NCBI RefSeq assembly: GCF_011065895.1 | Contig: NZ_JAALCR010000001.1 | Coordinates: 496,001-560,000, forward strand | Reading direction: 5' to 3' | DNA: 64,000 bases | Source: Paludisphaera rhizosphaerae | GTDB lineage: Bacteria > Planctomycetota > Planctomycetia > Isosphaerales > Isosphaeraceae | Shown here: one piece after another, positions 1 to 64,000 of the stretch | How the letters are laid out: each line of letters starts with the position of its first letter | How positions within the stretch are numbered: the stretch's first letter is position 1 | Translations under genes and position numbers: made by a program | The notes under the pieces: generated by a model | Told to the model about the DNA's origin: nothing | Database searches by the model: none | The model's input: the letters and a program-made list of their open reading frames with translations, nothing else

Positions 1-2
1 AG

Positions 3-932
3 GGCCAGTACGACACGCCTCGGCTGGTGAACCTGGTCAAGCGGCTCGACCCGACCCGCCTGGTCAACGAGGCCAGCGGCGGCGGCTACACGGGGTCGGG
101 CGATGTGATGGACGTTCACAGCTATCCGCCGCCGGCCTGCCCCGAGCCCAGCAAGAACCAGGCGCTCGCCTGCGGAGAATACGGCGGGATCGGCTTCCGG
201 GTCGAGGGCCACAACTGGGCCCCGGGCGGCGGCGGTTACACCAACGTCCAGTCGCCCCAGGACCTGGTCGACCTCTACACCGAGTTCGCGGCCATGCTCA
301 AGGGCTTCCGCGATGAGAAAGGGCTGAGCGCGGCGGTCTATACCCAGATCACCGACGTCGAGACCGAGATCAACGGCCTGCTCACCTACGATCGCGTCCC
401 CAAGATGGACGTCGGCAAGATCGCCCGAGCGAACAGCCTGGAAATGAGGCTGCCGAAGTTCACCACCGTGCTGGCGACCTCCGAGAAGGAGTCGCAAACG
501 TGGAAGTACACTCTCAGTCGCCCGGCTGATGGCTGGGAGCAGCCCGGCTTCAACGACTCGGCCTGGCAGACGGGCCCGGGCGGCTTCGGCTCGCACGGGA
601 CGCCCGGCACGGGGAAGATCGGAACGGAGTGGACTTCCAATAACGTCTGGATGCGCCGGACGTTCAACCCCGGAAACCTGACGCCCGACCAGATCGCCCG
701 ACTGCTCGTCCGCGACAACCACGACGAGGACGTGCAGGTCTACATCAACGGCGTGCTGGCCTATCAGGTCGGCGGCTACTTCAACGGCTATGAAAACCGC
801 CCCATCACGGCCGAGGCCCGCAAAGCCCTGAAGCCGAACGCCGAGAACGTGCTGGCCGTCCACTGTCGCCAGTCCGCCGGCGGGCAGTACGTCGACGTCG
901 GCTTCGTCATCCGCGAACCCGACGAGAATTGA
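3..932 (+). CDS. Glycoside hydrolase family 2 (beta-galactosidase-like), C-terminal part
   Basis: The frame is open from the first bases of the window, so the 5' end of the gene lies outside it. The visible part reads like the end of a GH2 catalytic barrel: DPTRLVNEASGG, DVMDVHSYPPP and ALACGEYGGIGF, where the Glu in GEYGG sits at the place of the GH2 nucleophile, then YTQITDVETEINGLLTYDR. From about residue 150 a separate beta-sandwich begins (WKYTLSRPADGWEQPGF to the C-terminus), resembling the sugar-binding modules attached to GH2 enzymes. A role in trimming plant or algal polysaccharide is inferred from the family. The substrate cannot be told from this fragment. Confidence 0.8.
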   Translation, partial: GQYDTPRLVNLVKRLDPTRLVNEASGGGYTGSGDVMDVHSYPPPACPEPSKNQALACGEYGGIGFRVEGHNWAPGGGGYTNVQSPQDLVDLYTEFAAMLKGFRDEKGLSAAVYTQITDVETEINGLLTYDRVPKMDVGKIARANSLEMRLPKFTTVLATSEKESQTWKYTLSRPADGWEQPGFNDSAWQTGPGGFGSHGTPGTGKIGTEWTSNNVWMRRTFNPGNLTPDQIARLLVRDNHDEDVQVYINGVLAYQVGGYFNGYENRPITAEARKALKPNAENVLAVHCRQSAGGQYVDVGFVIREPDEN

Positions 933-943
933 CCCCTACGCTC

Positions 944-971
944 CCCGGCCGACGTTTCCGCGTCGGCCGGG
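944..971 (+). terminator. Hairpin after the GH2 gene
   Basis: Perfect 11-base-pair stem CCCGGCCGACG / CGTCGGCCGGG with a six-base loop, starting 11 bases after the stop codon and followed by AGATTCCTT. It is placed and shaped like a factor-independent terminator, but the U-rich tail is weak. Confidence 0.6.
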
Positions 972-1139
972 AGATTCCTTGGCCGGGCCACCAAAGGCTA
1001 GAGGTCCGATTATGACGGCGCGCCAGCGCGTGGATGCGTCGACTTTCGAAGCTCGATCTCGGCTGTCGACGCCATGATCTTAGATAGAGCGTTCCTGGCG
1101 ACGCGGATCTTTGATAACTCGGCCGACTTGATCGGCACG

Positions 1140-1460
1140 CGGGGATCGGGTGAGACAATCGCTCGAACGAAGCCAACCGTGCGTGCCTTAATATATTGCA
1201 GTACAACGACTTAACATCCAGAACCCGACTGGGTCCGTTTGAGATCGAACCCGATTTCGATGGGGATGAGTCGGCGACCGGCTCTCGAAGGCCCCAGTCG
1301 ATGCAAGACATCCTCGCTACAGGGTCCAATCGGAAACGACGCGAAGAGCGCGCGAACGAACCCACAACCTTGACGACGCAAAACCATCGAGATAAACGAT
1401 TTAACCTCGATCACGCGATTGGCTCCCTTTGCAATCAAACCCATTGGGGCGGATGCCTGG
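1140..1460. repeat. Non-coding spacer with degenerate dispersed-repeat words
   Basis: The 600 bases between the GH2 gene and the next gene carry no convincing gene. They are less GC-rich than their surroundings. Short words recur here and again near 47.4-47.65 kb: GAACGAA(G/C)CCA, CAACGACTT-A-TCCA, GATCGAACCC and GGCTCCCTTTG. The same order of words in both places suggests a decayed dispersed element. Open frames crossing this stretch have no recognisable domain. Confidence 0.4.
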
Positions 1461-1534
1461 GCGCAAACGAAAACCGCCGGGAGGGTGTGCTCCGGGCGGT
1501 TCAGACCGACCTGCCAGGTTCGGGGGAGTCGGGA

Positions 1535-1966
1535 TCAGGCGTCCTGCTCAACCCGCGAGAAGAGGAGGAGGCTGGCGTTCTCGTCGAAGACCGGGGGCGG
1601 CGAGTCGTCGACCGCCTTGCGGTAGCCCAGGCCGACGGCGACCTTGATCACCTCGGCGTAGGAGGGGAACGACTTGCCCGAGAGTTCCTTGAACCGCTGC
1701 ATGGCGTTCATGAACTCCAGCTCATCTTCGGTGTACTGCTTCTCAAAGGTCGTGGGGTCGATGCGCTTTCGGCGTTCCTTCTTCTCCCGGCGTTCGACGT
1801 TGCGGGGAGGACGGGGTTCGCCAGGGGCGTCGAATCGTCCCGGCCGGCCGCCGAAGCCGCGACGGTCCTTGCCGAGCCGTCGTTCGTGGAAAACCGTGTT
1901 GGCCGGATAGGCGGAGAAGTCGAAGGAGCCGGAGTCAGGCTTGGAGTCGTCGCGGACGTCGTTCAT
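1535..1966 (-). CDS. Conserved hypothetical charged protein, 143 residues
   Basis: I do not recognise a named family. The N-terminal half is strongly basic and disordered-looking (RRLGKDRRGFGG, NVERREKKERRKR). The second half looks folded and helical (YTEDELEFMNAMQRFKELSG, SYAEVIKVAVGLGYRKA). The start ATG is preceded by GGAGG with nine bases of spacing, which supports a real gene. There is no signal peptide or membrane segment, so it is probably cytoplasmic; the basic N-terminus could bind nucleic acid or the ribosome, but that is a guess. Confidence 0.65.
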   Translation of the reverse strand: MNDVRDDSKPDSGSFDFSAYPANTVFHERRLGKDRRGFGGRPGRFDAPGEPRPPRNVERREKKERRKRIDPTTFEKQYTEDELEFMNAMQRFKELSGKSFPSYAEVIKVAVGLGYRKAVDDSPPPVFDENASLLLFSRVEQDA

Positions 1967-2205
1967 GTTGGAAGGCCTCCGGCCGCTTGGGGGCGGCGAT
2001 CATCGGTTCGGAAGCGAGCCGGCCGAGCCGGCCTCATCCGCTCCTGATGTCAAACCAGTAGGACGAGCGGCGGAGGTTGTCAAAACGGGAGGAGGGGGGC
2101 GTCTCGGCGGAAAATCGTGATGGGGAACCGAAGAAACTCGGGACGGCCGTCGTCTTGTCGGAAGAACACCTCGCGCGAGCCGTCGAATCCCTTTCCGTCT
2201 CCGGT

Positions 2206-2234
2206 TTGGCCCCCCCCGAACCGTGTGGCATAAT
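2206..2234 (+). promoter_or_regulatory. Candidate promoter for the TPR/secretin-like gene
   Basis: TTGGCC, 17 bases, CATAAT preceded by an extended-10 TG. A start point near 2241 would give a leader of about 260 bases before the ATG at 2505. The rest of the 1967-2504 spacer shows nothing else that I can assign. Confidence 0.4.
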
Positions 2235-2504
2235 GGTTGTCGACGAGCCGAACCCAGCCAACATCTAGAACCGCCTCGAGGGGAGTCGTTAGTCCGCCAG
2301 GAGCAGCAACACCCCGGGAGTGGGATCGGCCGCGCAGCCCGGCGTCGGGGAGCGGTCGAGTCGGCCCGGCCCGAGTTCGACCCGGAACGACCGGAGCGGC
2401 ATTCTCGCCGCCTCCGAGATCGTTTCGTAAAATGCGATGAGTTAACACCTAGCGCCCAGACCGGTCGTGGCGCCGGTGATCCCTTCTGCTGGAGAGCCTC
2501 GAAC

Positions 2505-4208
2505 ATGTCCCGAACCACGAGACTGTGGAAAGGCGCCGGGTTGCTGACCCTGGGCAGCATGCTGCTGTCCGGGGCCGCGTCCCGCGGCGACGACGCTCCA
2601 CCGGTCGTCGACCAATTGACCGACCTCGGCCGCCAGGCGCTCGCGCAGGGCGCAGGCCCGATGGCCCGCTCCTTCTTCCAAAAGGCGCTGGAGATCGATC
2701 CCAAGAACGCTGACGCCGCCAAGGGCCTCGCCGAGGCCAAGGCCGCTCAGGAGCGGCTGCTGCGGGTGGCCCTGCAGGAGCCCGCCGCTCCGGCCCCGGC
2801 GCCCGCCGCCCCGGCTGAAGCTCAGCCGACGCCTCCCCCTGCTCCGGCCGCCGGCCCCAACAACCGGGCCACGCTGGAGGAGTCGGACCGAAGCGACGCC
2901 ATCGCCCGCCAGCAGCTCAGCAGCGACGTGGCCCAGCGGCTCAACGCCGCCCGCGATCTGGTCCGCAACGGCCAGCCCGGCGCTGCGCTCGACGCCCTCC
3001 GCCTGGCGAAGAACGTCGTCCAGTCGGCCTCCAACATCCCTGAGAGCGACCGCAAGGCCCTCGAACGTCAGATCGAGGCCCAGTACCTCTCGACCATCCG
3101 CGACGAGGATCGCATCCTCGCCGAGCAGCTGGACCGTCGCCGCCTCGAAGCGGCCGCCGAGCAGCGCTATCGCGGCCTCTCGCAGCTGGTCGCCAACCAG
3201 TACACCATCAAGTCGATGATGGACCAGTTCGATACGCTGATGGGAGAGGGCGTCTACAACTCGCTCTACAACGGCGGCCTCGGCAACATCGCCCTCGCCA
3301 CCGCCCCGTTCTACGAGGCTCGTCTGCTCTCGCAGCACGCACGGTCTCTGATGCACAAGGGGACTCTCCCGTACAGCGACGAGGACCCGGCCCCCTACGC
3401 CGGCATGTTCGTCTCCACGACCATGGGCTTCCTCTCGCAGGAGAAGCAGTTCGAGGAGCTGAAGGAATACCGCTTCATGCTGACGATGCAAGACGTCGCC
3501 CGCGGCGCGGTCCCCTTCCCCGACAACAAGATCATCGAGTACCCCGACGCCGAGTGGTTCCGCGACATGTCCGAGCGTCGCATCGCCAAGTACGGCAAGG
3601 CTGTCGACGTCTTCGACCGCGACCCCAAGACCAAGTCGATCCTCGCCAAGCTCGACGAGCCCCTGGCGATGAACTTCCCCAACGAGACGCCGCTGGAAGA
3701 CGTCCTGAAGTACGTCAAGCAGGCGACCCAGACCCCGCAGGACAACGGCATCCCGATCTACGTCGACCCCATCGGCCTGAACGAGGCCGACAAGACGATG
3801 ACCTCCCCGGTCTCGCTCGACCTTGACGGCGTGCCCCTGAAGACCACCCTGCGTCTGATGCTCAAGCAACTCGGCCTCACCTACACGGTGAAGGACGGCT
3901 TCCTGATGATCACCTCGCAGGAGTCCGAAGACCAGCAGACCGACATCCGCGTCTACCCGGTCGCCGACCTGGCCCTCATCCCCCTCTCGCTCATCATGGG
4001 CGGCGGCGGCGGTGGTATGGGCGGTGGCATGGGCGGCATGGGCGGCGGCATGGGCGGTATGGGCGGTGGTATGGGCGGCATGGGCGGCGGCATGGGCGGT
4101 ATGGGTGGCATGGGCGGCATGGGCGGCGGTATGGGCATGATGTCCATCCCGGTCAGCCCCGCTCAGGACGACCCCGCCAGCGCGCTGATGCAAAAAAAAA
4201 GCAACTGA
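2505..4208 (+). CDS. Exported TPR protein with secretin-N-like domain and Gly-Met tail
   Basis: The protein of 567 residues starts at an ATG giving a clear signal peptide (LWKGAGLLTLGSMLLSGAAS). A TPR-like segment follows (DLGRQALAQGAGPMARSFFQ, EIDPKNADAAKGL), then a Pro/Ala linker and a long helical region. Around residues 380-490 lies a beta-alpha domain like the STN/secretin N domain (MNFPNETPLEDVLKYVKQAT, VPLKTTLRLMLKQLG, YTVKDGFLMITS). The tail from about residue 500 is built of GGM repeats. It ends just after an A9 run, with the next frame open across that run, so the annotated C-terminus may be only one of two products. The function is unknown; an envelope location is inferred from the signal peptide. 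Confidence 0.8.
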   Translation: MSRTTRLWKGAGLLTLGSMLLSGAASRGDDAPPVVDQLTDLGRQALAQGAGPMARSFFQKALEIDPKNADAAKGLAEAKAAQERLLRVALQEPAAPAPAPAAPAEAQPTPPPAPAAGPNNRATLEESDRSDAIARQQLSSDVAQRLNAARDLVRNGQPGAALDALRLAKNVVQSASNIPESDRKALERQIEAQYLSTIRDEDRILAEQLDRRRLEAAAEQRYRGLSQLVANQYTIKSMMDQFDTLMGEGVYNSLYNGGLGNIALATAPFYEARLLSQHARSLMHKGTLPYSDEDPAPYAGMFVSTTMGFLSQEKQFEELKEYRFMLTMQDVARGAVPFPDNKIIEYPDAEWFRDMSERRIAKYGKAVDVFDRDPKTKSILAKLDEPLAMNFPNETPLEDVLKYVKQATQTPQDNGIPIYVDPIGLNEADKTMTSPVSLDLDGVPLKTTLRLMLKQLGLTYTVKDGFLMITSQESEDQQTDIRVYPVADLALIPLSLIMGGGGGGMGGGMGGMGGGMGGMGGGMGGMGGGMGGMGGMGGMGGGMGMMSIPVSPAQDDPASALMQKKSN

Positions 4209-4237
4209 ACGGTCTTGGGGCGGGCTCCGGCCGCCCC
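4192..4237 (+). promoter_or_regulatory. Candidate -1 frameshift or transcript-slippage module
   Basis: Nine consecutive A residues (4192-4200) followed by G lie three codons before the stop of the upstream gene. The zero frame reads CAA AAA AAA AGC AAC TGA, so a -1 slip on A AAA AAA gives AAG CAA CTG and continues openly into the next gene. A 7-base-pair stem GGGGCGG / CCGCCCC (4217-4223, 4231-4237) follows 16 bases later. This matches the layout of known dnaX-like slippery sites, but the spacing is longer than usual, so RNA polymerase slippage is also possible. Confidence 0.55.
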
Positions 4238-4243
4238 TCTGAC

Positions 4244-5518
4244 ATGCCCACGCGGGATCCGTCCGGCCGAAAGGCGGCGGATCCCGCCGGCGTTCTAGAG
4301 AACTCCCAGACCACGAAAGGGCAGCAGCCGTCGGTCAAGCCCTCCACCTCATCCGCGACCAAGGGGCTGATTCCCGTCAGCGGAGCGCCGGCGGTCCGGC
4401 CTTCCTCGGCCGGAGATCCTTACGCCTTCTGGACCGAGTACTACGCCAAGCACGACGAGACCCCTGACCAGCTCCACGAGACCGTCCGGCTCCTGAACCA
4501 GAGCGGAAAGACCCGAGACGTCCACGCAGCGATCCTCGGCTATCTGAAGAAGCGGCCCAAGAGCGCTGAGTTCTGGATGTACGAGGCCCTCGCCCTGGCC
4601 ATCGAGATGAACGGCGGCAAGCCCGAGGACATCAAAACGGCCCTCGACTACGCCGCGGATCTCGCCCAGCGGTCGCACAACCCCAACCACCTCGTGAGCG
4701 CGGCTGACAAGCTCCTGCTCAAGGGGTACACCGACCGCGTCGGCGCCCTGCTCGACGAGGCCGCCGAGAAGATCCCCCACCGCGCCGAGCCGATCGCCAT
4801 GTCGATCAACCTGGCGCTCAAGACCCGCGACCCCAAACGGATGGCTGAGTCGGTCGACCAACTCCTCTCCCTCGGCTGGCCCGGCCAGGACGACTACCTC
4901 CGCGCCGAGGCCCGCAAACAGGTCGAGGCTCTGGCGAAAACGCTCACCGAGGAAGGCCGAACCGACGAGGCCGAGAAGCTCCGCGCGGCACTCCCGGCGG
5001 CGGAAGCTCGCGACGTCTACGTCCGCCTGTCATGGGACGGCGAGGCCGACTTCGACCTGGTCGTGGAGGAGCCGCTCGGCGCCCCCGTCTCGTACGACAT
5101 GCCGCGATCGGTCTTCGGCGGCGCCCTGATCAAGAACGGCAAGGGGAGCCGGCCCGAGGAGGTCTACGTCTGCCCTCGCGGGTTCAACGGCAACTACACC
5201 ATCCGGATCATGCCCATCGCCGTGGACCCAGCGAAGCCCACCACTCGCCTGACTCTGGAGACGATCACCCACGAAGGCGACGCCAAGGAGTCCAAGAAGA
5301 CCGTCGTCCTGGCCCCCAACGACCCCAACGCCAAGCCCGTCGTCGTCTCCCTGACCGACGGTCGCCGGACCAAGGCCCTCCCCTTCGTGAGCGCCACCGC
5401 CGTCCGCGAGGCCTTCGAGGAGACCATCAAGGAACGAGCCGCCAAGGAGAAAGCCAGGAAGGACGCCGCCCCCAAGCGCCCCGCCGCCACGCCGAGGAAC
5501 GCGATTCCAATTCAGTGA
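4244..5518 (+). CDS. TPR-like hypothetical protein, probable C-terminal half of the preceding gene
   Basis: 424 residues if begun at ATG 4244, but there is no Shine-Dalgarno sequence there, no signal peptide, and the frame stays open upstream through the A9 run of the preceding gene. The first 55 residues are low complexity (linker-like). Residues 60-245 are helical repeats (AFWTEYYAKHDETPDQL, YLKKRPKSAEFWMYEALALA, TEEGRTDEAEKLRAALP). A beta-rich domain follows (VYVRLSWDGEADFDLVVEEP) and a basic helical tail ends it. Read with a -1 shift the two genes make a 1,004-residue protein. I do not recognise a named function. Confidence 0.75.
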   Translation: MPTRDPSGRKAADPAGVLENSQTTKGQQPSVKPSTSSATKGLIPVSGAPAVRPSSAGDPYAFWTEYYAKHDETPDQLHETVRLLNQSGKTRDVHAAILGYLKKRPKSAEFWMYEALALAIEMNGGKPEDIKTALDYAADLAQRSHNPNHLVSAADKLLLKGYTDRVGALLDEAAEKIPHRAEPIAMSINLALKTRDPKRMAESVDQLLSLGWPGQDDYLRAEARKQVEALAKTLTEEGRTDEAEKLRAALPAAEARDVYVRLSWDGEADFDLVVEEPLGAPVSYDMPRSVFGGALIKNGKGSRPEEVYVCPRGFNGNYTIRIMPIAVDPAKPTTRLTLETITHEGDAKESKKTVVLAPNDPNAKPVVVSLTDGRRTKALPFVSATAVREAFEETIKERAAKEKARKDAAPKRPAATPRNAIPIQ

Positions 5519-5547
5519 CCCCAGCGGATGTCGATGCGGACTCCGCA

Positions 5548-5575
5548 TTGACTCGGACATCGAGGGAGCTAGAGT
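5548..5575 (+). promoter_or_regulatory. Candidate promoter for the PEP-CTERM gene
   Basis: TTGACT, 16 bases, TAGAGT, lying 30 bases after the preceding stop. It overlaps a small hairpin ATGCGG-act-CCGCAT (5534-5548). The expected start near 5582 leaves a leader of about 48 bases with AAAGGA before the ATG. Confidence 0.5.
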
Positions 5576-5629
5576 GATCCGTCATCTGCATCAGGCGATC
5601 ACTCCAACCACCTGGGAAAGGATGTCCCA

Positions 5630-6442
5630 ATGCTGTTTCACAATTCTCGTGGAAGCCGGCTCGCCAGGATGGCCGCCGGCCTGGCCGCGTTGCTGATCTC
5701 CTCTTCGGTCCAGGGCTCGCCGCTCTCCTACACCGTGACTGACCTGGGAACACAGCCGATCTCGTTCACTCCCTCGGCCGCTCCCACTCGGACGGCGACG
5801 CAGCCCCCGCTCGCGATGTATGCCCCGATTTGGGATCAAATGACGCACGGGAACCCGGCTTACGCCTACAACTTCATCACGACTTCGGTCGCCAACGCCG
5901 GTGGCCTCACTGCCTATATTGAGAGCGTAGGCGTCGACGGGCATGAAACCGGCTCTGCCGCCGCGGGTTTGTACGTGGCTCGTCAAGACGCATCCGGTGC
6001 CTGGCATGTCCTTAACGAAATTGGCTCTTCCACCAGCGACCATGGATACGGTTCCAGGCCCAACGGCGGCTTGTACATCGGTGGTATCAATGCCCTCGAC
6101 CAGGTTCTCGCGGGATGGATTCCCCAAGGCTATAGCTCTCACGGGTACGATTATTGGTATACATCCAAGGTCTGGGTCTACGACGAGAAGACAAACACGA
6201 CGCTGGACATGTCGAACGTCCTGGGCCCCGGATGGGGAGCGATCCGCACCGGAGGGATCGACGATGACGGCCGCATCCTCCTCAGCGCTTACTCGGAGTC
6301 GTCGAATCTCACCGAGCAACACGAGTTCCTGTTGACGCCGACCGACCTCTCCGCTGCCCCCGTCCCCGAGCCCTCAACCTTCCTCGTCCTCGCACTGGGT
6401 GCCGGAGCATTCGCGATCCGCCGGTCGCGGCGGGTTGGCTGA
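5630..6442 (+). CDS. PEP-CTERM sorting domain protein
   Basis: 270 residues. An N-terminal signal peptide (RMAAGLAALLISSSVQGS) is followed by about 210 residues rich in Gly, Ser, Tyr and Thr with short beta-repeat-like units (GGINALDQVLAGWIP, GGIDDDGRILLSAYS). The C-terminus is a textbook PEP-CTERM signal: VPEPST, a hydrophobic helix (FLVLALGAGAFAI) and an RRSRR tail. Such proteins are exported, then cut and anchored by an exosortase, in bacteria that make exopolysaccharide; no exosortase gene is visible here. The two internal repeats resemble the HAF-type repeat seen in other secreted proteins. Confidence 0.85.
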   Translation: MLFHNSRGSRLARMAAGLAALLISSSVQGSPLSYTVTDLGTQPISFTPSAAPTRTATQPPLAMYAPIWDQMTHGNPAYAYNFITTSVANAGGLTAYIESVGVDGHETGSAAAGLYVARQDASGAWHVLNEIGSSTSDHGYGSRPNGGLYIGGINALDQVLAGWIPQGYSSHGYDYWYTSKVWVYDEKTNTTLDMSNVLGPGWGAIRTGGIDDDGRILLSAYSESSNLTEQHEFLLTPTDLSAAPVPEPSTFLVLALGAGAFAIRRSRRVG

Positions 6443-6576
6443 AGCCGTCGGGAGTCAGGGAAAACTGCCTCGAAACAAAGTCCCTCCTTCCCAAACCGGT
6501 CGGCGAGAAGCCACAATAGGCCGCGACCGGACCGTCCGCACGGAATCAGCACCCACGACGGCGGAAGGATGGAACC

Positions 6577-7983
<1,407 letters not shown>

Positions 7984-7994
7984 GGACGGAACGA

Positions 7995-9311
7995 TCAGGG
8001 GAGCGGCACGTCCTTGAACGTGAAGTCCAGAGGGACGGTCGCGACCTTGCTGGGGGTCTCGTAGACGAGCTGATAATCCTCGGGCTTGCCAGGGGCGTCG
8101 ACGAACAGGTACTCGAAGCCGAGCTTGCCGCCGTCCGAACCGGTGTTCGAGAAGCCCCCGTTCTGCTCGAACTTGGAGCCGTCGGCTTTCTGGAGCCAGA
8201 CGCGGTTGTTGAAGAGGCCCTGGCGATAGCTCTCGAACGCGGGGCCTTCCCCGGGATAGGTCAGCACGACGCCGACCTTCCAAACCTGCTCATCGATCTC
8301 CACCCCCTCCAGGGTGACGCTCACGTCCCCCTGCTGGATCGTCTTCTTCTCGGCGAGGTTTGGGAAGCGGAACGTCTTGATCCCGGCGGGGAGCGTCATC
8401 TCCGCCTTGACGTGGAGAGAGCCGATCTTCGTCGCTGTGCGTTCGGGAGCCTCCATGTTCACGTTGACCTCCGCCGATGGGTTCTCAGGACGGAGGACGA
8501 CGTCGGACGATTCCATCGCGACCTGCGGCTTGACCGCGCGGCCCTGGTCGTCCTTCACCTCGACCTGGTCCGCCTTGATCGACAACAACATCGGGCGGAT
8601 CCGTGGCTCCCAGGCGATCTCCATCGCCGCATTGGCGGACGCCTTCCCCGCCTGAAAATCACGCTGCTCGACGAGCTGCTTGAGAGAGACCTTGAAGGGA
8701 CCGACGTACTCGACGGGAGGCTGGGCCTGGGTTCCGCCGTTGGGTGCGGCGGCCATAAGGCCGATGGTGCCGTCGCCGGTGAAAGGCGTGGTGGTCACTC
8801 CCGCCTTGAGGGCGATCTCGTCGAGGGCCTTGAAGAAGGGGACCTCTTTCAGGTCGAGGTCGAAGGTCGGGTTCGTCGCCTCAGCGCCGTACTGCTCGCG
8901 AAGGTCGTTGATCGGGTTGCCCGACTGCTTCTGAAGCTGCTGGATCGCGTCGCTGAGCCGCATCCCCTTGGCCTGGATCGTGATCTTCGACCCGCTCGTG
9001 GGATCCTCGGCGGACGCTTCCAGAATCGCCTCGCGGATCCGGGCGAGGCGCTCGGAACGCTCCTTGGACGGGCCGCCGGCTTCGGGCAGCAGCGGCAGAG
9101 CCCGCGATCCGAGCTTCTTGAGCGCGGCCTCGGCGGCGTCGCGGGCCTCGGGCTTCTCGGAGTCGAGCCGCTCGACAAGTTGCAGGACGCGGTCGCGGAG
9201 CGCGGCGTCGCCCGCCTCCTGAGCGAACGCCGGCGCTCCCCACGCCGAGGCCGCCGCCAGCACGATCGCCGAGATCCTCGCCGCGCCTCGTCGTCCGACC
9301 ATTGCGATCAT
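7995..9311 (-). CDS. Secreted hypothetical protein (planctomycete type)
   Basis: 438 residues from the chosen ATG, which has GGAGG nine bases upstream; an ATG 18 bases earlier is possible. A signal peptide (ISAIVLAAASAWGAPAFAQ) is followed by a short helical HEAT-like segment (LVERLDSEKPEARDAAEAAL). Then comes a region resembling an STN-type fold (ITIQAKGMRLSDAIQQLQKQ, DLDLKEVPFFKALDEIALKA), and a beta-rich C-terminal half. I know no named function. It converges on the regulator gene with only 11 bases between them, so it is transcribed independently from its own promoter. Confidence 0.75.
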   Translation of the reverse strand: MIAMVGRRGAARISAIVLAAASAWGAPAFAQEAGDAALRDRVLQLVERLDSEKPEARDAAEAALKKLGSRALPLLPEAGGPSKERSERLARIREAILEASAEDPTSGSKITIQAKGMRLSDAIQQLQKQSGNPINDLREQYGAEATNPTFDLDLKEVPFFKALDEIALKAGVTTTPFTGDGTIGLMAAAPNGGTQAQPPVEYVGPFKVSLKQLVEQRDFQAGKASANAAMEIAWEPRIRPMLLSIKADQVEVKDDQGRAVKPQVAMESSDVVLRPENPSAEVNVNMEAPERTATKIGSLHVKAEMTLPAGIKTFRFPNLAEKKTIQQGDVSVTLEGVEIDEQVWKVGVVLTYPGEGPAFESYRQGLFNNRVWLQKADGSKFEQNGGFSNTGSDGGKLGFEYLFVDAPGKPEDYQLVYETPSKVATVPLDFTFKDVPLP

Positions 9312-9410
9312 CGCGCCGATCCTCCGCATGCCATCGCGACAAGTGTCATAGCCACCTCGAGGTTCAGTGTAGCGGGCCGCGCGCCGGTCCGCAACGGCCG
9401 GGGAGACGGC

Positions 9411-9439
9411 TTGACCCTGAGAGACGGGCTCCCGAGAAT
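9411..9439 (+). promoter_or_regulatory. Candidate promoter for the M28 peptidase gene
   Basis: TTGACC, 17 bases, GAGAAT, with an expected start about 38 bases before the peptidase ATG. It may serve the three-gene unit that follows (peptidase, lipoprotein, ATPase), whose genes overlap by four bases each. Confidence 0.45.
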
Positions 9440-9483
9440 CGAACCGTCCCGGGCGAACACGGCTTGAGAAAGGAACGGCGGAG

Positions 9484-11460
9484 ATGAAGCATCGTATGAG
9501 GCTTCCGGATTGGACCCGACGGGCGGCGTTCGGCCTGTCGGCGCTGACGGCGTTCGCGATCGGCCCAATGCTCTTCGCGCAGGCTCCGGTCGGAGCCGGC
9601 GCCGACGCGCCAGCCGCGAATCCCACGGCCTCCTCGACGTTCGTCCCGGCCGCCGAGACTCGGCTCAAGAACGACGTCTCGTTCTTCGCCGCCGACGATC
9701 AGGAAGGCCGCGCGCCGGGGACGAAGGGGATTGAGGCCAGCGCCGAGTACATCGCCCGCCAGTTCCAGGAGTTGGGTCTCAAGCCCGCGCCCGGCGCCGA
9801 CGGGTACTTCCAGAAGTTCACCATCACGGGCCAGCCCCGGCTGGGCGAGCCGAACGAGATGCTCGCAAAAGGCCCAGACGGCGGCGAGATCAAGGGCGAG
9901 AGCCGGACCGACTTCAGCGCGCTGGCCATCGGTTCGTCGGGGTCTGTGAATGGAGCTCCCATCGTCTTCGCAGGCTACGGCATCACGGCCGATCAGCCGC
10001 AGAAGAACCTCAGCTATGACGACTACGCCGGCCTCGACGTGACCGGCAAGGTCGTGCTGGTGATCCGTCGCGAGCCTCAGCAGAACGATGAGAACAGCCC
10101 GTTCGACGGCAAGAAGACGACCAGCTTCGCCACCTTCCAGCACAAGGCGACGAACGCCTTCCAGCACGGGGCCGCGATGCTGCTGGTGGTCAACGACCTG
10201 GCGGGCCTCGGCGCTGAGCGGGACGCCCTGCTGAACCTGGGATCGGCCGGCCCTGACTCGATGTCCCGGCTGCCGGTCGTCCACGTCACCCGCGAATTCG
10301 CCGATCGCATCCTTAAGGCTGCGGGCGAGCCGTCGCTGGCGACCTTCGAGTCCGACATCGACACCGACCTCAAGCCGCGCTCACGCGAGTTGAAGGGGGT
10401 CTCGTTGACCAGCCGGATCACGATCGACCGCCCGTCGATCGAGACCAAGAACGTCGTGGGCGTCTTGGAAGGGGCGGGACCGAAGGCGAACGAGACGATC
10501 GTCGTGGGGGGGCACTATGACCACCTCGGCCGGGGAGGGTTGATGTCCGGCTCGCTGGCCTTCTTCTCCAGCGACATCCACAACGGCGCCGACGACAACG
10601 CCTCGGGCACTTCGATGGTGCTTGAACTGGCCCGCCGGCTGTCGGCCCGCCGCGATCCTCCGCCGCGCCGCATCGTCTTCATGACGTTCTCGGGCGAGGA
10701 GCGCGGGCTGCTGGGTTCGGAATACTACGTCGCCCACCCGCTCTTCCCGCTCGACTCCACCGTTCTCATGTTCAACTTCGACATGGTCGGCCGGATGGAC
10801 GGCAAGAATGAGCTGACCATGATCGGCACGGGCACGGCTCCAGGGTTCTCCGACCTGGTCGACGCGCTGGCGAAGGGGACGGGGATGACGATCAAGAAGG
10901 TCGCCGGGATGACCGACGGATTCGGCGGCAGCGACCACCAGCCGTTCTTCGGCAAGGATATCCCGGTCCTGTTTGCATTCACCGGCATCCACTCCGACTA
11001 CCACCGGCCCACCGACGACTGGCAGAAGATCAACTACGCGGGGATGGCGAAGATCGCCGATTACGCGGAGCTGATCCTGCTGGATCTCGTTCGTCGCCAG
11101 GAACGCCCCGAGTTCGTGCGGATGGCCGCCGGCCGCCACGGTGCGACCTCGTCGGTGGGCTCAGCCTCCGGCGGAATGAATGTGACGCTGGGCGTGATGC
11201 CCGACTACGCCGACGAGGCCAAGCAGGGAATGAAGCTCTCGGACGTCCGCGAAGGCGGCCCAGCCGCCAAGGCCGGAATCAAGGGGGGAGACGTGATCGT
11301 GGGCATCGGCGGCAAGCCGATCGCGACGATCTACGACTACATGGAGAGCCTTGGGCGTTACAAGCCGGGCGAGAAGGTCGACGTCCTCGTCAAACGCGAC
11401 GGCAAGGAATTGAAGCTCCCCGTGGAGCTGACCAAGTCCACCGCGTCGCCCCGACAATGA
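9484..11460 (+). CDS. Exported M28 aminopeptidase with PA and PDZ domains
   Basis: 658 residues with a signal peptide (LSALTAFAIGPMLFAQ). A PA insert occupies roughly residues 130-290. The M28 zinc residues are visible: GGHYDHLG near 343, GADDNASG near 368, the catalytic SGEERG near 402, NFDMVGR and SDHQPF. A PDZ domain ends the protein (EGGPAAKAGIKGGDVIVGIG). This is the usual layout of secreted di-zinc aminopeptidases that clear N-terminal residues from peptides. GAAAGGAA lies upstream of the ATG. The stop overlaps the start of the next gene (ATGA), implying translational coupling to the transporter lipoprotein. Confidence 0.92.
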   Translation: MKHRMRLPDWTRRAAFGLSALTAFAIGPMLFAQAPVGAGADAPAANPTASSTFVPAAETRLKNDVSFFAADDQEGRAPGTKGIEASAEYIARQFQELGLKPAPGADGYFQKFTITGQPRLGEPNEMLAKGPDGGEIKGESRTDFSALAIGSSGSVNGAPIVFAGYGITADQPQKNLSYDDYAGLDVTGKVVLVIRREPQQNDENSPFDGKKTTSFATFQHKATNAFQHGAAMLLVVNDLAGLGAERDALLNLGSAGPDSMSRLPVVHVTREFADRILKAAGEPSLATFESDIDTDLKPRSRELKGVSLTSRITIDRPSIETKNVVGVLEGAGPKANETIVVGGHYDHLGRGGLMSGSLAFFSSDIHNGADDNASGTSMVLELARRLSARRDPPPRRIVFMTFSGEERGLLGSEYYVAHPLFPLDSTVLMFNFDMVGRMDGKNELTMIGTGTAPGFSDLVDALAKGTGMTIKKVAGMTDGFGGSDHQPFFGKDIPVLFAFTGIHSDYHRPTDDWQKINYAGMAKIADYAELILLDLVRRQERPEFVRMAAGRHGATSSVGSASGGMNVTLGVMPDYADEAKQGMKLSDVREGGPAAKAGIKGGDVIVGIGGKPIATIYDYMESLGRYKPGEKVDVLVKRDGKELKLPVELTKSTASPRQ

Positions 11461-12713
11461 CGCCGAGGGCCGGACGAATCGCCGCGGCGCTGCTCGCCGT
11501 CCTTTTCGCGGGCTGCGCTGACGGCCGCTTGTCGGGGCTCGCCTCGCCGGAGGACGACGATCGCTTCCGCATCGCGACGAGTTGGCCGCGTCCTGACCGC
11601 GCTCGTCTGGCGAAGGAATTCGCCGACTGGCTGGTCGAACATCGCGATGAGGTCAACCTGAACGTCGGAGCGATCGCCTGGGTTGAGACGTCCGAAAACG
11701 GGCCGACCGCACGCGATCTTCGGAGTCTCGCACCGCCGCCCGACGTTCTGCTCGGCGGTCCGGTCGCAGGCTATGCGCGGCTCGCTTCGGAAGGCCGTCT
11801 GGAAAGCCTTGGCGATGGTGCGCCGCGGCCGTTCTGGGTCGTCAGCCGAAGCACCCCGATCGGCTTGCCGGAAGCCTCGAATCGGCTCGCGCTGGCCGAC
11901 CCGCGCGAAGACGCCGAAGCCCTCGCCTGGTGCCTGGGCCGAACCGACGCTGAAGGGTGGTCCAGGGGATATGCGGGACTGCTCGATCTCTATGGCTCGA
12001 CCTCCAGCGACGTCGGCTGGCGCAGCGGATCGGCGCGGGCGGACCTTGAGTCGGGCCGGGCCGATCGGACGGTGGGCGTCCTGGAGAACTCTCCGTTTCA
12101 TTATGAAGAGGGTGCGGGGGTGCCTCGCGGAGCGCGCAGGTCAAAGGCCGCGCGAGCTTTCCTGCGGTTCCTCGTCGAGCGCCAAGGGGCGAGGATGGGA
12201 CCGGAACTCGAGGGGCCGAATGCCGCCGGCGCCACGGCCGACGTTGAAAGTCTGGCCGCCGACCTGCTGGGAGCGACGCTCGTCGACGCCCGCGAGGAAC
12301 TCGCGACGGCTGTGGCGGCCGTCCGAAAGGCCGGCTCGCCCGTCTGGGCGTTGGAACGGCTCACGCAGCCGCCCCCCTGGCCGCCGGCCTCCATCGAGAA
12401 GCTGCTGGAGCGAGGCGGCGAACGGGGGCTGGCCCTCGTCGAGACCCTGATGAACCAGGTCGCCCCCGACCCCGGCCTGCGCGACTGGCTCGCCCGAAAC
12501 TGGCTCAAGCCCCGGCGCGATCTGGATCGCGAGGTATTTGCGGAGATCGCCGGTGTGGACGGCGGCCGACTCGCCCGCGAGCCGCGCTTCCGCGCCTGGC
12601 TGAGAGCCGAGTGGACGCAGTGGGCCCGTCAGCGTTACCGTTGGGTGGCGCGGCTGGCCGCCGCTTCCCCGACCAGGTCGAATCCGCCCGTCTCCGTCCC
12701 GAGCGAATCATGA
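11457..12713 (+). CDS. Putative substrate-binding lipoprotein of an ABC importer
   Basis: 418 residues. The N-terminus is a lipoprotein signal (AALLAVLFAGCADG, Cys at the predicted cleavage site). The body carries features of extracellular solute-binding proteins (FRIATSWPRPDRARLAKEF, PPPDVLLGGPVAGYARLA), though similarity is weak and the ligand cannot be named. Coupling by four-base overlaps to the peptidase before and the ATPase after, and a binding-protein-type permease 1.4 kb downstream, argue for a Fe(III)/thiamine-class importer. The C-terminal 100 residues are rich in Arg, Trp and Glu and match nothing I know. Confidence 0.6.
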   Translation: MTPRAGRIAAALLAVLFAGCADGRLSGLASPEDDDRFRIATSWPRPDRARLAKEFADWLVEHRDEVNLNVGAIAWVETSENGPTARDLRSLAPPPDVLLGGPVAGYARLASEGRLESLGDGAPRPFWVVSRSTPIGLPEASNRLALADPREDAEALAWCLGRTDAEGWSRGYAGLLDLYGSTSSDVGWRSGSARADLESGRADRTVGVLENSPFHYEEGAGVPRGARRSKAARAFLRFLVERQGARMGPELEGPNAAGATADVESLAADLLGATLVDAREELATAVAAVRKAGSPVWALERLTQPPPWPPASIEKLLERGGERGLALVETLMNQVAPDPGLRDWLARNWLKPRRDLDREVFAEIAGVDGGRLAREPRFRAWLRAEWTQWARQRYRWVARLAAASPTRSNPPVSVPSES

Positions 12714-13816
12714 TCCGCGTCATCGCCGAGGGTCTCGTCAAACGCTACGGCCGCGTGGCGGCCGTCGACCACGCCTCGCTCCAACTTCCAGCCGGCGAGT
12801 TGACCTGCCTCCTCGGGCCGCCGGGCGCGGGAAAGTCCACGTTCGCCAGACTCCTCGCCGGCCTTGACCCCGTGGACGACGGCGAGATCTACCTGGGCGA
12901 CCGCATGGTGCAGGCCGTCCCCGCCGCGGAGCGCGGCGTGGGCATGGTTTTCCGCGATCACGCCCTCTGGCCGGGCCTCTCGGTCAGGGACAACGTCGAC
13001 TACCCGCTGAAGACCCAGGGCGTTGCCAGCCGAGAGCGCCGGCCGAGGGTCGACGAAGCCCTCGCCGCGCTTCGAGTCGATACGTTGGCCGACCTCCGTC
13101 CGGAAGCCCTCTCCCCCGGTCAGTCGCTCCGAGTGGCGTTGGCTCGTGCGTTGGTGACGCGGCCCGACCTGCTGATCCTCGACGAGCCCATGTTCAGGAT
13201 CGATCCCCAGGACCGCGAGGAAGCCTGGGACGAGATCCGCCGCGCCCGAGTCGAATCGGGAGTGACCACACTGCTGCTGACTTCCGACGTTTCGGAGGCC
13301 CTTTCGCGGGCCGATCGGCTGGCGGTGATCGACCTTGGACGCATCCTTCAGACCGGGACGCCCCAGGAGCTTTACAACCAACCCGTCGACGTCTTCGTCG
13401 CGCGACTCCTCGGGCCCACGAACCTGCTCCAGGGGCAGGTCGACGGCGCCGGCCACAACCAGGGCCGCCAGGAAGTCGTGGTACGAACGCCCGTGGGACG
13501 CCTCGTCTGCCGGACGAATCTGGGCGGCCTCGCCCCGTCGGCTCCGGTCACGGTTTGCATCCGGCCGGAGTCGCTCTCCATCGGACCGGGCGTCCCCAGC
13601 GACGCCAACCGATTCCCGGCGACCATCGAACGGATCACGTTCCAGGGCTCGACGCGCCGCGTCCTGCTTCGCGGCCCCGGCGATTGGCCTGTCGTCGCCC
13701 TGGCTCTCCAAAGCCATTCAGGTCACATTCGCGAGGGCCAGGGGGTGACGCTCTCGATCGCTCCCGAGAACGTCGCCCTCCTGCTCGGCAAATACGCCGT
13801 CGGCGGCGGAGGATAA
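12710..13816 (+). CDS. ABC transporter ATPase with altered Q- and H-loops
   Basis: 368 residues, ATG inside the stop of the previous gene (ATGA). Walker A is GPPGAGKST (36-44), the signature is LSPGQ (134-138), and Walker B LLILDEP (154-160) keeps the catalytic Glu. A C-terminal TOBE-like half begins near residue 235, as in FbpC/PotA-type importers. Three catalytic-cycle positions differ from the family: the Q-loop Gln is Arg (VFRD, 82), the H-loop His is Ser (TSDVSEAL, 192) and the D-loop is MFRID. ATP hydrolysis could be slow or lost. It pairs with the neighbouring lipoprotein and permease. Confidence 0.88.
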   Translation: MIRVIAEGLVKRYGRVAAVDHASLQLPAGELTCLLGPPGAGKSTFARLLAGLDPVDDGEIYLGDRMVQAVPAAERGVGMVFRDHALWPGLSVRDNVDYPLKTQGVASRERRPRVDEALAALRVDTLADLRPEALSPGQSLRVALARALVTRPDLLILDEPMFRIDPQDREEAWDEIRRARVESGVTTLLLTSDVSEALSRADRLAVIDLGRILQTGTPQELYNQPVDVFVARLLGPTNLLQGQVDGAGHNQGRQEVVVRTPVGRLVCRTNLGGLAPSAPVTVCIRPESLSIGPGVPSDANRFPATIERITFQGSTRRVLLRGPGDWPVVALALQSHSGHIREGQGVTLSIAPENVALLLGKYAVGGGG

Positions 13817-13886
13817 AGCGTCGACTTTTTGGATTGCACCAGGCGGAGGAGAACGGAGACGGGCCCCCGTTCCTGTTTCGCATTCT

Positions 13887-13966
13887 CGAAGGGGCACCGC
13901 TCGTGGGCGCCCAATCGCCATCGAATGCCCACGGCGATCGGGGCGCCCACAAGGGGCGCCCCTACG
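13887..13966. repeat. Imperfect inverted-repeat element between convergent genes
   Basis: Two arms of about 33 bases (13887-13919 and 13933-13966) form an imperfect palindrome. The core of one arm is GTGGGCGCCC; the other contains GGGCGCCCAC. The element fills the space between the convergent ATPase and oxidoreductase genes and could act as a two-way terminator. Its GGGGCGCCCC-rich form is of the kind that occurs in many dispersed copies in some genomes. Confidence 0.6.
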
Positions 13967-13998
13967 AATCGGGGTCACCCGATCGGTCGGCTCCAGAT

Positions 13999-15009
13999 TC
14001 ACACCTTGATCACGACCTTGCCGAAGTGCGACCCGCTCTCCAGGTGACGCAGGGCGTCGACGGCCTGTTCGAACGGGAAGACGCGGTCGATCACCGGCTT
14101 GATCTGGTGGAACTCGATCGCTCGCAGCATGTCCTCGAACATCGACCGTGAACCCACGAAGACGCCCTGAAGGCGGATGCCTCGGATCAGGATGGGAACC
14201 GGATCAACGCCCGGGCCTGCGCCGCTCAGAACGCCGATCATCGCGACCTTTCCTCCTGTCCTCACCGCACGAAGGGACTTCGGAAGCGTCCCCGCGCCGC
14301 CAAGTTCGACGACGAGGTCCGCACCAACTCCGCCGGTCATGGCGCGGACGGGCTTCTCCCAGTCGGGCGTCGACTTGTAGTTGATCGTCTCCGCCGCGCC
14401 CATGGAGCGAGCCCGTTCGAGCTTGGCGTCGCTGCTGGATGTGACGATCACCCGCAAGCCGGCGAGCTTGCCGAACTGAAGGGCGAAGATCGAGACGCCG
14501 CCCGTTCCCTGGGTCACGATCGTTTGTCCCGGCCGGACGCCGCCCGTCTCAAACAGCGCGTGCCAGGCGGTCACCCCAGCGCAGGGTAGGGTCGCGGCTT
14601 CCTCAAAGGTCAACGAATCGGGCAGGCCGATCAGGCCGCATTCAGGGAGGACGACCTCCTCGGCCAGCATGCCGGGGATCTCGCCGCCGAGCGCCGATTT
14701 CGCCTTGAAGTCGTCGACCGGGCCGTCGACCCAACGGGCCATGAAGTTGCACGAGACTCGATCGCCCGGCTTGAACCGCGAAGCCCCAGGCCCGTTCTCC
14801 ACGACCTCCCCGGCGCCGTCGGACATCGGCACGAGCGGCAGCTTGAAGTGGGGGTTGTACTGGCCTTTCGAGATCATCAGGTCCCGGAAGTTGAGCGAGG
14901 CGGCGCGAACGCGCACCAGGACCTCGCCCGGGCCCGGCTTCGGCGTCGGGACATCGGCGAGTCTCCATCCCTCGGGCCCGCTGAAATCGTGCAGATGGTA
15001 AGCTCTCAT
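13999..15009 (-). CDS. Zinc-type alcohol dehydrogenase-like oxidoreductase (MDR family)
   Basis: 336 residues from the ATG preceded by GGAGG. The N-terminal GroES-like fold has GPGEVLVRVRAASLNFRDLM and PLVPMSDGAGEV; the Rossmann fold has TQGTGGVSIFALQFGKLAG and GGVGADLVVELGG. The structural and catalytic zinc cysteines of classical alcohol dehydrogenases are not apparent, so it is closer to the NAD(P)-dependent quinone-oxidoreductase branch. It lies antisense inside the ABC transporter cluster, separating the ATPase from the permease, and is probably an inserted, independent gene. Confidence 0.88.
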   Translation of the reverse strand: MRAYHLHDFSGPEGWRLADVPTPKPGPGEVLVRVRAASLNFRDLMISKGQYNPHFKLPLVPMSDGAGEVVENGPGASRFKPGDRVSCNFMARWVDGPVDDFKAKSALGGEIPGMLAEEVVLPECGLIGLPDSLTFEEAATLPCAGVTAWHALFETGGVRPGQTIVTQGTGGVSIFALQFGKLAGLRVIVTSSSDAKLERARSMGAAETINYKSTPDWEKPVRAMTGGVGADLVVELGGAGTLPKSLRAVRTGGKVAMIGVLSGAGPGVDPVPILIRGIRLQGVFVGSRSMFEDMLRAIEFHQIKPVIDRVFPFEQAVDALRHLESGSHFGKVVIKV

Positions 15010-15168
15010 CCTATTGAACCTCCACTCGGATCGGCGGCGGTCGTTCGCCGCCCGACAGCCCAAGCGTAGGCGCGGACTCCTCGATTGGCCAGCCCCGGCG
15101 ACTGGCCCCGGGCTCGCGCTGGCTGCTAGGATGGGACGTCGTCAGGCTGTGGAACCGCGGGGACGCCG

Positions 15169-16887
15169 TTGATTCGTCGCGTTGAAGGATGGTTTTCGTC
15201 GATCGCGCTGGGGGTGCTCGCCGTGGGCCCCCTGGCGGCGCTGGGGGTTTGTGCGCTCACCGATATCGGACCGGGGGGCGACTCGCGGGCGTCGCTGTTT
15301 CCGGCGGCCGTCCTGGTGCTCGACCCTTTCGTCTGGACGTGCTTCCGCGACAGCGCGGCGGTCGCCGGGCTTGCGGCGTTGGCGGCCGTGCTGGGGGGCG
15401 TGTTCGTGGGCCGGCTGATCGGTGAATCCGGCGGCCCGATCCGCGAGGCGGCCGTCCTGATGCTGACCGCTCTGGCCGTCTCCCCGCCCACCGTCCTGGC
15501 GTTGGCGACGGCCAGCGTGATCGACGCCTCCCCAGAGGGCCGGCCGCAGCTCCCTGCCTCGCTCGGCCAGTCGCGGTTTCTTCCGGCCGATCCCGGTTGG
15601 CCGGCCTGGCTGCTCGCTGCGGCCCTTCCCGGTGTGGCCGCCGGCGCATTGTCTTATGCGGCGGCCCTCGGTCGCCTCGACCCTTCCTGGCGAGACGCCG
15701 CCAGACTGGCCGGAGGCGCGGGAGCCCGGGGGTGGAAACGACTGGCCTGGCCCCTGCTCCGGCCGACGATGGGCCGAACCGCGGCCGTCGTCTTCGCCTG
15801 GACGCTCGCCGACCCAGGACCACCGCTGATTCTCGGCCTGCGGCGGACGCTTGGGAGCCAGATCGTCCTGGCGGCGGTCGGCGAGGACCCATTCCCAGGG
15901 CTGGCGTTTCTCGGACTGCTTGCCGTCGCCGCCTGCGCCGTCGTCCGCGCCGGACTGCGGGTCTGGTCTGGGCCCGACCGTCTGGAGCCCGCGAATGGAG
16001 GGAGCGACCTGCAGATCCGTCGCGAACCTGCCCCTTCACGAGTGCTCGCGCCGGCTGCGATTCTCTTCACGTGTTCATTGCTGATCCTGGCCGTCGTGAT
16101 CGGAGTCGGCCGCGGGATGAAGGGGATCACCGAGGCGTCGGCTTCGCGAGGGACGACGATCGGGGCGGTTCTGGCCGACCCAACGGTCCGCCACGTCCTG
16201 AGCCGCTCGTTGATTCTGGGTCTCGGAGCGGCACTTCTGGCCGCTGTGGCCGGACGCCTGCTGGAACGCTTCGCGGCGACGGCGGGGGCTGCGGCGTCGG
16301 GCCGATTTCGACGGCTGTCTCGACTTCTCGCACCTCCGCCGCTGGTCGCCGGAATCATCGTCCCCGCTCTGGCTCGTTTGATCCGGCTGTCCGCGGCGTC
16401 CGGCCTGATTGCCCCCTCGCCCGCGCTCGCGGAGTTGGCTGCGTGGCTCGACGGCGATCGCGTCCCGCTGGCCGCGGCGATGCTGGCCGTCGCGGCAGCG
16501 ATGATCGTCGCCCGCCTGGAAGACCGACCGCCCCGAACGTCTGAAGCAAACCGGGGCGCGGCGTTAGATGCCGCCGTCCTGGCCGGCGCCGGCCGGCGGC
16601 GAGCGCGACGGCTCGCCCTTGGAACGGCGTTCGGCGCCGGCTGGCGCGGGCTGGCGGCGGACGCAGCGATGGCTTCGGCCTGCATCGCGCCGGCGGTCCT
16701 GCTGCTGGCCTCTCCCCAAACCGCCACAATCGGCCCGGCGGTGCTCCTCTTCCACGAGCGCCCCGACGGCGGAGCCGCCATCGCGGCGTTTCTGGCGGTC
16801 GTCGCCTGGGTCCTGTCGGTCGCCTCCGCCATGATCCGCCCAAACCCCCGTCGAATCGCCTCGACGATCGAGGGCGCTGGCGCGTAG
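15169..16887 (+). CDS. ABC importer permease, two fused halves
   Basis: 572 residues from a TTG start, about twelve hydrophobic segments in two halves. The first half has an EAA-like loop that contacts the ATPase (RDAARLAGGAGARGWKRLAW, PLLRP). The second half repeats the plan (DAAVLAGAGRRRARRLALGT), matching FbpB/ThiP-type permeases with two fused domains. It belongs with the lipoprotein and ATPase at 11.5-13.8 kb, although an antisense gene now separates them. The substrate is unknown; Fe(III) or thiamine class is inference from the architecture. The second EAA loop is less conserved. Confidence 0.8.
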   Translation: MIRRVEGWFSSIALGVLAVGPLAALGVCALTDIGPGGDSRASLFPAAVLVLDPFVWTCFRDSAAVAGLAALAAVLGGVFVGRLIGESGGPIREAAVLMLTALAVSPPTVLALATASVIDASPEGRPQLPASLGQSRFLPADPGWPAWLLAAALPGVAAGALSYAAALGRLDPSWRDAARLAGGAGARGWKRLAWPLLRPTMGRTAAVVFAWTLADPGPPLILGLRRTLGSQIVLAAVGEDPFPGLAFLGLLAVAACAVVRAGLRVWSGPDRLEPANGGSDLQIRREPAPSRVLAPAAILFTCSLLILAVVIGVGRGMKGITEASASRGTTIGAVLADPTVRHVLSRSLILGLGAALLAAVAGRLLERFAATAGAAASGRFRRLSRLLAPPPLVAGIIVPALARLIRLSAASGLIAPSPALAELAAWLDGDRVPLAAAMLAVAAAMIVARLEDRPPRTSEANRGAALDAAVLAGAGRRRARRLALGTAFGAGWRGLAADAAMASACIAPAVLLLASPQTATIGPAVLLFHERPDGGAAIAAFLAVVAWVLSVASAMIRPNPRRIASTIEGAGA

Positions 16888-16966
16888 AATCGTGGGGATT
16901 CGAAACCGACGGCATCCTTGCCAGACAATCGGGAGAGCGGGCCGAAACCAGGCCCCGGGAGCGACG

Positions 16967-18127
16967 ATGGGCACGGCGAAACTGGCGCTCGAAGACGGCT
17001 CGGTGTTTACGGGCCGCTCGTTTGGAGCGCAGGGCGAGATCGACGGCGAGGTCGTGTTCAACACGAGCATGACCGGCTACCAGGAGATCCTCACCGACCC
17101 CTCGTACCACGGCCAGATCGTGGCCATGACCTACCCCCAAATCGGCAACTACGGCGTCAACGCCGGCGACGCCGAGAGCCGCAAGCCGTGGGTCCGCGGC
17201 TTCGTCGTCCGTGAGCTTTCCGCCCGCGTCAGCAACTTCCGGGCAGAGAAGTCCCTGGAAGACTACCTGGCCGAAAACGGCGTCATCGGCGTGGAAGGGA
17301 TCGACACCCGCGCCCTCGTGAAGCTGACCCGCGTCCAGGGGGCCATGAAGGGAATCCTGTCGACCACCGACCTCGACGACGCCAGCCTGGTCGCCAAGGC
17401 CAAGGCCAGTCCGGGCCTGGTCGGCCGCGACATCGTTCGCGACGTCATGCCCCACGACGCCGCCGTCTGGGAACCTGGCCTCGATCAGAAGTACATTTTC
17501 GACGCCTCGGGCCAGGGGAAGGTCGGAGCCCACCCGCAAATCAACAGCGGCAAACGCCCTCACGTCGTGGCGATGGACTTCGGCATGAAGTGGAACATCC
17601 CCCGCCACCTCGTCGACATCGGCTGTCGAGTGACGGTGGTCCCTGGGTCGACACCGGCCGAGGCGATCCTGGAACACCAGCCGGACGGCGTCTTCATCTC
17701 GAACGGCCCCGGAGACCCCGCCCCGCTCGTCGAGGCCACCCAGACCATCAAGACCCTGATCCGCTCGGCCGCCGATTCCCGGGGCGTCCCCATCTTCGGG
17801 ATCTGCCTGGGTCATCAGTTGCTCGGCCAGGCCTTCGGGGCGAAAACGTTCAAGCTCAAGTTCGGCCATCGCGGGGCGAATCATCCCGTCCGCAACGAGG
17901 CTAACGGCAAGATCGAGATCACCACCCAGAACCACGGGTTCGCCGTCGATCCCGCGACGCTCCCCGCCGACGTCGTCGCCAGCCACGTCAATCTGAACGA
18001 CCAGACGCTGGAAGGGCTGCGGCACTCCCGCCTCCCTATCTTCAGCGTCCAGTATCACCCGGAGGCCTCCGCCGGCCCCCACGACAGCCAGTACCTCTTC
18101 GACGAGTTCCGGGCGGCGATGGGTTGA
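16967..18127 (+). CDS. carA: Carbamoyl-phosphate synthase small (glutaminase) subunit
   Basis: 386 residues. CarA hydrolyses glutamine and passes ammonia to CarB, supplying carbamoyl phosphate for pyrimidine and arginine synthesis in the cytoplasm. The N-terminal CPSase small domain has the typical GEVVFNTSMTGYQEILTDPS. The glutaminase domain has the nucleophile C280 in GICLGHQ, and the His/Glu pair in YHPEAS. The start ATG is preceded by CGGGAG six bases away; longer forms upstream lack a ribosome site. carB is not in the window. The gap of 80 bases after the permease suggests its own promoter or read-through. Confidence 0.97.
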   Translation: MGTAKLALEDGSVFTGRSFGAQGEIDGEVVFNTSMTGYQEILTDPSYHGQIVAMTYPQIGNYGVNAGDAESRKPWVRGFVVRELSARVSNFRAEKSLEDYLAENGVIGVEGIDTRALVKLTRVQGAMKGILSTTDLDDASLVAKAKASPGLVGRDIVRDVMPHDAAVWEPGLDQKYIFDASGQGKVGAHPQINSGKRPHVVAMDFGMKWNIPRHLVDIGCRVTVVPGSTPAEAILEHQPDGVFISNGPGDPAPLVEATQTIKTLIRSAADSRGVPIFGICLGHQLLGQAFGAKTFKLKFGHRGANHPVRNEANGKIEITTQNHGFAVDPATLPADVVASHVNLNDQTLEGLRHSRLPIFSVQYHPEASAGPHDSQYLFDEFRAAMG

Positions 18128-18159
18128 GACGGCGGCCGAATTAGGCCGACCCGAACTCA

Positions 18160-18188
18160 TTGACGGGGTTCTTTGCGTCCTGTAGTCT
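18160..18188 (+). promoter_or_regulatory. Candidate promoter for purA-uppS
   Basis: TTGACG, 17 bases, TAGTCT with an extended-10 TG. The expected start near 18195 gives a leader of about 56 bases before the GTG start of purA. Confidence 0.55.
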
Positions 18189-18250
18189 GTGACTTTACGA
18201 TACCAAGCGACCGCAATGATCGGTCGCTGACCGCCCGGGGAGTGTGCGCC

Positions 18251-19543
18251 GTGGGTTCGACGTGCGTGGTCGGCCTCCAGTGGGGGGACGAGGCCAAGGG
18301 AAAGATCGTGGACCTGCTCTGCGACGAACATGACGTCGTCGTGCGGTATCAGGGCGGGGCGAACGCCGGGCATACGGTGGTCCACGAAGGGGTGACTTAC
18401 AAGCTTTCGCTCGTCCCCACCGGGATTCTGCGCGAGCACGTCCAGGCGGTGATCGCCAACGGCGTGGTGATCCATCCCCCGGCGCTTTTGAAAGAGATCG
18501 CCTCGCTGGAAGCCCAGGGAGTGAAGTTCGAGGGCCGGCTGCATATCAGCGACCGCGCCCACGTCATCCTGCCGTACCACCTGGCCGAGGAACGGCTGAC
18601 CGAGGAATCGTCCTCGGCGGCCGACCATCTGGGGACCACCCGGCGCGGCATCGGCCCCTGCTACAAGGACAAGGTCGGACGGGTCCACGGCGTCCGGATC
18701 GCCGACCTGTACCGTCCCGCCGAATTCCGCGAGCGGCTCAAGCGGATCGTCGACTACAAGAACCGTCTGCTCACCGCCATGCTCCCCGACTTCGAGCCGT
18801 TCGACGACGCTCGGGTCGTCGAGGAATACCTGGGATACGCCGAACGTCTCCGCCCGTTCGTCGCCGACGCCACTTCCAAGCTGCACGAGGCGGTCGCCGC
18901 CGGTCGCAGGTTGATGTTCGAGGGGGCCCAGGGCTCTTTGCTTGACATCGACCACGGCAGTTTTCCGTATGTGACCAGTTCCAGCAGCAGCGCGGTGGGA
19001 ACGGCCCCGGGCTCAGGCGTGCCGGCGCGGTACATCGACCGCTGGATCGGCGTGGTCAAGGCGTACACGACCCGCGTCGGCGGCGGTCCGTTCCCGACCG
19101 AGCAGGACAACGAGATCGGCGAGCAGATCCGCCGCATCGGCCGCGAGTACGGCACCGTCACGGGCCGCCCTCGGCGCTGCGGATGGTTCGACGCCGTGGC
19201 CGTCCGTTACTCGGCCCGCGTCAGCGGCACGACCGAACTGGCCGTCATGCTGCTGGACGTCCTCAGCGGACACAAGGAACTGAACGTCGCCGTCTCCTAC
19301 GAGAACAACGGCCGCAAGGTCGACGTCCTGCCGGCCTCCTTGGCCGACCTGGAACGCTGCCAACCGGTCTATGAAACGCTCCCCGGCTGGACCGAGGATC
19401 TCACCGCCGCGAGGTCATGGGACGACCTGCCGAAGACGGCGCGCGACTACGTCGAATACCTGGGACGGATCGTGGGCGTGCCGGTGTCGATCGTGTCGGT
19501 CGGGCCGGACCGCCGCCAGACGATCATGGTCCCTCGGGGCTGA
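18251..19543 (+). CDS. purA: Adenylosuccinate synthetase
   Basis: 430 residues, the usual length. It joins IMP and aspartate using GTP, the first committed step to AMP. The GTP/IMP loop is at the very start (GLQWGDEAKGK), followed by YQGGANAGHTVV and TTRRGIGPCYKDK; the C-terminal part has TGRPRRCGWFD. I chose the GTG at 18251, since GGGGAG lies eight bases upstream and the protein then begins where other PurA proteins do; a GTG at 18242 is also in frame. uppS follows after eight bases. Confidence 0.97.
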   Translation: MGSTCVVGLQWGDEAKGKIVDLLCDEHDVVVRYQGGANAGHTVVHEGVTYKLSLVPTGILREHVQAVIANGVVIHPPALLKEIASLEAQGVKFEGRLHISDRAHVILPYHLAEERLTEESSSAADHLGTTRRGIGPCYKDKVGRVHGVRIADLYRPAEFRERLKRIVDYKNRLLTAMLPDFEPFDDARVVEEYLGYAERLRPFVADATSKLHEAVAAGRRLMFEGAQGSLLDIDHGSFPYVTSSSSSAVGTAPGSGVPARYIDRWIGVVKAYTTRVGGGPFPTEQDNEIGEQIRRIGREYGTVTGRPRRCGWFDAVAVRYSARVSGTTELAVMLLDVLSGHKELNVAVSYENNGRKVDVLPASLADLERCQPVYETLPGWTEDLTAARSWDDLPKTARDYVEYLGRIVGVPVSIVSVGPDRRQTIMVPRG

Positions 19544-19550
19544 AGACGCT

Positions 19551-20363
19551 ATGAGAGCAGACGACCGCCCTCCGTTGAACATCACCGAGGAAGGCCGCTC
19601 GCGGCTGGACTCCTGGGGATTGAAGCCCGAACAACTCCCCCGGCACGTTGCCATCATCATGGATGGCAACGGCCGGTGGGCTCAGAATCGCGGCTTTCCC
19701 CGGGTGGTCGGCCATCGCCGAGGCATTCAGAGCGTCCGCGCGATGGTCGAGGAGGGCGTTCGGATCGGGCTGGAACAGCTCACGCTCTACTGCCTGTCGG
19801 TCGAGAACTGGAAGCGGCCGGCGCGGGAGCTTCGGTTTCTGATGCGCCTGCTCCGGCACTTCCTCGTCGCCGAGCGGGCCGAGCTGATGGATCAGAACGT
19901 GCGCCTTCAGGTCATCGGCCGACGCGACGGTCTGCCGCCTGAGGTGCTGGCTGAGATGGACCGAACCGTCGCCGAGACGGCCGGCAACACCGGGATGATC
20001 CTGCGGTTGGCGGTCAACTACGGCGGCCGGACGGAGATCCTCGACGCCGCCCGTCGGATCGCCGAGGAGGCGCGCGACGGCCGCCTCAATCCGGCGACCC
20101 TCGACGAGGCCACGTTCGCGTCGTACCTGGAAACCGCCGGCGCGGCCGATCCCGATCTCCTCATCCGCACGGCCGGCGAGATGCGGATCAGCAACTTCCT
20201 CCTCTGGCAGGTTTCTTACACGGAACTCTGGGTGACGCCCACGCTCTGGCCCGATTTCCGAGGCGGCGACCTGCTTCAGGCCTGCGTCGACTACGCAGCT
20301 CGCACGCGCAAGTTCGGCGGACTGCCGACCTCCTCGCTGGCCGCGGGAACGTCCGCGGGTTAG
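19551..20363 (+). CDS. uppS: Isoprenyl transferase (undecaprenyl diphosphate synthase)
   Basis: 270 residues. It lengthens farnesyl diphosphate with isopentenyl diphosphates to make the carrier lipid for cell-wall and glycan synthesis. The conserved HVAIIMDGNGRWA carries the magnesium-binding D38; GHRRGIQSVR, LYCLSVENW and DLLIRTAGEMRISNFLLWQ are typical of the cis-prenyltransferases. The ATG lies eight bases after purA, and cdsA follows after 68 bases, a common uppS-cdsA order. The N-terminal 30 residues are an extension relative to the short bacterial enzymes. Confidence 0.96.
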   Translation: MRADDRPPLNITEEGRSRLDSWGLKPEQLPRHVAIIMDGNGRWAQNRGFPRVVGHRRGIQSVRAMVEEGVRIGLEQLTLYCLSVENWKRPARELRFLMRLLRHFLVAERAELMDQNVRLQVIGRRDGLPPEVLAEMDRTVAETAGNTGMILRLAVNYGGRTEILDAARRIAEEARDGRLNPATLDEATFASYLETAGAADPDLLIRTAGEMRISNFLLWQVSYTELWVTPTLWPDFRGGDLLQACVDYAARTRKFGGLPTSSLAAGTSAG

Positions 20364-20431
20364 AGTGGATCGTTCGCCGCCCTCGCCTGAAGGGCCGGCG
20401 CTTTCGGAGACCTCTCGCCCCGCTGGTATTC

Positions 20432-21340
20432 ATGCTTCGCACCCGCGTCGTCAGCGGCGTTCTGCTCGTCGCCTCCCTGATTCTGCTTCTTTACATCGAC
20501 CAGGGGCTCGCCCCCTGGTTCCCGCTTTGGTTCCTGCTGGCGGCGTTCGTCATGGCGGCGGCCGGATGGGAACTGAACGGGTTGATGAAAGAGAGCCCGT
20601 CCCGGCCGAACCCTCAGGTTCTGGCCGGCGGCCTGCTGGCGATGCTCGCAGCCAACTGGCTGCCGCACCTGGTTCAGGACTGTCGCACATCCGAGGCGGT
20701 CTCGGCGATCGTGACGGAACCAAGCTCGACGGTGGCGGTCCTGGCCTGGCCGTTCCTCAGCTTCACCGTCGTCGTGATGGCGGCCTTCGTCGTCGAGAGC
20801 CTCCGGTTCACCCAGCCCGGTCGGTCGGTCGCATCGATCGCGGGGACGATTCTGGTCGTCGCCTACGTGGGAATCCTTGGGACGTTCATGATCCAGATGC
20901 GCTGGCTCGACGGCTCCAAGCACGGACTCGTCCCCCTGGCGTTCCTGATCGCCTCGGCGAAGGGAGCCGACACCGGGGCTTACACGGTCGGACGCATCGC
21001 CGGACGTCGCAAGCTCTGGCCGGCGATCAGCCCAAACAAGACAGTCGAAGGGGCGCTCGGCGGGCTGGCCTTCGCCACGATCGCGGCGGTTCTCGTCGAG
21101 GCGTTCGCGCGTCGCCTTCCCGTCGACGCACTGGGCTGGGCCGGAGCGGCGTTCTTCGGCCTGACGATCGGCGTGATCGGCCAGCTCGGCGATTTGATGG
21201 AGTCTCTCATCAAGCGTGACTGCCAGCGTAAGGACGCCTCGGCGGTCGTCCCAGGTTTCGGGGGCGTGCTGGATGTGCTAGATTCCCTACTCTTCGCCGC
21301 GCCCGTCGCCTACGGAATCTGGGCCTGGCTGGGACCATGA
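20432..21340 (+). CDS. cdsA: Phosphatidate cytidylyltransferase
   Basis: 302 residues with about eight hydrophobic segments. CdsA makes CDP-diacylglycerol from phosphatidate and CTP at the membrane, feeding phospholipid synthesis. The CDP-alcohol signature region is present: KGADTGAYTVGRIAGRRK, SPNKTVEGALGGL, GDLMESLIKRDCQRKDAS and PGFGGVLDVLDSLLF. It follows uppS in the order seen in many bacteria; the dxr and rseP genes that often come next are absent, and a PhoH gene follows instead. Confidence 0.95.
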   Translation: MLRTRVVSGVLLVASLILLLYIDQGLAPWFPLWFLLAAFVMAAAGWELNGLMKESPSRPNPQVLAGGLLAMLAANWLPHLVQDCRTSEAVSAIVTEPSSTVAVLAWPFLSFTVVVMAAFVVESLRFTQPGRSVASIAGTILVVAYVGILGTFMIQMRWLDGSKHGLVPLAFLIASAKGADTGAYTVGRIAGRRKLWPAISPNKTVEGALGGLAFATIAAVLVEAFARRLPVDALGWAGAAFFGLTIGVIGQLGDLMESLIKRDCQRKDASAVVPGFGGVLDVLDSLLFAAPVAYGIWAWLGP

Positions 21341-21368
21341 ACGAGAATTCATCTTGCCTTCCCCCGTA

Positions 21369-21396
21369 TTGTTTTCGACTCCCGGATTGGTAGCAT
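21369..21396 (+). promoter_or_regulatory. Possible promoter before the PhoH gene
   Basis: TTGTTT, 16 bases, TAGCAT inside an unusually AT-rich patch (ATATTTTATATG). The patch is conspicuous in this GC-rich window, but the match to the consensus is modest. Confidence 0.35.
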
Positions 21397-21484
21397 ATTT
21401 TATATGAAGGAGATGGCCGGGCCGGTCCCGAGTTGCTTCGCCGCCAGGGCGGATGCACTCATTTGGGCCGGTGAAAGGGGAGGT

Positions 21485-22513
21485 ATGCCAGAAGTCACCA
21501 TCGCGCTCGAGGGCCAGAACGAAGAGCTTGCGGTCTTCGGCAGCCGCGATCAGCACCTCCGGCAGATCCGCGACGCGCTGGGGGTGAAGGTTCTGGCCCG
21601 CCACGGCGAGGTCCGCGTCGAGGGCGAACCTACCCGCGTCGAGCAGGCCCGGGAGATTTTCGAGGGCCTGCGCTCCCTTTACCGCACTCGACGGACGATC
21701 CTCTCGGCCGACGTGGCCGAGCTCATCGACAAGGCCGTCCAGGCCCCCACCGAGCCCGGGATGGTGGAAATCCGCGAGGGAAGCCGCGTCGTTCGCCCAC
21801 GGACGTCGGGGCAGAATCGCTATCTCCAGGCCCTCCGCGACAACGCCCTGGTTCTCTGCGTCGGCCCGGCGGGGACGGGCAAGACGTATCTGGCGGTGTC
21901 GCAAGCGGTTTCGTTGCTGCGACAGGGCCGGATCAAGAAGATCGTGCTGGTGCGGCCGGCCGTCGAGGCGGGCGAACACCTGGGCTTCCTCCCCGGCGAC
22001 CTGGAAGCCAAGATCAACCCGTACCTCCGCCCCTTGCTCGACGCTCTCCACGACCTGATGCCCTACGACCAGATCCGCCGCTACATGGACAACGACCTGA
22101 TTGAGATCGCCCCCCTCGCCTACATGCGCGGGCGGACTCTCAACGACGCGGCGATCATCCTGGACGAAGGGCAGAACGCGACGGTCTCCCAGATGAAGAT
22201 GTTCCTGACCCGAATGGGCCAGAACTCACGAATCGTCGTCACGGGAGACGTCACCCAGGTCGACCTGCCGCCGGCGACCCGCAGCGGCCTGGCCGACGCG
22301 CTTGAGCGGATGTCGAGCGTCCCTGGCGTCGCCGCGGTGACGCTCGACCGGTCCGATATCGTCCGGCATCCCCTGGTTCAAGCCATCGTCGACGCCTACG
22401 AGGCGGCGGAAACCTCCGCCGCCGACCCACAGGAACGGATCGGGACGCCTGCGCGTCCCCATACCGAACCGGTCCAAACGCCCGCCTCCGAGGCGGAGCG
22501 AGCAACGACGTGA
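21485..22513 (+). CDS. PhoH family ATPase (YbeZ-like)
   Basis: 342 residues. Walker A GPAGTGKT (127-134) and Walker B AIILDEGQNA define the PhoH P-loop fold; the N-terminal 110 residues include a KH-like segment (LRQIRDALGVKVLARHGEVR). PhoH/YbeZ proteins work with YbeY in RNA metabolism, and ybeY follows two genes later here. The ATG has AAAGGGGAGG directly upstream; an earlier in-frame ATG at 21404 would add 27 residues with no conserved content. The C-terminal 40 residues are a disordered Pro/Thr/Ala tail. Confidence 0.95.
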   Translation: MPEVTIALEGQNEELAVFGSRDQHLRQIRDALGVKVLARHGEVRVEGEPTRVEQAREIFEGLRSLYRTRRTILSADVAELIDKAVQAPTEPGMVEIREGSRVVRPRTSGQNRYLQALRDNALVLCVGPAGTGKTYLAVSQAVSLLRQGRIKKIVLVRPAVEAGEHLGFLPGDLEAKINPYLRPLLDALHDLMPYDQIRRYMDNDLIEIAPLAYMRGRTLNDAAIILDEGQNATVSQMKMFLTRMGQNSRIVVTGDVTQVDLPPATRSGLADALERMSSVPGVAAVTLDRSDIVRHPLVQAIVDAYEAAETSAADPQERIGTPARPHTEPVQTPASEAERATT

Positions 22514-22666
22514 GGAACCTCTCCCGCCCCCCGCAACGTGCCTTCGTCGGCAAGGCCGACGACCCGCCTCGGGGATCGGTCGTGGTGCGCACGAGGCCGT
22601 GTGGCCTCGGCGCCGATCAGCGCGGCTCGCTTGAAGCGACGGCCGCGGCGATTCGAGTCGTCATCC

Positions 22667-24907
22667 ATGAGCATCGGTAAACGGCGCCCGAAACCGAATC
22701 GGGCCCAACTTCGGTCCTTCCCCAGCGTCTCGCTCCAGCAGAGCCGCAACGCGAGACAGCGAGCGCGCCTCGTGAGCTTTTCGCTCATCGCGCTGACCGC
22801 TCTGGTGACCTCCGCCATCGTCCACGGCTCCGGACCGCCGTTCGTCTACCGCCTGGGCCAACGCCCTGAGCGCGAAATCCGCGTCAAGGTCAAGGAGTTC
22901 CGCATCCGGAACCAGACCAAGACCAGCAACCTCCGCCAGGCCGCCGCCGACCAGGTGCCTCTGGTCATGGTCAACGATCCGGCCCCGATCCGGGATCTCG
23001 CCGAACGGCTGGACGACCTGACCGTCACCATCGCCAAGTCGCAACGCTACGAGGATATGGACCCGGTCCTGATCTCGACCTGGAAGCTCAAGCCCGAAGC
23101 GTACCTCGACATCAAGGCCGCGACCGACACCCCCCAACGTCGGGACAACCTGCACGTCCAGATCACCAAGGCGTTTGAGCCGCTGCTGGACGCCGGCGTC
23201 CTCGGCCCTGGGGCTCTGCCGCGCAACGAGGAGTCGAGCCGGACGCTCTCGATCCGCAACGTCGGCCAATCGCCTGACGAGGCAAGGATCTTTCAGCGCG
23301 AGCGCGTGGTCCCGGAGCGGATCGTCAAGCCGGACGGCGCCGTCGCCAAGGAGTTCGTCGCGGCGTTCACCCCGAGCCGCGTGGGCGAGACCCTATTCCA
23401 ACTCGTCGCCGACCGCCTGGACGGCCGTCCCACTCTGACCTTCGACCAGGAGGAGACCGCCCGCCTCCGCGAGGTCGCCCGCAACGAGGTCGGCGAGTGG
23501 TACGACCCCTACCGTGAAGGCCAGGTTCTGGTCGAACAGGGCCAGGCCATCGGCGAAGAGCAGCTCATCCTGCTTCGGATGGAACACGACGCCGCGATCG
23601 CCGAGCTGACCTTCGCCGAGAAGCTCCAGCGGGCCGGCGGCATCCTTGCCCTGGTCTGCTCGTTGTTCGTCCTGGCCGGATTCTACGTCGCCCGTCACGA
23701 GCGACGGATCGCGACTGACCTTGGCCGGACCGCCATGCTCTGCGCGCTGGTCGTCCTCTGTCTGGGAGTCGTCCGACTTCTCGCCAGCCAGGCGCTGAAC
23801 GCCGAGTTGATTCCCGTAGCGGCCTCGGCGATGATCCTGGCGATCGCCTACAACCCGAGCTTCGGCCTGATGGCGACCTTCTCGCTGTCGCTGCTGACCT
23901 GTATGGCACTGGGGACGGGGATCGCCCACTTCCTCGTCCTGCTGGGAGGTACGGCTGCCGGCGTGCTGGGACTCAACGAGGTACGCACCCGCACCAAGTT
24001 GATCAAGGTGGGAGCGATTTCAGCAGCCGTCTATCTGATCCTCACCTGGGCCGCCGGCCTGTGGGAACACCAGCCGATCGAGCTGATCCGGAACGACGGC
24101 CTCTGGCGCGCAGGCTGGGGCTTGATGGCCGGCTTCCTCATGGGAGGCAGCCTCCCCTTCCTGGAGAACGCCTTCGGGATCGTCACGGGGATCAGCTTGC
24201 TGGAGTTGGGGGACAACACCCATCCCCTGCTCCAGGAACTCGTCCGACGGGCGCCGGGCACCCACAACCACTCGATCACCGTCGGCGCCATCGCCGAGGC
24301 GGCGGCCGAGCGGATCGGCGCCGACGGACTGCTCGTGCGGATCGGGGCTTATTTCCACGACATCGGCAAGATGCTGAAGCCCCACTACTTCATTGAGAAT
24401 CAGGTGGGCTCCACAAACCGACACGCCAACCTCGCGCCGGCGATGAGCACGCTGATCATCATCGGCCACGTCAAGGACGGCGTCGACCTGGGCCGGCAGC
24501 ATCACCTGCCCGAGCGGATCATTGACCTGATCGAGCAGCACCACGGCACGACTCTGGTGGAATACTTCTTCCACGAGGCGAATCGCCGGAACGGGGGCAA
24601 TCCCGACGCCGCCGTCGTGCAGGAGAGCGCCTTCCGGTACCCTGGTCCCAAGCCGCAGACCAAGGAGGCCGGCATCCTGATGATGTCGGACTGCGTGGAA
24701 AGCGCCAGCCGCACTCTGTCCGAACCGACGCCGTCGCGAATCGAGGGCCTGGTCAGCGAGCTGATCGACAAGCGGCTCCGCGACGGCCAGTTCGACGAAT
24801 CCGGACTGACGCTCCGCGAGATCGCCGAGATCCGCGACAGCCTCATCAAGTCGCTGATCGGGATCTACCACGGCCGCGTCAAGTATCCCGAACAGAGGAC
24901 CGCCTGA
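22667..24907 (+). CDS. Membrane HD-domain phosphohydrolase (PgpH/7TMR-HDED type)
   Basis: 746 residues. One transmembrane segment near residue 40 is followed by an extracytoplasmic region of about 290 residues. Seven hydrophobic segments come next, then a cytoplasmic HD domain with GTHNHSITVGAIAEAAAERI, GAYFHDIGKM, NRHANLAPAMST and IEQHHGTT. This is the layout of PgpH, a cyclic di-AMP phosphodiesterase, and the gene sits in the usual phoH-pgpH-ybeY order. I chose ATG 22667 because the protein then starts with the basic SIGKRRPKPNR; no good ribosome site marks it, and a GTG at 22538 remains possible. Confidence 0.9.
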   Translation: MSIGKRRPKPNRAQLRSFPSVSLQQSRNARQRARLVSFSLIALTALVTSAIVHGSGPPFVYRLGQRPEREIRVKVKEFRIRNQTKTSNLRQAAADQVPLVMVNDPAPIRDLAERLDDLTVTIAKSQRYEDMDPVLISTWKLKPEAYLDIKAATDTPQRRDNLHVQITKAFEPLLDAGVLGPGALPRNEESSRTLSIRNVGQSPDEARIFQRERVVPERIVKPDGAVAKEFVAAFTPSRVGETLFQLVADRLDGRPTLTFDQEETARLREVARNEVGEWYDPYREGQVLVEQGQAIGEEQLILLRMEHDAAIAELTFAEKLQRAGGILALVCSLFVLAGFYVARHERRIATDLGRTAMLCALVVLCLGVVRLLASQALNAELIPVAASAMILAIAYNPSFGLMATFSLSLLTCMALGTGIAHFLVLLGGTAAGVLGLNEVRTRTKLIKVGAISAAVYLILTWAAGLWEHQPIELIRNDGLWRAGWGLMAGFLMGGSLPFLENAFGIVTGISLLELGDNTHPLLQELVRRAPGTHNHSITVGAIAEAAAERIGADGLLVRIGAYFHDIGKMLKPHYFIENQVGSTNRHANLAPAMSTLIIIGHVKDGVDLGRQHHLPERIIDLIEQHHGTTLVEYFFHEANRRNGGNPDAAVVQESAFRYPGPKPQTKEAGILMMSDCVESASRTLSEPTPSRIEGLVSELIDKRLRDGQFDESGLTLREIAEIRDSLIKSLIGIYHGRVKYPEQRTA

Positions 24908-24909
24908 AC

Positions 24910-25440
24910 GTGTTCCCGCCGGACGACTCCATCCTTGACGACGAGTACGAAGACGAGGTCGAGGCCCCCGCGCGTCCCGACTTCGAGGTGGACGTCGTCG
25001 ACTCCCAGACCTTCGTCGCAATCGACCGCCAGACCGTGCGGACGCTGGTCGAACGCGTTCTCCGCGGCGAGGGTGTGGAAGCCGCCTCGATCTCCCTGGC
25101 GTTCGTCGACGATCCGACGATCCATCGGGTCAACCGCGAACATCTCGACCACGACGAGCCGACCGACATCGTCACCTTCGCCCTGTCGGACGAAGGGGAA
25201 GACCAGCTCTCCGGCGAGTTGGTGATCTCGACTGAGACCGCTGCACGCCTGGCCGCCGAGCTGGGAGTCGACCCCTGGCATGAAACGGCCCTCTACATCG
25301 TCCACGGCCTGCTCCACCTCTGCGGTTGCGACGACCTGGATCCCGAGTCGGCCGCCGAGATGCGTATCCGCGAAGAAGCAGCCCTGACCCGCGTCGGCCT
25401 TCCCAATCCATTCCCCGCCGGCCGCCGTCCTACTTCCTGA
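24910..25440 (+). CDS. ybeY: Endoribonuclease YbeY (rRNA maturation)
   Basis: 176 residues from a GTG two bases after the previous stop, so tightly coupled. YbeY is a zinc endoribonuclease that helps mature 16S rRNA 3' ends and ribosome quality control. The fold is visible in ISLAFVDDPTIHRVNREHLD and PTDIVTFAL. The metal motif reads HGLLHLCGCDD, with the two first His ligands present but Asp in the place of the third His. The Cys-rich CGC is also unusual. An acidic N-terminal extension of about 40 residues (DDEYEDEVE) is not common. Confidence 0.93.
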   Translation: MFPPDDSILDDEYEDEVEAPARPDFEVDVVDSQTFVAIDRQTVRTLVERVLRGEGVEAASISLAFVDDPTIHRVNREHLDHDEPTDIVTFALSDEGEDQLSGELVISTETAARLAAELGVDPWHETALYIVHGLLHLCGCDDLDPESAAEMRIREEAALTRVGLPNPFPAGRRPTS

Positions 25441-25468
25441 ACTGTTCCGACTCTGGAGACACCTCCGC

Positions 25469-26767
25469 GTGGACGGGCCGAGCTGGACCTGGATTGCGAT
25501 CGTCTGCACGCCAATCTTCGTGGTGCATCTGATCGCAGTCGCACTGAACAAGGCGATCCAGTCGTATTCGAGGAGCCGCCTGGAAGAGCTAACGGAGGCT
25601 CGCGGCCGCCCGGATCGCGCCGAGGAGATCGACCGGCTGGACGTGCGGACGGGCCGTGCGGCGGAGGCCCTCGGCTTCCTGACCGGCCTGTTTCTGGCCA
25701 CGGCCGCCGGGTTGGTGCTCGACCGTCAGGAGACGCTTGCCGACGATTTGCTCACGGTGCTGGCGATCGCCGCGCTGGGGGTCGGCGGCTACCTCGCGGC
25801 GGGCGTCGTTGGCCGTCTCTACGCGGAGTCGATCCTGGATCGAATCTGGCCGGCGACGGGGCTCGTTCGCCTCGCCGGCGCGCCCCTGAACGCCGCCTCG
25901 GCCTGGCTGGAGGAGCTTGTCGAGTGGGCCTCCGGTTCTGGGGAGAGCGTGGCTCGGCCGGCGAGCGTCGAGATCGAGGTGCCGGCCGACGTCGAGGACG
26001 ACGAGGACCAGGAGCCCGAACTCCCCGAACTCGCTCGCGACGTCATCAGCGAGGTCGTGGAGTTGACCCGAACGGCCGTCTCGGAAATCATGCAGCCTCG
26101 AACGGCGATCGTCATGATTCCCGCGTCCGCTTCTGCGCGCGAGGCCGCTGAGAGCTTCCGCAAGACCGGCCGCAGCCGGATACCCCTCTATGGGCGTAAT
26201 CGGGACGACGTCGTCGGCGTTCTCCTGGTCCGCGACCTGCTCGATCGTCTCGCCGCGGCTGCTCCGGGTGAGAACGTGCCCCTGGCCTCGATCGCTCGCG
26301 AAGCTTACTTCGTCCCCGAGACCAAGAACGCCTTCCAGCTTCTGGAAGACATGCGGTTCCGCCGCGCCCCGATGGCGCTGGTCATGGACGAATACGGCGG
26401 GGTCGCCGGCCTGGTCACGATGGAAGATCTCGTCGAACAACTCGTCGGCCCGATCCACGACGAGTACGACGCCCCCAGCGCCGACGACCCGGTCGTCCCG
26501 CTGGGCGACTCGGTGTTCGAGGTCGACGCCAGCGTCGACCTCGAGGAGCTGAACGAACGGTTCGGCATCCAACTCCCCACCGACGAGGAATATCAGACGG
26601 TCGGCGGGCTGGCGCTCCACGCGCTCGGCCGTCTTCCCGACCCTGGCGCATCGTTCCGTCGGGACGGCGTCGAGTTCACCGTTCTGGACGTGGGCGACCG
26701 TTCCATCCGACGTGTGAAGCTGGATCTCGCCCCGCACCCAGAGAAGGCCCGCGAGGCTGGCTCCTGA
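25469..26767 (+). CDS. CorC/hemolysin-family membrane protein with CBS domains
   Basis: 432 residues from a GTG with GGAG upstream. Three transmembrane segments fill the first 130 residues, but the full DUF21 domain of CNNM proteins is not evident. Two CBS domains follow (VSEIMQPRTAIVMIPA, GRSRIPLYGRNRDDVVGVL, APMALVMDEYGGVAGLVTME) and a CorC_HlyC domain ends it (DASVDLEELNERFGI, TVGGLALHALGRLPDPG). The family is linked to magnesium and cobalt efflux and often lies beside ybeY. It closes the phoH-pgpH-ybeY block and converges on the next gene with 13 bases between. Confidence 0.9.
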   Translation: MDGPSWTWIAIVCTPIFVVHLIAVALNKAIQSYSRSRLEELTEARGRPDRAEEIDRLDVRTGRAAEALGFLTGLFLATAAGLVLDRQETLADDLLTVLAIAALGVGGYLAAGVVGRLYAESILDRIWPATGLVRLAGAPLNAASAWLEELVEWASGSGESVARPASVEIEVPADVEDDEDQEPELPELARDVISEVVELTRTAVSEIMQPRTAIVMIPASASAREAAESFRKTGRSRIPLYGRNRDDVVGVLLVRDLLDRLAAAAPGENVPLASIAREAYFVPETKNAFQLLEDMRFRRAPMALVMDEYGGVAGLVTMEDLVEQLVGPIHDEYDAPSADDPVVPLGDSVFEVDASVDLEELNERFGIQLPTDEEYQTVGGLALHALGRLPDPGASFRRDGVEFTVLDVGDRSIRRVKLDLAPHPEKAREAGS

Positions 26768-26780
26768 CCGAAACTTCGCC

Positions 26781-29036
26781 TCAGCCGGCCACGCCCTTCC
26801 TGGACCGGAACAGGGCCGAGAGCAGGTAATAGACGATCGCCACCCAGAGCAACGACTGGAAGCCGCCGACCACCGACAGGTTCTCGCTCAAGCCTCCGAG
26901 GATCACGCCGCCCACGTTCGACCCGAAATCGACGTCCGGCCGCTGACTGTCCCGGAACGAGGTCGCGAAGATCACCCCGGCGAAGAAGACCGGCAGAAAG
27001 ACCACCGTGCAGGAAACGACGGTCCGGATCGCCGGGGCGAGCGCCAGGTATTCACTCATGGGGATGAGGCTGTTCACCCCCAGCAGGAGGATCAGCAGGA
27101 CGTAGTAAGGTGCGAGATTGCGGGGCCGGACCTTGAGCACATACAGATTGCTGACGAGGATCATCGCCAGGATCGCGCCGAAGACGACCGAGTTGACGAC
27201 CCAGGTCGAGCCAAAGAGGAGGGCCATGTGGACGACCCCCTTGGTCTCCAGCAGCATGAAGCCCGCCCCCAGGAAGAACATCCTCCCGTTCGGCCGCACC
27301 GTCCGCACCGGGGCGAAGATCGCCAACAGCAGGGCGGACAGTCCCCCCACCACGGCCATCCCGCGCAGGCTGAGACCCGGAATCGAGGGTTCCTTCAGAT
27401 ACAGAAACGGCCAGTCGTCGGTCGGCGTGCGGTCGCCCGCGGCGACAGTCACCTGGGCCGGGCCGATCTTCTTGACGTGCTCGTCCTCGGGACCCCGGCC
27501 GTTCGACGGCGAGGCGCCGAAGTTCGTCATCGGCCGAGTTCCGTTCGGGTCGTCGGTCATCCAGTAGAATTCAGCCCCCGCGAACTTCGAGCGGATCCGC
27601 TCGACCACGTCCGAGCCAGGCTGGCCGACGAGCAGGAAGGTGATGAACCCCCGCTGGTTGTTGTCGGGGGAGATCTCGCCCTGGTAGGGGAGTGAGATCA
27701 CCAGGGGCTTGGTCCCAAAGACCTTCTCCGCCAGGGTGACCAGGCGTCCGACGACCCATCCCTGGCGATAGTAGTTGTAGAGGGCGAACACGCCGTTGGG
27801 CTTGAGCTTCGCCTTTACGTCGCGGAAGGCCTGCTCGGTGAACAGGAAGCTCTCCAGGCGAAGGCTCGAATAGCCCGAATGGAGCACCAGCGAATCGACC
27901 AGGGCGTAGACCGCCAGGTCGTACTCTCGATCGGTGCGGCGGACGAAGCTGCGGCCGTCGTCCAGGTGGATCGAGACCCGAGGGTCGTCGTAGGGCTTGT
28001 TCGGATGGTCTCGGCGGCCGATCCCGTTGATGACGGGGTCGATTTCGACCGCGTCGACGTGTTTCGCGTCGTCGAGTAGGGCCGCGGAGACGTCGTTGCC
28101 CGACCCTGCGCCCACGATCACCACGTCGTCGAACGGCTTGCCGCCGGAGTCGCGGTTGAGCAGGTAGGGAAGCTGATATCCGGTCGCGTCGCCGCCGATC
28201 TTGTACATCGCCTGATGGTTCAGGTTGTTGACGTCGATGAACGCCTTGTCGGGCTTGTATGAGACCAGATAGTAGGGCGACCAGGTGTTCTCAACCGTCG
28301 TGCCCGCTGGCGCCGGCGGATGATCGACGCGAGCCGCGACCAGGAGAGCCAGGGCCGCAGCCGCCACGTGCGCTGATCGCCACTTCCAGCCGCGAACCAA
28401 CGGCAGGCTCAGGACGAAGACGATCGCGAACCACGCCGACGAAGGGAGCTGATAGTAGGACGCCAGGCCAAACGCGATGATGCCCGCCAGGCTGCCGAGG
28501 ATGTCGGCCGTGTAGGCGGCGATGCGGTCGGGGATCGCGTCGAACCGCCGCCCCATCTCCTGTCCCAGCCCGATGAACGCCACGGCGATCAGGACGAAGA
28601 AGAGCCCGGCGACGACCTCGATGGGAATTACGAACGAGGCCACGTCGCGAACGCGGGCGTCGGTCCCGAAAAAGATGAGTTGAGGCGACTTCTGGTCGCC
28701 CACGTCGATCAGAAGCCTCTCGAACCGGGCGTACGACCAGAGGATCGCGTAGCTGGCGGCGATCGCCGCGGCGGCGATGGGGCCGAATACGTTCGCCAGC
28801 GAAATCCGCCGTCGAGCGGCAAGACAGCCGACGGAGACGCCCAGGAACGAGGCCATCAGCACGCAGTTCGTGAAGAACGTCAGGAAGACGACCGTCGCCC
28901 CGAACCAACGGATGCAGGCCAACTCGTGGAAGAGGATCAGGAAGCTGACCAGGAAGAGGCCCAGGGCGGGCCGTTGGAAGGTCTCCCCTGCGGCCTCACT
29001 CTCGTTCGCCGCCGTCGCCGCACCGTCGCTCGTCAC
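26781..29036 (-). CDS. Membrane-embedded spermidine-synthase-like methyltransferase-fold protein
   Basis: 751 residues from a GTG that overlaps the stop of the upstream gene (GTGA). Six hydrophobic segments precede a Rossmann domain (VVIVGAGSGNDVSAALL, DAVEIDPVINGIGRR, DDGRSFVRRTDREYDLAVYA) like that of spermidine synthases, and seven more segments follow. Such fusions are found in many environmental bacteria and their substrate is not established. The acidic DAVEIDP matches the cofactor-binding edge of the fold. It is transcribed with the GT39 glycosyltransferase, so a lipid or glycan role is possible but not shown. Confidence 0.82.
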   Translation of the reverse strand: MTSDGAATAANESEAAGETFQRPALGLFLVSFLILFHELACIRWFGATVVFLTFFTNCVLMASFLGVSVGCLAARRRISLANVFGPIAAAAIAASYAILWSYARFERLLIDVGDQKSPQLIFFGTDARVRDVASFVIPIEVVAGLFFVLIAVAFIGLGQEMGRRFDAIPDRIAAYTADILGSLAGIIAFGLASYYQLPSSAWFAIVFVLSLPLVRGWKWRSAHVAAAALALLVAARVDHPPAPAGTTVENTWSPYYLVSYKPDKAFIDVNNLNHQAMYKIGGDATGYQLPYLLNRDSGGKPFDDVVIVGAGSGNDVSAALLDDAKHVDAVEIDPVINGIGRRDHPNKPYDDPRVSIHLDDGRSFVRRTDREYDLAVYALVDSLVLHSGYSSLRLESFLFTEQAFRDVKAKLKPNGVFALYNYYRQGWVVGRLVTLAEKVFGTKPLVISLPYQGEISPDNNQRGFITFLLVGQPGSDVVERIRSKFAGAEFYWMTDDPNGTRPMTNFGASPSNGRGPEDEHVKKIGPAQVTVAAGDRTPTDDWPFLYLKEPSIPGLSLRGMAVVGGLSALLLAIFAPVRTVRPNGRMFFLGAGFMLLETKGVVHMALLFGSTWVVNSVVFGAILAMILVSNLYVLKVRPRNLAPYYVLLILLLGVNSLIPMSEYLALAPAIRTVVSCTVVFLPVFFAGVIFATSFRDSQRPDVDFGSNVGGVILGGLSENLSVVGGFQSLLWVAIVYYLLSALFRSRKGVAG

Positions 29037-30475
29037 GGGCTTCTCCGATTCGCGCCGTCCTGCCCCTCGGGGTTCGCGACGCCTCTCGTGATCGTCAGGC
29101 CGTGAAAGCTCGCGGCCGCCGTCTCTCCCACGGGCGGCGTCCCACCGGGCGCCGTCGTCACGTGAGCATGGTACACGATCGCTCCCGGCCGCCGCGACTC
29201 CCCATCGCCCGTGGAGAGCGTGAGGGATTCATCCGGTTTCAAATAGTAGCGGGCGGCCTCCATCGGCTCGCGGATGAACCTCGGATCGCCGGCGTGGACC
29301 ACGACGACCGCCTCTCCTCCCTGCCCCCGAATCCAGGCGGCGGCCGCTCGCCAATCGGCCTTATGGTTGGGCGCGTAGGTGACGACGGCCAGGCCGTAAG
29401 CCGCCAGGGCGGTGGCGGACGCCATGAGCGCGAGCCGCAGCCATCGAGGAACCTCGGCCAGCCCCGACGCGATCAGGAGAAAGTACGCCGGCGCGATGAA
29501 CAACGTGTAGCGAGCTTGCCCGAAAATCGGCTGTCGAAGCCACGAGTAACCGTATATGAGGGTCGGCGGCACGACGAACCACGCCAGAGCCGCCAGCGAG
29601 GGTTCAGGCGTTCGCACGCGCAGGCGACCTTCGGAAAAGGTCGCCAGCCCGACGACGATCACGACGCCCCAGACCAACAGGCTAAGGCTGTTCCCGCCGA
29701 AGTATTCAATGGGCGTCGCCAGCAGGAATCGGATCGGATAGCGGGGGATCGGATAGTCGGTCTTCTGACCCAGGTATCGCGGCAGCCACGGCGCTGCGAC
29801 GGCCGCGGCTCCGATCATCGCGGCCGCCCAACGCCCGGCGGGAAGTTTGCCGCAAAGCACCCCGATGATCCCGACCAACCCGTGCGCGGCGATCATGAAA
29901 ACCGCCAGCGGATGAGCGTAGAAGAGCAGAGCCAACAACGCCCCATAAGCAATCCAGTAACGCGGTCGAGGATCGCGCCAGGCTGCCAAGAGCGCCATCC
30001 ATGAGGCGACCGCCAGCAAGACGACCAGGGAGTACATCCTCACTTCCTGCGAGTAATACACCAGCGGCGGACAGACCGCGCAGAACCATGCTGCGATCTC
30101 ACCGACGCGGTCGCTCCAGGCCCATCGCCCCTGCGCCAGGACCAACGCAACCGTCGCGACTCCCAGCGCGACGCTCAGCAGCCGGGCCGAAACCGACGAA
30201 TCGCCGAAGGCTCGCATCCAGCCATGGAGCAACAACGGATGCAACGGCGCCCGCGAGCCGTCGATCCGGTCAAGCGTCTGAACGAGCTGCGCGACCGACG
30301 GTTCCCGCGCGGTCCGGATCGTGACGATCTCGTCGAACCAGAGGCTCCGGTCGTCGAGCCGGTACAGCCGCAGTCCCAACGCGACGGCCCCAATCAAGGC
30401 CCAGCGCAAGAGCCGGGGATCGACCCGAAAAGCGATGAAATCGGCGGCGGCGGGTCGGCCCTTTCGGTTGAACAT
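29033..30475 (-). CDS. GT39-type (ArnT/PMT-like) membrane glycosyltransferase
   Basis: 480 residues. The first extracytoplasmic loop carries the family's acidic motif (LYRLDDRSLWFDEIVTIRTA), followed by about twelve hydrophobic segments and a soluble C-terminal domain. GT39 enzymes move a sugar from a polyprenyl-phosphate donor to lipids or proteins on the outer face of the membrane. The start ATG lies 61 bases from the divergent recO gene. The gene overlaps the next one by four bases, implying coupled translation. Acceptor and sugar cannot be named. Confidence 0.85.
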   Translation of the reverse strand: MFNRKGRPAAADFIAFRVDPRLLRWALIGAVALGLRLYRLDDRSLWFDEIVTIRTAREPSVAQLVQTLDRIDGSRAPLHPLLLHGWMRAFGDSSVSARLLSVALGVATVALVLAQGRWAWSDRVGEIAAWFCAVCPPLVYYSQEVRMYSLVVLLAVASWMALLAAWRDPRPRYWIAYGALLALLFYAHPLAVFMIAAHGLVGIIGVLCGKLPAGRWAAAMIGAAAVAAPWLPRYLGQKTDYPIPRYPIRFLLATPIEYFGGNSLSLLVWGVVIVVGLATFSEGRLRVRTPEPSLAALAWFVVPPTLIYGYSWLRQPIFGQARYTLFIAPAYFLLIASGLAEVPRWLRLALMASATALAAYGLAVVTYAPNHKADWRAAAAWIRGQGGEAVVVVHAGDPRFIREPMEAARYYLKPDESLTLSTGDGESRRPGAIVYHAHVTTAPGGTPPVGETAAASFHGLTITRGVANPEGQDGANRRSP

Positions 30476-30535
30476 CGCGGTACAATTGAATAGGGGTCGT
30501 GGCGGAATGGACGCGTCCTTGGGAGGGATTGTACC

Positions 30536-31279
30536 GTGCCCGCGAATCGCTCGCTGGCCCTGGTGGTCCGTACGGTCGACGTCTTCGACACCAGCACGGT
30601 GGCGACGCTCTTCACCCGAGAGATGGGGAAGGTCGCCGCGCTGGCGAAGGGGGGCCGGCGGTTGAAGTCGCCGTTCCAGGGTGGCCTTGACCTCCTGGGA
30701 GTATCCGATATCGTGCTGCTTCCCAAGGCGTCGGAAGCCCTCGATCTGTTGACCGAGGCCGCGCCGGTGGAGCGGTTCCCATGTCTGCGCCGCGATCTTG
30801 CGGCCCTGTATGCCGGCTACTACATCGCCGAACTGCTGACCGACCTGACCGACTACCACGACCCACATCCCAAGCTGTTCGACGCGGCGAGGATCACCTT
30901 GCGGCATCTGGGCCACGGAAGTTTGCGGGCGCGACGGGTCCTGAGGTTCGAGCTGGCCTGCCTGCGAGAGATCGGCCTGATGCCGACGCTCGACAGGTGC
31001 TCCCAGTGCGGCGAACCCCGGGAGCTGGGGGAATCGACGGCGTTCGGACCGGCGACCGGCGGAGTTCTCTGCCCGGCCTGCCGACCCGGCCAGCCCCACG
31101 TCATGACCGTCGCCGAGCGGACGATCGAGGCCCTTCAGGACCTCGCCAGCCCCGGCAACGCGTGGCGAGAGCGGGAAATGGCCGGATCCGAACTGGCCTC
31201 GGCCCGTCAAACGGTCGGCGCCGTGATCAGTCACGTTCTGGGCCATCGACCGCGGGTCTGGCCGTTCCTGGGAGTCTGA
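30536..31279 (+). CDS. recO: DNA repair protein RecO
   Basis: 247 residues from a GTG with GGAGG nine bases upstream. RecO helps load RecA on gapped single-stranded DNA with RecF/RecR. The N-terminal OB fold is seen in ALVVRTVDVFDTSTVATLFT and GKVAALAKGGRR. The central helical region carries a four-Cys zinc motif (CSQCGE and CPAC). The size and order of domains match RecO. It opens a run of plus-strand genes: a BamD-like protein follows after 73 bases. Confidence 0.93.
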   Translation: MPANRSLALVVRTVDVFDTSTVATLFTREMGKVAALAKGGRRLKSPFQGGLDLLGVSDIVLLPKASEALDLLTEAAPVERFPCLRRDLAALYAGYYIAELLTDLTDYHDPHPKLFDAARITLRHLGHGSLRARRVLRFELACLREIGLMPTLDRCSQCGEPRELGESTAFGPATGGVLCPACRPGQPHVMTVAERTIEALQDLASPGNAWREREMAGSELASARQTVGAVISHVLGHRPRVWPFLGV

Positions 31280-31352
31280 GCCGGTGGAATCGCCGAAAAC
31301 GATCGTCGGCTCGAATCTAAACCGCGTCCCCGCGCTTCGAGTACGAGGTACC

Positions 31353-32702
31353 ATGCCCCGATCGTCTCGAATCCAGGTCGTCGCGAAGTCGATGGTGGTC
31401 GTGGCGCTCGCGGCTGCGTCGACCGGCTGCCAGAGCTTCTCCCGGTCGTTCGCGCAATGGCGGGCGAGCTACGACTCCGACCTCGCGAAGCCCATCGACA
31501 AGGATGAGCTGGCCCGAGCCAAGACCGAAAAAATCGCCGACTCCAACACGCTGCTCAAGCGCTGGCTGAGCCCTCGCGACCCCGAGGCCGGCGGCGACGA
31601 CAAATCGGGCGGAGCGGCCGCCGACCGCAATCCGACCGGCGAGGTTCTGGGCTCCAACGGCTGGCGGCCGTTCGCCAAACCTCCGCTCAATCCCGACGCC
31701 CAGAAGGAGCTCGGCGAAGCCGTCGCCCTTTTCGAGGCGGGCAAGCTCGCGGAGGCGGAGAAGGCGTTCATCAAGATCGCCAAGGATCGCAAGGAATCCC
31801 CGTTCGGCGAGAAGGCCCAGCTCTTCCTGGCCGAGACCCAATTCAAGCGCAAGAAGTACGTCGCCGCTCACGACAGCTACGAGAAGCTCTACGCCGACTA
31901 TCCGGGAACTCTGCACACCGACAAGATCGCCAGCCGCGAGTACGAGATCGCCCAGATCTGGATGGCCCAGAGCGACAGCAAGGTGAAATCCGATGAGCAA
32001 CTCGCCTGGTACACGCACTTCACCGGCGAGCAGCCGTTGATCGACACGCGCGGTTCGGCCCTGAAGGCGCTGGAGCACGCACGGCACAGGTCCCCCGACG
32101 GCCCGCTCGCCGACGACTCCGTCATGCAGATCGCCGATTACCACATGGAAAACGCCGACTTCGAATCGGCCGCGATCTACTACGACGAGATGATCCAGAG
32201 CCATCCCAAGAGCCCGTTCCTCCAGAAGGCCTATCTCGGAGCGATCGACGCCCGGATGAAGGGCTACCTCGGCCCCGCCTACGACGGCGAAGGCCTCGAA
32301 GAGGCCCGCAAGCTCGTCCGCCAGACGCTGGCCGCCTTCCCAGAGGATCAGGCGAACTCCGAGCACCTGTATCACACGCTCGACCTGATCAACGACCAGG
32401 ACGCCGAACGGACCTACAACATGGGCGCCTACTATAAAAAGGTCGGGAAGGTCACGGCGGCCGAGTATTACTTCGGCAAGATCCCCCAGCGCTGGCCCAA
32501 CAGCCCCTGGGCCGTGAAAGCCAAGGAAGACCTGGCGCAGCTCGCCAAGATGCCGCGCAAGGCGACGCTCCCCAGCAAGATCCTCTCGCAGCCCGGCGCC
32601 AACGATCCCTACTACAGCGCCGGCTCCGGCATGATGGGCGGAATGGGCGGGATGGGCGGCGGAATGGGCGGCATGGGAATGAATCCCGGCGGCATGATGT
32701 GA
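31353..32702 (+). CDS. BamD-like TPR lipoprotein with Gly-Met tail
   Basis: 449 residues. The start ATG has GAGG five bases upstream; a GTG at 31284 would add 23 residues. A lipoprotein signal (VVVALAAASTGCQS) is followed by TPR repeats (LFEAGKLAEAEKAFIKIAKD, AQLFLAETQFKRKKYVAAHD, YEKLYADYPGTLHTDKI) of the kind found in the outer-membrane assembly protein BamD. The C-terminus is a GGM repeat tail like that of the gene at 2.5 kb. Its place before an LptE-like gene supports a role at the outer membrane; this is inference. Confidence 0.82.
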   Translation: MPRSSRIQVVAKSMVVVALAAASTGCQSFSRSFAQWRASYDSDLAKPIDKDELARAKTEKIADSNTLLKRWLSPRDPEAGGDDKSGGAAADRNPTGEVLGSNGWRPFAKPPLNPDAQKELGEAVALFEAGKLAEAEKAFIKIAKDRKESPFGEKAQLFLAETQFKRKKYVAAHDSYEKLYADYPGTLHTDKIASREYEIAQIWMAQSDSKVKSDEQLAWYTHFTGEQPLIDTRGSALKALEHARHRSPDGPLADDSVMQIADYHMENADFESAAIYYDEMIQSHPKSPFLQKAYLGAIDARMKGYLGPAYDGEGLEEARKLVRQTLAAFPEDQANSEHLYHTLDLINDQDAERTYNMGAYYKKVGKVTAAEYYFGKIPQRWPNSPWAVKAKEDLAQLAKMPRKATLPSKILSQPGANDPYYSAGSGMMGGMGGMGGGMGGMGMNPGGMM

Positions 32703-32773
32703 GCGTCCACGAAGGAACGATCCCGCGGCGCTTCGTAACGGCCGACGGGAAGATGGCCCAGGAAGAGGCTGCC

Positions 32774-33322
32774 ATGCTTCGTCTCCCCCTCCCGATCGCG
32801 GTCGCCGGGCTTCGGCTCGGCGTCGCCGTTGCGATGCTCCTGTGCGTCGGCGGCTGCGGATACTCGTTCCGCGCCCCTTACGACAAGACGGTGCAGACGG
32901 TCTTCGTACCGATGTTCAAGTCCCAGACCTTCACGCGCGACGTCGAGAAGATGCTGACGGAGCTCGTTCAAAAAGAGATCAGCCGGCGGACCCCCTATCG
33001 GCTCGTCTCCGATCCGGACCGGGCCGACACCGTCCTCAGCGGCACGGTGAACTTCGTCGACAAGAACATCGTCGTCGAGAGCCCGTTCAACCTGCCTCGC
33101 CAGTTGACCCGGACGGTCAACGCCAGCGTCAACTGGGTCCACAACCCGCCGACGGAAGCCGAGAAGAACCGGCAGCCGACGATCATCTCCGACACCACCA
33201 ACTTCGTCACCGAAGTCGGCGAGACGTCGCTCACGGCGACCTACCAACTCTGCCAGCGCCTCGCCGACCAGATCGTCGATATGATGGAACAACCGTGGTA
33301 CACCGAGGAAGACCTGAGGTAA
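32774..33322 (+). CDS. LptE-like lipopolysaccharide-assembly lipoprotein
   Basis: 182 residues from ATG 32774, which has GGAAGAGG upstream; a GTG at 32699 overlapping the previous stop is possible. The lipobox is LLCVGGC, followed directly by GYSFRAPYDKTVQTVFVPMF, a hallmark of LptE, then VLSGTVNFVDKNIV. LptE pairs with LptD to insert lipopolysaccharide in the outer leaflet. The length of about 180 fits the family. folP follows after 19 bases. Confidence 0.82.
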   Translation: MLRLPLPIAVAGLRLGVAVAMLLCVGGCGYSFRAPYDKTVQTVFVPMFKSQTFTRDVEKMLTELVQKEISRRTPYRLVSDPDRADTVLSGTVNFVDKNIVVESPFNLPRQLTRTVNASVNWVHNPPTEAEKNRQPTIISDTTNFVTEVGETSLTATYQLCQRLADQIVDMMEQPWYTEEDLR

Positions 33323-33341
33323 TGCGTCGGGGGCGTCGATC

Positions 33342-34211
33342 GTGGCAGTCGTCTGGGAATCGCGGAACCGGGTCCTGATCGCCGACCCTGTCCCCCGCGT
33401 CATGGGAATCGTCAACGTCACTCCGGACAGCTTCTCCGACGGCGGCCGATGGGCCGGTGCGGACGCGGCCGTCGAGCACGGCCTGCAGCTCGTCGAGGAG
33501 GAAGCCGACATCCTGGACGTTGGCGGGGAGTCCACCCGCCCCGGAGCCGACGTCGTCCCCGTCGCCGAGGAGATCCGCCGCGTCGTCCCCGTCATCGAGC
33601 GACTCGTCGCGGCCGGCCGGCCGATCTCGGTCGACACAATGAAGCCCGAGGTCGCCCGCGAGGCCCTCGCGGCCGGAGCCTGCATCATCAACGACGTCTC
33701 CGGACTCCGCGAGCCAGCGATGGCCGAAATCGCCGTCGACGCCGGTGCGGCGGTCGTCGTCATGCACATGAAGGGAACGCCCCAGACGATGCAGGACGAC
33801 CCTCAATATCACGACGTCGTCGCCGAGGTCTTCGACTACCTCGCCGAGCGGGTCCGATGGTGCGAGTCGATGGGGATCCCCCGTTCGCGGGTGGCCGTCG
33901 ATCCGGGGATCGGATTCGGCAAGACGTACGAGCACAACCTGCTCCTCTTGCGGAACCTGGATCGATTCGCGACGCTGGAATGCGCCCTCTTACTGGGCGT
34001 CTCGCGGAAGGGTCTGCTCAAAACGATGACCGGCAAGGGGATGGCCCAGCGGCTGACGTCGTCGGTCGTCTGCTCGCTGGTCGGCTGTACGCTGGGCGCG
34101 AACATTGTCCGCGTGCACGACGTCGGACCGATGATCGACGCGATCAAGGTCTGGAAGGAAATTCGAGGTTGGGGGTCGGACGATGGCTACCGGGACGGAA
34201 TCGGCGGTTGA
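33342..34211 (+). CDS. folP: Dihydropteroate synthase
   Basis: 289 residues from a GTG. It condenses p-aminobenzoate with hydroxymethyldihydropterin diphosphate in folate synthesis. Signature segments: VMGIVNVTPDSFSDGG, ILDVGGESTRPGA, PISVDTMKPEVAREAL, NDVSGL, DPGIGFGKT and GVSRKGLL. Its end overlaps the start of proA by 29 bases, so they share a transcript. A fau gene for the same cofactor pool lies at 54.8 kb but is not linked. Confidence 0.96.
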   Translation: MAVVWESRNRVLIADPVPRVMGIVNVTPDSFSDGGRWAGADAAVEHGLQLVEEEADILDVGGESTRPGADVVPVAEEIRRVVPVIERLVAAGRPISVDTMKPEVAREALAAGACIINDVSGLREPAMAEIAVDAGAAVVVMHMKGTPQTMQDDPQYHDVVAEVFDYLAERVRWCESMGIPRSRVAVDPGIGFGKTYEHNLLLLRNLDRFATLECALLLGVSRKGLLKTMTGKGMAQRLTSSVVCSLVGCTLGANIVRVHDVGPMIDAIKVWKEIRGWGSDDGYRDGIGG

Positions 34212-35487
34212 AACCCTGAATGAAGACGCCCGGGACGTTGAGACGATCTGCCGTGAGTTGGCCGTCCGCGCCCGCCAGGCCGCCCGCTCGCTGGCGACGG
34301 TCGGCCCCGGCGCCAAGGACGCCTGGCTCGCCGCGGCGGCGAGGGCTCTGGAGACCCGCACCGACGAACTACTGGCGGCCAACGCCCTCGACGTTCAGGC
34401 TGCGCCCGGGCTCGGCCTGAACGCGGCGGCCATCGATCGCCTGACGCTCAACCCCAAGCGGATCGGCGAGATGGCGCAGGCCCTCCTCGACGTGGCCGCT
34501 CTGCCCGACCCCGTCGGCGAGGTCGTCCGGTCGAGCCGTCGCCCCAACGGGATCGAGGCCGTCCAGGTCCGCGTGCCGCTGGGGGTGATCTTCATGATCT
34601 ATGAGAGCCGCCCCAACGTCACGGTCGACGCCGCCGCCATCTGCGTCAAGAGCGGCAACGCCGCGATCCTCCGCGGCGGCAAGGAGGCGATCCACTCCAA
34701 TCGAGCGCTTCACCGGATCCTCGCCGACGAGCTTCCCTCGCACGGACTTCCCGCCCACGCCGTTCAGCTCGTCCCCACGACCGACCGCGCCGCGGTGGGG
34801 ACTCTGCTGAACCTGCCCGAGTACATCGACCTGGCCATTCCCCGGGGCGGCGAGGGCCTCATCCGTCGCGTCGTCGCGGAGGCCCGCATGCCCGTGATGA
34901 AGCACTATCAGGGCATCTGTTCGGTCTACGTCGACCAGGCCGCCGATCCGGACGTCGCCACCCGAATCATCGTCAACGCCAAGGCCCAGCGACCCGGCGT
35001 CTGCAACGCGGCCGAGACGCTTCTGATCCACCGCGCGATCGCCCCTTCTTGGCTGCCTCAGGCGGCCGTGGCTCTCAAGGCGGCCGGCGTTACGCTCCGC
35101 GGCGACGAGAAAGCCTGCGAGATCGTGCCCGACGCCGCGCCGGCTTCTCCGATGGACTGGGACACGGAGTTCCTCGACAAGATCCTGGCCGTCAAGGTGG
35201 TGGACTCGATGGACGAGGCGATCGATCACATCGCCCGCCACGGCTCGTCCCACACGGAGGCCATCATCACCCGCGACCTCGCCGCAGCCCGTCGATTCGT
35301 CGCCTGCGTCGACAGTTCGGCCGTCATGGTCAACGCCAGCACCCGGTTCAACGACGGCGGCCAGCTTGGCCTCGGCGCTGAGATCGGCATCAGCACCGAC
35401 AAATACCACGCCCGCGGCCCCTGCGGACTCCGCGAGCTGACCTCCACCAAGTGGATCGTCTACGGCGACGGCCAGATCCGCGAATAA
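34183..35487 (+). CDS. proA: Gamma-glutamyl phosphate reductase
   Basis: 434 residues. It reduces gamma-glutamyl phosphate to the semialdehyde in proline synthesis, using NADPH. The catalytic Cys is C274 in RPGVCNAAETLL; other marks are VPLGVIFMIYESRPNVTVDA, LRGGKEAIHSN and HGSSHTEAIIT. The ATG lies inside the end of folP, preceded by GAGGTTGGGGG. The partner proB is not in the window. The N-terminus runs about 15 residues beyond typical ProA, so a later start is conceivable. Confidence 0.96.
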   Translation: MATGTESAVETLNEDARDVETICRELAVRARQAARSLATVGPGAKDAWLAAAARALETRTDELLAANALDVQAAPGLGLNAAAIDRLTLNPKRIGEMAQALLDVAALPDPVGEVVRSSRRPNGIEAVQVRVPLGVIFMIYESRPNVTVDAAAICVKSGNAAILRGGKEAIHSNRALHRILADELPSHGLPAHAVQLVPTTDRAAVGTLLNLPEYIDLAIPRGGEGLIRRVVAEARMPVMKHYQGICSVYVDQAADPDVATRIIVNAKAQRPGVCNAAETLLIHRAIAPSWLPQAAVALKAAGVTLRGDEKACEIVPDAAPASPMDWDTEFLDKILAVKVVDSMDEAIDHIARHGSSHTEAIITRDLAAARRFVACVDSSAVMVNASTRFNDGGQLGLGAEIGISTDKYHARGPCGLRELTSTKWIVYGDGQIRE

Positions 35488-35596
35488 CGTCCCTGATCGG
35501 GTCGGCGTTCGGCGAAGGTTCGACAAGCGGCACTTGCGCGGCAAGACTGTCCTGAACGAACCACGAGCCGGACACCGACACGATGAGGGCGCATTC

Positions 35597-36193
35597 ATGA
35601 AGTCGCGACGAACCCAGGCGTACCGTCCGCTGGCGGAGCAGGTGGAAGAACGATTTCTAACCGCGTCGATCGCCGACCTGCGAGCCGCGCGTGCTGAACA
35701 TCTGGCCGAAGTCCGCGCCCTCCGGGCGAACAACGCCGCGCTGAGACGCCTGTCCGCGCACACGCCTGGCGTCACCATGCCCGGCGCGAACGGCCCGACC
35801 ACCAACGTCGGAGCGGGTTCGCTGGGAAATCAGGGCGCCCCCACCGGTGCGGATTCGACCGGCAACGTCTACTACGGCGTCGTCACGATCAAGAACACGA
35901 CCCAGGCGACTGTCTCGTTCAACATCTCAGCGTCGACCTACCAGGGGGGCAAGTTCTTCGCCTTTACGCTCAAGCCAGGCAAGAGCGAGGTCTTTTACGC
36001 CCCTTACGGCGGCCCGCTCAACTCCGCGCCTTCGTTCCAGGTGAGCTTCGACTCAACCAACCGAAACGTGACGTTGCTCGCCGACGTGAAAACCGTCTAC
36101 GCCTCGGCGAGGTGGACGCCGACCAACGTGAACCTCGGCCGTCCCTACGCGATCATCGCCGGCACCGGCTACCTTCAAGTGGTTCCCACCTGA
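35597..36193 (+). CDS. Hypothetical secreted protein with VEER-type N-terminus
   Basis: 198 residues. It begins KSRRTQAYRPLAEQVEERFL, the kind of short basic leader with a (L/V)E-(E/D)R motif at the start of many large planctomycete surface proteins. A helical stretch (AARAEHLAEVRALRANNAAL) follows, then a small beta domain (VYYGVVTIKNTTQATVSFN, FTLKPGKSEVFYAPYGG). No enzyme family is recognised. Another ATG at 35581 is out of frame; the chosen start lacks a strong ribosome site. It faces the VWA gene, with a hairpin between the two. Confidence 0.7.
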   Translation: MKSRRTQAYRPLAEQVEERFLTASIADLRAARAEHLAEVRALRANNAALRRLSAHTPGVTMPGANGPTTNVGAGSLGNQGAPTGADSTGNVYYGVVTIKNTTQATVSFNISASTYQGGKFFAFTLKPGKSEVFYAPYGGPLNSAPSFQVSFDSTNRNVTLLADVKTVYASARWTPTNVNLGRPYAIIAGTGYLQVVPT

Positions 36194-36216
36194 CCGCTAT
36201 TCGGGCGCATAAGAAA

Positions 36217-36250
36217 GGGCCGGCCGCCCCCGCATGGAGACGGCCGGCCC
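36217..36250. terminator. Bidirectional terminator hairpin
   Basis: Perfect 10-base-pair stem GGGCCGGCCG / CGGCCGGCCC with a 14-base loop between two convergent genes. On the minus strand it is followed by TTTCTTAT, which fits termination of the VWA gene; on the plus strand by GTACATTTG. Confidence 0.7.
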
Positions 36251-36277
36251 GTACATTTGATTGCAACGCTTCCCGAA

Positions 36278-39184
36278 TCAGCGGACGTTCGGGGCCGAGA
36301 GTTCGCGGGCCTTCTGCACCATCCGCATGAACTCGCTCCGGTATCCCGAGGGATCGTGGGCGAGCGTCGGCGAGGCCAGTTCGATCACGGCGGAGTAAGT
36401 CAGGCTCCCGACCGACGGCGAGTGCCTCAGGAGCATGCCGAACCCGGCGACGGAAGAGGCGAACTTGAAGTCGTCCGAGGCCTCCGAGTAGTCCAGCCCC
36501 CGGTCGGCGACCGGACGCTCGATCAGGGCGCTGACGTTCCCCTCGGGCTTCTTGTAACGGATCCGGACCGTGAACGAGTCGGGCGACATCGCGCCGGCCG
36601 TGGGTTTGGCCGGGGCTTCGGCGGGGACGATCTCGTAGAGAGCCGTGACGTGGTGCCCAGCGCCGACCTCGCCGCCGTCCTTCTGGTCGTTGGCGAAGTC
36701 TTGGTTGGGCATGACTCGGTTTTCATAACCGATCAGCCGGTAAGCCTTCACGAGTTCAGGCTTGAACTCGACCTGAATCTTGACGTCCTTGGCGATGACG
36801 TCGAGCGTCGCGCCCATCTCCTCGACGAGGACCTTGTGGGCCTCCTCGGGTTGGTCGATGTAGGCGTAGTGGCCGTTTCCCTTGTCGGCGAGCTTCTCCA
36901 GCGTGCCGTCCTTGAGGTTGTCCATGCCGAAGCCGAGCACGGTGAGGAAGATCGGCTGAGCCCCCTTGGCCTTCGACTCGACCTGTTGCACCAGTTCGTC
37001 CTGGTTGGTGACGCCGACGTTGAAGTCGCCGTCGGTGGCCAGGATGACGCGGTTGATGCCGCCGTTGATGAAGTTGGACGCGGCCTGGGAATAGGCGAGC
37101 TGGATCCCCGCCCCGCCGTTGGTCGAGCCGCCGGCCTTAAGCTCCTCGATCCGGGCCAGGATCTCCGCCTTCTTCAGGCACGAAGTCGACGGCAGGACCA
37201 GTCCGGACGCCCCGGCGTAGACGACGATCGCCACCCGGTCGTTTTCGCCCAACTGCTCGACGAGCTTCTGGAGGCCCCACTGCACCAGCGGCAGCTTGTT
37301 AGGCTGATCCATCGAGCCTGAGACGTCGACCAGGAAGATGAGGTTGCTGGGCTTCCGAGCCGCCTGCCCCAGCGGCTTGCCGGCGATCCCGATCCGGGCC
37401 AGTCGGTGGCCGCCGTTCCACGGGCAGCGGGCGGTCTCGACGTGGATCGCGAACGGGTCCGGGCTGTTGGCGGCCGGCGGAGCGTCCTGATAGGGGAAGT
37501 AGTTGAGCAGTTCCTCGATCCGAACCTCGTCCCGAGCCGGCAACTGATTCTGCTGAAGCAGAGAGCGGCGGACGATCGAGTACGAGGCAGTGTCAACGTC
37601 GATGGCGAAGGTCGAAGCCGCCTCCTGGCTCGTCAGAACGAACGGGTTCTCCTCGACGACAGGCTCGGGCTCAGACTGTGCGGCCGGGGCGTCCGCGAGT
37701 TGCTCGTGGTCACGGACCTGGACCGACGGATCGACGGCCTGCAGTTGCTGCATGACCTCAGACTCTTTCTGGACCCCTGGCTGGCCTGCGGCAAGGGCCG
37801 AGGGCACCTGGCCGGGTTGTTGATCAGACTGCTGATCTCGACCGGCTTGCTGGCCCTGCTGCTGACCTTGGCCTTGCTGTCCTTGCTGCTGGGCTTGAGC
37901 CTGGCCTCGCTGCCCCTGTTCACCAGCCTGGAGCTGATCCTTGCCGCCCTGCTGGTTCTTCCGGTCTGACCCTTGGAGCCCCGGGATCTGGCCGGCGTCG
38001 AACGCGAGGGACTTGTCGGACAACTCCTTGACGGCCATCGAGTCCGACTTCGCTCTCGATGAGGCCGCTGAGAGCGACTCCTGGGACGGCTTGGCTTCGG
38101 AAAGTCGGACGTCCGCCTCCGGCTTGATCCCCAGCGCCACCGCGGGGCCAGTCGAGGCGGCCGCGGCTTCACCCCGAGGCTGTGAAACACGCCCTCGGAG
38201 CTTCTCCAACTCCTCAGCCTCTTGCTTCATTGGGGATAGGGACCGAGTCGAGTTCTGAGCGAGCGCTAGATCCGAACGCCCGAACGATTCCTGAGTCTGT
38301 CCAAGGCTCTTCTGCTCTGGGACAAGGCCCCGTTGATTTGCAGGCTGCTGTCCAGGCTCCCCAGGGTTCGATGCCTGCGCCTCGCGGCCGATAGCGGGCC
38401 GACCGCTGGCAAGTCGATTCGCCCGTCTCGCTTCCGACGTGGGGTTCCTCATTGCGATAGGCGCCTGTGGAGGTCCACCAGCCAATCCCGGTCCCGCCAT
38501 GCCGCCCATCATTCCGGGTCCGATCATGCCGCCCATTCCGCCCATCGATTTCGATGCGTCGCCAGGAGAACCCGGTGTGGCATCGACGAGCTTTCCGTAA
38601 CGGGGAGCCACAGACGGCCTCGCCGCGGACGCCGAACCGAAGCGTACGTCACTCGGCTGAGAGGCCGCGGGCGGAGCCGGATTGGAGGCGAGAGACGACA
38701 TTTCGTCGCTCGGCCCAGGATTCGCCATGCGGGCGCGAGTCGCATCGGGGGTCGGCCCAGGATCCCTGGTACGGACATGAGTCGCACGCGGTTGAACTTC
38801 TTGAACTTTCCACGCCGCGTAGCGGGCCGTCAGTTCCGGCTGCATCGTCGGCCACAGAACGCCGATCGTCACGGCGACCATCACCGTCGCGGCGAGCGAG
38901 AGGACGGCCGGCGATCTCCAAAACGGTCGCGGCTTGCGGGTCGGCTCGTCCGCGGCGACAAGGCGCGGAGCGGTCGAGACAGCCGGCGCGAAGTCGGCGG
39001 TCTCGCGGGTTTGCTCGTCGTGGAGTTGTTCGGTCAGCCAGCTTGCGGTCAGGCGGATCTGTTCGACCTCGCGGGCCAGGTCGGGGTGATCGGCCAGGAG
39101 TCGTTCGATGGTATTCTTCTCGGCCTCGTCCAGTTCGCCGAGGGCGAAGGCGGTGAGCCGGGGGTCGTCGATGTCGAAGCTCAT
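36278..39184 (-). CDS. Anti-sigma-like/VWA (YfbK type) membrane protein
   Basis: 968 residues. The start DPRLTAFALGELDEAEKNTI resembles the helical N-terminus of anti-sigma factors. One transmembrane segment follows near residue 95. A long disordered region is rich in Gly, Met, Pro and Gln, with a GGMGGMIGPGMMGG patch and a Q/G-rich stretch. The C-terminal 430 residues form a YfbK-type VWA module: NPFVLTSQEAASTFAIDVDT, the metal site DVSGSM near residue 622, and TDGDFNVGVTN. It follows the ECF sigma gene by 29 bases, so it probably holds that sigma factor at the membrane and senses an outside cue. Confidence 0.85.
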   Translation of the reverse strand: MSFDIDDPRLTAFALGELDEAEKNTIERLLADHPDLAREVEQIRLTASWLTEQLHDEQTRETADFAPAVSTAPRLVAADEPTRKPRPFWRSPAVLSLAATVMVAVTIGVLWPTMQPELTARYAAWKVQEVQPRATHVRTRDPGPTPDATRARMANPGPSDEMSSLASNPAPPAASQPSDVRFGSASAARPSVAPRYGKLVDATPGSPGDASKSMGGMGGMIGPGMMGGMAGPGLAGGPPQAPIAMRNPTSEARRANRLASGRPAIGREAQASNPGEPGQQPANQRGLVPEQKSLGQTQESFGRSDLALAQNSTRSLSPMKQEAEELEKLRGRVSQPRGEAAAASTGPAVALGIKPEADVRLSEAKPSQESLSAASSRAKSDSMAVKELSDKSLAFDAGQIPGLQGSDRKNQQGGKDQLQAGEQGQRGQAQAQQQGQQGQGQQQGQQAGRDQQSDQQPGQVPSALAAGQPGVQKESEVMQQLQAVDPSVQVRDHEQLADAPAAQSEPEPVVEENPFVLTSQEAASTFAIDVDTASYSIVRRSLLQQNQLPARDEVRIEELLNYFPYQDAPPAANSPDPFAIHVETARCPWNGGHRLARIGIAGKPLGQAARKPSNLIFLVDVSGSMDQPNKLPLVQWGLQKLVEQLGENDRVAIVVYAGASGLVLPSTSCLKKAEILARIEELKAGGSTNGGAGIQLAYSQAASNFINGGINRVILATDGDFNVGVTNQDELVQQVESKAKGAQPIFLTVLGFGMDNLKDGTLEKLADKGNGHYAYIDQPEEAHKVLVEEMGATLDVIAKDVKIQVEFKPELVKAYRLIGYENRVMPNQDFANDQKDGGEVGAGHHVTALYEIVPAEAPAKPTAGAMSPDSFTVRIRYKKPEGNVSALIERPVADRGLDYSEASDDFKFASSVAGFGMLLRHSPSVGSLTYSAVIELASPTLAHDPSGYRSEFMRMVQKARELSAPNVR

Positions 39185-39213
39185 CTTCGGTCTCTCCTTT
39201 CTGGGCTCGCGGT

Positions 39214-39750
39214 TCAGGCGCCCGCCTCGGCGGGCTGGCCGTCGAACAGGCGGCTCCGGAGGGTCTTGATCCCGGCGTGGATCAGATAGCCGACGTTGGA
39301 AACGCTATGGCCGCTGATCCGGCTGATCTCCTGGTAAGAGAAACCGTTCTGAAACTTCAGACGAATGACCTCGCGTTGATTGGGGGGCAGCGTGTCCAGC
39401 AACGTGAGGACTCTCGCCCCCATGTCGTGGCGCTCGGCGACGTCGTGCGGCCCTGGGGTCGGGCTCAGGCAGCGGTCGACTTGCTCGTCGTGCAATCGTG
39501 TCATGCGATGCTCCTTCCGCAGGACGTCCAGCGCGCGATTGCGGCAGACTGTGAACAGCCATTCGGCCAGATGGCCGTCGACCTCCGATCGAGGCCGGGC
39601 GCAGAGGCGCAGGAAGACGTCCTGCACCACGTCGCGGGCCGCTTCGGAGTCGTTGAGGAGACGTCGCGCGTAGAGCGTGAGGGGGCCCTCATAACGAGAG
39701 ACCGCGTCGCGCACCCACGCGTCGCCTTGGGGGTCGGGTTCACCTGCCAT
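39214..39750 (-). CDS. ECF RNA polymerase sigma factor
   Basis: 178 residues. Region 2 is ARRLLNDSEAARDVVQDVFL with WLFTVCRNRALDVLR, and region 4 is LDTLPPNQREVIRLKFQNGF with SYQEISRISGHSVSNVGYLI as the DNA-binding helices. It would direct polymerase to a small regulon in answer to a stress. The anti-sigma/VWA gene follows directly, forming the usual sigma/anti-sigma pair. I could not settle on a promoter for it. Confidence 0.94.
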   Translation of the reverse strand: MAGEPDPQGDAWVRDAVSRYEGPLTLYARRLLNDSEAARDVVQDVFLRLCARPRSEVDGHLAEWLFTVCRNRALDVLRKEHRMTRLHDEQVDRCLSPTPGPHDVAERHDMGARVLTLLDTLPPNQREVIRLKFQNGFSYQEISRISGHSVSNVGYLIHAGIKTLRSRLFDGQPAEAGA

Positions 39751-39975
39751 CGGCGTGCTCGATAAGGGACGTGTTCCCGTTCATCCTGACAACGGCCCAG
39801 TCCGAAGCCTCTTAGGCCCGGCCGAGAATTTCGTCGAAATCCCCGACCGTCGCCGTCGCGAGTCGCACCTCGGCGCTGGCGTCGGCCGCGCCCGCCTCTT
39901 ATGCTGGCGATGCGGTCCAGCCGCCCAGAATACCATCGAAAGCCGTACCCGAGCGGCACTTGGAGAATCTCCCGG

Positions 39976-42273
39976 ATGTCCAGACTCCGTCGATCGGCCC
40001 CCCTCCTCCTCTCCTTTCTACTCGCCCTCATCGCCAGACCACTCCCCGGCCAGGAGCCGACGCCCCTCGGCTTTTCGCCGGCAGCCCGCGCCCCGCACCT
40101 GGACGCCGAGCGCAAGGCCCAGGCCGTCCCGACCGCCGACAACGCCCGCAAGTGGCTGCGGACGATCACCGCCGAGCCCCACCCCGCGGGCTCCCCGGCC
40201 GACGAAAAAACTGCGAAGTTCGTCCGCGACAGGCTCGTCGAATGGGGATGGAAGGCCGAGATCGTCCCCTATGAGGTGCTCCTCAACCAACCCTCCGCGC
40301 CGCCGACGCTCGGCATCGACCGCCCCGACGCCCTCGATCTGGACATCGACGAGGAGCCGATAGCGACCGACAAGGACTCAGCCAACTCCAACGCCTTCCC
40401 CCCCTTCCACGGCTTCGGCGTCTCGGGCTCGGCGTCCGGACAGGTCGTCTACGCCAACTACGGCAAGCCGGAGGACTTCAAGCAGCTCGAGGATCTGGGA
40501 ATCGACGTCCGCGACAAGATCGTCCTCTGCCGGTACGGCGGCCTCTTCCGCGGATTGAAGGTTCTGAACGCCCAGCGCCGGGGAGCGAAGGGGATCCTGA
40601 TTTACTCCGACCCCGGCGACGACGGCTTCGCCAAGGGGGACGTCTACCCCGACGGTCCCTTCCGCCCCGATTCGGCCGTCCAGCGCGGGAGCGTCCAGTT
40701 CCTTTCGCTCGGCCCCGGCGACCCCTCCACCCCCAACGGCCCGTCGATCGCCGGCGCGGCTCGACTGCCGATCGACGTTCGCTTCGGCTTCCCGCTCCAG
40801 TTCGACGAGCAGGTCAAGGAATGGGAGGCGAAGACCGGCCTCAAACGCCACGAGTATTTCGCGACGATCCCCTCGATCCCGATCGGCTACCGCGCGGCGA
40901 ACGAGCTGCTGACTCGACTGGCCGGCGCCAACGCCCCTAACGGCTGGCAAGGCGGACTGCCGACCGCCTATCACGTCGGCCCCGGACCGGCCGAAGCGAC
41001 GATGACCGTCTCGACCGAGTACAAGGTCAGGACGATCTGGAACGTGATCGCCGTACTCCCCGGCTCGGTCGAACCCGATCGCTGGGTCATGCTGGGCAAC
41101 CACCGCGACGCCTGGGTCCACGGGGCCGTCGACCCCGGCAGCGGCACGGCCGCGACCCTGGAGACCTGCCGGGCGCTCGGCAAGGCCGTGAAAGACGGCT
41201 GGAAGCCGCGCCGGACGATCCTCTACGCAAGCTGGGACGCCGAGGAATACGGCCTGATCGGCTCGACCGAGTGGGCCGAGCAGTTCGCCGCCGACGTCGA
41301 CCGCAAGGCGGCCCTCATGCTCAACGTCGATTCGGCCGTCAGCGGTCCCGAGCTGAGCGCCTCGGGCGTTCCCTCGCTCCGCGACCTGGTCCTCGACGCC
41401 GCCGCCACGGTGACGGACGCCCGCACGGGCCGCCCCCTGCGCGACATCTGGCTCAGCGCCCGGCGCTCGGGCTGGGTGTCGTCGAGCCCTCTCGTCCTGG
41501 CCGACCCGTTCTGGGCCCGCAACGGCCAGCCGGCGAAGCCGCTGGGCTTCGTCCCGCAGATGGGTCCGCTTGGTTCCGGTTCGGACTACACGGCGTTCCT
41601 GGACCACCTGGGCGTGCCGGCGATGGACGTCGATTTCTCCGGCAAGTACGGCGTGTATCACTCGATCTACGACGACTTCAACTGGATGGAAAAGTTCGGC
41701 GACCCCGAGTTCCTCACGCACGCGACCGCCGCCCGGCTCTACACGGCGATCCTGATGCGAGCTGCCGGCGCTGAGGTCCTCCCCTTCCGCTTCACCGCGT
41801 ACGCCGACGCCCTCCGCGGCTACGTCGACGAGTTGCGGCTGATGCACGTTCGCCAGGTCCGCAAGGCGGCGACTCCCCCAGCCGACGAGAACTTCGAGGG
41901 CCTCCCCGCCCTGGCCGACGCCGTCCTCGCCTTCGACGCCGAGGCCCGCGCGCTCGATGCCGCCCTCGTCGCGGTGGCGAACCAGGACGGCGCGCGTCCT
42001 GAAAAGCTAGAGGCGTTGAACGAGGCCCTGACGCGCATTGAGCGTGCGTTTCTGCTCCCCGAAGGACTCCCCGGCCGAACCTGGTTCAAGCACGGCGTCT
42101 ACGCGCCGGGGCTCACCACCGGATATGCCTCGTGGCCGCTGCCAGCGATCCGCGAAGGGATCGAGCTGAACAAGCCCGACCTCGTCAAAACGGGCGTCCC
42201 AGCCACCGTCCAGGCCATCGCCCGCGCCTCCGCCGCGATCCACCAGGCCGCCGCGATCGCGACGCAACCCTGA
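39976..42273 (+). CDS. M28 peptidase, glutamate carboxypeptidase II-like
   Basis: 765 residues, close to the 750 of glutamate carboxypeptidase II and transferrin-receptor-like proteins. A signal peptide (LLLSFLLALIARPLPG) leads to a PA domain (VVYANYGKPEDFKQLEDLGI). The M28 core follows, with zinc ligands in GNHRDAWVHGAVDPGSG, DAEEYGLIGSTEW and VYHSIYDDFNWM, then a C-terminal dimerisation domain. GGAG stands ten bases before the ATG. The enzyme likely trims peptides outside the cytoplasm; specificity is unknown. It is unrelated in domain plan to the PDZ-bearing M28 enzyme at 9.5 kb. Confidence 0.9.
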   Translation: MSRLRRSAPLLLSFLLALIARPLPGQEPTPLGFSPAARAPHLDAERKAQAVPTADNARKWLRTITAEPHPAGSPADEKTAKFVRDRLVEWGWKAEIVPYEVLLNQPSAPPTLGIDRPDALDLDIDEEPIATDKDSANSNAFPPFHGFGVSGSASGQVVYANYGKPEDFKQLEDLGIDVRDKIVLCRYGGLFRGLKVLNAQRRGAKGILIYSDPGDDGFAKGDVYPDGPFRPDSAVQRGSVQFLSLGPGDPSTPNGPSIAGAARLPIDVRFGFPLQFDEQVKEWEAKTGLKRHEYFATIPSIPIGYRAANELLTRLAGANAPNGWQGGLPTAYHVGPGPAEATMTVSTEYKVRTIWNVIAVLPGSVEPDRWVMLGNHRDAWVHGAVDPGSGTAATLETCRALGKAVKDGWKPRRTILYASWDAEEYGLIGSTEWAEQFAADVDRKAALMLNVDSAVSGPELSASGVPSLRDLVLDAAATVTDARTGRPLRDIWLSARRSGWVSSSPLVLADPFWARNGQPAKPLGFVPQMGPLGSGSDYTAFLDHLGVPAMDVDFSGKYGVYHSIYDDFNWMEKFGDPEFLTHATAARLYTAILMRAAGAEVLPFRFTAYADALRGYVDELRLMHVRQVRKAATPPADENFEGLPALADAVLAFDAEARALDAALVAVANQDGARPEKLEALNEALTRIERAFLLPEGLPGRTWFKHGVYAPGLTTGYASWPLPAIREGIELNKPDLVKTGVPATVQAIARASAAIHQAAAIATQP

Positions 42274-42363
42274 CGAATCGCCGCGACGTTCAACACGGCT
42301 CGCCGATCATTTCGAGTATTAGTCGATACATTTTTACATCAATATCAGTTTGAAATCGGGTGC

Positions 42364-42387
42364 CATGGCCACGCTTGCGTGGCCATG
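42364..42387. repeat. Perfect hairpin CATGGCCACG-cttg-CGTGGCCATG
   Basis: Ten-base-pair stem with a four-base loop, 90 bases after the peptidase stop. There is no U tract, so it is a poor terminator. The word GGTGCCATGGCCACG has the look of a dispersed repeat. Confidence 0.5.
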
Positions 42388-42485
42388 TGATCGGCGACGG
42401 CCAAGCGTTCACACACAACGGACGGCCGATCCTTCCTCGGTCGTGTTGAGCGAGGAATGTTCGACGATCAGCCGCCTCGCTCCAT

Positions 42486-42528
42486 CTACGGTTTTCGCCG
42501 TTGACAACTACGGTGAAAACCGTAGACT
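42486..42528 (+). promoter_or_regulatory. Promoter with tandem BlaI-type operators
   Basis: A promoter TTGACA (42501-42506), 16 bases, TAGACT (42523-42528) is overlapped by two 18-base dyads: CTACGGTTTTCGCCGTTG (42486-42503, imperfect) and CTACGGTGAAAACCGTAG (42508-42525, perfect arms). Their centres are 22 bases apart, about two helical turns. Together they also form a larger inverted repeat. BlaI repressors bind such dyads as dimers, and the first gene downstream encodes BlaI, so autorepression is likely. The operator word itself is not the staphylococcal TACA/TGTA type. Confidence 0.75.
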
Positions 42529-42588
42529 CATACGCACGGTCGGACGAAAGATCGACGACCTTCATCCGGGAAAGGAGTCTCGATCCCC

Positions 42589-43047
42589 ATGGCGCGTCCC
42601 CGCGCGGAGCAGCCGACGCCCGGCGAGCTTGAGGTCTTGAAGGTGCTCTGGGAGATGTCCCGGCCGGCGACGGTCCGGGAGGTCCTCGACGTCCTCAACG
42701 CCCAGGCGGAGAAGCCTCGGGCCTACACGTCGGCCATGAGTCTGCTGAATGTGATGACGGACAAGGGCCTGCTGCGACGATCGCCGCAAGGTCGGGCCTT
42801 CGTCTACGAGCCCGAAAGCGGCCGCGAGCCGACTCTGCGATCCATGCTGGGCGAGACCCTGCGCCGGGCCTACGACGGCTCGGCCCGCCTCCTCGTCGCC
42901 CACCTGCTCGACCAGTCGTCGCCCTCGGCCGAGGAGCTGGACGCCATCCGCACGCTCCTCGACGAATACGCATCCAAAACCCCCGAGCCCGACCCGAAAG
43001 GAGGCGGATCATGCTCGACTTCGCGACCGAGGCGACGCAAGGGCTAA
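42589..43047 (+). CDS. BlaI/MecI-family transcriptional repressor
   Basis: 152 residues. The winged helix starts at LEVLKVLWEMSRPATVREVL and continues TSAMSLLNVMTDKGLLRRSP, typical of BlaI/MecI/CopY. The second half forms the dimerisation helices (LGETLRRAYDGSARLLVAHL), followed by a short tail overlapping the next gene. AAAGGAG lies 11 bases before the ATG. The family represses the promoter of its own operon and is inactivated by cleavage after the M56 sensor next to it is triggered. Confidence 0.93.
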   Translation: MARPRAEQPTPGELEVLKVLWEMSRPATVREVLDVLNAQAEKPRAYTSAMSLLNVMTDKGLLRRSPQGRAFVYEPESGREPTLRSMLGETLRRAYDGSARLLVAHLLDQSSPSAEELDAIRTLLDEYASKTPEPDPKGGGSCSTSRPRRRKG

Positions 43048-44960
43048 GCGATCTGATCTGGCTGGCTCTGCTGCATTCAACCTGGATCGGCCTGGCGATC
43101 GGCTCAATCTCGGCCGTCGCCGCCTGGCTGATCCCCCCGGCCGCGCACCGCGCCCGGCACCTGATGCACCTCGCGGCTCTCGCCCTCCTGTTCGGTGGAT
43201 CCCTGGTTGGAGGCGTCGTCCAGACAGGGTTCAGTCGAAGCGAGACCGAACCGCGGGTCCAGGGGGTCCCCAGCGCCGTTGAACGCTCCCCGGAATCGAT
43301 CACTCTGCGGATCACCCCGACCGAACCGGCGGAGTCGCCGCCGCCGTCTCCCTCACCCCGCGGAGAAACGCACGTCGATGTTGGATGGATCAAGGCCAGG
43401 GCCGCGTCGGTCGTCCAGGCATTGCGACCCGTCGCGATGGCCGCGTGGTGCCTCGGGGCCGCGACGTTCGGGTTGATGCTGGTGCTGGGCTCGTCGAGCC
43501 TGAGGAGGATTCGTCGGGAGTCGACGCCGGCCGAAGTCCTCGACGGCCGCGCCCGGACGTTCTCAAGGCTGCTGCGACTCCGCCGCGTCCCCGAAATCCG
43601 CGTCCATTCGGGGATCTCCGAGCCATGCCTCGCCGGCCTCGTTCGGCCGGTCGTGCTGCTCCCAGCCGACTGGCTCGCAACGGCGACCGTCGACGAGGTC
43701 AACGCCGTCCTCGCCCACGAGTTGTCCCACGCCCGACGCCTCGACCACCTGACGTATCCAGCGCTCCGATTCGTCCAAGCGTGCTTGTTCTTTCACCCCT
43801 GCGTCTACTGGCTGTCTCGAAACGCCCGACGCGAGGCCGAGCACGCCGCCGACATCCTTGCCGCACGGATCACAGGCGATCCGGCTGCGCTGGCCCGAGC
43901 CCTGGAATCGGTCGCGCGCCTTCAAACCCGTCGCCCCACCATTCATCGACTCGGTCTCGCCCTCGGCGGCGAGCGCTCCTCACTTCTGCCTCGAATTCAG
44001 GAGTTGCTCGGCATGACGCCCAAACGCCCTCGCCCAATCATTTGGCCCCTCGCCGCGTTCCCGGCCGCCGTCGTCTTCGCGGGGATCGCCGCGACGGCTC
44101 GTCCCGTGCCGAACCTGGACGGCCCTTCGGCCTTCCCCTCCGCCGCATCGGCACCGACTCCCAAGAGATATTTCCCACGTCCGAAGCCGCCCGCCGCGCC
44201 GGTCCCTCTGACCCGAGAGGAGCGCAAGCGGTTGTTATGGATGGACCGGCAGAAAATTACGGCCGAGGACCAACGGAGGCTCGACTCTCTCGCCAAGATC
44301 TCCTTCAAACTCCAAACCTTGAATATGACGGAATCCGCCTGGCGTCGACTCTCCAAAGAGGGATACCACGATCTGAGCACGCTGCAACCCGGCCGTGCCT
44401 GGCGAGTAGACACGACGACCCTGAATACGGAACTGAGTCGGCTCGACTCCTCCGAGCTTAAGAGGACGCCGGGGACCCCCAACACGCAAACTTATTACGA
44501 GGGTGTTCAGGGTGGAATTCGATTGATACACGGCGGCACGAGCACAGCCTCGTCCTGGACGGCATGTACGAACCAGAGCGACTTCCGCCTGACGGTTGGT
44601 CTGCCGTTTCGCGATGGGACTTTGGTCGACGCGCTCCGGACCGAGTACGAACTGAAGATCGAACTCGAACAGCTCGTCGGTGCCGTCGCGTTGAAGGTTG
44701 TTCTCGACGTCCAGCCGTCCGTCAGAACACTGATCACATGGAAGGAGGAGGGGCAATCCTCGGAGATGCAAGAAACGCAACTCAATAATTGGATACCTCT
44801 CGAAGTCGAGGGCTGGGTGCCTGCAGGATCGTCGGTGCTGCTCGACACAGCGGTGTCGGTCGGTGCTGAGCCGATCGATCCGAAACATCTCGAGGATCGA
44901 TTGGGGGACAGACGCGACTACATACTCATCACCCCAACTGCGGCGGTCGAGTCGGAGTAG
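43011..44960 (+). CDS. M56 (BlaR1-type) sensor metallopeptidase
   Basis: 649 residues. Start ATG 43011 lies inside the end of blaI, with AAAGGAGG at ideal distance. Hydrophobic segments flank a cytoplasmic-type metalloprotease domain with HELSH (236-240) and a downstream EAEHAAD. A further membrane segment follows (WPLAAFPAAVVFAGIAATA). The C-terminal 280 residues lie outside and do not resemble the penicillin-binding sensor of BlaR1, so the signal may be other than a beta-lactam. It is expected to relay a signal by proteolysis of BlaI. Confidence 0.9.
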   Translation: MLDFATEATQGLSDLIWLALLHSTWIGLAIGSISAVAAWLIPPAAHRARHLMHLAALALLFGGSLVGGVVQTGFSRSETEPRVQGVPSAVERSPESITLRITPTEPAESPPPSPSPRGETHVDVGWIKARAASVVQALRPVAMAAWCLGAATFGLMLVLGSSSLRRIRRESTPAEVLDGRARTFSRLLRLRRVPEIRVHSGISEPCLAGLVRPVVLLPADWLATATVDEVNAVLAHELSHARRLDHLTYPALRFVQACLFFHPCVYWLSRNARREAEHAADILAARITGDPAALARALESVARLQTRRPTIHRLGLALGGERSSLLPRIQELLGMTPKRPRPIIWPLAAFPAAVVFAGIAATARPVPNLDGPSAFPSAASAPTPKRYFPRPKPPAAPVPLTREERKRLLWMDRQKITAEDQRRLDSLAKISFKLQTLNMTESAWRRLSKEGYHDLSTLQPGRAWRVDTTTLNTELSRLDSSELKRTPGTPNTQTYYEGVQGGIRLIHGGTSTASSWTACTNQSDFRLTVGLPFRDGTLVDALRTEYELKIELEQLVGAVALKVVLDVQPSVRTLITWKEEGQSSEMQETQLNNWIPLEVEGWVPAGSSVLLDTAVSVGAEPIDPKHLEDRLGDRRDYILITPTAAVESE

Positions 44961-45081
44961 CCGACCATACCCGATCGCCTGGAAGAATGGCCTTTCGTAG
45001 GGTGGGTACGGCATTCGGACGATTCCGTATCGGGCGTAGACCATATTCCTCAATCAACCCGGGAGGATGAGGAGGCGAACC

Positions 45082-47103
45082 ATGTCAGGATTCCCTACCC
45101 CAACGCTGCTGCAGTTGAGCGATCTGGTCTGGATGTCGCTGCTGCACGCGACCTGGCTCGGGTTCGTCATGAGCCTCGCGGCCAAGGTGGCTGCATCGCT
45201 CGGATGGCCTGCGTCGCATCGAGGCCGGCACGCCTTGTTCGTCGCGGGCCTGGGACTCGTCGCAGTCGGCGGTCCAGGCATGGGGGTTGCGCACCGAGTC
45301 TGTGTATCCGAGTCAACCGAGCCAACGACCTTTCGCACGACGATCACGCCGGGTTCGGTTGACTTTTCATCATCGGCCGCTTCAGCACGCCCGGTTGTTT
45401 CACCACGACCGGAGACCGCGAGGCCGGTGGGCTCTCGCCTCTGGGAGTGGATCGCCTTGGCCTGCGGTTGGGTCGACTCCTCGCGAGGATACGTCACAGC
45501 CATGTGGGCGGTGGGCGCGTCGGCCTGCGGCTCGGCGCTGCTGATCGGAGCGCTGACGTTGCCCCGACTACGCCGCCAGGCGAGTCCCAGCCCGATCCTG
45601 CAAAGCCAAGCCTTGCGACTGGTGAGGCTGTTGCGCCTGCGTCGAATCCCAGCCGTTCTTGAGCATCCCCGGATCGTCGAACCCTGCCTCACCGGCGTCG
45701 TTCGACCGATCATCCTGCTGCCGTCGAATTGGCTGGCCTCGGCTTCCGGGGACGAAATCGACGCCGTTCTCGCCCACGAGCTGGCCCACGCGAAAAGGCT
45801 CGATCACTGGACGAACCTTTTCCAACGCGCTGTCGAAGCCCTGCTCTTCTTCCACCCCGGCGTCCTGGGCCTTTCCCGGCGCGCCCGCCTCGGGGCCGAG
45901 TTCGCCGCCGACGCCCTGGCCGCCCGCCTGACGGGCGACCCACTGGCCCTGGCTCGCGCCCTCGATTCCGTCGCCCGCTCGAAACCGCCTCGTCAGCGTC
46001 CCATGTCCTTCCGTCTCGCCGTGACTGGTGACCGCACCGCCCTGTTCTCTCGCATTCAGGAGCTGCTCGGCATGAAGCCCAACCGTCCTCGCCTGACGTT
46101 CGGATCACTCGCGGCCCTGCCGGTCGCTGCGGCAACGGTGATCTTCACCGTCAACTCCGGCGTGGGTTCACCCCCTCCTCAGCCTGCGGAGCCGATGCAG
46201 GTCCGAGTCGATGGTGTGAAGACCAACCGCCCTCCCGCCGAGTTGAATGGTCGCGATCTCCCCCAGGATGTCCTCAAGCGGCTCAGTACGACGCGGCCCA
46301 GAAACCTTTCACACGACGACCTTGTCACACTCGTCCGAACCATTCCCCATGACAAAGGCGATCCGGCGCGATTGTCGCGTGATGAGTTGTTGGCGATCGC
46401 CGCGCCGAACCAGGTCAGCTTCGAGGTGAGGTATTTCAGCGTACCCGTCAACCCGAGCGGCATGAGGCCCAGCGTCGTAGCCATGGAGGACAAACCGGCC
46501 TTGGTCTTTCCAAACATCAGCAATTCGATTCTGCCCGACGACCTCTTCAAGTGGTCGTCCAAGACCGGTTTGAGATCGCCCCGAGTCACCACCTGGGAAC
46601 GTGCTTCCGCGATCCTATCCGCCGGTTCGCTCGTCGTTCCCGACGACCCCATGTTGCTTGCGGTCCGAACGGCCGGCGATCAGGGCCGTCTCGACGAGCG
46701 AATCGTCGGTCGCCTCGACGGAGCCACGCAGGACCCGACGACGGTCGCGTCCGTCATCGACGGAGCCGGAGCGCGACTGGTTCTGCAACTATCCGCCGTA
46801 CGCAAACCAGGAGGCCATGCGGTGGAGGTGCGTTTCCTCGGTTCGCTGCCCGAGAACCGAAACGTCCCTGAGGGCGCGAGGCGAACCGTCCAGCGTCGCG
46901 CGACCCTCAACGTTCCCGACGGGTGCGGCATTCAACTCGATACCGGACTGGACATCGTCGGAGCCGGCGACGCACCACCTCCAGGGCCACATCTCCGAAC
47001 GATCGCCGTCATCTCCCTTCTCCATATACCCAACGACGAGGAAGAGGAGGCGATGGAAGGCCCCGTCGTCGAATTCCCGCCCGTCCAAACCAGCCCGCAC
47101 TGA
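45082..47103 (+). CDS. Second M56 sensor metallopeptidase
   Basis: 673 residues, paralogous to the gene before it over the first 300 residues. The chosen ATG has AGGAGG six bases upstream; the ATG at 45067 contains that site and is less likely. The metalloprotease motif is HELAH (232-236), then GAEFAADALAARLTGDP as in its neighbour. The C-terminal sensor part differs (VSFEVRYFSVPVNPSGM, FKWSSKTGLRSPRVTTWERA), resembling a secretin/STN-like beta domain. It has no BlaI gene of its own, and I see no operator copy in the 121-base gap before it, so it probably shares the upstream promoter. Confidence 0.9.
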   Translation: MSGFPTPTLLQLSDLVWMSLLHATWLGFVMSLAAKVAASLGWPASHRGRHALFVAGLGLVAVGGPGMGVAHRVCVSESTEPTTFRTTITPGSVDFSSSAASARPVVSPRPETARPVGSRLWEWIALACGWVDSSRGYVTAMWAVGASACGSALLIGALTLPRLRRQASPSPILQSQALRLVRLLRLRRIPAVLEHPRIVEPCLTGVVRPIILLPSNWLASASGDEIDAVLAHELAHAKRLDHWTNLFQRAVEALLFFHPGVLGLSRRARLGAEFAADALAARLTGDPLALARALDSVARSKPPRQRPMSFRLAVTGDRTALFSRIQELLGMKPNRPRLTFGSLAALPVAAATVIFTVNSGVGSPPPQPAEPMQVRVDGVKTNRPPAELNGRDLPQDVLKRLSTTRPRNLSHDDLVTLVRTIPHDKGDPARLSRDELLAIAAPNQVSFEVRYFSVPVNPSGMRPSVVAMEDKPALVFPNISNSILPDDLFKWSSKTGLRSPRVTTWERASAILSAGSLVVPDDPMLLAVRTAGDQGRLDERIVGRLDGATQDPTTVASVIDGAGARLVLQLSAVRKPGGHAVEVRFLGSLPENRNVPEGARRTVQRRATLNVPDGCGIQLDTGLDIVGAGDAPPPGPHLRTIAVISLLHIPNDEEEEAMEGPVVEFPPVQTSPH

Positions 47104-47884
47104 CGAATCGGCCGAAACCAGCCGACGACAGGCCCCCGACCGCCACGGCTTCCGATGTCCCGAATCCGTGGCGGTCGGCGAACAGCAAGGCAAGCTGTGA
47201 GTAAACTCTCTGTAGGGATAACCTCCGCGAGCAGGCTCTTTGACATCTCGGTTGGATTGCCAGGGCGACCGCGCACGAAATACGGGTCGCTGCGAAGCCG
47301 CCGTCGGCTGCCGGCACCCCATTCCTCGCCGATCGAAGCCAGCGGCACGTTCGTCGGAAATCGCCATTTGACAACGCGTTACGCCCATACCGCAGGCTTG
47401 AATCAAGGGCGATCGAAGCCAAAATCGAAGCCGATCAGCGAGGGGATCGGAGGCCGATGAGGGCTACGAAGGGAGCCAGATCTCGTCAGTCGAAGCGTCC
47501 GACAACCCCGACGAGTATCACGGAAAACGAGCGAACGAAGCCACGACGATCTCGGCCGCAACGACTTGATTTCCAAGGCTTTGCAGTCAGATCCGAGCAG
47601 AACCCTCGAAGCGATCGAACCCAAAGTCGAGGCTCCCTTTGACTCGATCCGAGCAAACGTTCTCGCCCCAGGTTTGCTGAGCCGCGGGGGCCCATTGGGA
47701 CGGTCGTCCTCAACTCGCTCCGATGACCTGGGCTCTGACGATCCCGACCATTAGGGCGCTTGCCGAGGGCCGGAGGGCCTGGCACCGGGCTTTCGCGCGG
47801 GCTCCCCTTTATGGTGGAATACGTCCTCCCTTGCACCCGGAAGAACGACGCAACGCCCGGGTCTTCGAGCCGAGGAATCGCTGC
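47104..47884. repeat. Long spacer with dispersed-repeat words
   Basis: About 780 bases without a convincing gene. Between 47,400 and 47,650 the words TCGAAGCC, GCGAACGAAGCC, CAACGACTTGATTTCC, GATCGAACCC and GGCTCCCTTTG occur in an order like that near 1.15-1.45 kb. TTTGACA at 47,241 could be a -35 element, but no -10 is clear. The stretch 47,650-47,884 leads to the permease; GAGGA precedes its ATG. Confidence 0.4.
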
Positions 47885-49399
47885 ATGGAAACTCAGACAA
47901 TCTCGTCCCCTGCGCCCGCGCAGACGCAACCCGTCGTCTTGCCGCGCGTGCTGGGGCCGATCGCCGCGCTCTGCGTGGTGGTCGGGTCGGTCATCGGCTC
48001 GGGGATCTTCATCGTGCCGGCCCGCGTGGCGCATGAACTCCCCTTTCTGGGCGGGATCATCGGGATCTGGATCGTCGCGGGAGCCTTCACCACCGCCGGG
48101 GCGCTGACGCTCGCCGAGTTGGGGGCGATGATCCCGCAGGCGGGCGGGCCTTACGTCTACCTTCGCGAGGCCTACGGTAAGCTGCCGGCCTTTCTCTTCG
48201 GCTGGTCAGAGCTGACCGTTTCCCGCGCCGGGTCGATGGCGACGCTCGCGGCGGCCTTCGCCCGTTACTTCGCCCAGATCTTCCCCGCGCCGGAATCGAT
48301 CCACGGGGCCGTCTGGCAGGCGATGGCCGCCGTCAGCGCCATCACCATCGTCACCTTCATCAACGTGTTGGGGACGAAGGGGGGCGGCGGGTTGCAGGTG
48401 GTCGGCACAGCGCTGAAGGTCGGCGGCGTTCTCACGCTCATCGCCCTGCCGTTCATCGTGGGGGGCGGCAGCGTCCAGAACCTCTCGCCCTGGAGCCTCC
48501 CGGCCGACTACAAGGGGAGCCTCTTCTCGGCCGCGATGGTCGCCATGGTCGGCGTCCTCTGGGCCTACGACGGCTGGATGAACGTCACGCCGCTGGCCGA
48601 GGAAATCCGAGACCCCGGCCGCAACATCCCGATGGCGATGGTTCTGGGAATGTCCAGCCTCGTCGCGATCTACCTCACGATGACGATCGCCTATCACTAC
48701 GTCCTGCCGATGGCCGCCGTCTCCGCCGCTCACGATGCCAGTAGCGCGAACATCGCGAACGCGGTCGCCGCCGTCTACTGCAAGACGCTGCTCGGGGCGA
48801 ACGGCGTTCTTGCGATCTCCGCGTTGGTGATGTGCTCGACCTTCATCTCGCTCAACGGCAACGCTCTGACCGGCCCTCGCTCCTACTTCGCGATGGCCCG
48901 CGACGGCCTGTTGCCGGCCTGGTTCGACCGGATCCACCCCCGGTTCCAGACGCCTTCCAACGCGATCATCGCCCAGGCGATCTGGGCGATCACGCTGACC
49001 ATCGTGGGGACGGCCATGATCCTCGTGCCGCCGCCGACCTCGTCGGGCTGGCTGCCCGACTTCGTCACGTCCGCCTGGACGACCCTCAACCGCAAGCACC
49101 TGTACGACATCCTGCTGGACTACGTCATCTTCGGCGCAACGGTCTTCTACATGCTGGCGATCACCAGCGTGTTCGTCCTCCGGAAGACCCGGCCCGACAC
49201 TCCCCGCCCGTACAAGACCTGGGGCTATCCCTTCACCCCCATGCTCTTCGTGGGCGCCTCGCTGCTGCTCCTGGGCTCGATGCTGGCCAACCATGAGACC
49301 CGGATGCAGGCCCTCGGCGGCGGCGTGCTGATCCTCCTGGGCGTGCCGGCGTACTACCTGCTGAGGCGCAAACCGACGCTCGCCGAATCAGCCGGCTGA
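47885..49399 (+). CDS. APC-family amino acid permease
   Basis: 504 residues with twelve hydrophobic segments. The first helix pair has VVGSVIGSGIFIVPARVA, the marker of the amino acid-polyamine-organocation family, with AGALTLAELGAMIPQAGGPY next. GAGGA lies nine bases before the ATG. It moves amino acids across the inner membrane, either by proton symport or exchange; the substrate is not evident. The C-terminal end overlaps the convergent reductase gene by 12 bases. Confidence 0.92.
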   Translation: METQTISSPAPAQTQPVVLPRVLGPIAALCVVVGSVIGSGIFIVPARVAHELPFLGGIIGIWIVAGAFTTAGALTLAELGAMIPQAGGPYVYLREAYGKLPAFLFGWSELTVSRAGSMATLAAAFARYFAQIFPAPESIHGAVWQAMAAVSAITIVTFINVLGTKGGGGLQVVGTALKVGGVLTLIALPFIVGGGSVQNLSPWSLPADYKGSLFSAAMVAMVGVLWAYDGWMNVTPLAEEIRDPGRNIPMAMVLGMSSLVAIYLTMTIAYHYVLPMAAVSAAHDASSANIANAVAAVYCKTLLGANGVLAISALVMCSTFISLNGNALTGPRSYFAMARDGLLPAWFDRIHPRFQTPSNAIIAQAIWAITLTIVGTAMILVPPPTSSGWLPDFVTSAWTTLNRKHLYDILLDYVIFGATVFYMLAITSVFVLRKTRPDTPRPYKTWGYPFTPMLFVGASLLLLGSMLANHETRMQALGGGVLILLGVPAYYLLRRKPTLAESAG

Positions 49400-50245
49400 G
49401 CCTCTCGCCATCGCTCGCACGGCCTCCTCGACGGGAGGTCGTTCGAGAGTCGGGAGGAGGGCGGCCAGCCGGGACGTGTCGAGCGAGACGTCGGCCGGGC
49501 GAGGCTCCGAGAAGGAGGCCTCGGCCCGGCTGTTGGATCGGACGAGGCTCCCGTCCAGCCCCAGGCCGCGAGCGACCTTCGTCATCAACTCGAACCGGCT
49601 GAGACGCTCCGCCCCTCCGACGTGGACGATCCCTCGGAAGTCCGACGCCGCCAGCATCGCCAACGCCCGCGCGGCCGTCGCATAGTCGAGGGGCGTGCGG
49701 AACTCGTCGTCGAAGAACGTCTGGGGCGCGCCCGCTCGGAGCTGGCCGACGGCCTTGTCGTAGAAGGTCTCGCGATCGCAGAGCGTCGGGCCGTAAAGCA
49801 GGCAGATCCGGGCGACGACGGAATCGGGGGCTTTCAGGGCCTCCAACTCGGCCGCTCGTTTGGTCGCGCCGTAGGCCAGGATCGGCCTCGGCTCGTCGGA
49901 CTCGGTCGACCAGGGCTTCGTACCGTCGAAGACCATGTCGGTCGAGGTGAAGACCAGGCGTCGTCCCCTTGCCGCGCACCACTCGGAGATCCAGGCGACG
50001 GCCTCCACGTTGATCGTCCGCGCCCGGTCGGGATCGCGGCGGCACGTCTCGGCGTCGCTGATGGCTGCGGCGTGCAGGACGACGTCGGCATCGGCCTGAT
50101 CGAGGCCCCGCGAGACGGCCCCAGGATCCGTCAAGTCGACCGCATGGGAACCCGCCCAGCGGACGACCTCCCAGCCCCGCATGTTCAGAGGATCGCGTAA
50201 ATACGCGCCGATCCTTCCCGTCGCGCCCGTCAACAGAATCCGCAT
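49388..50245 (-). CDS. dTDP-4-dehydrorhamnose reductase-like (RmlD) SDR protein
   Basis: 285 residues. The Rossmann fold begins MRILLTGATGRIGAYL; DADVVLHAAA, FTSTDMVFDG and YGATKRAAELE (catalytic Tyr-xxx-Lys) match the RmlD branch of extended SDR enzymes. FDDEFRTPLDYATAARAL is the usual C-terminal segment. No other rhamnose genes are nearby, so it may act on another nucleotide-sugar or on a different substrate. Its last 12 bases are shared with the permease gene. Confidence 0.86.
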   Translation of the reverse strand: MRILLTGATGRIGAYLRDPLNMRGWEVVRWAGSHAVDLTDPGAVSRGLDQADADVVLHAAAISDAETCRRDPDRARTINVEAVAWISEWCAARGRRLVFTSTDMVFDGTKPWSTESDEPRPILAYGATKRAAELEALKAPDSVVARICLLYGPTLCDRETFYDKAVGQLRAGAPQTFFDDEFRTPLDYATAARALAMLAASDFRGIVHVGGAERLSRFELMTKVARGLGLDGSLVRSNSRAEASFSEPRPADVSLDTSRLAALLPTLERPPVEEAVRAMARGSAG

Positions 50246-50406
50246 GGTCCGCGCATCCTCCGAGTGCCTCGAAAAACCTCGCCATTACGTCGCAAGGACG
50301 CCTTTTCTCCGACCGATGATAGGCGACGGACACCTCCGAGGAAAACGATCAAGTGACGACGCGCGTCCCTTCACCTGGACCGCCGCGCGACGTGGGAGCG
50401 GCCGAG

Positions 50407-51300
50407 ATGGACATCCGCAACGTGGCTCTGGACGACCTGGTCCTCGACCCCGACCTCAACCTGCGCGACCGCCTGGACGACTTCACCGTCGAGCGATACG
50501 CCGAGGCGTGGGACCGGCTCCCTCCCATCACCGTCTACGAGGTCGACGAGCGCTGGCTGCTCGCCGACGGCTTCCACCGCCACGCCGCGGCCATCATGCT
50601 CGGCAAGCGGACGATCCCGGCCGAGATCCGCCCCGGCTCGTTCAACGAAGCTCTCGACTACGTCTCCAGCGTCAACCTCTTCCACGGCCTCCCGCTCTCA
50701 CGGACGGAGCGTCGGCGGGCCGTCGAGGTCAAGCTCAAGCTGCACCACGACTGGTCGGACCGTCGCACGGCCGAGGAGCTGGGCGTCTCGCGTGAGCTGG
50801 TGGCGAAGATCCGCAAGCAGCTCATCGACGGCCACCAGATCCCCAACAATCCAGGCCGCGTCGGGGCCGACGGCAAGCTCTACACCACGGCCGGTCTGCC
50901 CAAGGATCCCAACGAGAACCGTCCGCGCGACAACCTGTCCGGCGGCGCTTCGCCCGAGACCGCCGAACGCGGCCGCCGGAACATGTCGGCGGCCACCGCT
51001 CCCTGGGACGAAGAGGCCCCGGCGCGGGCGTCCTCCGGCCCGCCGATCGCCGAGGAGGTCCACTTCGCCGGCGGCGTCGATCCTCGGATCGTCGCCATGC
51101 AGGCCCCCGTTGAGGTGGAGGCCCCTTCGATCGACGAGCTGCTCAACGTCATGGCCAAGCAGATCATGGACGTCGTCGGCTGGACCGAGGCCGAGGGCTT
51201 CATCGAGAGCTATCGCACCGCCAGCTCCAACGCGCGAGGCGTCTTCCACGCCGCAGTCATCAAGATGGCTGCACGAGCCGATCGGTTGCGACGGGCCTGA
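50407..51300 (+). CDS. ParB-like nuclease/HTH domain protein
   Basis: 297 residues from ATG 50407, which has GGGAG eight bases upstream; a GTG at 50353 is possible. The ParB N-terminal fold shows in LVLDPDLNLRDRLDDFTVER and LLADGFHRHAAAIMLGKRTI (GxHR motif). A helix-turn-helix follows (RTAEELGVSRELVAKIRKQL). The C-terminal third is disordered, then helical. There is no parA partner, and it does not look like the chromosomal ParB; similar proteins are found in planctomycete genomes and phages. It converges on hemW with three bases between. Confidence 0.85.
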   Translation: MDIRNVALDDLVLDPDLNLRDRLDDFTVERYAEAWDRLPPITVYEVDERWLLADGFHRHAAAIMLGKRTIPAEIRPGSFNEALDYVSSVNLFHGLPLSRTERRRAVEVKLKLHHDWSDRRTAEELGVSRELVAKIRKQLIDGHQIPNNPGRVGADGKLYTTAGLPKDPNENRPRDNLSGGASPETAERGRRNMSAATAPWDEEAPARASSGPPIAEEVHFAGGVDPRIVAMQAPVEVEAPSIDELLNVMAKQIMDVVGWTEAEGFIESYRTASSNARGVFHAAVIKMAARADRLRRA

Positions 51301-51303
51301 GGT

Positions 51304-52503
51304 TCAAACGACCTCACAAAGGACGCGGTCGGCAAGGAACCGCCCCTCGTGCGTCAACCTCACGCGCCGGCCGTCGTCCTCCAACAGCCCCTCGCCGACG
51401 AAGCGGACGATCACCGGACCGAGCAACGTGTCGAGATCGTAGCCCGTCCTCAGCCGGAAGTCGGCGCGATCGATCCCCAGGATCGTCCGTCGCAGCATGA
51501 GCATGGCCGTCTCGCGGGCCCGTTCCTCGGGGCCGAGACGCTCGTTCGGCCCGGTCGCCGATTCGCCGGCCTCGATCCGCTTCAGATACGCCTGCATATC
51601 CCGGGTGTTGACTGTCCGGGTGCCTTCGACGTACTCCGCAGCGCCCAGGCCGAGGCCCCAGTAGGCGTCGTTCGCCCAGTAGACCAGGTTGTGCCGCGAC
51701 TCATGCCCGGGCCGAGCGTAGTTCGAGATCTCGTACAGGTGCAATCCGGCCTGTTCGAGTCGGTCCATCACCAACTCGTACATCTCGCGTTCGACGTCCT
51801 CCACGACGGGCTCGACCTCGCCGCGCTGGAGTTGCTTCCAGAGGGCCGTCCCCTTCTCGTAAACCAGGCCGTAGCAGGAGAGATGCGAGGGATCGAGCGC
51901 GAGCGTCGCATCCAGGTCGGCCTTCCAGTCGTCGATGTTTGAGCCTGGGACGCCGAAGATCAGGTCGAGCGACCATCGTGGGAAGCGGTCGCGGACGATC
52001 GCCACCGCGCGGCCGACTTCCTCCGGCGCGTGATTCCGCTCCAATGCGGCGAGCAACCGGGGCTGGAACGACTGGGCGCCCAGGCTGACGCGATTGACGC
52101 CGGCCGCCGCCAGGACGTCGGCCTTGGCTGCGTCGAGTGTGCCCGGGTTGGCCTCGACGGTCCACTCACCCCCCTCCGCCAGCGGAAGCCAGTGAGCGAC
52201 CATCCGGGCGAGCCGCTCGAGGGCCGGCGCCTCCAGACGGGTCGGCGTACCGCCGCCGATGAAGATCGTGTCGACTTCGTGGGGCTCACCGAGCTTGGCG
52301 GCCGTCTCACGTTCAAGCGCATCGAGATACCGGTCGGCCAGGTGGTCGGCCCCGGCGAGCGACGCGAAGTCGCAATAGCCGCACTTGTGCGCGCAGAAGG
52401 GTATGTGGACGTAGGCCGCCCTCGGCCGGAGCCAGGGAGGTGCCTCATGGGCTGTCGACGACAGCGCGGCGGAAACACCAGGATTGGTTGCGCCGGCGCT
52501 CAG
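51304..52503 (-). CDS. hemW: Radical SAM protein HemW (coproporphyrinogen III oxidase-like)
   Basis: 399 residues as drawn. The iron-sulfur motif is CAHKCGYCDF, followed by DTIFIGGGTPTRLE, VEANPGTLD and GAQSFQPRLL. HemW binds haem and transfers it in respiratory enzyme maturation. The start is uncertain: the only in-frame ATG is at 52602, 103 bases into the upstream gene, while a CTG at 52503 sits in the classic overlap with that gene's stop (CTGA) and has GGAAG seven bases upstream. I chose the CTG because it gives the normal length of about 400. Confidence 0.93.
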   Translation of the reverse strand: MSAGATNPGVSAALSSTAHEAPPWLRPRAAYVHIPFCAHKCGYCDFASLAGADHLADRYLDALERETAAKLGEPHEVDTIFIGGGTPTRLEAPALERLARMVAHWLPLAEGGEWTVEANPGTLDAAKADVLAAAGVNRVSLGAQSFQPRLLAALERNHAPEEVGRAVAIVRDRFPRWSLDLIFGVPGSNIDDWKADLDATLALDPSHLSCYGLVYEKGTALWKQLQRGEVEPVVEDVEREMYELVMDRLEQAGLHLYEISNYARPGHESRHNLVYWANDAYWGLGLGAAEYVEGTRTVNTRDMQAYLKRIEAGESATGPNERLGPEERARETAMLMLRRTILGIDRADFRLRTGYDLDTLLGPVIVRFVGEGLLEDDGRRVRLTHEGRFLADRVLCEVV

Positions 52504-52766
52504 GGGATCGCTTCCAGGAACCGGACTTCGGGAACCTCGGCCTTGACGATCTGTTCGACGAACATCGTCGTAACGTGGACCGAGGAGCCGCAGCCCTGGC
52601 ACGCACCGAGGAGTCGGATCTGAACGATCCCATCCTCATCAATGCTCACGACCTCGACGTCCCCCCCCTCGGCCTGGAGTTCGGGGCGAACGCGCTCATC
52701 GACGACGCGCCGGATGTGTTCTAGCCGCCGCTCGCGGACATCGACTGAGGAGGCAGGTGCATTCAT
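52500..52766 (-). CDS. NifU-like C-terminal domain (Fe-S scaffold)
   Basis: 88 residues from ATG 52766; a TTG at 52784 would add six. It matches the NifU C-terminal domain with RRVVDERVRPELQAEGGDVE and the CxxC cluster ligands in GACQGCGSSVHV. Such small proteins carry an iron-sulfur cluster for transfer to targets. Overlap with hemW, an iron-sulfur enzyme, points to a shared transcript. Confidence 0.9.
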   Translation of the reverse strand: MNAPASSVDVRERRLEHIRRVVDERVRPELQAEGGDVEVVSIDEDGIVQIRLLGACQGCGSSVHVTTMFVEQIVKAEVPEVRFLEAIP

Positions 52767-52926
52767 TAGATGCGGCTCAAGCAATTCACGACCAAAGGGG
52801 CCGCGCCGGCGTGGCGCGTTCCCTTCGACAAAAGTGCCGACGGTGGAGATTGTCGCCTCTCACCGGACCAGGGACGGACCTCTTAGTAGTGTATCCCTGT
52901 GCCTGCGGGCCGGCGAGTCTACATCC

Positions 52927-53265
52927 TCAATAATCGTCGCCGTATCCGCCGCCGCCGCGGTATCCACCACCGCCGCCGCCGCGGTATCCACCGCCGCCGC
53001 CACCGCCGCCGCCCGGAGTGCGCGGCCGTGCTTCGTTGACGGTCAAACGACGGCCGTCATGGTCCTGGCCGTCCAACGACTCGATGGCATTCTGCGCCTC
53101 GTCGTCGTTGGGCATCTCGACGAAGCCAAAGCCACGGCTTCGGCCGGTTTCCCGATCGCTGAGAACCTGAGCCGAGGAGACCGCACCGAATTGCTCGAAG
53201 ATTTCCTGAAGCTGTTCTGAAGTCACCGTGTACTTCAGGTTGCCGACGTATAGCCGCTTCGCCAT
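52927..53265 (-). CDS. Glycine-rich RRM RNA-binding protein
   Basis: 112 residues. A single RRM has the RNP2 motif RLYVGNLKYT and the RNP1 motif RSRGFGFVEM, then a tail of about 30 residues of Gly, Tyr and Arg (YRGGGGGGYRGGG). Such proteins in bacteria are often cold-induced and act as RNA chaperones. The start ATG follows a leader of about 160 bases (promoter entry at 53431-53459), a length seen in cold-shock genes. No terminator is seen in the 160 bases before the NifU-like gene. Confidence 0.92.
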   Translation of the reverse strand: MAKRLYVGNLKYTVTSEQLQEIFEQFGAVSSAQVLSDRETGRSRGFGFVEMPNDDEAQNAIESLDGQDHDGRRLTVNEARPRTPGGGGGGGGGYRGGGGGGYRGGGGYGDDY

Positions 53266-53430
53266 AACAATCGCCCGCAGGCTCTCCACCGATCGACCGA
53301 AACAAGCCAGTCATCGCGGCATCTCGGCCCCGTCAGGAAGGCGGAAGCCGTTCTGCATCGCCACTCCAGAATCGGCGGCTGGCCTGTCGGCCGACCCCGG
53401 ACCCTCGTCGCCTACTCTGAAGCGTCTGGC

Positions 53431-53459
53431 AATGTATCCGCTCTTTTCAAAGGGTTCAA
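53431..53459 (-). promoter_or_regulatory. Promoter of the RRM gene
   Basis: Minus strand TTGAAC, 17 bases, TACATT. It lies 166 bases before the RRM start codon, so the leader is long. The divergent PmoA-family gene starts at 53589, and the remainder of this 323-base spacer shows no further element that I can name. Confidence 0.6.
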
Positions 53460-53588
53460 CAAAAAAACCCATGAACCGACTTCCTCGCTGCTCCGACCGT
53501 GTCAAGAGGTCTTGGCGCTTGCAAGTCTCCGCGCCTTGCCGCACATTGAACGCTCACCAACCACATCCTCCGACGAGGCTGAAGGGAC

Positions 53589-54806
53589 ATGCGACATCCC
53601 ACCGCAAGACGCATTGCGCAATTCGCTCTGACGGCTCTGGCGTTCCTGACCTGTCCGGTCTGGGCCGTCTCCCAGACGACGCCCCACAGGCTCCGGATCT
53701 CCACTCCCGTCCCGGCCGACATCCCCGTGACGCTGGCCGCGCCCGCCGGCCTGTCCCCAGGGCTTTACAGTTTGAAACCGGCCGATGGCCCGGCGATCCC
53801 CGCAGTCGTCCTGTCCGAGGGCGAGCATCGCTCACTCACCTTCATCGCCGGGGGAACGTCTAACTCAACGGAATTCACCCTCACGCCAGCCTCGGCCCCG
53901 ACCAAGCCGGAAGGGGGCGTGTCGATCACGTCGGAAGGCTCGAATCTGAAGATCGACATCAACGGCGCTCCGGTGGCGGTGCACCGAATCGACGGGCCTT
54001 ACAAGCCGTTCCTCTTCCCATTGCTCGGTCCCTCGGGTCAGCGAATGACTCGCTCGTACCCCATGGAAAAGATCGAGGGCGACGACACGGACCATCCTCA
54101 CCACGAGTCCTTCTGGTTCACCCACGGCAAGGTCAACGGCATCGACTTCTGGGACGTCAAGAAAGGATTGATCCGTGAGACGGCCCGCAAGATCGAGGCT
54201 GCGGGCCCCGTGCTGGGACGGGTCCGAACCCACGACGACTGGATCAGCCCAGACGGCTCCAAGGTCTGCGAGGACGAGCGCGTCCTGACCATCTACAACA
54301 CCAAGGGCGTGCGCATCCTCGACTTCGATGCGACCCTCAAAGCGACCGACAAACCGGTCGTTATGGGCGAAACGAAGGAAGGGAGCTTCGGTCTACGGGT
54401 GGCCTCGTCGATGGACGCCGAGCACAAGGACAAGACGAAGCCGAACGGCCAGATCGTCAACGCCGAAGGCCTCAAGGACGCCGCGGCCTGGGGCAAGCCC
54501 TCGGCGTGGGTCGACTACTCCGGACCGATCGACGGCAAGACCGCCGGCATCACGATCCTCAATAGTCCCCGGAGCTTCCGCTACCCCACGACCTGGCACG
54601 TCCGGACATATGGCCTCTTCGCCGCGAATCCGTTCGGAGGTCCCGACTTCAAGACCCCTGGATATGGGGAATACACCATCGCGCCAGGCCAGTCGATCCG
54701 GTTCGCATATCGCGTGATCCTTCACGACGGCGCAGGCGACCCCGCCGACATCGCCCGCTGGTTCGCTCTCTACGCCGAGCCGCCGGCCGCCTCCTGGGGC
54801 GAGTGA
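53589..54806 (+). CDS. PmoA-family (DUF6807) secreted protein
   Basis: 405 residues with a signal peptide (FALTALAFLTCPVWAVSQ). The body is the DUF6807/PmoA-like fold: YKPFLFPLLGPSGQRMTRSY, DHPHHESFWFTHGKVNGIDF with its His cluster, and NPFGGPDFKTPGYGEYTI. The name PmoA is a family label; it does not imply methane oxidation. These proteins are abundant in planctomycetes, often with glycan-degrading enzymes, and are thought to act on sugars. AAGGG precedes the ATG by three bases. The last 37 bases overlap the convergent cyclo-ligase gene. Confidence 0.88.
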   Translation: MRHPTARRIAQFALTALAFLTCPVWAVSQTTPHRLRISTPVPADIPVTLAAPAGLSPGLYSLKPADGPAIPAVVLSEGEHRSLTFIAGGTSNSTEFTLTPASAPTKPEGGVSITSEGSNLKIDINGAPVAVHRIDGPYKPFLFPLLGPSGQRMTRSYPMEKIEGDDTDHPHHESFWFTHGKVNGIDFWDVKKGLIRETARKIEAAGPVLGRVRTHDDWISPDGSKVCEDERVLTIYNTKGVRILDFDATLKATDKPVVMGETKEGSFGLRVASSMDAEHKDKTKPNGQIVNAEGLKDAAAWGKPSAWVDYSGPIDGKTAGITILNSPRSFRYPTTWHVRTYGLFAANPFGGPDFKTPGYGEYTIAPGQSIRFAYRVILHDGAGDPADIARWFALYAEPPAASWGE

Positions 54807-55387
54807 GGCCGGACCAGGATACGAGTCGCCGTGACCACCCCATTCAGGGGTGCGTCATGGGGCTCGACGGGAAGCGCGTCGAGGATCTGGACGTCGAACG
54901 CCGCGGCCCAGACCTCGACGCCCTTTCGGAGTTTCGGCAGAAGGCGGTCGTAATGCCCCGCTCCTCGGCCGACTCGGTTACAGCGCGCATCGAAGGCGAC
55001 GCCCGGCGCAAGGACCCACTCAATCGACTCGGGGGCGATGTCCGGCGCGTCAGGTCGAGGTTCGGGAATCCCGAGCGTCCCCGCGCGCAGATCGACCGCC
55101 GGGTCGCTGATCGCGTGCAGTACCATCCCTCTTGAGGCACGATCGACCCGCGGGCAGACCAGTCGCTTACCGGACTTCAAGGCGTCCGAAAGCAAAGGGG
55201 CCGTATCGATCTCTTCCGGGAAGGCCTTGATATAGAGGAGAACGCTCTCAGCCGCCTGATACGACGGAATCTCGATCACCCTATCCAGGATGCGCCGCTC
55301 CTGCTCGGCCCGATCTGATTCGCTCAGGTTCAGGACGGCGGAGATCGTCTCGACTCTTAGACGTCGTTTCTCAGGCGTCGTGGGCAT
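54770..55387 (-). CDS. 5-Formyltetrahydrofolate cyclo-ligase
   Basis: 205 residues from ATG 55387. The enzyme (YgfA/Fau) converts 5-formyl- to 5,10-methenyl-tetrahydrofolate with ATP. Typical elements: KRRLRVETISAVLNLSESD at the start, VLLYIKAFPEEIDT, and the C-terminal LAPGVAFDARCNRVGRGAGH followed by YDRLL. The gene starts 28 bases after the U-run of the RNA gene described next, so it depends on read-through or a promoter I cannot see. ssrS-ygfA linkage is the known arrangement in many proteobacteria. Confidence 0.92.
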   Translation of the reverse strand: MPTTPEKRRLRVETISAVLNLSESDRAEQERRILDRVIEIPSYQAAESVLLYIKAFPEEIDTAPLLSDALKSGKRLVCPRVDRASRGMVLHAISDPAVDLRAGTLGIPEPRPDAPDIAPESIEWVLAPGVAFDARCNRVGRGAGHYDRLLPKLRKGVEVWAAAFDVQILDALPVEPHDAPLNGVVTATRILVRPHSPQEAAGGSA

Positions 55388-55414
55388 GCGACCGCTCTGG
55401 GGCCGTCGGCCCAG

Positions 55415-55461
55415 AAAAAAAATGAGCCCGTGACTCCCCATCGAAATGGGGGGACACGGGC
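55415..55461 (-). terminator. Rho-independent terminator of the RNA gene
   Basis: Minus strand stem GCCCGTG / CACGGGC with inner CCCCAT / ATGGGG around a short loop (55426-55461), followed by TCAT and eight T residues (55415-55422). It is the strongest terminator in the window. Its 5' arm is the same sequence that closes the 6S-like stem, so the two folds compete. Confidence 0.85.
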
Positions 55462-55647
55462 GGAAGACCTCCACCGCAATGCCGTTGAGGCGCTTTTGAG
55501 AACCCGCAGTTCAGGTGGGAGCCGCAGACCTTCGAGAAGACTAGCTCCAAGAGGCCGATTTGGGATCCCTACGGGTTAAACGTTGGTTCGCCAAAAGGAC
55601 CGCCCCGTGTCGAACATGGCAGAGGCTCGTCCAGCCGAAGCCGGACT
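55415..55647 (-). ncRNA. ssrS: Candidate 6S RNA
   Basis: A non-coding transcript is bounded by a strong promoter and a strong terminator directly upstream of the cyclo-ligase, the classical place of 6S RNA. The sequence can form a closing stem (ACACGGGGCGG at 55600-55610 with CCGCCCGUGU at 55454-55463), an open middle, and an upper stem (AACCCGUAG with CUGCGGGUU). This is the long-hairpin-with-bubble plan of 6S RNA, which binds the housekeeping polymerase by mimicking an open promoter. The closed unit is about 165 bases, the primary transcript about 233 with a 5' UUCG hairpin. I infer identity from shape and context; I have not matched a covariance model. Confidence 0.6.
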
Positions 55648-55652
55648 CCCGG

Positions 55653-55681
55653 ATACTAGCCGATGAGGCCGGAGAAATCAA
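55653..55681 (-). promoter_or_regulatory. Promoter of the 6S-like RNA gene
   Basis: Minus strand TTGATT, 17 bases, TAGTAT, among the best matches to the housekeeping consensus in this window. The expected start is near 55647. Confidence 0.7.
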
Positions 55682-55727
55682 GGAAAACCGGCCCTCGCTA
55701 TGAACGCCCGAACATGTTTCTTTTAAC

Positions 55728-56501
55728 TCAGCCTGGGGCCTGGCGTTCGGCGTTTTGGTGCTCGGTCAGGCGACGGATTTCGTCGCGGATCCGGGCGGCC
55801 TCTTCGTAGCTCTCGTGGGCGATGGCTTCGCGCAGTTCGTCCTCGAGTCGAACGAGCGGGCCCTTGGGTCGATCCCGGTCGACGTCGGCCCGCCAGCGGA
55901 GCAGGAAGTTCAACTCGGAGCAGTCGGCCTCGCGGTCGGCCTGATTATACTCGCCGAGGAAGTCTCGGATTCGGCGGATTCCCTCGTCGATCCGGTCAAG
56001 CGCCGCCCCGACGTCGCTTCTCCCCAGTTCCTTGAGAGCGCGGGCGCGCGTGTTCATCATGGTGACGTAGGGACGATACTGATCGAACTCGATCTTGTCG
56101 CGGTTCCTCTCCGCATGGCGCGAGACGAAGGCGAAAAGGCGCAGGTTCCGCTCCGTGTCCCGAGCCACCATGTCGTAGAGCTGCAGGTGAAAGGCGGAGA
56201 GATAGCGGTGGTAATACTGCAGGCCTTCGCGCATCAAGGCCGCACAGTCGGACGGCTCGACAGTGAACTCGTCGCCGGCGTCGAGAGCCTCCTGGCGGCG
56301 GTTCTCGAAGTGCTCGAGCAGCGATTCGACTCCGAACGGCCGACGACCGTCGGGTCGGCCCTCGCATTCCATCTGGAGCACGCCCAGGTCGACGCGCATC
56401 TGGATCTTGTCGCGGCCGTCGTCGCCGGTGATGAGGCGGACCTGCAGATCGTCGGGATGGAAATCCCAGTCCGCCAGAACTCCGGTGATATCAAAACTCA
56501 A
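55728..56501 (-). CDS. UVR-motif protein of unknown function
   Basis: 257 residues from a TTG start with GGGGGGAG five bases upstream, which I find convincing. The C-terminus is a UvrB/UvrC (UVR) motif (VRLEDELREAIAHESYEEAA, RIRDEIRRL), a small helical hairpin used for protein contacts. The first 200 residues are helical and unfamiliar (LQYYHRYLSAFHLQLYDMVA, RNRDKIEFDQYRPYVTMMN). The protein lacks the nuclease and helicase parts of UvrB or UvrC, so it is not a repair enzyme by itself. McsA-like or regulatory roles are possible. Confidence 0.82.
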   Translation of the reverse strand: MSFDITGVLADWDFHPDDLQVRLITGDDGRDKIQMRVDLGVLQMECEGRPDGRRPFGVESLLEHFENRRQEALDAGDEFTVEPSDCAALMREGLQYYHRYLSAFHLQLYDMVARDTERNLRLFAFVSRHAERNRDKIEFDQYRPYVTMMNTRARALKELGRSDVGAALDRIDEGIRRIRDFLGEYNQADREADCSELNFLLRWRADVDRDRPKGPLVRLEDELREAIAHESYEEAARIRDEIRRLTEHQNAERQAPG

Positions 56502-56621
56502 GACGACTCCCCCCGCCCCGCCGCCGGGGCCCTCAGCGCGGCGACGCCTTCCGGGGTCGCCTCAAATCAATTCATATCACTCTACGGCCGGCCACCCGCG
56601 CCGGCAACCGCCGCGCAAACG

Positions 56622-56665
56622 ATCGCCCGCGGTCAACGCCCGAAAAGGCGACGACCGCGGGCGAT
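56622..56665 (-). terminator. Strong hairpin after the DUF4912 gene
   Basis: Perfect 13-base-pair stem ATCGCCCGCGGTC / GACCGCGGGCGAT with an inner CGCC / GGCG stem, 25 bases after the DUF4912 stop on the minus strand. The tail ATCGTTTG is only mildly U-rich. Confidence 0.65.
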
Positions 56666-56689
56666 GGTATTGGAGGCCGACGACGCGGA

Positions 56690-57784
56690 TTAGATCTCGT
56701 TGCCGTCGTGGATCATCGGCTCAAGTTCCTTGGTGTTGCGTTCGACGGCCAGGACGATCGTCCGCTCTTCCACGCCGTCGGCGCTGGCGGCGACAGCCGG
56801 GATGATCTGCCGCGAGTCGGGCAGGCTGAAGCGGACGGTGAAGGTGCCGTCGGGACGCAACTGCACAGGCTCGCCCTGAAGCGTGACCTGAGCGTTGGGC
56901 TCCGTAGTCCCGTAAACGATCAACTCCGCGTCGATCTCGAAGTGGAACCGACGGCCCAGCCCCGGCAGGGCGCCAAGCGACAGGTTCTGCATCGAGAGGC
57001 TCGACAGGGGCCGTCGCAGCCGCTCTTCAAAGAGGTCGTTGAGGTCGATCGAGCTTGAGGAATTCTGCTTGGCCGCGTGGAGCGTCGACGGGTTCTGGAC
57101 CCGCTCGAACTGCTGCTGAACGCTGGCCCAGTTCTCCTCAAGCGCGTCGGTGACGCCGGCTTTGGGGGTGGTCACGATGTTCGAGCGGGCCAGCACGTAG
57201 AACTTGCCCCGCCGCGAGAGGTAGCCGACGTCGATCCGGTAGGACCGCGGGGGCTTGACCACGTCGATGTACCAGTTGTTGACGCCGCCGTGGATCGGGA
57301 TGTCGCGGACGTGACGCTCAGTCGCGTTCGTCGTGTCCTCGCTGGTGACGTCCATCAGGCGGAGGATCGGTTGGGCGCTGTGCCATTCTTGCCCCAGGGC
57401 GGCCTGGGCGCGGGCCAACGTCGTCCGGCTCAACTCCCAGTGGGCGTGAAGCCAGTACGGGTCGCGGGCCAGGACGATGATCCGATCTTTCTGCGAGGCG
57501 TGGTCGAGAGTGTGAGAGACCGGAGCCGCAACCGGCGTGGCGGTCGGACGACGGACGGCGACGGGAGCAACCGGCGCCGGGGCGGCGGCCGCCGGCCGCT
57601 TCACGTTCTTGGGCGCCCGAGGAGCCGGTCGGTCCTTCTTGGCGCGAGCGGCGGCCGGACGGGCTGCCGACAAGGCCCGGATCAACTGGTCCTTCCGCAT
57701 CGCGTGCCACCCGGCGATGCCCCGCTCCTTGGCCATTTGCGACAGGTGCTTCTTGTTACAGTCCTTGAGCGCGTCGACGGTCAT
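56690..57784 (-). CDS. DUF4912 protein with Rho-N/SAP-like N-terminus
   Basis: 364 residues. The first 45 residues (VDALKDCNKKHLSQMAKERG, WHAMRKDQLIRALSA) form a small helical domain like the Rho N-terminal/SAP fold that binds nucleic acid. A basic Pro/Ala linker follows, then DUF4912: RIIVLARDPYWLHAHWELSR, NNWYIDVVKPPRSYRIDVGY and FYVLARSNIVTTPK. The C-terminal 100 residues form a beta domain (ELIVYGTTEPNAQVTLQGEP, DGTFTVRFSLPD) like a carbohydrate-binding or Ig fold. The biological role is unknown. Confidence 0.85.
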   Translation of the reverse strand: MTVDALKDCNKKHLSQMAKERGIAGWHAMRKDQLIRALSAARPAAARAKKDRPAPRAPKNVKRPAAAAPAPVAPVAVRRPTATPVAAPVSHTLDHASQKDRIIVLARDPYWLHAHWELSRTTLARAQAALGQEWHSAQPILRLMDVTSEDTTNATERHVRDIPIHGGVNNWYIDVVKPPRSYRIDVGYLSRRGKFYVLARSNIVTTPKAGVTDALEENWASVQQQFERVQNPSTLHAAKQNSSSSIDLNDLFEERLRRPLSSLSMQNLSLGALPGLGRRFHFEIDAELIVYGTTEPNAQVTLQGEPVQLRPDGTFTVRFSLPDSRQIIPAVAASADGVEERTIVLAVERNTKELEPMIHDGNEI

Positions 57785-57953
57785 TCGGGGCCACTCCAGC
57801 GCCTGGGACGCGGCGGACGCGTTCAGGCGGACGACGGTTGCGGGATTCTTCCGTGAGTGGACCGATCCGGAAAACTCCCTGTGTCCCGGATGAGGCTGGT
57901 CGAAAGCAAGCCGCCATGAATGGGATGGTCGCGAAAGGGACGCGTCGAGGACG

Positions 57954-58039
57954 AAAAAAAAACGGCCGTCGACCCATGCGGGCCGAGACCGTTATGCATT
58001 CATCCAGATTCGATTCGTCAAGTGCCAACGCGACGTCAT
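57954..58039 (-). promoter_or_regulatory. Possible leader peptide with T9 run (attenuator-like)
   Basis: Minus strand: GAGGGGG, seven bases, then ATG (58039) opening a 15-codon frame MTSRWHLTNRIWMNA that stops at 57992. A GC stem CGGCC / GGCCG and nine T residues (57954-57962) follow. The promoter at 58121-58149 would start this leader. A short peptide with two Trp codons before a hairpin and T run recalls attenuation, but the gene downstream has no known link to tryptophan. The T9 run is clear; the regulatory reading is weak. Confidence 0.3.
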
Positions 58040-58120
58040 CTCGGTTCCCCCTCGAATCTTCTGCCGGGGAGGTCGGGCAACCTTCGTTGCGACGACCGAT
58101 TCGGTGCTCGCCATGATCGG

Positions 58121-58149
58121 GGATACCACATTGACACAAACACTGTCAA
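58121..58149 (-). promoter_or_regulatory. Candidate promoter for the DUF4912 gene, with dyad
   Basis: Minus strand TTGACA, 17 bases, GTATCC. The -35 lies in a perfect inverted repeat ATTGACA-N7-TGTCAAT (58130-58150), so a second TTGACA faces the other way; the repeat could be an operator. Confidence 0.45.
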
Positions 58150-58289
58150 TTCCGATTTCCTCAGGGCGCGGCCAGATACGACCGGCCTTCTCGCCTGGCG
58201 AAAGTAGGAGGGTTCGGCGGGCCCAACTCCATCCCCGGGGCCGCCGAGGCGACTTCGTGAAAAATTTCCCAAACTGGCCCTCCGGGTGA

Positions 58290-58319
58290 TTGACAGGGGG
58301 CCTTTCGTACTGCTTAATG
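58290..58319 (+). promoter_or_regulatory. Promoter of the ATP synthase operon
   Basis: TTGACA, 18 bases, TTAATG with an extended-10 TG (TGCTTAATG). The expected start near 58326 gives a leader of about 115 bases before the GTG of atpZ. The rest of the spacer 57785-58440 holds the elements listed above. Confidence 0.6.
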
Positions 58320-58440
58320 GTACCTGCGTGCGACACGTTCCCCCCGGACGTCCATCGGACCACCCCCGCCCCGCGCATCGGCCTGACGGCTGACGGGTTC
58401 GAGGTGCGTCCCATCCTCGCTTCGGCGACCGGAGACGGAC

Positions 58441-58725
58441 GTGGACCACGACGAGGACTCGAGATCGGCGGTTTCGGTGGGTATGGCGTGGGGGACGCGC
58501 GTGACGGCCGTCGCCCTGGAGTTCGCCGTCCCCGGGGCCCTCGGTTACGCTCTGGACCTCTGGTTGGGTACGTCCCCCGGCTTCACTCTCGGGGGGGCGA
58601 TCCTCGGCCTGGCGATGGGGATGTATCACGTCCTCCAACTGCCCGCCGAGATGGCGCGAGCCCAACAGAATCGCCGCAGCCCGACGATGGACGGCGGCCC
58701 CGAACAAGACAAACACAGGCCTTAA
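58441..58725 (+). CDS. atpZ: F-type ATP synthase AtpZ/AtpI-like assembly protein
   Basis: 94 residues from a GTG start. Two hydrophobic hairpin segments (TRVTAVALEFAVPGALGYAL, GFTLGGAILGLAMGMYHVLQ) with Gly-rich packing match the AtpZ/AtpI family, which assists assembly of the c ring. It opens the operon directly before atpB, as is usual. The C-terminal 25 residues are a charged tail. Confidence 0.82.
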   Translation: MDHDEDSRSAVSVGMAWGTRVTAVALEFAVPGALGYALDLWLGTSPGFTLGGAILGLAMGMYHVLQLPAEMARAQQNRRSPTMDGGPEQDKHRP

Positions 58726-58785
58726 GCGTCGATCGACGTCCCAGGTTCGCCCCGGCCGGATCACGAAAGAAGACCCGACCCCACC

Positions 58786-59601
58786 ATGGCAGCACACGAC
58801 CCCCTCGCCCACGTCGTCGACCATCCCACCCTGGAACTCCCATGGCCTGTCGGACCGACGTACCAGCTTGAGCTCCACCTGCCGAACATCCTGGGGTTCC
58901 AGATCACCCGATTCATGGTGATGGAACTCATCGCGGCCGGGCTGGCCCTGGCGGTCCTGATCCCGACGGTGCGGCACATGCGCCGCAACGCCGTCACCAA
59001 GGGGGGGTTCTTCAACGCGATCGAGGCGATCCTCCTGTTCATCCGCGATCAGGTGGCCCGTCCGGCGATCGGTGGCCATGGGGCCGACAAGTTTCTGCCC
59101 TACCTTTGGACGGCCTTCTTCTTCGTGCTCTTCAGCAACCTGCTGGGAATGTTCCCGGGGTTCGCCTCGTCGACGGGGAACATCAACGTCACGGCGGTCC
59201 TGGCGCTCTCGACGCTGGGGGTCGTGGCCTGGGCGGGGATTCAGGAGTATGGGGTCGCGGGCTTCTTCAAGAACCTCGTGCCCCACGTGGACGTTCCTAA
59301 GCCGCTGAACTACTTCTTCTGGCCTCTCATGTTCGTCATCGAGCTGATGGGCCTTCTGATCAAGCACCTGGTCCTGGCGGTGCGACTCTTCGCCAACATG
59401 TTCGCCGGCCACGTCGTCCTCGCGGTGATCCTGGGATTCATCGTGGCGGCGCAGGGCTGGCTGTTCTATCTTGTCGCCCCGGCCAGCGTCGCGGGCGTCG
59501 TGGCGCTCAGCCTGCTGGAGTTGTTCGTCGCCTTCTTGCAGGCCTACGTCTTCACGTTCCTCTCGGCGATCTTCATCGGCTCGGCAGTGCACTCGCACTG
59601 A
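58786..59601 (+). CDS. atpB: ATP synthase F0 subunit a
   Basis: 271 residues with about six hydrophobic segments. Subunit a forms the proton half-channels beside the c ring. The essential Arg is in LLIKHLVLAVRLFANMFAGH, and the downstream helix has SLLELFVAFLQAYVFTFLSA. The N-terminal 60 residues contain an extra LPNILGFQITRFM stretch before the first helix. A gap of 206 bases follows before atpE. Confidence 0.96.
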   Translation: MAAHDPLAHVVDHPTLELPWPVGPTYQLELHLPNILGFQITRFMVMELIAAGLALAVLIPTVRHMRRNAVTKGGFFNAIEAILLFIRDQVARPAIGGHGADKFLPYLWTAFFFVLFSNLLGMFPGFASSTGNINVTAVLALSTLGVVAWAGIQEYGVAGFFKNLVPHVDVPKPLNYFFWPLMFVIELMGLLIKHLVLAVRLFANMFAGHVVLAVILGFIVAAQGWLFYLVAPASVAGVVALSLLELFVAFLQAYVFTFLSAIFIGSAVHSH

Positions 59602-59715
59602 CCTGACCGCCGGGGCCCGAGAGGCCCGCTCCGGGCGCGTCGCGGCCGCCCGGCGGGGACTGAGACCGAATCGTCCGCGAATGTCCGTCGAAGGGGGACG
59701 CCGACGAGGGAGCGT

Positions 59716-59746
59716 CCGACGTCGATCCGACGGATCGAGACGTCGG
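59716..59746 (+). other. Stem-loop in the atpB-atpE gap
   Basis: CCGACGT-CGATCC pairs with GGATCG-ag-ACGTCGG, 13 base pairs with a two-base bulge, 62 bases before atpE. It could protect or insulate the atpE transcript. Confidence 0.5.
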
Positions 59747-59807
59747 CGGTCCCTAGGAAAGTCCTCCGCTCTCCGCAGTCGTCACCAACTAGTCACCCGA
59801 GGGTTCG

Positions 59808-60101
59808 ATGAAACTGATCAAGTTCGGCGTTGTCGCTTTCGCCATGCTGCTCATGAGCCAGGGGGCCGCCGAGGCCCAGACCACCGAAGTCGCGGTCAAG
59901 GCCGTCGACTACCGCCCGATCGGCGCCGGCCTCATCATCATCGGCGCCGGCGTTGGCATCGGCATGCTGGCCAAGGCCGCCGTCGAGAGCATGGCCCGAC
60001 AGCCGGAGATCGCCGGCAACATCCAGGGCGCCATGATCATCGCCGCGGCCCTCATCGAAGGCGCCACGTTCTTCGCGCTGCTGCTGCAGCTCATCAGCTG
60101 A
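59808..60101 (+). CDS. atpE: ATP synthase F0 subunit c
   Basis: 97 residues. The first 24 residues are an extra hydrophobic leader (VVAFAMLLMSQGAAEAQ), so the protein may be made as a precursor. Then come two helices around the polar loop ARQPEIAG; the ion-binding Glu is in AALIEGATFF. The residues around it (no Gln in the first helix motif GVGIGML, and EGA rather than ES/T) fit proton rather than sodium coupling. GAGGG precedes the ATG by six bases. Hairpins flank the gene on both sides. Confidence 0.95.
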   Translation: MKLIKFGVVAFAMLLMSQGAAEAQTTEVAVKAVDYRPIGAGLIIIGAGVGIGMLAKAAVESMARQPEIAGNIQGAMIIAAALIEGATFFALLLQLIS

Positions 60102-60112
60102 ATCCCTCCGGA

Positions 60113-60143
60113 CCGGTCCGCGCTCCCTCGGGGCGCGGGCCGG
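60113..60143 (+). other. Stem-loop in the atpE-atpF gap
   Basis: CCGGTCCGCGC pairs with GCGCGGGCCGG (one G-U), loop TCCCTCGGG, 12 bases after the atpE stop. With the preceding stem-loop it brackets atpE. Confidence 0.5.
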
Positions 60144-60215
60144 CGCGGGATCGCCCACGACCCCGCAGTCGACGGCCCGACCCGTTCCCGATCCGTGAAC
60201 CTGAGAACCATTCCC

Positions 60216-60950
60216 ATGCTCCGCTTCCTGAAGTCCGCCCTGGGGTCCGGACTGGTCGCGACGGCCGCGGCGGCCCTCCTCGCCCCGCAAGCCTCCGCGA
60301 TCGAGGAGCCCCCGGCGGCCCACGCGGCTCCGGCCCAGGCCGCGGCGCACGCCCCCGCAGCCCCGGCTAGCTCCGTCGCTGCGGCTCCGGCCCACGCCGC
60401 AACGGCCCCGGCCCACGAAGAAGAACACAAGGCCAACCCGATGGAGCCCCAGATGGGGCTGGCCATCTGGACGGTCGTCGTTTTCGGCTGCCTCTTCGCT
60501 CTCCTCAGCAAGTACGCCTGGGGGCCGCTGACCGAGGCCCTCCACAGCCGCGAGGAACATCTGGAGCACACGCTGCACCAGACCGAGAAGGCCCGCAACG
60601 ACGCCGAGCTGCTCCTGGCCGAACACCGCAAGCTCATGGCTGAGTCCGACGACAAGGTCCGCGACCTGCTGTACCAGGCCCAGCGCAAGGCTGAGACCCG
60701 CGCCACGGAGATCCTCCGCCAGGCCCAGTCCGACGCCGACGCCTCCCGCGACCGCGCCCAGCGCGAGATCGCCGCGGCCCGCGACCAGGCCCTGGCCGAC
60801 ATCTGGACCCGCACGGCGGACGTCGCCGTCACGGTCGCCGGCCGCGCCCTGTCGCGTGAGCTGAGCGACAACGAGCGCAGCCGCCTGCTCGACGAGGCGA
60901 TCCGCGATCTGCCGGCCGCCCCGGCGAAATCGGGAGGCGCCTCCGCATGA
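60216..60950 (+). CDS. atpF: ATP synthase F0 subunit b
   Basis: 244 residues from ATG 60216; a GTG at 60195 would add seven. A signal-like segment (SGLVATAAAALLAPQASA) is followed by an Ala/Pro/His-rich linker of about 55 residues. The membrane helix (MGLAIWTVVVFGCLFALLS) and the long helical stalk (REEHLEHTLHQTEKARNDAE) then follow. The usual b subunit lacks the leader and linker, which make this form longer. Its stop overlaps the atpH start (ATGA). Confidence 0.93.
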   Translation: MLRFLKSALGSGLVATAAAALLAPQASAIEEPPAAHAAPAQAAAHAPAAPASSVAAAPAHAATAPAHEEEHKANPMEPQMGLAIWTVVVFGCLFALLSKYAWGPLTEALHSREEHLEHTLHQTEKARNDAELLLAEHRKLMAESDDKVRDLLYQAQRKAETRATEILRQAQSDADASRDRAQREIAAARDQALADIWTRTADVAVTVAGRALSRELSDNERSRLLDEAIRDLPAAPAKSGGASA

Positions 60951-61585
60951 CGACCCAGAGCCCCCCCGAGCGGTCCCGACGGCCCCTCTCCGAAGACGAG
61001 GCCGAGGCCGCCCACTCCTACGCCTCGGCCCTCCTCGGCGCCGCCGGCGGGGACGACGCGGTCGCCTCCACGCTTGAGGACCTCGACGCCTTCCGCGCCG
61101 AGGTGCTCGACGCCAACCCGAAGTTCTCCGACGTCCTCGCCTCCCCCAAGATCCCGACGTCCGACAAGGACCGGATCCTCGTGGACCTGTGCGAGGGGCG
61201 CGTCCAGGACGTCACGCTCCGCTTCCTCCGCGTCCTCAACCGCCACGGCCGACTCGGCCTGGCCGCCGCCGTCGCCGAAGAGGCCCGCCGGCTTTGGGAC
61301 CGTCGCCGGGGACGAGTCGCCGTCAAGGTCCGCACAGCAGCCCCCCTCGACCCGGCCCAGACCGAGGCGCTCCGCGCCAAGCTCGCCGGCCTGACTCAGG
61401 GAGGCGAACCCGTCCTCAACGTCGTCACGGACCCCGACCTTATCGGCGGCCTCGTCGTCCAGATCGGCGACGTGGTCCTCGACGCCTCGGTGCGAAACCG
61501 TCTTGAACAGATACGCCAGCGGCTGATCGAAGGAAAGACGCATGAAATTCAGAAGCGAAGAGATCAGTTCAGTCATCCAGCGTGA
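60947..61585 (+). CDS. atpH: ATP synthase F1 subunit delta
   Basis: 212 residues. Delta joins the b stalk to the top of the alpha-beta hexamer. The N-terminal helical bundle reads [16 protein letters not shown] and [19 protein letters not shown]; the C-terminal part has [20 protein letters not shown] and [15 protein letters not shown], typical of the family. It begins within the atpF stop and its end overlaps atpA by 44 bases, so the three are translated as a coupled block. Confidence 0.93.
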
Positions 61586-63245
61586 AATCGAGCGGTTCTC
61601 CCCCGAGGTCACCCGGACGGAAGTCGGCACGGTTCTCGAAGTCGGCGACGGCATCGCGCGCGTCCACGGCCTCTCCGGCGTCATGGCCGGCGAGATGGTC
61701 GCCTTCAAGAACGGCGCCAAGGGCATCGCCCTGAACCTCGAGGAAGCGTCGGTCGGCGTCATCGTCCTCGGCGAGTACACCGCGATCGAGGAAGGGGACG
61801 AGGTCGTCGCCACCGGCCAGCTCCTCCGCGTCCCGGTCGGCGACGCCCTGATCGGCCGCGTGGTCGACCCGCTGGGCAACCCGCTCGACGAGGGCGGCCC
61901 GATCAGCACCACGCTCAGCCGGGCCATTGAGTCCCCCGCCGCCGGCATCGCCAACCGCCAGCCGGTCGACGAGCCGCTGCAGACCGGGGTCAAGGCCATC
62001 GACGCCATGATCCCGATCGGCCGCGGCCAGCGCCAGCTGATCATCGGCGACCGCAAGACGGGCAAGACGGCCATCGCCATCGACACGATCCTCAACCAGA
62101 AGGGGACCGGCGTCATCTGCGTGTACGTGGCGATCGCTCAGAAGGAGTCGACGACCGCCGGTCTGGTCGACATCCTTCGCCGCCACGGTGCCATGGACTA
62201 CACGATCGTCGTCGCCTCCGGCGCCAGCGATCCGGCCCCGCTCCAGTACATCGCCCCGTACGCCGGCTGCGCCATGGCCGAGTACTTCATGTACGAGCAG
62301 GGCAAGCCGACTCTGTGCATCTACGACGACCTCTCGAAGCAGGCCGTGGCCTACCGCGAGGTCTCGCTGCTGCTCCGTCGTCCTCCCGGCCGTGAAGCCT
62401 ACCCGGGCGACATCTTCTACGCTCACTCCCGCCTCCTCGAGCGTTCGGCCAAGCTGGCGAACAGGTACGTCATCGTCCCCGAGTCGACCAAGGCCGCGGA
62501 CGCGACCGAAGACAAGGGCGTGAACAAGAAGGTCTACGTCGGCGTCCCCGGCGCCGAGGAAGCCGCCCACGACCTCAAAGAGAAGTTCCCGACCGGCCAC
62601 AAGGTCGCCAAGACGCCCACCTCGGGCGGCTCGATGACCGCGCTGCCGATCATCGAGACGCTTGAAGGCGAGGTCTCGGCCTACATTCCGACGAACGTGA
62701 TCTCGATCACGGACGGCCAGATCTACCTTCAGCCGGACCTCTTCTTCGCGGGCGTGCGGCCGGCTATCGACGTCGGCATCAGCGTCTCCCGCGTGGGCGG
62801 CAAGGCTCAGATCGGCGCCATGCGTAAGGTCTCCGGCGGTCTCCGCCTCGACCTCGCGGCCTTCCGCGAGCTTGAAGCGTTCGCCCAGCTCGGCACCGAC
62901 CTGGACAAGGCGACGCAGGCCCAGCTTGACCGCGGCTACCGCATGGTCGAGCTGCTCAAGCAGCCGCAGTACCGCCCGCTCTCGGCCATCGATCAGGCCA
63001 TGAGCATCTTCGCCGCCTCGGCCGGAGCGCTCGACGACATCGCGGTTCGCGAAGTTCAGCGCTTCGAGCAGGAGTTCCTCGAGTTCGTCCACACCGAGCG
63101 GAAGAAGCTCGTCGACGACCTGACCCGCGAGCAGAAGCTGACCGACCCGATCGTCGCCGACTTGAAGGCCGCCATCAAGGACTTCAAGTCGAAGTTCAAG
63201 CACGCCGGCCTGACCGCTCCGGCGGCCGTCGCGGCCAAGTCCTGA
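61542..63245 (+). CDS. atpA: ATP synthase F1 subunit alpha
   Basis: 567 residues, about 60 more than usual. The non-catalytic nucleotide site has Walker A GDRKTGKT at 169-176, as in E. coli, and the family signature appears in [20 protein letters not shown] and [14 protein letters not shown]. The extra length comes mainly from an insertion after LLERSAKL: residues 308-361 ([18 protein letters not shown] to [11 protein letters not shown]) lie between that helix and [19 protein letters not shown] stands before the ATG inside atpH. Confidence 0.96.
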
Positions 63246-63265
63246 TTTCCGTAACCGGCCGGCCG

Positions 63266-63297
63266 CCGACGCCGCTCCTCCCGGGGCGGCGTCGGCC
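63266..63297 (+). other. Stem-loop in the atpA-atpG gap
   Basis: GCCGACGCCGC pairs perfectly with GCGGCGTCGGC, loop of ten bases, between atpA and atpG. No U tract follows. Confidence 0.5.
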
Positions 63298-63329
63298 GAG
63301 CCGCCGAGCGAATCCCAAGAGAACTCACG

Positions 63330-64000
63330 ATGGCCAAGGCCCGCGCGATCATCAAACGCCGCAAGGCGGTCGACAACATCCGGAAGATCACCCGGACGAT
63401 GGAACTCATCGCCACCGCCCGGTTCCGCAAGGCGATGGACCGGGCCGTCGAGGCCGAGGCCTACACCCGCAAGATCGCCGAGATGGCCGCCGACCTGGGC
63501 GACTCGTCCACCACCGTCTCCCACCCGCTCCTCCAGAAGCGGCCCGTCGCCAACGCCCTGCTGCTGGTCCTGTCCAGCAACCGAGGCCTCGCCGGCGGCT
63601 ACAACGGCAACGTCCTCCGCGCCGGCATCCGCGACTACCAGGACCTCCAGGCCGAAGGCGCCGGGGTCACGGTCGAGGTCTCCGGCAAGCGCGGGGTGAA
63701 CTTCTGGAAGTACCGCAAGCTCCCCATGACCTCCACGTACTTCCATTTCGAGGACAAGCCGGCCTTCCACGAGGTCGAGGTCCTGGCGAACAAGTACATG
63801 GCGATGTTCCTGGAAGGGAAGATCGACCGCCTGGACGTCGCCTACACCAAGTTCATCAACACGGCCCGCCAGGAGGCCGTCGTCGAGACCCTGCTGCCGA
63901 TCGTCCAGGAGGCCCCGGCCGAGGATTCGACGAAGGCGAAGGACAAGTCGGCCGGCATCGAGCGCAAGCGGGCTCCCTACGAGTTCCTGCCTGACGCCGC
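63330..64000 (+). CDS. atpG: ATP synthase F1 subunit gamma, N-terminal part
   Basis: The frame opens at ATG 63330 and runs off the window end, so about 223 residues are visible. The long N-terminal helix of the rotating shaft is clear (IIKRRKAVDNIRKITRTMEL), as is the Rossmann-like part (LLLVLSSNRGLAGGYNGNVL). The gene is in the normal place after atpA; atpD and atpC would be expected beyond the window. Confidence 0.93.
   Translation, partial: MAKARAIIKRRKAVDNIRKITRTMELIATARFRKAMDRAVEAEAYTRKIAEMAADLGDSSTTVSHPLLQKRPVANALLLVLSSNRGLAGGYNGNVLRAGIRDYQDLQAEGAGVTVEVSGKRGVNFWKYRKLPMTSTYFHFEDKPAFHEVEVLANKYMAMFLEGKIDRLDVAYTKFINTARQEAVVETLLPIVQEAPAEDSTKAKDKSAGIERKRAPYEFLPDA

Follow-up and report, generated by a model that had tools for sequence, protein, structure and literature searches.

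A conserved A9 junction between two reading frames in planctomycete genomes: a probable site of programmed RNA polymerase slippage

Two reading frames meeting at nine adenines

How is a gene to be read that stops a few codons after a run of nine adenines, when a second frame is open across the same run and continues far beyond it? The question is raised by a stretch of 64,000 nucleotides from Paludisphaera rhizosphaerae (hereafter the window), for which an initial annotation proposed that a -1 slip fuses two reading frames, and left programmed frameshifting, transcript slippage and a one-base error as the options. Inspection of the window letters confirms the A9 run (4192..4200, + strand), the -1 change of frame and the early stop. 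ORF1 (2505..4208, + strand, 567 aa), annotated here as an exported TPR / coiled-coil protein and the putative short product, has GGAG 10 nt 5' of its ATG and reads CAA AAA AAA AGC AAC TGA at the junction. The gene ends at 4208, three codons after the run, and the TGA itself (4206..4208, + strand) stands 5 nt 3' of the run. ORF2 (4193..5518, + strand) is the -1 frame, which has no stop across A9, is open up to 5518 and would supply the C-terminal part of the long product, 441 aa counted from the run. Joined, the 563 residues before the slip and the 441 after it give the 1,004 residues stated in the initial annotation, whose remark that the second gene lacks a ribosome site at its first ATG also holds, no GGAG-type site being present in the 20 nt before position 4244. 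Downstream in the window, the gene at 5630-6442 resembles a PEP-CTERM-type exported protein with the C-terminal VPEPSTFLVLALGAGAFAIRRSRR, a name given from sequence alone.

Export of ORF1 is inferred by eye from its N-terminus, which is signal-like and is followed by TPR helices, a long coil, a weak secretin-N-like (STN) stretch and a Gly-Gly-Met tail. Pfam matches to STN (E 4e-4) and TPR_19 (E 8e-4) fall short of the curated cut-offs, an NCBIfam match to an Amuc_1098-type pilus protein (E 7e-6) falls far short of its own, and a sequence search of the PDB returns TPR proteins; a structure model of ORF1 was too poor for use (mean pLDDT 48.5). ORF2 is modelled as a disordered linker, TPR helices and a beta-sandwich (mean pLDDT 67.5), the helices at 76-271 mostly above a pLDDT of 90 and the strands at 275-387 with lower confidence, and Foldseek returns generic TPR matches (E ~4e-4). 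Sequence searches with ORF2 gave only weak Pfam matches (E 0.16 or worse), no NCBIfam match and nothing under E 0.03 in the PDB. Our likeliest guess for the product is a protein of two lengths that is either an exported scaffold or associated with a pilus or secretin.

The presence of A9 at this place exceeds chance: the window's 8.05-Mb genome holds six copies of exact A9 and none of A10 or longer. The other five copies look intergenic, without gene annotation as proof; four of them adjoin a GC palindrome, and no open frame of more than 161 codons covers the fifth. Across 20 relatives the exact A9 count runs from 3 (G025) to 107 (G031), and the junction site is among the listed A9 places in seven split-gene relatives (G001, G002, G003, G017, G024, G025 and G028). 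When 20 other A9 sites were taken as a control, 13 had a stem of at least 6 pairs starting no more than 6 nt from the run. One of these (L178, G025:C1:2495635-2495645) could be another intragenic A9, with a 357-codon open frame on the fetched stretch, and it is a possible further slippage site. Two peculiarities of A9 distribution were also observed: 22 of 27 exact A9 runs in G047, a genome of another family (f3), share the context GAAAAAAAAAT, unlike the Isosphaeraceae genomes listed alongside, and exact A9 runs number 87 and 107 in the Singulisphaera-type genomes G014 and G031, whereas the other eight Isosphaeraceae genomes searched have 3-10.

Conservation of the junction in two families and its layout elsewhere

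Relatives were searched with the second frame as query, and the junction was read in 114 planctomycete genomes of two families, 44 from the Isosphaeraceae (f1) and 70 from a second family (f2). The former are the genomes with a match among 45 searched, only G034 (89% complete) having none; the latter are all f2 genomes in a class sample that was itself drawn from a larger group. An A run stands at the joint in every one of the 114 genomes, as A9 in 110, A8 in two and A10 in two (G064 and G164), so that the run is a nearly invariant A9 over 53 genera. Both A8 runs (G158 and G254) are followed by G and present the heptamer A_AAA_AAG, as in E. coli dnaX. AAG is the usual Lys codon in f1 (AAA 23%), yet G breaks the run in none of the 44 f1 genomes. 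The codon phase of the run is 0 in 61 genomes, 1 in 42 and 2 in 6, counts that take in the A8 and A10 genomes, and it is unread in 5.

The frame step is -1 in 105 genomes, +1 in two that have the same A9 (G143 and G075), absent in the two A10 genomes, and unread in five whose ORF1 gave no scored match. G084, a congener of G143, has the same +1 layout, though its ORF1 likewise gave no scored match; the step is -1 in G188, a congener of G075. The ORF1 stop lies 0-27 nt 3' of the run in 107/107 genomes with a measured step, and the third frame closes within the same 27 nt in 71 of them. The two parts share a single frame in the A10 genomes, which still hold the stop at which a copy with nine A's would end. 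ORF2 has a conserved Trp column, with W in 108 of 114 genomes; one Trp of ORF2 is counted in 114 of 114. Only split genes were counted here, which limits the run lengths that can be seen and weighs against the polymerase reading given below, although other lengths were possible with shifted flanks. Comparison of the genomes establishes that two families have kept the A run together with the stop soon after it and a second frame free of stops.

As a check the initial annotation had proposed to look among relatives for a single long gene or for a conserved A run with the frame change. The latter is what f1 and f2 provide; the former is found in f3, f4, f5, f7, f17 and f20, where both parts form one frame in 17/17 readable genomes. 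These single-frame relatives comprise about 1,200-1,620 residues where the contig allows (L109 has no more of ORF1 than its end), and in the 17 genomes A runs between the ends of the two matched parts do not exceed 6. G041 (f6), G057 (f5) and G051 (f3) could not be classed, since the contig ends before ORF1. Three scanned single-frame relatives (L044, L047 and L053) have an N-terminal VWA domain, for which the Pfam domain search gave no match in the window's ORF1. In a tree of the second part (84 rows, quick method only), f1 and f2 fall into separate clades, f1 beside f3, f4 and f6, and f2 beside f5 and others; the split layout has therefore either arisen twice or is old and repeatedly lost.

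Polymerase, ribosome and the stem beyond the run

What joins the two frames? A sequencing or assembly error is practically ruled out: homopolymers are error-prone, which could account for the two A10 genomes, but the same run recurs in 110 assemblies, including the complete Singulisphaera acidiphila sequence, and with this the third option of the initial annotation falls. Because the run is kept almost without exception, the A9 junction is, on comparative grounds, a recoding site of long standing rather than a product of faulty sequencing. That two independent operon genes meet at an incidental A run is extremely improbable. The case that would have refuted the initial annotation, two separate genes without an A run, is met only in f16 (two genomes; L129 and L139), which has two gapped, non-overlapping ORFs, the second with its own signal-like start as judged by eye; and in 89 of the 114 genomes at least one ATG, GTG or TTG precedes the conserved Trp in the second frame. 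In all 114 f1 and f2 genomes, however, the A run is at the joint, the 17 genomes of other families have one frame, the window's ATG lacks a Shine-Dalgarno sequence, and the second frame of the remaining 25 genomes cannot start alone because no ATG, GTG or TTG occurs from its upstream stop to the conserved Trp. Judged in this way, ORF2 is not likely to be a free-standing gene. Termination-reinitiation was also considered and rejected, since many junctions read CTGA or TTGA, with CTG or TTG overlapping the stop, and others CTAA or GTAA, which leaves no common start codon. Very improbable, too, is a phase-variable contingency locus, in which replication slippage would toggle between A9 (off) and A10 (on) from cell to cell. 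The existence of A10 and A8 genomes would suit it, but several lengths would be expected where 110 of 114 genomes have one, and the off-frame early stop is retained while the second frame is still coding.

The choice thus lies between ribosome and polymerase. Programmed -1 ribosomal frameshifting at A_AAA_AAA or A_AAA_AAG would join the frames on a faithful RNA copy, and we regard it as unlikely, though not negligible. The slippery heptamer that it needs is in frame in the -1 genomes, and in two genomes the A8 run plus G matches the classical site of E. coli. Shifting in a reporter rises with the A run, from 10% (7) to 40% (9) and 63% (11), but the passage available from this source does not tell ribosome from polymerase (PMC3711429). 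Other features expected of ribosomal frameshifting are missing. As an upstream Shine-Dalgarno-like stimulator, GGAGG occurs in 1/114 and AGGAG in 0/114 genomes within the 20 nt upstream, and a stem-loop a few nucleotides downstream is not conserved, z falling below -2 at +5..55 in only 8 of 52 genera. The GC hairpin that the initial annotation placed just downstream is present (~4217..4237, bounds approximate, + strand) and folds moderately (z -2.1), but its position is not conserved in relatives; a nearby hairpin was rejected as frameshift stimulator, the stretch +5..55 being weakly folded (mean z ~-0.8 over 52 genera). Nor is the step always -1, and ribosomal frameshifting of the -1 kind cannot yield the +1 step of G143, G084 and G075; it also leaves unexplained why nine A's, and not seven, are kept. 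Finally, the window's genome has both tRNA-Lys anticodons (CTT, plus a single TTT found, which lies in a tRNA array; a few tRNA matches were left unscanned), a situation tied to polymerase slippage in Thermus in the part of the source that was available (PMC5009743). The array is dense, with 26 tRNA genes on one 56-kb contig (G000:C33:38836-39223 and 53485-55838; L216 and L217), and includes both tRNA-Lys anticodons. Dense tRNA arrays are carried by some phages or plasmids.

We consider it probable that the two ORFs are one gene with programmed RNA-polymerase slippage, a proposal made without RNA or protein data. The polymerase is favoured because the A9 length is constant across all three codon phases, because +1 layouts occur in two genera with the same A9, and because there is neither a Shine-Dalgarno element nor a conserved nearby hairpin. 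Transcriptional slippage calls for some nine or more consecutive A or T within a gene (A9 or A10 in 112/114, A8 in two), for conservation of the run and of both downstream frames (53 genera), and for a shift that may go in either direction (-1 in 105 genomes, +1 in two, a third +1 by congener), and all three are met. Nine A's is the run length named for polymerase slippage in the available parts of two papers (PMC1088944, PMC5009743). It fits as well that the f1 run is unbroken by AAG, where the ribosomal A_AAA_AAG would allow a G, and that A10 is the fused natural variant. Against the polymerase, A9 holds the ribosomal heptamer A_AAA_AAA in every phase, G158 and G254 carry the E. coli dnaX heptamer, folding just 3' of the run is slightly stronger than farther on (paired difference -0.42, p 0.04), and the +1 genomes are few, two measured and one by analogy. 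The recoding foreseen in the initial annotation is supported, and of its two mechanisms slippage by RNA polymerase is somewhat better backed by the evidence than a shift by the ribosome.

By this inference, nascent RNA would slip on the template while RNA polymerase copies A9, and part of the mRNA would carry 10 A's, or 8 or 11 where the lineage is of the +1 type. Translation of faithful mRNA would give the short exported protein (567 aa), which ends a few codons past the run, and that of slipped mRNA the full-length protein (1,004 aa), to which a second TPR block and a beta-sandwich are added on a flexible linker. One gene would in this way make two products with a common N-terminus, as in Thermus dnaX.

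A scan of folding revealed, unexpectedly, a strong stem at +40 to +110 after the run. At +40..90, z is below -2 in 14 of 20 f1 genera and 12 of 32 f2 genera, and in most genera that have the run a stem lies about 45-110 nt 3' of it, often with a T-rich stretch behind. The fold profile of the linker used one genome per genus, the first listed (20 f1, 32 f2 and 15 other genera), and needed enough flank and the Trp motif by pattern, three genera without an A run being lost for want of the motif; the 15 include f6, f16 and one contig-end f3 genome, which are not shown to be fused. The minimum z of the linker is below -4 in 39/52 genera with the run against 0/15 without it, and below -3 in 45/52 against 4/15. 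A strong stem, defined as one above the 99th percentile of single-base-shuffled sequences, is present in 77 of 114 genomes (36/44 f1, 41/70 f2) and in 3 of 114 control stretches, leaving 37 genomes below the threshold. The stem finder takes the best pairing by design, so that the evidence is the excess over shuffles and controls and not the pairing itself, and stems with long arms may contain chance outer pairs. Strong stems start about 46 nt past the ORF1 stop and have about 17 pairs, and their arms diverge between genera (mean pairwise identity 0.30 and 0.32). They occur in the measured +1 genomes and the A8 genomes, the stem of the congener G084 being just under the threshold; among the A10 genomes, G064 has a strong stem, whereas all that G164 has is a short stem immediately 3' of the run.

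The GC-rich stem required of an intrinsic terminator is thus met in the 77 genomes. The T fraction in the 8 nt after the stem is 0.33 in f1 and 0.40 in f2, against 0.14 and 0.19, and drops to background farther on, but at least 4 T of 8 are found in only 10 of 40 genera. Many relatives have a terminator-like stem. In the window the counterpart of the stems found at similar distance in most genera is a 15-bp stem-loop inside ORF2 (4252..4287, + strand; z -3.9 for 4246-4300), which folds more strongly than the GC hairpin of the initial annotation. Its T tail is weak, and a consensus terminator scan of the window reports none at this stem, which is evidence against the terminator idea for this locus. 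We read the stem as a terminator-like element or as a 3'-end element of the short transcript, and stems of the 4252-4287 type may be terminators kept silent when slipped mRNA is translated. On a faithful transcript, the ribosome would leave at the stop, the stem would fold, and transcription would end or an mRNA 3' end would form; on slipped mRNA, the ribosome would trail the polymerase through the stem and suppress it. The slip would then set both the frame and whether the remainder of the gene is transcribed; such gating is inferred, and we offer it only as a tentative possibility.

Significance and comparison with known systems

A PMC search by title and the start of the abstract yielded, among the matches listed, no paper describing this gene, and to our knowledge few cases of programmed slippage in bacterial chromosomal, non-mobile genes are known. 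Across 53 genera the putative slip site keeps one length here; the copies of the two families that carry it are not sister groups in the gene tree, and the natural variants (A8, A10, +1, fused and truly split) form a ready-made experimental series. Gene finders that do not expect a slip would report two proteins where one exported protein has two forms. If functional, the linked stem would couple termination to slippage in transcription.

The present genes resemble intrinsic terminators and translation-coupled attenuators in having a stem, often T-rich behind, about 46 nt past a stop; they differ in that the stem lies here within the long frame, and its T tail is often imperfect and, in the window, poor. 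The orfA/orfB pairs of IS elements share overlapping frames joined at a slippery run, as far as the available parts of the sources describe them (PMC1088944, PMC5009743), but nothing mobile was noticed around our locus, and there is usually one strong match per genome. For the two-ORF dnaX of Chlorobi and for Shigella spa13, the available excerpts describe an extension that is read when the frame shifts in or close to a run of A's, the short form having its stop nearby (PMC3711429, PMC5009743); the run of the Chlorobi cluster varies from 7 to 10 A's in the excerpt concerned (PMC3711429), whereas ours is a near-constant A9. Thermus thermophilus dnaX, as covered by the parts of two papers at hand, likewise has A9 in a coding gene, two products with a common N-terminus and stops nearby (PMC1088944, PMC5009743). 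Its protein is unrelated, and here a terminator-like stem follows the run; moreover, a faithful copy yields the long product in Thermus, whereas in the planctomycete gene the faithful copy would yield the short product and the slipped copy the long one.
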